From: a virus
DNA: 30,236 nt
Direction: 5' to 3' (one strand)
Virus record (IMG/VR): IMGVR_UViG_3300033144_001435
Location: 1 to 30,236 of that record
Position 1 is the stretch's first letter; the number at the start of each line of letters is the position of its first letter. Shown one piece after another: positions 1 to 30,236 of this stretch. Both the position numbers and the translations under genes were made by a program. The notes beneath the pieces are model-generated. The model saw only the letters and a program-made list of their open reading frames with translations, did not search any database and was not told the DNA's origin.

Positions 1-75
1 AGTAATTAGTACCATTGTTACATTGAGAGTATCCTATTAGTATTAAAAACGTAAATATTAAATTTAATAAATATT
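1..75. other. Non-coding stretch downstream of the small basic protein gene
   Basis: This A/T-rich stretch follows the last complete gene in the direction of transcription. I see no stem with a T-tract, only a weak all-A/T inverted repeat around 53-75. A minus-strand ATG at 15-13 opens a frame that runs off the window edge after five codons and could be the start of the next gene, but five codons cannot support a call. Confidence 0.5.
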
Positions 76-468
76 TCATTTTTTCTTTTTATTTTTGTTA
101 CAAAACTTTCTAGCAGCTGCAGCACTTCCAAAACCCCACTTTTTTAAAGCGTGAGCATAACCACTTGGTGTCCCATCTTTAGCTTTCATTTTCTGTGGGT
201 TCTTTCCAAACCTACAAGCAAAACTAACTCTTGATGAACCTGTGCCTGATGTTTGTTGTTTACTCAATTCACCTTTGTGATCTTTTCTCATCTTCGCATT
301 CTTTTTATCATACTGAGAACTAGTCATTTTTGCAGGAGATTTAGTTTGTTGCTTTACAGGTACACAACTACCATCTTCCTTAGCTGGTCTGCCATCTGGA
401 TTTGGTTTATAACCTTCCCAACATCTCAAAGCCATACTCATTCTTTCTAAGTCTTTTCTCGGTTGCAT
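76..468 (-). CDS. Small basic protein with SFACRFG / WGFGS motifs, function unknown
   Basis: A 130-residue, strongly basic protein of unknown function. The N-terminal part has a short Cys-containing motif (CWEGYKPNPDG around residues 16-26, then SCVPVK). The C-terminal half carries SFACRFG (about 82-88), then GYAHALKKWGFGS and AARKFCNKNKKKK at the end. This arrangement resembles small proteins of unknown function that recur in marine phages (remembered resemblance, possibly a DUF6321-like family). Four cysteines and many lysines would allow nucleic-acid or metal binding, but no canonical zinc finger is visible. The gene starts 14 bases after the giant gene's stop. Its leader, AATAAATAAACA before ATG, is nearly the same as that of the gene starting at 12777. 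The shared orientation suggests late expression. Confidence 0.8.
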   Translation of the reverse strand: MQPRKDLERMSMALRCWEGYKPNPDGRPAKEDGSCVPVKQQTKSPAKMTSSQYDKKNAKMRKDHKGELSKQQTSGTGSSRVSFACRFGKNPQKMKAKDGTPSGYAHALKKWGFGSAAAARKFCNKNKKKK

Positions 469-482
469 TGTTTATTTATTTA

Positions 483-3400
483 TTATTTTACAATTATTTT
501 TTTCCTTACTTTTATAGGTTTGTTTTTAACATTCACACCACTACCTCTCATTTGATTTGGTTGTTTTATTTTAGATTTTTTCTTTTTCTTTTTTTTCGGA
601 GGTTCAGGTTTAACATCCCAATCCGGCCAACCTAACAACATAAATACTCTTTCGTAAGTTTGAGTATCTTCGGCCAATGCTTCTCTAACGTTTGCTACTT
701 TTTGCATTAATCTATCTAAAGGTAAATTAGTAGCAGTACTTATTATCTTAGCCAATGCTTCCCATGCCGGGTTGTCTAAAGCAAATCCTTTATCTTCAAT
801 TTCTTTTCTTCGTGTTTTAGAGTCAAATACCCATCCAGCATTCTTTAAGTTCATTAACTTTTTTCTAATAGAGGGAGAGAAGTTTAACAGCTCAGTCCAC
901 GCCTCTGAATATTCTGGTCTTGATTCTTTACTTCTGTCGTATATATCAATACCCATATTCTTAAGAACAGATACTACCATTCCTCCAAAACCTAAACCTC
1001 TAAGAATACTATCAACCATTCCATTAGCAGTGTTAAAAGTTTTATCATTCTTTCTTTTAGCAATTGCTTCTTTTTGCTTAGTAGTTAAACCTTCTTCATC
1101 ATCATCTTCAAAACCTAATAAAAATAATCCTTGTTGCATAGCGTTGAACCATAGATTTTGTATCACTCCATAATACATTATTTTACCTACGTTTTCTTTT
1201 GTAGATCCTCTGCCGTTTATTATATCTTGAAAAGCTCTTTTTTGTAGACGAGTGTATTGCATTGGAGTATTAACAAATTGCAAAATTAATCTACCCATTA
1301 AACTTGATTGTTGTTTAGATATTCTGCTAGGATCAGAGGATTGTTGAGAGGCTTCAGACTTTTCTTTAAATTCATCCATTGCTTGTTTTGCAGCTTCTTC
1401 TTCACTTAATCCTTTGTTTTTTATTAAATCTTTTACTCTGTTTCTATAAAAAGTCGCACCACCAGAAGCTATAGCAAAACTATCCATGAACTTAGTTGGT
1501 AAATAACCTTTTTCTAATATATAGTTTATTACTGCTTTAGCTTTATTTCTAGAACCTTTAGCAGCATCTGCTATTTCAGACTCACTAATGTTTAATTTAA
1601 GACCTTTTCTTCTATCAACCAAATATTCAGAGTTTAATAAGAATACAAAATCTTTCCAAAATTGAGGTTGATTAGCAAACGCAGCTCCCATTTTAGCAGG
1701 ATTATTAAAGGTCCAGTTAGCGAAGTTAGTGGCAGATATAGATTGCAACAATGCAGACCTCATGTTAAAAAACATTATAGTTCCTACTGAACCATTGATC
1801 CAATCCATTACAGCGTTAGTAAGTCTATCATTGCTAGCTGCTCTATTTTTCCCCGTCTTCATTCTTCTTAACATGTCCTCTAAAGCTTCTCTAAATTTAG
1901 GTCCATGAATAGACTCTAACTTATTTAAATTCTTTTCAGAAAATATTGTCTTGACATTTTGATCCCATACTTCTAAGTATTTATTTCTTTTAGTAGTATT
2001 TAAAAGACTAATTAAATCAGTGGTAATAGTACCTGCTAACCAATGAGTTCCAGGTTTAGAATATTTATCTCCTTTAGTAATAGTTAATATTTCATCCGCA
2101 AAAACTTGAAGTTGAGGATCATTTTCTATAACATCGTTTAATTCTTGTAAATCTCTCTTAGACAATCCAGGAATTTTTTCTCCAATTTTATTCCATAAAT
2201 AAACTCTAACTGCTTGCTCATTAGTGAATCCGGATTTAGTGGATTTTCTTAAATTTTTAGGAACATTTAATTTATTTTTTAATTCTTTAAAATCTTCCAT
2301 TAATTGCACTCTATCCGCAGTAAGATTACTTATGGCCTCAGCGTAAGGCTTTAATAACATGTTTTGGTAGAATTTTAATTGTTCTTCTCCTACCCTACCT
2401 TTAGCTAATGTAGAATAAAGTAACCCTAAAAAGTCTTCTGCAGACGGTGGTAGAAATAATTTAAATTTACCTTTACCTTTTCCTTTAACTCTTCCTTTCG
2501 CATCAGAGTAATTTTTATACCATTCTACTCCACTAGCGGCTTCTATATAGGTATTAAATTGTTTATCAATAGCTTCTGAATTACTTAAACGAGCTTGTTG
2601 TACTTTTCCTTTAACATCAATAACGTCTAACACATCTCTCACAGCGTTTACGTTACCCATATGATCATCTGCAAAATAGAAATCATTATAACCTTCAGCT
2701 GCTTTATCTACTATCCAGTTTGATTTAGCAAGAGGAGAACTATTACCTAATCCAGTTATGTTGTTTAAAGGAATGTTGAGATTTAAAGAGTCTAAAAATT
2801 CTTTAATAGCTGGTGCAGCGGCTGCTGCTCTAGCTGTTAAAACATAAACATCTTCAGTTCCTCTAACTTCTTGAATCTTTTTTGCTACTTCAAACAATGG
2901 TCCTTTTTTACCATCTACAACCTTATTGAATTCAGAGAAATCCCACACTGCTCCTTTACCAAGCATTTCATCTCCTTTCTTAGCAAACTCTTCAGCTGTT
3001 AATTTACCTGTAGTGCCATCAGGCATGGTATATAATACATTACTATTAGTTCTCGCAAGAGTATCATCAAAATCAAAAACCCTAATTTTTTTTACTGGTT
3101 GGTCTAAAGATTTAGCTCTGCGAAGAGCTTCATCAATTCCAGCAGCTTTACTCAACACTTCATCGGTGGTTAAGTTTTCACTTAAAGATAATACAGCTGG
3201 AGCTTTTAAAATGTTCTCTGTTTCTAATTTAGCTTTTTGTTCTGCTGGTGCTAATTTAACAAATTCCTTAAGAATACCTTTAGCTTTTTTAATAGAAATT
3301 TCATCATTAAAAAGCTTATCCATTAACCTACGTTGAGTTTCTATAATATTAGGAGTAATTTTAGCATTTTCTGACAAAGCGGAAATTCCTAATCCTAATT

Positions 3401-6400
3401 CGTCAGCAATTGATTTATTACCAGCAACTATTAAATTATTAGGATCAATTCCTCCCTTGTTTGAATTAACTTGTGGATTAAAATATCTTTGCCAAACACT
3501 ATCATCTAAATTCCATCCATCAGGAGTTTGTTCTGTATAATTAAAGTTTTTACCTTTTAACTTGTTATCACTAGTTACTAGCAACGCTCCTTGAAAATAG
3601 TTATCTTTTACAAGATTAAAATTTTCTTTTACTGTACCAGCATATGCTTGTCCAAATAAATACTTACCTAATATAGTCGCAGGCAAAGTATGCTCTTGTC
3701 TATAAGGTTGTGTCATGAATCCTTTTTCATAGAACTTCCATGGAGCTGCTTTTCTTATAAAGTGATTTTGAGTATAGCTAATAGAAGATAGTGTAGCACC
3801 TACAAACGCTATACCTTCTGGATCCTTCATTACATCTTGGAATGTTTCAAATACTTTTTCTAATCCTTTTAAAGAATTTTCTTGTCTTTTAATAAAAGCA
3901 GGATCATTTAAAGCTTTATATAAAGGTAGTTTTGAAGATCGAGGATCTTCTTTTTTAAGCATATCTTTAAATACTTCAGATTCCTCTGCAAACTTTCCTC
4001 CTTGTTCTTCAACAGATTTAACCCATGCTTTTGCTTCACCTACATTTCTAAAAGGTAAATTACCTGCAAATCCTCTTATTGCAGCTATTTCTGTATTGCT
4101 ATATCCTTCATCTTTAAGTTCTTTTATTAACGCCCTACCTTCTTTATCTTTTGGATCAACAAGTTTATCTATTCCCACAGTAGTGCCTTGCATTGATAAC
4201 CAAAAACTTTTAGGAAGTTTTTCTGTCAATTTACTTTTCACTGCGTAGTCTAAAAATCTTTTTCTTCCTGCCTCTGAATTCATGTTGATTCTATCAACAC
4301 CACTATCTTTTAATGCTTTACCTACTATGCTAGACCAAGGAACATTATAAGTAGAAAAATCCATATCACTAAATCTATTATATAGATCATTTACATTTTC
4401 ACTTCTACTAAACATTACTTTAGATTTTCCTTCAGCAACCTTTGAAGGAACTGTCTTACCAGTTTCTTGAGCTTGTTCTCTAATGGCTTGATTAGTAAGC
4501 ATTTTACCAGTTTGACTAACAAGAGCTTTTATTCTTGAGCTAGTATTTCTATCAGACAAGTTAGGTTGACCAGCAGGAGTAATTCCAAATAACTCGTTAA
4601 ACTCTTCTTTAGTTATATTATCTCTTTTAGTTTGTTCTTTTAAGCCTGCTGTACTACCAGTTTTAGCCATAGCAGCTCTACTACCTTTGGTATAAAACGC
4701 GTCAAGTAAAACTTTTTGAACACCAGTAGAAGTTCCAGATGGAGTAGATCCTTCTGGTAACATAGCTATTAACGTATCAGCATTTTTAGATATAAATTGT
4801 TGGGCATTTCTTACATCTGCTTTAGTTAAGTTTCCAGGTTTAGGAGTTATACCAAACATTTCCTGTGTCATTTCAGGTGTAAGATCTTTTAATGTTTTAA
4901 AATCTACAGCTTCAAGGTCAATGTCTTTACCACGTTTCTTAACTTCTTCTGTTATTTTAATAGCATCATCACCTAATCTTTCTTTTAATTTAATTCCGGC
5001 TCTAACTGGTTTTTCACTTGTTGTAGATTCAGAAGTTGTAGCTTGTTTTTCTGCAACCTGTCGTACTCCTTCTTGTTCCATACTGATTGTAGGAGTTTTC
5101 TTAGCTAATTTTTTAGCACCAGTACCTACCTTTAAACCTAAATATCCTCCAGTATACCCTGCAAGATCTGTATTTTTTGAAGGATCAAAAGCGTTTATAT
5201 GATTTATAAGGGGTTCAATTCCCTCAAAAGCTACATCCATAGGGCTTTCAGCTCCCTGTCTCTTAGCGATAGCGATCATATCAGGTATATAAAGCTCAAT
5301 CATCTGATTACGCATTCTAATACCTTTATTACTTTCTAAAAACTCATTCCATTCTTGCTTTGTTTTATCTCTTCCAAAACTATTATAGAATTCATCCATG
5401 AAACTATTTCTTTCATCTTGCCTTTTCTTTTTGTTAGCAGCGGTTTCATCTTGAATATCTAAAGACATAGATGTAGCTACTTCCGTAGGTAAAACTACTT
5501 CTCCATTTTCAGGTAGAGTAACAGTAGATTCTTTTACAGTTACATTTTCCTTGGCTAGTGGATTTTTTCTATTATATACAGTCTCACTTATTTCTTCACT
5601 GAATTCATCTCTTTTACCTTCTACTATTTCTTTAGTTTGTACTGAGTAATCTTTTATAAAATTATAAACTCCTTCAGCGCTATCCCAAGATAAATCTTTT
5701 TTGAATTTGTTAGGAGCTAAAGGTCTTAATATGTTATCTATAATCCAATCTCCTAATCTCTGGAATACATCTCTATCGTATTTTATATCTCCTTTAACTA
5801 CGGCATCATGAAAAGCATTAAACCACTCTTCAGTAGTAGACAGATCTCCAGAATATGTTCTTTTTAATCTAGCTAATACAGCTGCTTTTTCTTTTGGGTT
5901 TAAAAGTTTTTGAAAACTTTGAATTAACTCACTTTGTTTTTCTTCACTTAAACCAGCTAGTTGATCGGCAGTTATATCATGTAGCACTTCGTGAGTTACG
6001 GCAGAGATAGAAGCTAACTCTGTCATTTTCTCTAAGTTAACTATTATATTTCCACTACCATCTTTTAAGTACATAGCATCAGCTGTAGTTTGATCTACTA
6101 AATTACCTTCTGCATCTACGGCTTGAAGTGCAACATTACTGTCTTCCATAGCTTTAACAAAGTCTTGTTGATTATCTGCAAAAGTAATTTTACTACCTCT
6201 TTTATCTACTATTCTTTGTCCTAACTCTTTTTGTTTCTCAACTGCTGTGCTTGCGTTTTCAATTTCATTTCTAACATTCACATCATTAGAAGAAATATTT
6301 TCTATTTGTTCATTAATTTCTTGAATTTTGTTTTGAATGTTTGAAGCTGCAGACTTATCTAAATTTTCTAAACTCTTTTCTAATTCTTTTTTAACATCAA

Positions 6401-9400
6401 TTAATTGAGCGATTTGAGTCTGTGCAACTCCAGTTAAATTACTAGGGATTTGATTATAAGTATTATAAGTGTTTAAAGCTCTTTGAGTTAACTCTTGCTT
6501 TTCTTCTTTAGAATATTGATCATTAGATTCAATAGTAGACAAAGCAACTTCTAATCTTTTTTCAGATCTTAAAATGTTAGCTTTGTATTGTAACATTTCA
6601 TTTATATCAGCTTTAGCTTGATCATCTAATTGTTCCCAAGCATTTATATCCATTCCTTTATTAGACTGCAGAGAAGCTTGATAAACACCACCTAATGCAC
6701 CTACAGTAAAGCTAACTTTAACTAAATGTTTCATCTGATCTCTCCACTCTTGACTTTGCATGTCAGGTAATTGAAAGTCAATGTCGTCTCCTATATAGTT
6801 TTGAAAAATGTTATCTATACCTATAGCAGCAAACTCTTGAGAAAGTTCTTCTAAAGTTTCATCTGTTCCAGCACCAAGCATTTTTTTACCTTGCCCAACA
6901 CGTTTAGTTAATCCGTCTCCTAAATATTTATTTACCGCTGTACTAATATCTTGAACTGTAACTTTTTTTGCTCCACTCTTTGTAAAAGTACTTAATACTC
7001 CATTAGTTATTCCTGTAACTATTTTTGGTGTGATTTTTAAACTTCCTCCTAGTATTCTTCCTCCTAAATAAGATAAAGCTCCTTCTACTGTAGCTTGTGT
7101 ATAACTATATAAAGCTTGTTTAGATATGGGAAATTTTTCTTCAAAAGCTTCCATCGCACCTTTAATGGATCCATTGTGATCTTTCCTCCAATTCCTTAAA
7201 AAAGTTTCTTTTTGATCTGCAAATTTTCTTTGAGAATCAGTTAAACTAGAAAAGAAAAATCCTGTACCTAAACCTATAGGACTAGGTAAACCAAAACCTC
7301 CACCCATATAAGCGCCAACCATTTCTCCTACAGTAGTTAATGTACCACCAAGCCAAGTACTAGCATACCATTCTTGATACTCAGCATCCACAGTTGAATC
7401 AGCCATTACTCCAGCTGCTGCTTTTGCTTCATATGTTAAACTAGTTTTACCAGCAGTAAAAGTATTAGCATTGTATTCATATTCAGTTTCGTTAATCAAT
7501 CCTAGACCATAAGACATTTCATTCACCAACATTCCTACATCTGCTAAAAAAATACCCGACCCAGCAGCAGAATCAGTGAACTTTTTTGAAGCAGTGTTCC
7601 ATACAGGTGTGATAAGGTTTCCTCTACCCTCAGTGTCATCCATCATTTTTTGAAACTGCTCATCTAAGTCAGTATCAATTTGTCTAAAAACAAAATTGGT
7701 ATTTTGAAATAAACTAGCTTGGTCCATAGTTAACTGAAACTTATCGTAAAGTTTATTTATTTTCTTTAATCTACCTTGCGCATCTTGATTTAAACTTTCT
7801 ATCTCTCCAGTTACTTGATTGTATTTCTCTTGATAACCTTCTAAAATTTCATTTTTTTCAGTATCTAAACTATCGTATTCAAACTTTAAATCTTCATAAT
7901 CTGGAGTGTAGAAATTATCTCTCCAATACTTAAACTCTTCTCTAATTTTATCTTGAGCAGCAGGACCAATTGTGGTTTCTAATTCTGCTTTGGCTTTTTC
8001 TACTTTTTCTGTAAATTCACTATTTAATATTTCTATCTTTTCTCTAACAACTCCTTGATCTGCAGCTACTTCTTGTAAACTAGTTTCAGCAGCAACCCAT
8101 TCTTCTCTTAAACCTTTCGCTTGAGCTACTTGCTCCATAGACCTGTTGTTTTCGTACATTAAGCCTTCTTCTAGTTTTTCAAGAATTGGTTTTACTTTAT
8201 TTACTTCCTTGTTAGAATTTTTGAGAACTTGTTGTTTAACTTTGTTATACTGTTTGTCTTCTCTTCTCCAATTCCTTTCATATTTGGAATAATTATCTCT
8301 AATAAACTGGTATGGTCCTTGAGATTTATCCATCCAGTTTAATAAGTCTTCTACAGGTTTTCCTACATTTTCGTATTCATCTTTTTTCAAAAAATCTGCA
8401 AAGAAAGGAAGATCTCCTTTCATAATTTTTTCATCAATTAAAGCACTTTTTGCTAAACCTCTTTCCTCTAATTTGTTAAGTATATCTTCTTCTGGTATTT
8501 CATGCCAAGCTGTATATTCAGTATCTAAACCTACATTAAAGTCAGATAAAGATAAACCATTGTTTTTAGCAGTAGAAACAACATCAATTAAACCAGCCTC
8601 TCCTCCTTTTTTAAAATAAACTCCATTTTTATATACTGTTATAGTATTGTTTCCTTTATTAAAATCTGAAACCAATCCTACATTTCCAAAATTTTCATTT
8701 ATAGTTTTTACTAAATCTCTAGAATTCCACTTATCTTGAAGAGTATGTACGTTTCTTCGTTTTAATTCTTTTTCGTAATCCTTGTCACTAGCAAAATCTT
8801 CCCTATCCGCTCCAAATGTATAATTAGAAGGTCTAATAGCTATATTACCTTCTTCATCTCTCATAGTAAATTTAAATATTTGAGATGGATCCATGTTCTT
8901 ATCAAAGCGTGAAAGAGTTTTTTCTAATATTTCTACATTAGCAATAGCCATTAATTGGTTTTGTTGTAGAGTTAAAATCTCTTCATCAACAACTTTAATG
9001 TTATTATTAATTTCAGTTTGTTGATCTAAAGTTAAATTGTCATTATTCAAGCTTTCTATCAATTTATCTCTCTCAGTACTTTTAACTTCTACCTCTTCAC
9101 TTAAAGCTTTGGGATTAGCATGTACTATTCCATTTTGGTCAGATTGTACTTCAAATTCAGGCAGCTGCTCATCATAAGGTGTTTCAGGATCTTCCGTATA
9201 ACCTGTTTTCCACTGTTCTACTACATTTTCTTCAATCGGGCGAGCAGCTCCTTGTTTACTATCTACAACTTCTAACTGTCCGGTTTCAGGGTTTACTTCA
9301 ACTTTTTCATATACCGGTACATAGTAGTATTCTCCTGCACTAGTTTTATCATATAATCCTTTAGAAAACCTAGAAGCTAATGGATGATCGTCATCAAACT

Positions 9401-10043
9401 CAATTGATTTAGCTGTATAGGTGGTTTCTTCTCCCTCTTTAAATTCAGTTCTTTTTTTATCTGTTTTCTTTAAAGCTACTAATTCATATCCTTTAGGAGC
9501 TTGCAAGCTAGTCTCTTTATCTATATCTAAGTTTTCTAAATCTTCTTTGTTTAAAGTTTCAAGAACATTTACATCTTCATATAATTCAGTGTTTCTATCA
9601 GTTTCTTCAGGAAAATAACCTTCAAGCTGAACAGTACCTCTTCGAGCAGCTTCAACTCCTATTTCGTATTTATTATATTCTCTTTCTCTCCAATCTTTAG
9701 CTGTTAAGTAAGGACTTTTAGTAGATATTCTTAACTTTTCTTTATCTTTTTCTGGATCACCATCTTCGTTAACAAGATTTTCTGGAGATAGTTCATTGAG
9801 TTCTTTTTCCTCTGTTGATTGTAACTCCGATGAAACATTTTCCAAGAATGATTCCGTATTGACTGCTTCTGTCTGCGGTGTTTCGTCTGCAGTCACCTCC
9901 GCAACACCTGTGGGCTTTTCCACGTCTACTACCTCTTCTTCTAAAACTTCTTCTCCTGAATCAAACTTGTCCATTAAAGAGATAAATTCTTCTTTTTGTA
10001 GCCCTTTGTTAATTAAATCTTGAGCGTATTCTAATCTTGTCAT
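483..10043 (-). CDS. Giant multidomain (polyvalent) virion protein with zincin, sigma-like and HAD phosphatase regions
   Basis: A 3186-residue protein, about a third of the window. Residues 30-105 are acidic and disordered-looking. Gly-rich hydrophobic segments lie near 900-937 and 990-1020, followed by TLEELSQEF near 1065. A zincin-type motif HEVLH lies at 1351-1355, a sigma region-2-like stretch at 1555-1650 and a HAD phosphatase at 2318-2480. A helical C-terminal region has motifs such as MFFNMRSALLQSIS (about 2757-2770), QQSSDP and NTPMQYTRLQKRAF (2899-2937). The last 42 residues are about 40 percent Lys/Arg, including seven consecutive lysines. Giant proteins of this design are known in marine phages as polyvalent proteins, usually thought to be packaged and ejected with DNA. 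Two virion-interior-type genes precede it. Several enzymatic or binding modules in one chain are visible; packaging and ejection are inferred. The start at 10043 lies 10 bases after the previous stop. Confidence 0.85.
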   Translation of the reverse strand: MTRLEYAQDLINKGLQKEEFISLMDKFDSGEEVLEEEVVDVEKPTGVAEVTADETPQTEAVNTESFLENVSSELQSTEEKELNELSPENLVNEDGDPEKDKEKLRISTKSPYLTAKDWREREYNKYEIGVEAARRGTVQLEGYFPEETDRNTELYEDVNVLETLNKEDLENLDIDKETSLQAPKGYELVALKKTDKKRTEFKEGEETTYTAKSIEFDDDHPLASRFSKGLYDKTSAGEYYYVPVYEKVEVNPETGQLEVVDSKQGAARPIEENVVEQWKTGYTEDPETPYDEQLPEFEVQSDQNGIVHANPKALSEEVEVKSTERDKLIESLNNDNLTLDQQTEINNNIKVVDEEILTLQQNQLMAIANVEILEKTLSRFDKNMDPSQIFKFTMRDEEGNIAIRPSNYTFGADREDFASDKDYEKELKRRNVHTLQDKWNSRDLVKTINENFGNVGLVSDFNKGNNTITVYKNGVYFKKGGEAGLIDVVSTAKNNGLSLSDFNVGLDTEYTAWHEIPEEDILNKLEERGLAKSALIDEKIMKGDLPFFADFLKKDEYENVGKPVEDLLNWMDKSQGPYQFIRDNYSKYERNWRREDKQYNKVKQQVLKNSNKEVNKVKPILEKLEEGLMYENNRSMEQVAQAKGLREEWVAAETSLQEVAADQGVVREKIEILNSEFTEKVEKAKAELETTIGPAAQDKIREEFKYWRDNFYTPDYEDLKFEYDSLDTEKNEILEGYQEKYNQVTGEIESLNQDAQGRLKKINKLYDKFQLTMDQASLFQNTNFVFRQIDTDLDEQFQKMMDDTEGRGNLITPVWNTASKKFTDSAAGSGIFLADVGMLVNEMSYGLGLINETEYEYNANTFTAGKTSLTYEAKAAAGVMADSTVDAEYQEWYASTWLGGTLTTVGEMVGAYMGGGFGLPSPIGLGTGFFFSSLTDSQRKFADQKETFLRNWRKDHNGSIKGAMEAFEEKFPISKQALYSYTQATVEGALSYLGGRILGGSLKITPKIVTGITNGVLSTFTKSGAKKVTVQDISTAVNKYLGDGLTKRVGQGKKMLGAGTDETLEELSQEFAAIGIDNIFQNYIGDDIDFQLPDMQSQEWRDQMKHLVKVSFTVGALGGVYQASLQSNKGMDINAWEQLDDQAKADINEMLQYKANILRSEKRLEVALSTIESNDQYSKEEKQELTQRALNTYNTYNQIPSNLTGVAQTQIAQLIDVKKELEKSLENLDKSAASNIQNKIQEINEQIENISSNDVNVRNEIENASTAVEKQKELGQRIVDKRGSKITFADNQQDFVKAMEDSNVALQAVDAEGNLVDQTTADAMYLKDGSGNIIVNLEKMTELASISAVTHEVLHDITADQLAGLSEEKQSELIQSFQKLLNPKEKAAVLARLKRTYSGDLSTTEEWFNAFHDAVVKGDIKYDRDVFQRLGDWIIDNILRPLAPNKFKKDLSWDSAEGVYNFIKDYSVQTKEIVEGKRDEFSEEISETVYNRKNPLAKENVTVKESTVTLPENGEVVLPTEVATSMSLDIQDETAANKKKRQDERNSFMDEFYNSFGRDKTKQEWNEFLESNKGIRMRNQMIELYIPDMIAIAKRQGAESPMDVAFEGIEPLINHINAFDPSKNTDLAGYTGGYLGLKVGTGAKKLAKKTPTISMEQEGVRQVAEKQATTSESTTSEKPVRAGIKLKERLGDDAIKITEEVKKRGKDIDLEAVDFKTLKDLTPEMTQEMFGITPKPGNLTKADVRNAQQFISKNADTLIAMLPEGSTPSGTSTGVQKVLLDAFYTKGSRAAMAKTGSTAGLKEQTKRDNITKEEFNELFGITPAGQPNLSDRNTSSRIKALVSQTGKMLTNQAIREQAQETGKTVPSKVAEGKSKVMFSRSENVNDLYNRFSDMDFSTYNVPWSSIVGKALKDSGVDRINMNSEAGRKRFLDYAVKSKLTEKLPKSFWLSMQGTTVGIDKLVDPKDKEGRALIKELKDEGYSNTEIAAIRGFAGNLPFRNVGEAKAWVKSVEEQGGKFAEESEVFKDMLKKEDPRSSKLPLYKALNDPAFIKRQENSLKGLEKVFETFQDVMKDPEGIAFVGATLSSISYTQNHFIRKAAPWKFYEKGFMTQPYRQEHTLPATILGKYLFGQAYAGTVKENFNLVKDNYFQGALLVTSDNKLKGKNFNYTEQTPDGWNLDDSVWQRYFNPQVNSNKGGIDPNNLIVAGNKSIADELGLGISALSENAKITPNIIETQRRLMDKLFNDEISIKKAKGILKEFVKLAPAEQKAKLETENILKAPAVLSLSENLTTDEVLSKAAGIDEALRRAKSLDQPVKKIRVFDFDDTLARTNSNVLYTMPDGTTGKLTAEEFAKKGDEMLGKGAVWDFSEFNKVVDGKKGPLFEVAKKIQEVRGTEDVYVLTARAAAAAPAIKEFLDSLNLNIPLNNITGLGNSSPLAKSNWIVDKAAEGYNDFYFADDHMGNVNAVRDVLDVIDVKGKVQQARLSNSEAIDKQFNTYIEAASGVEWYKNYSDAKGRVKGKGKGKFKLFLPPSAEDFLGLLYSTLAKGRVGEEQLKFYQNMLLKPYAEAISNLTADRVQLMEDFKELKNKLNVPKNLRKSTKSGFTNEQAVRVYLWNKIGEKIPGLSKRDLQELNDVIENDPQLQVFADEILTITKGDKYSKPGTHWLAGTITTDLISLLNTTKRNKYLEVWDQNVKTIFSEKNLNKLESIHGPKFREALEDMLRRMKTGKNRAASNDRLTNAVMDWINGSVGTIMFFNMRSALLQSISATNFANWTFNNPAKMGAAFANQPQFWKDFVFLLNSEYLVDRRKGLKLNISESEIADAAKGSRNKAKAVINYILEKGYLPTKFMDSFAIASGGATFYRNRVKDLIKNKGLSEEEAAKQAMDEFKEKSEASQQSSDPSRISKQQSSLMGRLILQFVNTPMQYTRLQKRAFQDIINGRGSTKENVGKIMYYGVIQNLWFNAMQQGLFLLGFEDDDEEGLTTKQKEAIAKRKNDKTFNTANGMVDSILRGLGFGGMVVSVLKNMGIDIYDRSKESRPEYSEAWTELLNFSPSIRKKLMNLKNAGWVFDSKTRRKEIEDKGFALDNPAWEALAKIISTATNLPLDRLMQKVANVREALAEDTQTYERVFMLLGWPDWDVKPEPPKKKKKKKSKIKQPNQMRGSGVNVKNKPIKVRKKIIVK
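1074..2606 (-). other. Helical C-terminal region of the giant protein (residues about 2480-2990)
   Basis: This part of the giant protein follows the HAD domain and looks like one long helical unit. It begins with KGKGKGKFKLFLPPSAEDFL and contains GSVGTIMFFNMRSALLQ, SFAIASGGATFYRNRVKDL, QQSSDPSRISKQQSS and NTPMQYTRLQKRAF. It ends with a hydrophobic run (VIQNLWFNAMQQGLFLLGF) followed by an acidic patch. I recall this block as recurring at the C-terminal end of giant marine-phage proteins, without an assigned function. The hydrophobic and aromatic content would suit membrane contact or assembly inside the head; that is inference. Confidence 0.5.
2604..3092 (-). other. HAD-superfamily phosphatase domain inside the giant protein (residues about 2318-2480)
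   Basis: All four HAD motifs are readable in order. Motif I is VFDFDDTLA with nucleophile D2324 and acid/base D2326. Motif II is VLTAR with T2403. A candidate motif III lysine is K2440 or K2447. Motif IV is YFADDHMGNV with D2459 and D2460. The 75-residue gap between motifs I and II leaves room for a small cap. The closest functional analogy I can offer is the phage polynucleotide 3'-phosphatase type (DxDGT, then an Arg/Thr motif, then DD), but the substrate cannot be read from the sequence. Confidence 0.82.
5094..5381 (-). other. Sigma-70 region 2-like stretch inside the giant protein (residues about 1555-1650)
   Basis: A helical segment runs from YIPDMIAIAKRQ through VAFEGIEPLINHINAFDPSK to TDLAGYTGGYLGLKV (D1620 in FDPSK). 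It follows the pattern of sigma region 2: a helix, a 'hhphGhhpLhpAhppFDPpK' motif, then 'shpsYhshhhp'. There is no matching region 4 helix-turn-helix that I can see nearby, so it is not a complete sigma factor. It may bind RNA polymerase or nucleic acid, or keep only the fold. Similar FDPSK-type segments are, as I remember, common in giant marine-phage proteins. Confidence 0.5.
5784..6086 (-). other. Zincin-type metallopeptidase motif inside the giant protein (residues about 1320-1420)
   Basis: ISAVTHEVLHDITAD places a classic HEXXH motif at H1351-E1352-H1355. Hydrophobic residues precede it, as expected for the active-site helix. About 50 residues on, TTEEWFNAFHDAV offers E1405 or E1406 as a third zinc ligand, as in gluzincin-type enzymes. 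Polyvalent phage proteins are known to carry zincin domains. Whether it cuts host proteins, virion proteins or the giant protein itself cannot be told. Confidence 0.72.
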
Positions 10044-10053
10044 GTATATAATT

Positions 10054-12081
10054 TTATGCGCTTAACATTTTAAATAAATCTTCTGCACTAGCATCTTCTT
10101 CTAATAACGTTAATTCATCTGTACTAGTTATTTTTGCAGCATCTCTAATAAGTTTCGTTACCTCGCTTTCTCTTAAATTCAATGCTTCTCCTATTTCATA
10201 AGCAAATTTTTCCCAAGTTTTAGCTAGTTCACTCCATTTAGGATTAACATTATTAGGAGATAGATTTGCAATTATTGATTTTGGATCATAATTTGTTGCC
10301 GCTTTTTCCAGATCACCATCAATTATAGCTTGTTCGTTATCTTTATTCCATTGTTTGTTTTCTTCATTAACGTCTGCTCCAGTTTTATATGATCGTGCAT
10401 TTTTTTGTGGACCATAATTTGAGCTTAAGTAGTTAAGAAGTTCTACGGTTCTTTGAGGATTATTTTTTAATCTTTCAAAATTTTGCTTTAATTCTGGGAA
10501 TGAATATTTTCCACTGTCTCTTTTAAATCCTAAGTCTTCAAATCCTGATATTTCTATCACTTCTTTTCTAGCCCAATCACTATCTTTTTCTTCTTTTTTA
10601 GCTTTAGCTTTTTGCTTTTTAACTTCTTGAATAGTATTATAAGTAGTTGTAACATTTCCACCAAACGCACCCATATCTGCACCATGCTCAGTTTTCAACT
10701 TGTTAATAACAGATTGCACCATATAATCTTGTTGCTGATGTTGTTGTTGCTCATCTAAATCTCCATCTCCCCAATAAATGTTTCCTGTTGCTTCTGCACC
10801 ATTTAAAAGTTGCCAATTATTTTGAGCATGTTGACCTTTAGTAAAAGTAGCAGATCCCATTTGTCCATTACCTATATCTCTATCACTACCATAAAAATAA
10901 CTTTTTACAAAATTCTCCATTTTTTCATTAGCTTCATCCCATATTTCTATTGCTTGCTTTTCAGTTATTTTTTTATTTCCTATATAATAAGTATTTTGAT
11001 CAGTTTGTCTAATTGGTTTGTAAAAATCTTTTATACCCGCCTGTATGTAATCATACATTAATTCAACAGGTTTTTCTTGAGTAGTGTTAACTAATCCAAA
11101 ACCTTTTTTCTTAACATTATTAATTAAATCATTATAAGGAATTTCTAATACTGCTTGAGATATACCAGGATTAAAATACTTAACTATCATTTGTCCATCG
11201 TGCAATTCAGTTTTAAACCTATGTTTATTTTGACCCGTCATCCAATCAATAGAAGCATTCATGTTCATTATAAAGTTTTCATCTTTTTGCATCAGTACAG
11301 ATCCTACTGTTCCTAAAGATTGAACATTACCATCACTGTCTAATATAGTTTTAATATTTTCTGAATTTTGATGCATAACTCCATTAAATTTGTTATATTG
11401 CTCAATACCAGTTTTAATGTTTTGTTCAGCTTCTTGATAATAAGGGTTGTCAGGATCATCTGCGTATTGATTCATCACACTATAATTCTCTCTAATACTT
11501 TTTTCAATACTTCCTTTTACACCTAAACCAAACGGTTTATGTCCTGCTTCTTTTTCATCTTCATAAAACTTACTAAGAGCTATATCTTGACTTACAAACT
11601 GATTTGCTTTATCATCCCATTGAAGTCTTCTAACAGAATAAACCTGATCGTTTATTAATTCTTTTTCTTTAGCTGAAGGATTATAAGAAAGTTGCCATAC
11701 ATCAGGAGTTGCTGGATTATTATCATCATCAACTTTTGAAGCTCCAGAGTACATTTTGTCAAGCAATGCTACTTGAGCATCGTTTATTTGAACTAGTTTA
11801 GTTTGACCATTTTGATTTCTAACCAGATCATAACCTAAGTACCCTTGACTATCTCCAAAAGCGTTTATTTCAGCATTACTCTCTAATATAGATTTATTTG
11901 TTTGAGCTATATTTTTCTTTTTATTAGCAGCTTGTTTTGCTTCTGCTTTTTGAAGCTTTTCAAGTTGAGATAACTCTAGTTTATCTTTTTTAGCTTGACG
12001 ATCTAAACCTTCTTTAAAATTTTTACTAAAGTGATTCAACCTTTGATCTATGATTTGGCTTGGTTGCCTATATGTTCCCAT
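10054..12081 (-). CDS. Predicted virion-interior protein, 675 residues, function unknown
   Basis: A 675-residue, highly charged protein with no recognisable catalytic motif. The first 70 residues (MGTYRQPSQIIDQRL, then runs of Lys, Glu, Gln and Ala) look like a coiled coil. The middle is mixed and polar, with a Gln-rich run (DEQQQHQQQD) near residue 450 and a Lys/Glu-rich helix (KKQKAKAKKEEKD) near 490. The tail is acidic (LLEEDASAEDLF). It sits between a Gln/Ala-rich interior-type protein and the giant protein, with gaps of 12 and 10 bases, so it probably belongs to the same packaged set. In T7-like phages this position is taken by internal core proteins. I recall similar proteins beginning MGTY beside giant genes in marine phage genomes, always unassigned. 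There is no signal peptide or membrane segment. Confidence 0.65.
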   Translation of the reverse strand: MGTYRQPSQIIDQRLNHFSKNFKEGLDRQAKKDKLELSQLEKLQKAEAKQAANKKKNIAQTNKSILESNAEINAFGDSQGYLGYDLVRNQNGQTKLVQINDAQVALLDKMYSGASKVDDDNNPATPDVWQLSYNPSAKEKELINDQVYSVRRLQWDDKANQFVSQDIALSKFYEDEKEAGHKPFGLGVKGSIEKSIRENYSVMNQYADDPDNPYYQEAEQNIKTGIEQYNKFNGVMHQNSENIKTILDSDGNVQSLGTVGSVLMQKDENFIMNMNASIDWMTGQNKHRFKTELHDGQMIVKYFNPGISQAVLEIPYNDLINNVKKKGFGLVNTTQEKPVELMYDYIQAGIKDFYKPIRQTDQNTYYIGNKKITEKQAIEIWDEANEKMENFVKSYFYGSDRDIGNGQMGSATFTKGQHAQNNWQLLNGAEATGNIYWGDGDLDEQQQHQQQDYMVQSVINKLKTEHGADMGAFGGNVTTTYNTIQEVKKQKAKAKKEEKDSDWARKEVIEISGFEDLGFKRDSGKYSFPELKQNFERLKNNPQRTVELLNYLSSNYGPQKNARSYKTGADVNEENKQWNKDNEQAIIDGDLEKAATNYDPKSIIANLSPNNVNPKWSELAKTWEKFAYEIGEALNLRESEVTKLIRDAAKITSTDELTLLEEDASAEDLFKMLSA

Positions 12082-12093
12082 TTATATTTTTTT

Positions 12094-12777
12094 TTATAAA
12101 TCCATTGTACCTATCATGCTGGCCATATCTCCAAATGCCCCAAACGCTTGATTGCTCATGTTTTGTTGGTTTGCAGCTTCATTATCTAGCATTGCTTGTG
12201 CTCTATCTAAGTCCGCGTTCAATCTATCTTCTTGTGCTGCCCATTGAAACTTAGCACCTTCCATTTGTGCTCCTTGTATTCTAGCTGCTTCTGATTGTTG
12301 TACACCTTGTAAACGTTGCATCTCTTGTAATTTAGCAGCTTGTAATTGAGCTTCACCTTGAGCCCTTAATTTTTCATTAGCTACTTCTTGTTGTTCTATA
12401 TTTGCCGCTATACCAGCTTTTCCTTGAGCTGCTGCTTGAGCTAATGCAGTTGCACCACCCGCACCCATACCACTAATTCGTAGTGTATCTAATGTGTTAG
12501 CAAGAGCAATATCAGTTTGTTCCATCTGTAATTCAGCAGCTTTAGAAGCAACTCTTAAATTAGCATAGGGATTAGTCATTTCTCCACTCAAGTCTGTAGC
12601 TTGGAACGCTTGCATTCCACTACTGGGATCAATAGGAGTTGTACGTTGATTTATTAAAGTATCTAAATCTGATTGATAGCTTGAAATAGTTTCATTCATA
12701 GAATTAGCTTGCCCTTGAGCATACAATCCTTGGGCAAAACTTACTCCAGCTGCTATTATTTGAGGATCTACGGCCAT
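12094..12777 (-). CDS. Internal virion protein-like, Ala/Gln-rich coiled-coil protein
   Basis: A 227-residue protein with a mildly hydrophobic N-terminus (MAVDPQIIAAGVSFAQGLYA) followed by a long Ala/Gln/Glu-rich helix. Residues 95-120 are Ala/Gly-rich (ISGMGAGGATALAQAAAQGK) and about 120-200 form a near-continuous coiled coil. The end is hydrophobic with several methionines (FGAFGDMASMIGTMDL). The amphipathic, Ala-rich design and the position after the tail genes match the small internal virion proteins of T7-like phages (gp14-type), which are ejected and associate with the cell envelope. The assignment rests on composition and position, not on a definite sequence match. The leader AAAATAAATAAAC before ATG lacks a Shine-Dalgarno site. 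Confidence 0.65.
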   Translation of the reverse strand: MAVDPQIIAAGVSFAQGLYAQGQANSMNETISSYQSDLDTLINQRTTPIDPSSGMQAFQATDLSGEMTNPYANLRVASKAAELQMEQTDIALANTLDTLRISGMGAGGATALAQAAAQGKAGIAANIEQQEVANEKLRAQGEAQLQAAKLQEMQRLQGVQQSEAARIQGAQMEGAKFQWAAQEDRLNADLDRAQAMLDNEAANQQNMSNQAFGAFGDMASMIGTMDL

Positions 12778-12788
12778 GTTTATTTATT

Positions 12789-14666
12789 TTAAGATGATTT
12801 TACAACTTTAGACGCTACACTAAACAATTCTTTTTCTCCTCCCACTTCAGTTACATCATCAGTGGACATTGTTATAGTAGCATAAAATCCTTTTATCCCA
12901 GACATTGTGTTTCCAAACACAACTTCACCTGGTCTAGGAGGATAAGTTGAAGAATTAGTAATTTGCTGTAGCAGGTTAGCTACATATCTATTTTCTTTTC
13001 TATTGAATCCAGCATAAGAATAAGGAGGTGTAACAGCTGAGATTCCAGTTAAAGTAGGTGCGTTAGTCTCGTATCTACCTTCTAGGTAACTATATACAAC
13101 AGTTGTTTTATCTTGATACTGTTCATACTCTTCTATAGCTCCATTTAAACCTCTGAAGTCTTCGCCTTCTAAATCACCATCAAACGATGTAACCTCCCAT
13201 CCACTAGAACCTTCATAAGAAACTGTTTGAAACACTTTACTTGTAGTAGGTTCTCCATTAGCAAAGAAAGTTACACTTGAAGGAGCGTAAGGATTTTCGT
13301 AAAAGAAACCTCTTCTGTTTGGAACAGTATCATCAAATTGCTTGTAGAGTTTATAAGTATCTGTAGTATAATAAGTGTTTTCTAAACTTCCTATAGTTGT
13401 TGGTTTATAACTATATCTACTTACCCACCCATTTATTTGTTCATCAAAAGAAAGAGTATCAAAAGTATTAGGTAATGTACTATAAAAAGCTGGTACAGTT
13501 TGTAAAGAAGTAACATAATGTTTAGAATAAATATCATACCCACCCAATATTCTACCTCTCTTATAACTACCAAACCTCAAGTCTGTCCAAGTAGAAGTAT
13601 CTACTGCTTGAGAAGTAGTTATTTCGTATTGGTTAGCTCCTACTAATACTATATTTATCACATAAGCTCCTGTTGGCGTATAGTTTACACCATCAACTGT
13701 GGTAAAAATTTCTGATCCAAACTCTAGAGTATGATTAGGATTTGATATTTCAAAAACAGATATTCCTACTCCTACCGTAACAATAGTTGCAGTAGTATAG
13801 TAAAACTTAAAAGAGTTGTCTATTTCTGCTAGTTCATCTCTAAAATAGTCAACCATACCATACTGACTAATTTCTGTTAACCCATCTCTAGATAATCGCA
13901 TGATAGCACTTCTATCTTTATCAGCAAAATATTTTTGAAAACCAAACGTAGCAAAAGATTCTGGGTTTTGACTAATACCATATTCTCCTAAATAAGGTAC
14001 CACCTGACCTATAACTAGTTGGCTAGAAGTAACCGTACCACCACCTTCAGCAGAATAAATAGCATCTTTATCTATCAATGCATAACTACTTTTGTTTTCT
14101 TGAAGAATTAATAAGTTGGTATCATCTGCGTATAGTTTCTGAATAGATCTAAAAGCAGGATCTACAGATTTAGTAATGCTTTCGCCAATGGAAAATACAT
14201 TAGTTTCATTAAAACCAGTAAAACTATTATATGGACCTGAATATATTAATGAAGCAAATCTATGTTGAGCAACTGGATTATCTTCGTTTAAGTAAGCTCG
14301 AACTCCAAGATCAACTTGAGTGTTTCCAAATCCTCCTCTAATTCTACTATCTTCAATGAAATAACTAGATCTTAAAGCTTGTTTTTCCGTACTGTTAAAC
14401 CAACCGGGCCACAAACCCTCTTCAAATGGAATTGTATCACAAGCTGGCACAAAACAATTTTTTCCAATAATGTTTTGATTTTGTAAACCAGTTACACAAT
14501 CACCAAAACTCACAGGACCTGGAAGAGTTCCAGTACTTTCAGAAAGTGTAGGAACAGGTACTCCTCCGGTGTCGGGTATAAATTCCTCATATACACAAGG
14601 AGTACCAGTGTGAATTCTCTTTGTCCAAAAGGAGTTAAAATAATCTACTTCAAGAATCGCCGCCAT
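12789..14666 (-). CDS. Large tail (nozzle or hub) structural protein, 625 residues
   Basis: A beta-rich 625-residue protein. After the start MAAILEVDYFNSFW there is a short region with four cysteines (about residues 24-76). Conserved-looking blocks follow: EDSRIRGGFGNT, LYADDTNLLILQENK (about 179-193), ALIDKDAIYSAEGGG, GEYGISQNPESFATFGF, FADKDRSAIMRLSRDGLTEI, LSFDEQINGWVSRYSYKP and, near the end, MSGIKGFYATITMSTDD. I recall this block series in short-tailed marine phage tail proteins, where it occurs either as its own gene or fused to the preceding nozzle protein. It follows the 1638-residue nozzle-type gene after 32 bases, so the two products probably form one assembly at the tail tip. No enzymatic motif is seen. 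Role inferred; structural status fairly firm. Confidence 0.75.
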   Translation of the reverse strand: MAAILEVDYFNSFWTKRIHTGTPCVYEEFIPDTGGVPVPTLSESTGTLPGPVSFGDCVTGLQNQNIIGKNCFVPACDTIPFEEGLWPGWFNSTEKQALRSSYFIEDSRIRGGFGNTQVDLGVRAYLNEDNPVAQHRFASLIYSGPYNSFTGFNETNVFSIGESITKSVDPAFRSIQKLYADDTNLLILQENKSSYALIDKDAIYSAEGGGTVTSSQLVIGQVVPYLGEYGISQNPESFATFGFQKYFADKDRSAIMRLSRDGLTEISQYGMVDYFRDELAEIDNSFKFYYTTATIVTVGVGISVFEISNPNHTLEFGSEIFTTVDGVNYTPTGAYVINIVLVGANQYEITTSQAVDTSTWTDLRFGSYKRGRILGGYDIYSKHYVTSLQTVPAFYSTLPNTFDTLSFDEQINGWVSRYSYKPTTIGSLENTYYTTDTYKLYKQFDDTVPNRRGFFYENPYAPSSVTFFANGEPTTSKVFQTVSYEGSSGWEVTSFDGDLEGEDFRGLNGAIEEYEQYQDKTTVVYSYLEGRYETNAPTLTGISAVTPPYSYAGFNRKENRYVANLLQQITNSSTYPPRPGEVVFGNTMSGIKGFYATITMSTDDVTEVGGEKELFSVASKVVKSS

Positions 14667-14698
14667 AATTAATTATCACTTATTTTTATTTAATGTTA

Positions 14699-17600
14699 CT
14701 AAGGATCTATTGTAAACTGTATCGGAGCAAATCCTCCAGTTGTAGGAAATTCGTAAGTTAACTGCCCACCATCATTATCATTGTCGTTAGCATCAATAAC
14801 TTTCCAAGTTAATTCATAATCTCCTGCAGGAATAGGATTTTGTATTTCAATTGCTTGGAAATTAGACCAATCAGGAACTAAACCTGCTCCTGCATCAGCA
14901 GAAAGACCATTTACTCCATTAGTAAATGCTAAGTTGTTTTTATAATCTAGTAAATCAGTTTGATTTATACAACTCACTATACTCCATTTTAACTGTTGAG
15001 AACAGTATTCAGGTCTTCCTAACGGTGCAGTTCCAAATAAACCAGTGACAAAAGCTCCATTACGAGTTTTAATATCAGAACCCCATGTAGTTACTCCATC
15101 ATCAATTTCTCCCCATACCACACCTGTTTCCGATGCTGTAAGTACTGCAGGTCCTCCGGGTAATCCTCTTGGATTGCTACCAGCAGAAGTTAAAGTAGGA
15201 ATGTTATTGGTATAGCTACGATTAAAAGTGAAAGTTCCTACATTGTTAGGATCAGTGGGAATTTCCGGAACAGTTTCTACTGTAACTTGAAAAGTAAAGT
15301 CATGAGTTTGACCTGGTGCTTCGAAGTATGGAAGTGCATCTTCTAAAATATAAACTCCATAATCACTAGTTCCTGTAGCATTATTACTTATTAAAAAATC
15401 TAACGTTCTATCCGCTCCTGTTGAATCTTCTACCGTCATTTCTATTGAAACTATATCCCCTAACGCAATAGTTAACCCAGCTGCATTTTTAGGAGTGACA
15501 TAACTTATCCACGGATCAGAACCAACCGTAGGTAACACTGTTAAAGGAGGAGCAAAACCTCCATCTTCCCATAGTCTCCAATACAAAGGATAAGTTGCTT
15601 CATCAAAGGTACTGTTAATTACTTCTATACTATATGGTATATTTTCATCTACATTAGTTTGTATTAAATAATTTAAATCTTTAATTTTACCACTAGTAGA
15701 AGTTTCGTAGAATATATCTATTTCTGAAACGAATGGAGAGGTTTCTATAACACCAATACCACTATTAAAAGCTCCCATGCTTATAGAAGATGGTGTAGTG
15801 CTAAAATATGCTTCTCCTACCCCACTAGGTTCTATGTAAGCATCAATATTGACCGATACTCGTTCGTAATACGTAGTGTAACTAGGACCAAGTGGAGCTG
15901 AAACATCATTGTATTGAAAAGGTAATAAAAATGGACTTCTATTTGGACTGTTAGTACCTATGGTAATATAAGGATTATCTTGTTGTTTAAATAACATGAA
16001 TTCCTTAACAGTAAAACTAGGTGTTGTTGTAGAATTGGAATTATATATGTTGTTGAAAGTTCCTAAGTTTATCACTCCATCTGGATCTTCATCATTAAAT
16101 ACATTTCCCGTTTTAATATCATCTATAAACTCCCAAGATTCAGTACCAAATAAAGCCCAAGCTTTTCTTACTCCACCATATTGACTTACTCTAGGAAATA
16201 ACTTTGTTTTACTAGTAACATAAGTTACTAATTCATTACTTTCATTTACCTCTCTAGGTATTTTATTAACATTGTCTCCAATACTTGTAGCAACAAACTT
16301 ACTATCTAAAAAAGGAGTTAGAACTTGACCAGCGACCGTAGAGTTATAATTTTCTAATGGTTCTCCATTAAGTATTTGAGGTAAGTATAAATTATAATAA
16401 TCTTGCTCTTGTTGTTTAACAACTATTTTATAAGAATACCAACCTAAAGGATTTTCTGGAGTAATTTCTAAAATTTCTAAAATTCCAGTAACATTTCCAT
16501 TTTGATCTACTTCAACCGTATCTCCAACTTCATAATCAAACCCAGGTGAATTGATAAATATTGTATCTATACCACCTGCTCCATCATCAACAATATCTAC
16601 AGTCAAACCTTGTCCTATTCCAGTAATAGCAATAGTAGGTAAATTTTTAGCAGTAGTATAACCACCTCCTGCTGTATCAATCGAAGCACTACTAACTCCA
16701 CCTTCTTCGGTATATAATCCTGGATATCCTTCTAAACCTATAACTTCATTTGGAATAACATCGTTAAACAACATTTTTATACTATTACCAACCCAGTCCA
16801 CAATGTTCCTTCCTTCTGGTATAGTAGAAACCGCTTGTTCCATCGTTAGATATTTAGCTTTAAAAGTATCTCCACTAAACAATTCTGTGTTAACGCTAGT
16901 TGTTGATATTTCAGTAGGAGACAGAATAACATCCGATTGTCTTCCGTATTTGTCAGCTAACACTACACCAACTTGATAACTACGATTTTGTTTAACCGTA
17001 TGATTTGGATAAGATTCAGTGGTGAAGTTTGTAAATTCATCGTTTACATTGTATTTTCTACTTATACCTACATCATAATTTAAAAACTCTGGGGATGAAT
17101 GTCTATCAACAAAATTACCATAAATAACTCTATTTCCCGCTACTTCTTGAGCTAAAGCTCTAATAGGAACTTTATCGTACACCCTAGTAACTTCACTTGA
17201 TGGTAAGGTAGAAAAAGGTTTGTCCCCGTCCCATGTGTATGTATATACAGTAGTATTGTTGTTAGCAATTGTAGGGTCTGTTACTGGAATAGATTTTAAC
17301 AACCTTAATGCAGTACTATCTGATTCAGTAAAAATAATTTCTAAACTTTCAACTTTTAACTTGCCACCTAGTTCATTAAAAGCAATATTTTCAGTTCCTA
17401 TAACAGGACTATTTATTAATATTTTTATTTGATCTAAAGAGTTTTCATATAACCCATTTAAAGTACTTTGTGCTACTTTTTCTACATCACTTAAAGGTTC
17501 AGCATCTCCTGTATTAAAAAATGCAATACCACCATTATCATAATCCCATTTTCTTTTATCTTTTAGATAGTATCCATTATTTTTAGGTTTAAATAAACAT

Positions 17601-19615
17601 TGAGTAAAAGGAGATATTAAAGAATATTCTCCACTCTCAAACTTAAATCTATATGCTAATCTACAAAACTTCTCATCTAAAAAGAAAGTATCTCCTCCAA
17701 AATTCTCTTCATAATAAGGATTAGAAAAAGATAAATCTAACCATAAACCTGCGTCTATATAATCTTTTAGATCTGGAGTATTCCAATAAGGTAAAAAATT
17801 TCCTTCTCTATCTTCTCCATGAACCGATATTAAAAATGCGTTAGGATTATCAGTAAAATCAGGAAACCCACCTTGAGGAAATATTTGATCTATAACCAAC
17901 ACGAGATTATCATCAATAAAAGCTGGACAATCAATCCGCATGCCTGGCTGAAAATACCACTTACCATATGTTCTTAATGGAGTTGTTTTTGAATCAACTG
18001 GATTTCCAGGAGCTCTTGGTCCGATTCCGTAACCATTGAGATCGTCTAATACTACTCTAAATAACCCATTACTTACGGATTTTTGATAATCAGTTAAACA
18101 AGAAGCTAGGTTTAATGGAGTTGTCAGACTTGGAAACAAAACCATTTCATTGTCTAGCCATGTTTGATTTTTAACTCCACCTCCTAATGTTACTCTAGGT
18201 AGCCACGATGTATTAGCAGGTCTACTTCCATATTCAATTCCTAAATCTCCTTCTTCGGTAGTTCCATTACTAGCTAATCCAATTCCCGATTTATTTTCAA
18301 AAGGTAGTTCTTCTAAAGGCTCTATTCTTATAATATCATTTAATTGTATTCTATAAGTAGATGGTAGCCACTTATCTGTTTTATTTCTTAGTTTAGGAAT
18401 AATAAAAACTAATTCAGCATCTCCGCTCCATGCTTCTCCTGTGTCACGATCTAAAAAAGGAATATTAGTATAAAACCATTTTAAATAATTTTCTTGGTAA
18501 TCTACTGAAGGAATATCTTGTACAACACCTCCAGCTACTCCTTTTGTACATTTATCCACAAAGCTGCCGTTTACTGCTCTATATAATGCGTTAGGGTTAC
18601 TAGCATATTCTTGAGAAATAGTCATCCATCTATTAGGTCCTGCTAAATCTTCTATTACATATTCAGCTCTGGGATTTGGAGCCGTTGACATATTGTACAT
18701 AGTCCATGGAAATGGAGTTGCTGCTCCACCACCTTGCAAAGATGTCATACCCCACTGTATAGGATAATTTTTTATTTCATTATAATATGGCCAAGTAGTA
18801 AATCTATCTAATCCTGTATCACTACTTTTTACATAAAACTTTAAACCAGGATGAAGCGTAAAATCAGGCAAGTCCCCTTGGATCTCACACATTGTATTCC
18901 ATTTTGTTTGTGGATAGTTTTCTGGTTGATCAGTAACTGCGTTTATACTCAAACCACCTGGAAATCCAGCGTTTAAATTAGATCCATCTTGTACCAAGAG
19001 TGTTGTTCGTACTTTTACTGTAACAGTTACTTCTTCGTAAGTATATGGAGTAGAAAAAGGATAGTACTTTGCGACTGAAACATTTTCTTCTAACTGATAA
19101 TATGGGTTAGGACTAGTAGCCGGAGCGTTCAATGCTTTACTTATATCTATTCTTCTAGGTTGATTCCTATTATCAGTAAAAAATAAAAGTTCTTCTAGTA
19201 AATTAATACCGTAAAGAGGGTGGGTTTTAGAGAAGTTTAAGAAATGACCTTCTACTAATTGCTCGAAATTATCATCGTTGAAGTTGTAAACAAATATAGA
19301 ATGGAAAGATTCTTTAGGAGCATTGTTGCTTAACCTATCTGAAGAAGTATCAGTATAATTAGTCATGAATAAGAAAATTCTATTATTTCCATTATCCGTG
19401 TACATACCAATAGTCTCAACTCCTATTTGAGTTATATTAAAATCTGATATAATTCTATTTCCTAATACATTTTCTAAAGCTCCTACATCAGCACCTTCAG
19501 ATCTACTGATAGCGATATTTTCACCATCTCGATATTCACCAGGCGGTACGATACGAGCATCAAGATCTTTATTCATTTTAGATCTTAGAAATGTACTTCT
19601 TAATTCATTAGCCAT
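14699..19615 (-). CDS. Very large tail nozzle / stabilization protein (T7 gp12 or P22 gp10-like type)
   Basis: A 1638-residue beta-rich protein. The N-terminus carries STFLRSKMNKDLDARIVPPG and YRDGENIAISRSEG with VGALENVLGN, typical of podoviral nozzle or stabilization proteins that start a beta-propeller. Further family-like blocks are LAYRFKFESGEYSLISPFT (about 653-671), NRVIYGNFVDRHSSPEF (about 826-842) and SYQVGVVLADKYGRQSDVI (about 879-897). A module with GGGY and YEVGD lies at about 978-1038. The last 350 residues look like Ig-like beta domains rather than nozzle. At 1638 residues it is about twice the T7 gp12 length, so extra domains have been added. It lies directly after the connector gene (5-base gap), which is where the nozzle gene belongs. 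The stop is TAG; most stops in the window are TAA. Confidence 0.8.
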   Translation of the reverse strand: MANELRSTFLRSKMNKDLDARIVPPGEYRDGENIAISRSEGADVGALENVLGNRIISDFNITQIGVETIGMYTDNGNNRIFLFMTNYTDTSSDRLSNNAPKESFHSIFVYNFNDDNFEQLVEGHFLNFSKTHPLYGINLLEELLFFTDNRNQPRRIDISKALNAPATSPNPYYQLEENVSVAKYYPFSTPYTYEEVTVTVKVRTTLLVQDGSNLNAGFPGGLSINAVTDQPENYPQTKWNTMCEIQGDLPDFTLHPGLKFYVKSSDTGLDRFTTWPYYNEIKNYPIQWGMTSLQGGGAATPFPWTMYNMSTAPNPRAEYVIEDLAGPNRWMTISQEYASNPNALYRAVNGSFVDKCTKGVAGGVVQDIPSVDYQENYLKWFYTNIPFLDRDTGEAWSGDAELVFIIPKLRNKTDKWLPSTYRIQLNDIIRIEPLEELPFENKSGIGLASNGTTEEGDLGIEYGSRPANTSWLPRVTLGGGVKNQTWLDNEMVLFPSLTTPLNLASCLTDYQKSVSNGLFRVVLDDLNGYGIGPRAPGNPVDSKTTPLRTYGKWYFQPGMRIDCPAFIDDNLVLVIDQIFPQGGFPDFTDNPNAFLISVHGEDREGNFLPYWNTPDLKDYIDAGLWLDLSFSNPYYEENFGGDTFFLDEKFCRLAYRFKFESGEYSLISPFTQCLFKPKNNGYYLKDKRKWDYDNGGIAFFNTGDAEPLSDVEKVAQSTLNGLYENSLDQIKILINSPVIGTENIAFNELGGKLKVESLEIIFTESDSTALRLLKSIPVTDPTIANNNTTVYTYTWDGDKPFSTLPSSEVTRVYDKVPIRALAQEVAGNRVIYGNFVDRHSSPEFLNYDVGISRKYNVNDEFTNFTTESYPNHTVKQNRSYQVGVVLADKYGRQSDVILSPTEISTTSVNTELFSGDTFKAKYLTMEQAVSTIPEGRNIVDWVGNSIKMLFNDVIPNEVIGLEGYPGLYTEEGGVSSASIDTAGGGYTTAKNLPTIAITGIGQGLTVDIVDDGAGGIDTIFINSPGFDYEVGDTVEVDQNGNVTGILEILEITPENPLGWYSYKIVVKQQEQDYYNLYLPQILNGEPLENYNSTVAGQVLTPFLDSKFVATSIGDNVNKIPREVNESNELVTYVTSKTKLFPRVSQYGGVRKAWALFGTESWEFIDDIKTGNVFNDEDPDGVINLGTFNNIYNSNSTTTPSFTVKEFMLFKQQDNPYITIGTNSPNRSPFLLPFQYNDVSAPLGPSYTTYYERVSVNIDAYIEPSGVGEAYFSTTPSSISMGAFNSGIGVIETSPFVSEIDIFYETSTSGKIKDLNYLIQTNVDENIPYSIEVINSTFDEATYPLYWRLWEDGGFAPPLTVLPTVGSDPWISYVTPKNAAGLTIALGDIVSIEMTVEDSTGADRTLDFLISNNATGTSDYGVYILEDALPYFEAPGQTHDFTFQVTVETVPEIPTDPNNVGTFTFNRSYTNNIPTLTSAGSNPRGLPGGPAVLTASETGVVWGEIDDGVTTWGSDIKTRNGAFVTGLFGTAPLGRPEYCSQQLKWSIVSCINQTDLLDYKNNLAFTNGVNGLSADAGAGLVPDWSNFQAIEIQNPIPAGDYELTWKVIDANDNDNDGGQLTYEFPTTGGFAPIQFTIDP

Positions 19616-19620
19616 ATGTA

Positions 19621-20784
19621 TTAATTTTTAAGCCATTTTGACTTACCACGCATTATTTGAGTAAATGCTTCTAGCTTAATATTTGATAATCTTATTTTAG
19701 CATTTCGTAATGCCGCTGCTCTTTCTTTTTTAAATCTTCTAACTACATATTCATTTATACCAAATCTTGTAGATAGGATAGCATGTAGTATATGCAAATA
19801 CATTGCCTCTTCTGCCATCTTAGGGACTTTCATATCTAAATCATATCCTAAGCCATCTGAAATATAATTGATCATTATAAGCTTCCCAGCAAGATCACTA
19901 GAAAAAGAAAATACTCCTCTTCTTTCATCAATAGTAAACCAACCATTTTTCTGAGTTATAGTAGGTTCTAATCCATATCTTCTTCCATAAGCAAGCTTCC
20001 ACCAATTCCAATCATATACACCTGTCCAATAATCATCTAATTCTCCAGTTAATACTCTGTCATTAGTTGTTCTCCATCTTTCATTTGTAAAAGATTGTTG
20101 CGCTTCTAAGTTTTCACCCCAATGATCTTGAGTAGGTAGAGCATTGTATTCTGCGTCTTGAATAGGCACTTGAGTAGGGTTACTAGTTAAAGTAGTAGGG
20201 TATATAATATGTTTAACTCCTAACATATCCACCCAACATAATTGCACATAATTTACGTAATCAGGAGGTATAGGAAACGATAAACTAGGTGGCATAGAGA
20301 TTTCAATTGAATTAACACTTTTTAAAGTATCATAACTAAACTCTTGTAATCCTCGTTTGGCATGAAATATTACATCTCTTCTTTTGACTCTTGGAATTAA
20401 TTTGTCATCCCCCACGTAAGCAACTAAAAAGTTATCTATTATATCATTTAGTTTAATGTACTCATACCCTCCATAATTATCCCATTTTGCAGGTTCAATT
20501 ATTTTTATTCTTATTAAATCTCCTACACCAATTCCACCTAAAGTTGTAATGCGTACTATATTTTGAGATACGCTATAATTAGCAACGGGAAGTGTAACCC
20601 AACTTGTAGCGGTTGGAGGAGTTACATTACTATATTCTACAATATAATTAGATGGGTGTTGAGCGTTAATATCAAGCATGGTAGTATTAAACGTGCATAC
20701 TAACTCTTGATTTACTACACCTGTAGCTGTAAATAATTGTTCTCCTTCGTAGTATTGATAATCTGTTTCTGTTATTAATCCCAT
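19621..20784 (-). CDS. Head-tail connector (tail tubular A / adaptor-like) with an N-terminal beta insertion
   Basis: A 387-residue protein. Residues 112-155 (LNDIIDNFLVAYVGDDKLI and RDVIFHAKRGLQEFSYD) begin a helical adaptor-like fold. LPVANY-type beta strands come before it. After it come SFPIPPDYVNYVQLCWVDML and a basic helical C-terminus (RRFKKERAAALRNAKIRL). Adaptor proteins of this type (T7 gp11-like) ring the portal and connect it to the nozzle. The start TETDYQYYE and the later LNDIIDNF look like two halves of a normally continuous first helix region, separated by about 95 residues of Thr/Val-rich beta sequence (about 14-108). The gene sits between a conserved head or neck gene and the nozzle gene, as expected. 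The call rests on motif style and order. Confidence 0.7.
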   Translation of the reverse strand: MGLITETDYQYYEGEQLFTATGVVNQELVCTFNTTMLDINAQHPSNYIVEYSNVTPPTATSWVTLPVANYSVSQNIVRITTLGGIGVGDLIRIKIIEPAKWDNYGGYEYIKLNDIIDNFLVAYVGDDKLIPRVKRRDVIFHAKRGLQEFSYDTLKSVNSIEISMPPSLSFPIPPDYVNYVQLCWVDMLGVKHIIYPTTLTSNPTQVPIQDAEYNALPTQDHWGENLEAQQSFTNERWRTTNDRVLTGELDDYWTGVYDWNWWKLAYGRRYGLEPTITQKNGWFTIDERRGVFSFSSDLAGKLIMINYISDGLGYDLDMKVPKMAEEAMYLHILHAILSTRFGINEYVVRRFKKERAAALRNAKIRLSNIKLEAFTQIMRGKSKWLKN

Positions 20785-20790
20785 TGGTTA

Positions 20791-21558
20791 TTAGTTTTGT
20801 TCTATTGCATCTTCAGTTTGTACCATTTGAGTTGCTGTGGTAACTATAGCAGGATCTCTAATAATAACACCAGCATAAGCTAATATTCTTAATATTACTT
20901 CTGTTTGTTCAATGTCTGATATTTCAAAATCCACTGATCCTGTTGCGGGAATAAATGGACCAACTGCTCCAGGAGTACCATCCCATATATATTGTCCTAA
21001 ACTTCCTACTTCATAAGCCCATATTGGATCTAATGGTTTACGTACATAATATACTGTAATCTCGCTTAAATTAGGAGCTGTATAAACTTGGTTTTGTTTT
21101 TGAGTAAATAATGGCCAAGTAGTAGAAGGAGCTGTTAATTTAGATCGTCTAGTTAAATTAAATTCATGTTGAGTAACTTCTTCTAATTCAACTGGAAGCG
21201 TTGTAGGGTTATTAGTCCAAGCAGGAGGTGTTGGACTTAAAGGTGGTGTAAACTCTATTGTACCTAAACGATGCAATGGTTCAGTTAATGTAGTCAAATC
21301 AAATGGACTACCACCTGTTAAAGTTTCAAAAACTTCAAAATCAGAAATCTTTTCTTCTATTGTTTTTACACGATTAGCGTATTCACTATCGGTCATATCA
21401 GGTAAACGTAGTTGCTGTGTTAAGTCTTCAAAATATTTTTCAAAAAGTTCTAATTGCACTTGAGCTGCAACCTTATTAAATTCTTCTGGTGTTAAAAATC
21501 CTCTTTGCTCTTTATTGAGAATATATAATACCGTTTTGTAAACTTCATCTACGCTCAT
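20791..21558 (-). CDS. Conserved neck/head structural protein, function unknown
   Basis: A 255-residue protein. The first 80 residues are helical and the best-conserved-looking part: MSVDEVYKTVLYILNKEQRG, then FLTPEEFNKVAAQVQLELFE, then YFEDLTQQLRLPD. A proline-rich beta part follows (PPLSPTPPAWTNNP near 105-118), and residues 160-215 contain IWAYEVGSLGQYIWDG. I recall a similar 'NKEQRGYITPEEFN' start in structural genes of Bacteroidota phages near the connector, possibly a ring or neck component, but with no firm role. It is the first gene after the hairpin at 21576-21606 and is 6 bases upstream of the connector gene. Confidence 0.6.
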   Translation of the reverse strand: MSVDEVYKTVLYILNKEQRGFLTPEEFNKVAAQVQLELFEKYFEDLTQQLRLPDMTDSEYANRVKTIEEKISDFEVFETLTGGSPFDLTTLTEPLHRLGTIEFTPPLSPTPPAWTNNPTTLPVELEEVTQHEFNLTRRSKLTAPSTTWPLFTQKQNQVYTAPNLSEITVYYVRKPLDPIWAYEVGSLGQYIWDGTPGAVGPFIPATGSVDFEISDIEQTEVILRILAYAGVIIRDPAIVTTATQMVQTEDAIEQN

Positions 21559-21575
21559 AGTAATGTCTTTATATT

Positions 21576-21606
21576 AAAAAAGGATGGCGGTTAAGCCACC
21601 CTTTTT
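21576..21606 (-). terminator. Rho-independent terminator after the 21618-22385 gene
   Basis: Read on the minus strand, AAAAAGGGTGGC, a TTAACC loop and GCCATCCTTTTTT form a 12-pair stem with a 3' T-run. One pair is G·U on the minus-strand RNA but A·C (unpaired) on the plus strand, so the structure is selected for minus-strand transcripts. It ends 23 bases before the next start codon (21558). Confidence 0.8.
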
Positions 21607-21617
21607 ATTATCACTTG

Positions 21618-22385
21618 TTATTTGAGTTTTTTCTCTATAGAACGATAAACTTCTAAACCTTCATCTGTCTTAAACCAAGCAGCCATAGCTGAATAAGGGT
21701 TTTCATCAAATGGAACTGTCATAAGTTTTCTTCCATTACTTGCCCATTTAAAGGTTCGTTGATCACTATCAAGTTTAACAATATTAGCTTCAGTTGCTCG
21801 TATAGCAAAATTACGTAAAAGAATATTTTCATCTTGCGCTAAATTTAAAAACAACTTAGGGTTGCGTTTAGCAAATCTTAATAAATCTCTTCGTAATTCT
21901 TTAGAACTTAAATCTGTAACTTTAGATCCAACTTCAACTCTCATTAAAGCTTCTGCTGTATCTATGTCCATTTCATAAGCTAAATTACTAGCAGCTAATT
22001 CTAACTCTAATTTATCAAACTCATCTTCAGCTTGTACTTCAGAATCATGCTCTAAAAATATTAAACCTTTATGAGGATGATGTTCTAAAAACTCTTGTAA
22101 ATTCCTTTTATTAGCAGGAACTCTTAAATGTCCTTTTTCAAATACTATATGCTTTAGTGTCACTTGTCCTTTTTGTTCATCAACAAAAATGCTAGGATGA
22201 TTAGTTGCATACCTTAATTCTCGCTCATAACCTTTTGCTGGATCAAACCAAACTAAAGGATATTTTCTTGAATGTCTCGTAGGTAAAGTATAGGTTAAAG
22301 GCATTTTGTTATTCATAAGATAGTAATTCCTATCTTTATATTCCCACACATCTTCATGTGTAGTTTTTTCTTTTGTTTTTTCCAT
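21618..22385 (-). CDS. Conserved hypothetical protein of the phage head module
   Basis: A 255-residue, charged protein of unknown function. The N-terminus (MEKTKEKTTHEDVWEYKDRN) leads to TYTLPTRHSRKYPLVWFD and a beta-rich block, NHPSIFVDEQKGQVTLKHIV, then FEKGHLRVPANKRNLQEFLE and HHPHKGLIFLEHD (about residues 62-114). The C-terminal half is helical: DIDTAEALMRVEVGSK, ELRRDLLRFAKRNPKLFLNL, then ATEANIVKLDSD. The alternation of a beta block with small helical repeats looks like an adaptor rather than an enzyme. I recall similar proteins in marine and Bacteroidota phages between capsid and connector genes, without a role. It is isolated by hairpins on both sides (22408-22432 before it and 21576-21606 after it), so its dosage may be set separately. 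Confidence 0.6.
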   Translation of the reverse strand: MEKTKEKTTHEDVWEYKDRNYYLMNNKMPLTYTLPTRHSRKYPLVWFDPAKGYERELRYATNHPSIFVDEQKGQVTLKHIVFEKGHLRVPANKRNLQEFLEHHPHKGLIFLEHDSEVQAEDEFDKLELELAASNLAYEMDIDTAEALMRVEVGSKVTDLSSKELRRDLLRFAKRNPKLFLNLAQDENILLRNFAIRATEANIVKLDSDQRTFKWASNGRKLMTVPFDENPYSAMAAWFKTDEGLEVYRSIEKKLK

Positions 22386-22407
22386 GATAAAATATAATAT
22401 AAGTATT

Positions 22408-22432
22408 AAAAAGATCCCGCCGAAACGGGATC
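22408..22432 (-). terminator. Rho-independent terminator after the 22443-23087 gene
   Basis: On the minus strand GATCCCG, loop TTTCGG and CGGGATC form a perfect 7-pair GC-rich stem followed by TTTTTAATA. It lies in the 57-base gap between two genes and ends 27 bases before the start codon at 22385. Confidence 0.82.
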
Positions 22433-22442
22433 ATTATTTAAG

Positions 22443-23087
22443 TTAAGATAAAACTACAGATAAGCATTCAGCGTCATTTGTAAATTTTACCTCAGGTTGT
22501 GAATTTTCTGCGCTAGAAGCTTGCATTATAGCTGCTGATATATCAGCCCATAATTGCTCTTTACTAATAGCAGGCACATCGTCCATAGTTACAGCATACT
22601 GCATTATAGGACCATCACCAGTTCCAGAACCACCTGATACAATTTCTTTCAATTGTATAATACAAGAGGTAGCACTGTCTTCATGAACACAAGCTACATT
22701 GTCAACAGGTATCATTGCGTATTCATTAGTAGCAGAACCAGCTGAAGCTACTAAATCAGCAGCAACAATAACGAAACTTAAAGAATCAGTCCATTCTGAC
22801 TCTCCACCGCCACCGCCACCAGCTGGGAAATCTACTCGATCTCCAACTTTATATCCTTCGCCAGCAGAAGTTATAGTAGCTGCAACATCTGCTAAAGTTG
22901 CTGCACCTGTTATTTCTATACTAGCAACAGCACCAGATCCAGAGCCACCGACTACGCTTGCTACAACAGCTGTACCAGCCGTTAAGGTTCCAATAGCTGA
23001 AGTCCAAGTTGCCTCTTCTGCTAAAGCTTGGAGTTTGAAACTTCTACCTGGATTACTTGCTAATGGTATTTTTATAATATTACTCAT
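22443..23087 (-). CDS. Small head-associated protein, enlarged relative of the preceding gene
   Basis: A 214-residue protein, rich in Ala, Gly, Ser and Val, probably a head decoration or fibre-like protein (inferred from its position after the capsid gene). The start MSNIIKIPLA matches the MPNMIKFPLK start of the gene just upstream. Residues 126-205 (VDNVACVHEDSATSCIIQL, ISKEQLWADISAAIMQASS, QPEVKF) align with residues 24-100 of that 127-residue protein. Between the two shared parts, residues about 30-110 hold an extra beta module with TSAGEGYKVGDRVDF and a run of six glycines. Two cysteines occur in the C-terminal part. The gap to the upstream gene is 10 bases, and a terminator follows. Confidence 0.6.
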   Translation of the reverse strand: MSNIIKIPLASNPGRSFKLQALAEEATWTSAIGTLTAGTAVVASVVGGSGSGAVASIEITGAATLADVAATITSAGEGYKVGDRVDFPAGGGGGGESEWTDSLSFVIVAADLVASAGSATNEYAMIPVDNVACVHEDSATSCIIQLKEIVSGGSGTGDGPIMQYAVTMDDVPAISKEQLWADISAAIMQASSAENSQPEVKFTNDAECLSVVLS

Positions 23088-23097
23088 ATTTCAAGTT

Positions 23098-23481
23098 TTA
23101 TGAAGGTAAGTCTTCGGATTTTAAATTAATCCCATCTACCTGGTATTCAAGAATATCGCTAGCGTCTTTACCAGCAGCACCAATCAGTTCAAACGTAGGC
23201 AATGAAGCCGGATTTTGATTAGCACTTAGAATCATGTTTTTCAAATTTTCTACATCTTGATCACTAATGATAGAAGAAGCAGCTGTCTGCGCATAATCTA
23301 TAGATAATCGAAGAACATCATCAGCATCGGCACCTGGTTGAGTGTACCATATGTGAAAAGTTTCATCGTTAGCTCCAGATTTTTCTACAGTCAATACATC
23401 TTCCACGTTTACCGCTGTGTATCTAGGTTGTAGAGCATTTGGTCCCGAATCTTTCAGCGGGAATTTAATCATATTTGGCAT
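23098..23481 (-). CDS. Small head-associated protein downstream of the capsid gene
   Basis: A 127-residue acidic protein starting MPNMIKFPLKDSGP. It contains VEDVLTVEKSGAND, DVLRLSIDYAQTA and SIISDQDVENLKNMILSANQ (about 70-89), then PASLPTFELIG. It resembles the next gene's product without that protein's middle insertion, so the two look like tandem paralogues. Small proteins directly after the major capsid gene are often decoration, cement or head-fibre proteins; this one has no diagnostic motif. It is separated from the capsid gene by a hairpin and begins 28 bases after that hairpin. Its leader ATAATAAAAATT before ATG is the same type as the capsid gene's. Confidence 0.6.
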   Translation of the reverse strand: MPNMIKFPLKDSGPNALQPRYTAVNVEDVLTVEKSGANDETFHIWYTQPGADADDVLRLSIDYAQTAASSIISDQDVENLKNMILSANQNPASLPTFELIGAAGKDASDILEYQVDGINLKSEDLPS

Positions 23482-23503
23482 AATTTTTATTATTTAAAAG
23501 ATT

Positions 23504-23531
23504 AATAAAGAGAGTGACATAAGCCACTCTC
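23504..23531 (-). terminator. Terminator-like hairpin directly after the major capsid gene
   Basis: On the minus strand GAGAGTGGC, loop TTAT and GTCACTCTC form a 9-pair stem followed by TTTATTAAT. One inner pair is G·U on the minus-strand RNA and A·C on the plus strand, so again only the minus-strand transcript forms the full stem. The T-tract is interrupted, so termination may be partial. The capsid stop codon is 13 bases upstream of the stem. Confidence 0.68.
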
Positions 23532-23543
23532 ATTATGAAAATA

Positions 23544-25052
23544 TTAAGCTCCTTTAAACAATACAAAATTGTTTGCAGCTTGAGTTACTAGACATCTTTC
23601 AGATAAGAAACTTACAGTCATCGCATCTAAAGTGTCAGTGTAAGCACCACCTACAGAACCAGTGATCCAAGACTTCATTCTTCTATCTTCAGTTTCAGAA
23701 GCTCTATATCTTACATGTAAGAAAGGTCTTCTGATGTTAGATCCCAGAATTTGGTCATAAACCGTAGTTGTACCTGCCGGTATCATTACTCCATCAATTT
23801 CTTCTGATAAACCACGAAGAGAAGCATCGTTTAGATATTTCCAATCAGTTTTGTAGAAGTCATAAGAACCTCTTCTAAACCCATTGAATCCAAAGTTTAA
23901 TGCCATTTCACCGTCATTTTCAAAAAGACCATAAGAAGCAGCTTGAGTAGACGCATAAGATCCATTCATTGCAGCAACCATGTCGTCAAAATCAAGAGCA
24001 GTAGATCTTGATAAGAATAACATGTTTTCTTCAATAGCACCTTGCTTATCTAGGTTTTTAAGGATTTCATCGAAATCAGCTAAAGCACCTGAACCAGGAG
24101 CAGCAGCACCAGCAAAACCAGAATAAACATTACCTCTATTTTCAATAGCAGCAAATAATCCTTCTGATCCTTCAATATCGGTTCCAGTACCAGCACCAGG
24201 AGCAGCACCAGGAGCACCAAATTGATATTCTGGTAAAGCACCAGGAGCATAAGAAGCGTTAGTCATTGGCAATGCTTCAACCATAACCATTTCTAGGTAA
24301 TCTTCAAATCTTAATCTTGTTTCAGATTCAGATTTTAAATACCACAAATAACCTGATTGACCATCTTCCGTAGAAACTTCAACCCAACCAATTTGAGCAG
24401 CATCAGAACCATTGATTCTAAAGTTGTCTTTAATGATAATAGGATTGTTAGAATACTGCGTGAATTGAGGTTCAATTGAACCGTCCATTCCTTGTGATCC
24501 TTTTCCAAAATCAGCACCATAAACATATAGATTAATAGCATCAGCACCTGTAGGTAAAGCGTTAGTAGCAGTACCATAAAACTTAACTGTTAAGGTATCG
24601 TCAGCTAATACTGTAGTAGTTACAGCTTGAACTAAACCTTTTTGAACAATAAGTCCAGTAGCGTTATCAGCCATCAAAATAGTTTGTCCAACTCTAACAG
24701 CACCGCTTGTTGACTGCGCCACTGCAAGGTTTAAAACTACTGTAATATCTGAATTTGGAGTTGGAGCAGCTGTTACTGTTGCAGCTCTATATGCAATATG
24801 CAATCTGTTTTGTTCTGACCAAACAACTTGATCAGATGTCATTGGCATTTCAGCGCCAACCATTCTTAAGAAACCACCAATAGTACGATTTCCATATCTT
24901 TCTACCTCAGCTTCATAAAGTTCAGGTAAATACTGCTGAGCAAAGTTTCCGCCAGTTGCACCAGTAAAATCGATGTAATTAGTGCTTAAGGCCATTCTTT
25001 GTTGAGCAGGGACTAGGGATGCGGGAAAACTCCCGCCAGTTACAAAACTCAT
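23544..25052 (-). CDS. Major capsid protein
   Basis: A 502-residue protein that would form the head shell. Evidence is position (portal, scaffold-like gene, this gene, then small head genes), length typical of HK97-fold capsid proteins, and mixed alpha/beta Ala/Gly-rich composition. The N-terminal arm (MSFVTGGSFPASLVPAQQR) leads to a spine-like helix, QQYLPELYEAEVERYGNRTI, then FLRMVGAEMPMTSDQVVWSE. Residues 268-290 hold an Ala-Pro-Gly-rich stretch with repeated APGA, probably a loop. The C-terminal part (RRPFLHVRYRASETEDRRMK) would sit in the axial domain. The end has no obvious maturation-cleavage signal. The gene lies 5 bases after the scaffold-like gene and is followed by a hairpin, which suits high separate output. 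The leader is AAAAATAAAAATT before ATG, with no Shine-Dalgarno site. Confidence 0.88.
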   Translation of the reverse strand: MSFVTGGSFPASLVPAQQRMALSTNYIDFTGATGGNFAQQYLPELYEAEVERYGNRTIGGFLRMVGAEMPMTSDQVVWSEQNRLHIAYRAATVTAAPTPNSDITVVLNLAVAQSTSGAVRVGQTILMADNATGLIVQKGLVQAVTTTVLADDTLTVKFYGTATNALPTGADAINLYVYGADFGKGSQGMDGSIEPQFTQYSNNPIIIKDNFRINGSDAAQIGWVEVSTEDGQSGYLWYLKSESETRLRFEDYLEMVMVEALPMTNASYAPGALPEYQFGAPGAAPGAGTGTDIEGSEGLFAAIENRGNVYSGFAGAAAPGSGALADFDEILKNLDKQGAIEENMLFLSRSTALDFDDMVAAMNGSYASTQAASYGLFENDGEMALNFGFNGFRRGSYDFYKTDWKYLNDASLRGLSEEIDGVMIPAGTTTVYDQILGSNIRRPFLHVRYRASETEDRRMKSWITGSVGGAYTDTLDAMTVSFLSERCLVTQAANNFVLFKGA

Positions 25053-25057
25053 AATTT

Positions 25058-26197
25058 TTATTTTTTGTTTTTGTTTTTATATTTTACTTTCAATCGAGAA
25101 CTATCAACTCCGTTAACTGCTTTAACTTTTAATCCTCCAATAAAAATCTCCCCCGTCTCTTGCGGTCTAGGATCTTGATTTATATTTTTAGATTTACTAA
25201 TTATATTTTTAGTAGCATCGGCTTTACCTTGCTCATAAAAATGTTCAGCAATAGAATCAATATTATTAGCTGCATACATAGCTTTGTGATAACTTTGATA
25301 ATCTTCAACGGCACCATCTTTATTTAAGAACTTCTTTAAAAAAGTACCCATGTTAGATTGTTGTTCAGCTATCGAATTTGGATTAGAAACATTATAACTA
25401 AAATTCTTATCTCCGATATTAAATTTGAAACCTTCAAATTTGTCGTTAAAATAATTATTAGTGTTATTTTTAAACGTTTCATGATGCTTTTCAGCAGCTT
25501 GTTTTTCTTGATTGTATTTATTGTAAAAATCTAAAGCCTTTTGTTGCTCTTGAGTAGTGCCGGGCCTCAACTTGATTTCGGCATAATATTTACTCTTTGT
25601 TTCCTCTAAAAAGGTTTTAGCTTTTGCAATTTCTTCTTTAATAGCAAGTTGTTTTCTTTTAACATCTCGCTCTTCGTCCACATCTTCATCATAAGAAAAT
25701 CTATCTTGCATATGAAAATCAATTTCGTCATGAGACAAATGTGGTTTAGTTTTTTTGTAATATTCTCTTAGTAAAGCATCAGGATCTACTTGACTGTAAT
25801 CAGCGTTCAATCGAACATAATCTTCTAATGTTCCGCCTGTGTCTTTCATAAAACCTATTACTTTTTCAATATTTTCAGGAATTTCTATAGTGGGTTTAGT
25901 ATTAGTAACTACCTTCGGAGGAGTATCTTTTTTAACTTCTTCAGTTATTGTTACTTCCTCTTTTTTAATCTCCTTACTTTCCTCTGTATTGGAGTCGACC
26001 CGTAATCCTCCGTCCACTTTCGTGCTATCTCCGGATGATTCGCCCATAGATATCTCCTCTGTTTTTCGCTCTGGAATGGCATCTGTCTTTGGTTTACTTA
26101 AATCTACTTTAAATATCGCATCATCTTCTCTTTTTTCTTTAAATGATGGTTTTTTTACTTTTAACGGTTGTGCTTCTTTTTCTTGTTCTGTTGACAT
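25058..26197 (-). CDS. Scaffold-like protein between portal and capsid genes
   Basis: A 379-residue, highly charged, low-complexity protein. Residues 1-120 are Lys/Glu-rich and disordered-looking (LKVKKPSFKEKRED, FKVDLSKPKTD). Residues about 170-260 form a long charged helix or coiled coil (KRKQLAIKEEIAKAKTFLEE, FYNKYNQEKQAAEKHHE). The C-terminus is basic (VKYKNKNKK). The composition and place between portal and major capsid genes match phage scaffolding proteins, which guide head assembly through a basic C-terminus and are then lost. There is no serine protease motif that would make it a prohead protease. The gap after the portal gene is 27 bases of almost pure A/T. Confidence 0.7.
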   Translation of the reverse strand: MSTEQEKEAQPLKVKKPSFKEKREDDAIFKVDLSKPKTDAIPERKTEEISMGESSGDSTKVDGGLRVDSNTEESKEIKKEEVTITEEVKKDTPPKVVTNTKPTIEIPENIEKVIGFMKDTGGTLEDYVRLNADYSQVDPDALLREYYKKTKPHLSHDEIDFHMQDRFSYDEDVDEERDVKRKQLAIKEEIAKAKTFLEETKSKYYAEIKLRPGTTQEQQKALDFYNKYNQEKQAAEKHHETFKNNTNNYFNDKFEGFKFNIGDKNFSYNVSNPNSIAEQQSNMGTFLKKFLNKDGAVEDYQSYHKAMYAANNIDSIAEHFYEQGKADATKNIISKSKNINQDPRPQETGEIFIGGLKVKAVNGVDSSRLKVKYKNKNKK

Positions 26198-26224
26198 AAT
26201 ATAATATAATAAAAAAAATTAATG

Positions 26225-28651
26225 TTACTCTAGGCCAGTAGGAATACTAGGTGGTCCTGATACTCCTTCTGATCCATCTTCAAAATCAATAGGCGGTGTC
26301 TTCAACATTTGTTGATTCATCATTTGACTTTGTTGAGTTGCTTCTAGTTTTGCTCTTTTATCTTTTCTATCTTCAATAAACCTTTCTTTTTCTTCTACTT
26401 GGCTTATATCCATAGATTTTAATTGTCTGTCATATTCAAACTGTGCTCCCATAAGCTGCTTATCTATTTCACCTTTAGTTTGCATTTCTTGAATACGTAA
26501 TTGAGATTTTCCTTGTTCTATCTGTAAAGTACTTTGTGCAAGAGCTTGATTCTTTTGTACTTCAGCCATAGCTGCTTTTTCAGCAGTTTCAGCATTAGCT
26601 TGTGCTTGTGCTTGAATATTTTGTTGAGCTATTTGTTGATCTCTTTCTTGCTTCTTTAACCTACGTTGTTTCAACATTTGATTAGCTAACTTGATATTAT
26701 TTATTTCTCTTAAATCTATAGCGTCTTCTAAATCTATTTGTTGTTGTTGTAGCGCAATTTGAATGTTTTGTTCTAGATTAGCTTTTTCTTCTTCATCTGG
26801 TTCAAGTTGTAAGTAAATGCCAAAGTCATGGATATTAACCTTTTTTAACTCTTCTAAAGTAGCTGTATTATATCTATTTAAACTATCTTCTAAAGCTTCT
26901 TTGGTTAAGGGAAAGTTTAAAGAATCTGCAGCTCTTAAAGTAACATTTTCACATATTCGTGAAGTTAAATAAAGCATTGCTTGTACCAAATGTCTTGTTG
27001 CTGTGTTTGAATTAGCAGCAGCTAATTTTTGTAAACCTACTAACGCATTTTTATCTGGCGTACTACCATCTCTAGCTTCATTTAAACCGGTAACATCTCT
27101 TATCATTTGCAAGTAATATTGATAAGTTGATATTAAAGCTTGAATTTTAGCCATTCCATTAGAACTAGCTAATTCCTGTATAGGAATTTTACCATGATTA
27201 TATTCCCCATCTTGGGTCATAGATCTACCAACTACACTACCAGTTTGGAAATACATATTTAAAGCCTCAGCAGGATTGTAATTAGTTCCATTTCCTAAAT
27301 CTACTTCTGCTAAACCATCCATATCTAAATATACTCCATCAGGTACCATTCTGGATAGTACTTGTTGCAATTTTAGATGCGTTAGTTGAATCATATCAGC
27401 AAATCCAGTTATTCTATTAACTAACGAATTTATTCTTCCCTTATACATCCTAGGAGCACAAATAACATAATTCATTCTTACTATAGTGTTATCAGAAACA
27501 GGACGTGTCATGTTTTCAGCCATTTTCCATTCTAACATTAAAGGATGTCCTAGTATTTTAGCACCACTATATAATACTTCTATTGATCTACTTACTCTTT
27601 CAAAATTATCATTTTCAGGTGGATTAAAAGTATCAGGTTTTTCTAAAGCTTTTTTTAGACCAGTGTTAGTTTCTTTTATTTTAAACACTTGATCAACATA
27701 AGTTTTGTATTCGAAGTACAATACTTGAACAGTTTGTCCATCGTAAAACCCATTCCAATTCCTTAAGTATTCGGTGTTACCTCTATACTTTTGGATTGTT
27801 TCCATTTCATCGTCCGTTAGGTATGGAAACTGCATTTTTAAATCTTGTAAAGAAACATTTTTAACTTCTCCAACGTAATATATATCTTCAAAATTAGGAT
27901 CTTCTGTGTAAGAATAAACCATATTAGCTGGATCTACATAATCTACAACTATCCCTTCTGATTTATTCCAAGTGGTTTTTACAGCTCCAATACCACATGT
28001 AACAAGATCTTGGCAAAACCTTCTTCTAGTTAATTCAAATTTATTTTTCTCTAGTACGTTACTTATTAGTTCTTCTTCCGCTATTTCAATAGATTGTTTA
28101 TAGTCTAATTGTAAGTGTAACGCTAGTTCTTCTTCACTTTCTAAACCTAGCGACTTTTGAGGATTTGATCTAATATCTATTCCAATAGCTTCATTAACTT
28201 GCTGTGTTAATTCTCTTTCTCTAACATCTGTTAAAAGCTTTTTTGCGTACTCAGTTCTTTTTTCTGTTGACTCTGGATCACAAGCGAAAGCTCTAATATC
28301 ATAAACTCGTTGGGACATACCGTTTACAACTATATCTACAAATTTAGATATTACTGGTACAGGTTTCCAATCTAAGTTTAAATAAGATAAATCTCCATTT
28401 ATAGATAATTCATCTTTATATTTTTGTATAGGTTGTTCTCCTCTAGCGTATAATCTTAATGTATGATAAGTGTTAAAGTTTACAGCATAACCACCATTTG
28501 CATATGCAGCACCCATACCTCCTCGATAATTTCTGAACCATTGACCTTCAATAGCTCGCGCAACTTGTAATCCATATTCTAAAGAGTTTTTCTCAGCTAC
28601 AGGTACCACCTGGCTAGGGAAAGAACTATAATCCGTTGTATCAATCTGCAT
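26225..28651 (-). CDS. Portal protein
   Basis: An 808-residue portal, the dodecameric ring through which DNA enters and leaves the head. The N-terminal half has portal-style blocks: YHTLRLYARGEQPIQKYKD (about 60-78), YLNLDWKPVPVISKFVDIVV and NGMSQRVYDIRAFACDP (89-126). Near 525-570 there is NEARDGSTPDKNALVGLQK and LAAANSNTATRHLVQAML, the central helical region. The last 170 residues are an Ala/Gln-rich charged coiled coil (QERDQQIAQQNIQAQAQANA), which would form the barrel projecting into the head, and end in a Pro-rich tail (GVSGPPSIPTGLE). Length is toward the long end for portals but normal for podoviral and crAss-like ones. It follows the terminase with zero bases between the TAA stop and the ATG. 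Confidence 0.85.
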   Translation of the reverse strand: MQIDTTDYSSFPSQVVPVAEKNSLEYGLQVARAIEGQWFRNYRGGMGAAYANGGYAVNFNTYHTLRLYARGEQPIQKYKDELSINGDLSYLNLDWKPVPVISKFVDIVVNGMSQRVYDIRAFACDPESTEKRTEYAKKLLTDVRERELTQQVNEAIGIDIRSNPQKSLGLESEEELALHLQLDYKQSIEIAEEELISNVLEKNKFELTRRRFCQDLVTCGIGAVKTTWNKSEGIVVDYVDPANMVYSYTEDPNFEDIYYVGEVKNVSLQDLKMQFPYLTDDEMETIQKYRGNTEYLRNWNGFYDGQTVQVLYFEYKTYVDQVFKIKETNTGLKKALEKPDTFNPPENDNFERVSRSIEVLYSGAKILGHPLMLEWKMAENMTRPVSDNTIVRMNYVICAPRMYKGRINSLVNRITGFADMIQLTHLKLQQVLSRMVPDGVYLDMDGLAEVDLGNGTNYNPAEALNMYFQTGSVVGRSMTQDGEYNHGKIPIQELASSNGMAKIQALISTYQYYLQMIRDVTGLNEARDGSTPDKNALVGLQKLAAANSNTATRHLVQAMLYLTSRICENVTLRAADSLNFPLTKEALEDSLNRYNTATLEELKKVNIHDFGIYLQLEPDEEEKANLEQNIQIALQQQQIDLEDAIDLREINNIKLANQMLKQRRLKKQERDQQIAQQNIQAQAQANAETAEKAAMAEVQKNQALAQSTLQIEQGKSQLRIQEMQTKGEIDKQLMGAQFEYDRQLKSMDISQVEEKERFIEDRKDKRAKLEATQQSQMMNQQMLKTPPIDFEDGSEGVSGPPSIPTGLE

Positions 28652-30236
28652 TTATTGTATTATTTTTGATGTTAATCCTTTATTATCATATCTTTTAATT
28701 CCTATATTCACAGGAGCATTAACTCTCAATGCTACAGGTCTATATTTAAGTTTGTTACAAGCCATGATAGCTAAACCTGAACTAATTGAAGCATCAAATT
28801 TAGTTCTATTGTTTATATCAAATTTAGCCCAATCTTCTAAAGTTCTTTGAAAATACATATTTCCATAACTACCGTCAGAGTTTTGACCAACTTCGTCATT
28901 AATGTATGTTTCTATAGCAGCAGCATGAGCTTGTTTAATATCTTCACTAGAGTTAGGTATACCACCTATTTCTTTTTCTGTTAAAGATAACTTATTCCAC
29001 ACTTTATCAGGTCTATTCATACTAAACCCTCTATACCCTCTTCTTTTTAAATAATATAATAATCTAGGTTTGTTGTTTTCTGCAAGCAATGGCATTCCAT
29101 AAAATACTAAAGCCATTAACACATCTTCAAAAAATATTTCTGCCGTAGGCGGTCTTTCTATATATTCTAAAAAAAAGTGATTAGGAGGAACATCCTCCAT
29201 ACTAAATTTACTTAAACCAGATAAAGATCCTTTCGAACCTTTACCATCTACAGTTCCACTAATGTCATAACTGTCACAACCAAAAGCTCCTATGTGCTCG
29301 TTTCCTGGATATTTTCTACCGTTTTTTAAAATTACATTATTCTGAATACCTCTATTAGGAACCCAAGTGATATAAAATCTTCCATTTGAGCTTGGATAAA
29401 AACTTACACTAGTATCTTTTATTCCACCAGCCCATTGAAAATTTCCTCTAGTTACGGAAGATACATTGTGTATTTCTTCATTGTAATCGATTTGTTCATA
29501 AATCTTTACTAAGTTAAAAAGAGACTGCTGTGTTTCATCTCTAAAAGCATGTTTTTCCGTACGAGGAAACTGCCGGTAATATTCATTTAAACCATCTTGA
29601 TCATTCTTTAATCCTTCAACTTCATTTTCCCAATGCTCGATTACACCTATATCAATATAATTTCCATCTATTCCTAATACTGGTTCATCTGGAGTATCAA
29701 ATACTGGATATCCATATCTATCAATAAACCCTTCAAAATTCCACTCCATAGGTATAAATAAAGAATATAAACCTTCTTTAGTCTGACCGTTTCTATTACG
29801 TTCTAAACAATTAGATCCATAATAAATATCTTTAAAATTCTGACCTCCTTTATCCAAAGCATTAGAAGTAGAACCCATCATACATTTACCAATAATTCTA
29901 CTACCTAATCTCAAACAAGTTTTTGTTACCTTCCAATTGTTTTTAATGTTATCAGGTCTTTCCCACTTGCCGCTTTCATCGTGTCCTAATATTTTTAATT
30001 TTTCACCATCATAGCTGTTATCTCCTGTATTTTTCCAATCTATAGTAGTATCTAGTCCTTCTAATTCTCTAAGATCTTCATTGATCTCCAATTTTCTACG
30101 TGTAAGTTTAGATGCCGGAACTCTATATGCCAATTCGGTTTTAGGGCGATCCATACCATCTTGGATTGGTTTGAAGAAAAACGGATAGTTAACCGAGATT
30201 GGTACAACTTTATCTGTGAACATTTTTTTAGCATCT
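28652..30236 (-). CDS. terL: Large terminase subunit, 5' end cut by the window edge
   Basis: The DNA-packaging motor: an N-terminal ATPase and a C-terminal RNase H-like nuclease. The frame stays open from the first ATG (30223) to the edge (Asp-Ala-Lys-Lys), so the true start and Walker A lie outside. Counting from that internal Met, Walker B is LKILGHDES (D82, E83). CMMGSTSN with GGQNF at 114-130 fits the ATP-coupling motif. Nuclease acids are seen at HIGAFGCDSYD (D317), LLAENNKP (E382) and TKFDASISSGLAIMA (D477), the usual D/E/D triad order. About 527 residues are visible; complete terminases are usually longer by the missing Walker A part. Blocks such as RQFPRTEKHAFRD recall crAss-like and related phage terminases (remembered, unsearched). 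The TAA stop abuts the portal ATG. Confidence 0.88.
   Translation of the reverse strand, partial: DAKKMFTDKVVPISVNYPFFFKPIQDGMDRPKTELAYRVPASKLTRRKLEINEDLRELEGLDTTIDWKNTGDNSYDGEKLKILGHDESGKWERPDNIKNNWKVTKTCLRLGSRIIGKCMMGSTSNALDKGGQNFKDIYYGSNCLERNRNGQTKEGLYSLFIPMEWNFEGFIDRYGYPVFDTPDEPVLGIDGNYIDIGVIEHWENEVEGLKNDQDGLNEYYRQFPRTEKHAFRDETQQSLFNLVKIYEQIDYNEEIHNVSSVTRGNFQWAGGIKDTSVSFYPSSNGRFYITWVPNRGIQNNVILKNGRKYPGNEHIGAFGCDSYDISGTVDGKGSKGSLSGLSKFSMEDVPPNHFFLEYIERPPTAEIFFEDVLMALVFYGMPLLAENNKPRLLYYLKRRGYRGFSMNRPDKVWNKLSLTEKEIGGIPNSSEDIKQAHAAAIETYINDEVGQNSDGSYGNMYFQRTLEDWAKFDINNRTKFDASISSGLAIMACNKLKYRPVALRVNAPVNIGIKRYDNKGLTSKIIQ

Follow-up and report, generated by a model that had tools for sequence, protein, structure and literature searches.

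Why would a phage close its virion gene cluster with a single polypeptide of 3186 residues that joins a zincin, a sigma-70 region-2-like domain and a HAD phosphatase domain? The gene in question, P0001, lies in a 30,236-base stretch of an IMG/VR virus record (here, the window), in which the large genes are all on the minus strand. It occupies positions 483..10043 (-) as one intact open reading frame with an ATG start and zero internal stops, and the longest opposite-strand frame across the same interval encodes 136 aa. The original prediction of one uninterrupted 9.6-kb frame of 3186 residues is confirmed, and its description of charged ends is also correct, with an acidic N terminus and a Lys-rich C terminus. 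The Lys-rich tail itself (486..596, -) was modeled by AF2 with a pLDDT below 50. The hydrophobic Gly-rich segments that were described as well are at best weak, as no 19-residue window in a Kyte-Doolittle scan of P0001 reaches a mean of 1.5, and the maximum is 1.48 at residues 3009-3027. The giant is followed by a small basic protein of 130 aa without a PHROG match (76-468, -).

P0001 is the final large gene of a minus-strand virion module. It is preceded by P0002 (10054..12081, -; 675 aa) and the Ala/Gln-rich P0003 (12094..12777, -; 227 aa), which hold the positions of T7 gp15 and gp14, respectively. The rest of the module, P0004-P0015 (12789..30223, -), was assigned through PHROGs and homologues in Flavobacteriia podoviruses and comprises the muzzle-like P0004/P0005, the ring/connector-type P0007/P0008, P0009, the MCP (P0012), a scaffold-like protein (P0013), the portal (P0014), and the terminase large subunit (P0015). 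PHROG virion families are matched by the TerL, portal, MCP, and connector-type proteins. P0004 (12789-14666) and P0005 (14699-19615) match parts of both phrog_14478 and phi40:1 gp097; judged from these matches, the muzzle-like gene is single in phi40:1 and split in two in the window.

The small, middle, and giant genes recur as a triad (~150-315 aa, ~295-710 aa, and the giant) at no fewer than 40 of the 53 loci examined; in the window, their sizes are 227, 675, and 3186 aa, and the giant stands third. A family profile of P0003 matches phi40:1 gp099, elemo gp20, Panino, phi18:3 gp120, and Gundel, and a profile of P0002 hits Panino CDS0071, from a Maribacter phage, weakly (E 6e-4). In both phi40:1 (gp099, gp100, and gp101) and phi18:3 (gp120, gp121, and gp123), experimental MS/MS underlies the annotation of the small, the middle, and the giant protein. 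The virion-type context originally proposed for P0001 is supported by the profiles and by this synteny with MS/MS-confirmed virion proteins, and a location of the giant in the virion is likewise supported by analogy with those proteins. The giants phi40:1 gp101, phi18:3 gp123, elemo gp18, Panino CDS0069, and Gundel gp074 occupy the same virion-module position as P0001, two of them with MS/MS confirmation, but their homology to it is confined to single domains. The C-terminal part of the P0001 family is found again in Gundel gp074 and its zincin in elemo gp18, in a small database that makes the E values optimistic, whereas six domain profiles detected no homology of P0001 to phi40:1 gp101 or phi18:3 gp123, which share its position only. 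The Panino giant (L003:35399-40888) is merely 1829 aa long and is annotated as a tRNA methyltransferase, which suggests a different cargo at the same position.

The portal matches 87 phage records, 86 of which infect Flavobacteriia (Flavobacterium, Cellulophaga, Tenacibaculum, and Maribacter), while MW202828 has no recorded host. Of the relatives of the giant in genome bins, some belong to bins of Flavobacteriaceae, Flavobacteriales, Sphingobacteriales, and Bacteroidetes. These two lines together indicate that the host is likely a marine Bacteroidota. The window phage is a podovirus with kin among the phages of Flavobacteriia, and two of its relatives, Calle and Gundel, belong to the podoviruses as well (PMC8776804).

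As a single query, P0001 returned nothing useful from Pfam, PDB, or phage records, and only family profiles were informative; a direct search with its first 1164 residues turned up no relatives. A single scan of viral contigs that used P0001 as the query yielded 131 relatives. Residues ~2490-3150 are the constant part of this family, and the remainder is modular and far more divergent. Of 68 complete giants in a non-redundant set, 63 have HExxH, 40 the sigma-like segment, 45 a module that we call EEH, and 56 HAD. Their order (zincin, sigma-like, EEH module, HAD, and C-terminal anchor) is invariable, and the HExxH-to-sigma spacing is 195-315 aa, so that the three motif modules first noted in P0001 alone are real at the level of the family. 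P0001 also bears the marks of a polyvalent protein: one chain carries at least two unrelated enzymatic or binding domains (zincin, sigma-like, and HAD), it sits beside late virion genes in the manner of phages, and domains are shuffled between giants, with HAD, sigma, and a nested kinase each present or absent and the N terminus variable. The helical C-terminal anchor (residues 2490-3150; 594..2576, -), delimited by alignment A2 and an AF2 model, has a mean column identity of 43% and ~50 invariant columns. One giant is spread over two overlapping frames of 1335 and 734 aa (L076:6947-10954 and 10935-13139), through fission, frameshift, or sequencing error.

The zincin domain is gluzincin-like and spans residues 1300-1490 (5574..6146, -). 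Its HEVLH zinc-binding motif (residues 1351-1355; 5979..5993, -) is followed by Glu1406 (5826..5828, -), the predicted third zinc ligand, 55 residues past the first His. Both HExxH and a Glu at this distance are invariant in all 71 aligned giants, and the Glu is invariant again in alignments A1 and A7; the family thus has the HExxH and downstream Glu ligand that characterize gluzincins. An AF2 model of P0001 residues 1180-2289, built without templates, gave a pLDDT of ~75-94 over most of the zincin region. Anthrax lethal factor and Certhrax are among its Foldseek matches, which are weak (E >1); the N4 zincin has likewise been tied to lethal factor (Iyer et al. 2017, PMC5512222).

Two further conserved regions separate the sigma-like segment from the HAD domain. 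A domain of undefined fold at residues ~1690-1900 (4344..4976, -; alignment A3) carries FGI / NLTK / LP.G.TPSG motifs and has a pLDDT of ~90 or higher over much of its length. The EEH module (residues 2040-2289; 3177..3926, -; alignment A6) carries E-H..P ... NY ... RYFN ... GID motifs, of which E-H..P and RY.N / GID are near-invariant, and its profile found zero matches in PDB.

The HAD phosphatase domain (residues 2305-2500; 2544..3131, -) is defined by alignment A5, in which motifs I-IV are invariant: D2324-F-D-D-T, T2403-A-R, K2440, and D2459-D2460. The DxDxT, T, K, and DD signature of the HAD class is thereby complete, with a weak match to the Rossmann-like fold. The region matches phrog_415, "polynucleotide kinase," with E 8.1e-6 in P0001 and 5.5e-8 in one relative, and family members match Pfam HAD / DUF2608. 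In the T4 member of phrog_415, one half is a HAD phosphatase. In 16 relatives, the HAD domain contains a nested P-loop kinase of ~199 residues, inserted after motif I and ahead of the cap region; in a near relative (L088:9786-10502), it matches AAA_33 (E 2.7e-18) and Zeta_toxin (4.8e-13). P0001 lacks this kinase. A different sequence (YYHGTS... GLGKHYTKS...) fills the same slot at residues ~2232-2424 of the L073 giant; its slight resemblance to an ADP-ribosyltransferase has no Pfam support, and we rejected that reading. With a kinase in 16 relatives and another sequence in L073, the HAD slot behaves like an exchange site for cassettes. The triad, the C-terminal anchor, the EEH module, and this nested kinase of relatives all go beyond the original description. 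T4 Pnkp and related polynucleotide kinase-phosphatases share with the giants the phrog_415 match and, in the relatives, the pairing of a P-loop kinase with HAD, but in the relatives the kinase is nested inside HAD and has AAA_33 and Zeta_toxin as its best Pfam matches. Such a pairing of kinase and phosphatase suggests a role in healing nucleic-acid ends, and a zeta-toxin-like sugar kinase role of the nested domain would be equally compatible. Such sugar kinases occur within polyvalent proteins (Iyer et al. 2017, PMC5512222).

The sigma-70 region-2-like domain bears most directly on what the giant may do. It lies at residues ~1558-1655 (5079..5372, -), as located by profile A4, Pfam, AF2, and Foldseek, and iterated profiles place its core at residues 1603-1638 (5130-5237, -). 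Iterated profiles seeded with P0001 residues 1571-1660 recovered the segment in 47 giants; it is not detectable in 28 of the 68 non-redundant ones. When the A4 profile (30 segments) was compared with all of PDB, taking matches up to E 10, the best 60 of 73 matches were all bacterial sigma factors (best E 3.6e-6), aligned at region 2.1-2.2, while profiles from other parts of the giants (A2, A5, A6, and A7) gave zero sigma matches. Pfam Sigma70_r2 is matched singly by 6 of the 30 members, and P0001 scores E 1.8e-11 with a sigma-like model trained without it and its nearest relatives, the best reversed-sequence decoy reaching 0.91. The significant match to sigma region 2 belongs to the family and not to the window's subfamily alone, as a profile of the three sequences of that subfamily retrieved sigma factors without significance (RpoS at E 0.61, below a helical design at 0.016). 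The domain profile also gave no significant match to two single standalone phage sigma sequences.

Structural modeling had been proposed as a check. The zincin and sigma regions are confidently modeled, the latter with a pLDDT of ~87-92, and Foldseek matches of the sigma-like region are mostly sigma factors (4x8k_A with probability 0.96 and TMt 0.49; 5or5 with TMt 0.57; 6omf_F with 23% identity), but no PDB match of the AF2 models falls under E 0.001. Taken with the profile searches, a sigma region-2-like fold of the segment is well supported.

We compared individual residues in a gapless register to sigma-70 with an offset of plus 1200, using its core-binding positions D403, Q406, E407, N409, and M413 and its promoter-melting tryptophans W433 and W434. 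An acidic residue is kept at D403 (24 of 30), along with hydrophobic residues at 412/413, F419, position 427, and an aromatic residue at Y430. The core-binding Q406, E407, and N409 are not kept, nor are W433/W434 and the −10 recognition residues, the equivalent columns holding G/S/K and Q/I/Y. No region-4-like part was detected in the giants. The sigma-like module of the original prediction stands on firmer ground than the sequence alone could give, being family-wide and specific to sigma region 2, but only 2.1-2.2 is kept and the melting tryptophans are gone. This pattern of kept and lost residues makes contact with RNA polymerase plausible and promoter melting unlikely.

Which polymerase would be contacted? 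Searches of 15 relatives for Rpb1-/Rpb2-type multisubunit RNA polymerases (PF00623 and PF00562) found none, with controls matched 14/14; the single-subunit family PF00940 likewise had no match in the relatives, although its control also matched nowhere. As a single-sequence query, P0001 had no RNA-polymerase match in Pfam, PHROG, or PDB. A separate sigma factor of ~250 aa is encoded by 8 of 20 records. The lack of a multisubunit polymerase and the presence of these sigma factors suggest that phages of the giant family probably use the host RNA polymerase. At two loci (L112:1090-1842, -, and L113:1396-2151, +), the separate, full phage sigma factor (phrog_351) lies beside Erf-like annealing genes.

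We lean, with slightly better than even confidence, toward the giant being a packaged ejection protein that uses its sigma-like domain to dock on the core RNA polymerase of the host. It would serve a Bacteroidota phage with a short tail in the position that gp16 has in T7 and gp50 in N4, packaged with the genome and exiting through the tail alongside the products of the preceding two genes. The helical C-terminal anchor is its constant part, with the other domains upstream. The zincin would likely act in self-processing or in cleavage of a host target, and the sigma-like domain would dock on the clamp of the host core polymerase at the site of sigma region 2.2. Docking may keep the polymerase on the DNA as it enters, where the onset of transcription would draw the genome into the cell, or it may displace the host sigma while the phage has yet to produce a sigma factor of its own. 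In this reading, the domains, their order, and the gene context come directly from the computation and packaging from analogy with syntenic virion proteins, whereas injection, polymerase binding, self-processing, and the enzyme targets are inferred, as is the originally proposed action ahead of phage gene expression. The broader proposal, that a large marine family of Bacteroidota podoviruses carries in its virions an ejection-fused sigma mimic that captures host core polymerase on entry in place of an N4-type virion polymerase, is more tentative, and we hold it at somewhat short of even confidence.

The sigma-like domain might instead be an inhibitor that occupies the clamp, blocks the host sigma, and stops host transcription before the phage sigma takes over. 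The retention of region 2.1-2.2 alone, the lost melting tryptophans, and the undetected region-4-like part all agree with inhibition, as do the separate 250-aa sigma factors of many relatives, but T7 gp16 at the equivalent position recruits host RNA polymerase (PMC12633501). Our data fit recruitment and inhibition alike, and we regard inhibition as unlikely yet a serious contender. We are more doubtful that the giant is structural or tail-barrel cargo, with sigma helices co-opted without polymerase contact, a zincin that only processes the polypeptide, and a HAD domain that acts on DNA ends or nucleotides. Core-binding residues that are only partly kept and the many giants without a detectable sigma segment are consistent with such a role, as is the zincin self-processing proposed by Iyer et al. 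2017 (PMC5512222), but fold-specific residues and a position that both stay constant in very divergent proteins, with an HExxH-to-sigma spacing of 195-315 aa, argue against it. A chance likeness of helical bundles is highly improbable and already largely refuted, since the helical design that tops the search with the window subfamily alone is outweighed by the uniformly sigma-factor matches at the head of the family profile's PDB search, their absence from the four other profiles, the independent Sigma70_r2 matches, and a template-free model that also resembles sigma.

Several known systems resemble the giant. Like N4 gp50 of the Schitoviridae, it belongs to a podovirus, reaches a comparable size (~3500 aa in gp50), and combines an HExxH domain with a large helical C terminus; gp50 is an ejection protein made with two smaller ejection proteins, and it is a virion RNA polymerase with a zincin-like HExxH domain (PMC12633501). 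N4 thus carries its own polymerase, whereas no RNA-polymerase domain was found in the giant, which has a sigma-like piece instead, and we found no sequence relation between them. The T7 gp14/gp15/gp16 ejectosome shares the small-medium-giant gene order of the window triad, but no sequence homology is shown. T7 gp16 is ~1300 aa long and is not known to contain a sigma-like or zincin domain. With the polyvalent proteins (PMC5512222), the giant has in common a long polypeptide near late virion genes, a zincin joined to unrelated enzymes, and swappable cassettes, but its own family is marked by the sigma region-2-like domain and by a HAD domain that offers a slot for a nested kinase. The words "sigma" and "phosphatase" do not appear in the text of Iyer et al. 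2017 (PMC5512222), and we found no virion-borne sigma domain in the open-access literature.

Our results add two items to the catalogue of polyvalent proteins, a sigma module and a HAD phosphatase in which a kinase can nest, both in a giant family that is common in marine metagenomes, as the number of relatives from one scan indicates. Its cousins in culture have Cellulophaga, Flavobacterium, Maribacter, and Tenacibaculum as hosts, which makes bench tests possible. Virion RNA polymerases, as in N4 and P23-45, are a known way to start transcription or pull DNA in at entry. If the proposed capture of host polymerase is true, the sigma mimic would explain in molecular terms how transcription is coupled to genome entry or how the host is taken over at once. 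A sigma-like domain in an ejection protein, if so used, would be a third way beside virion polymerases and recruitment by gp16, and one with a defined, testable contact.
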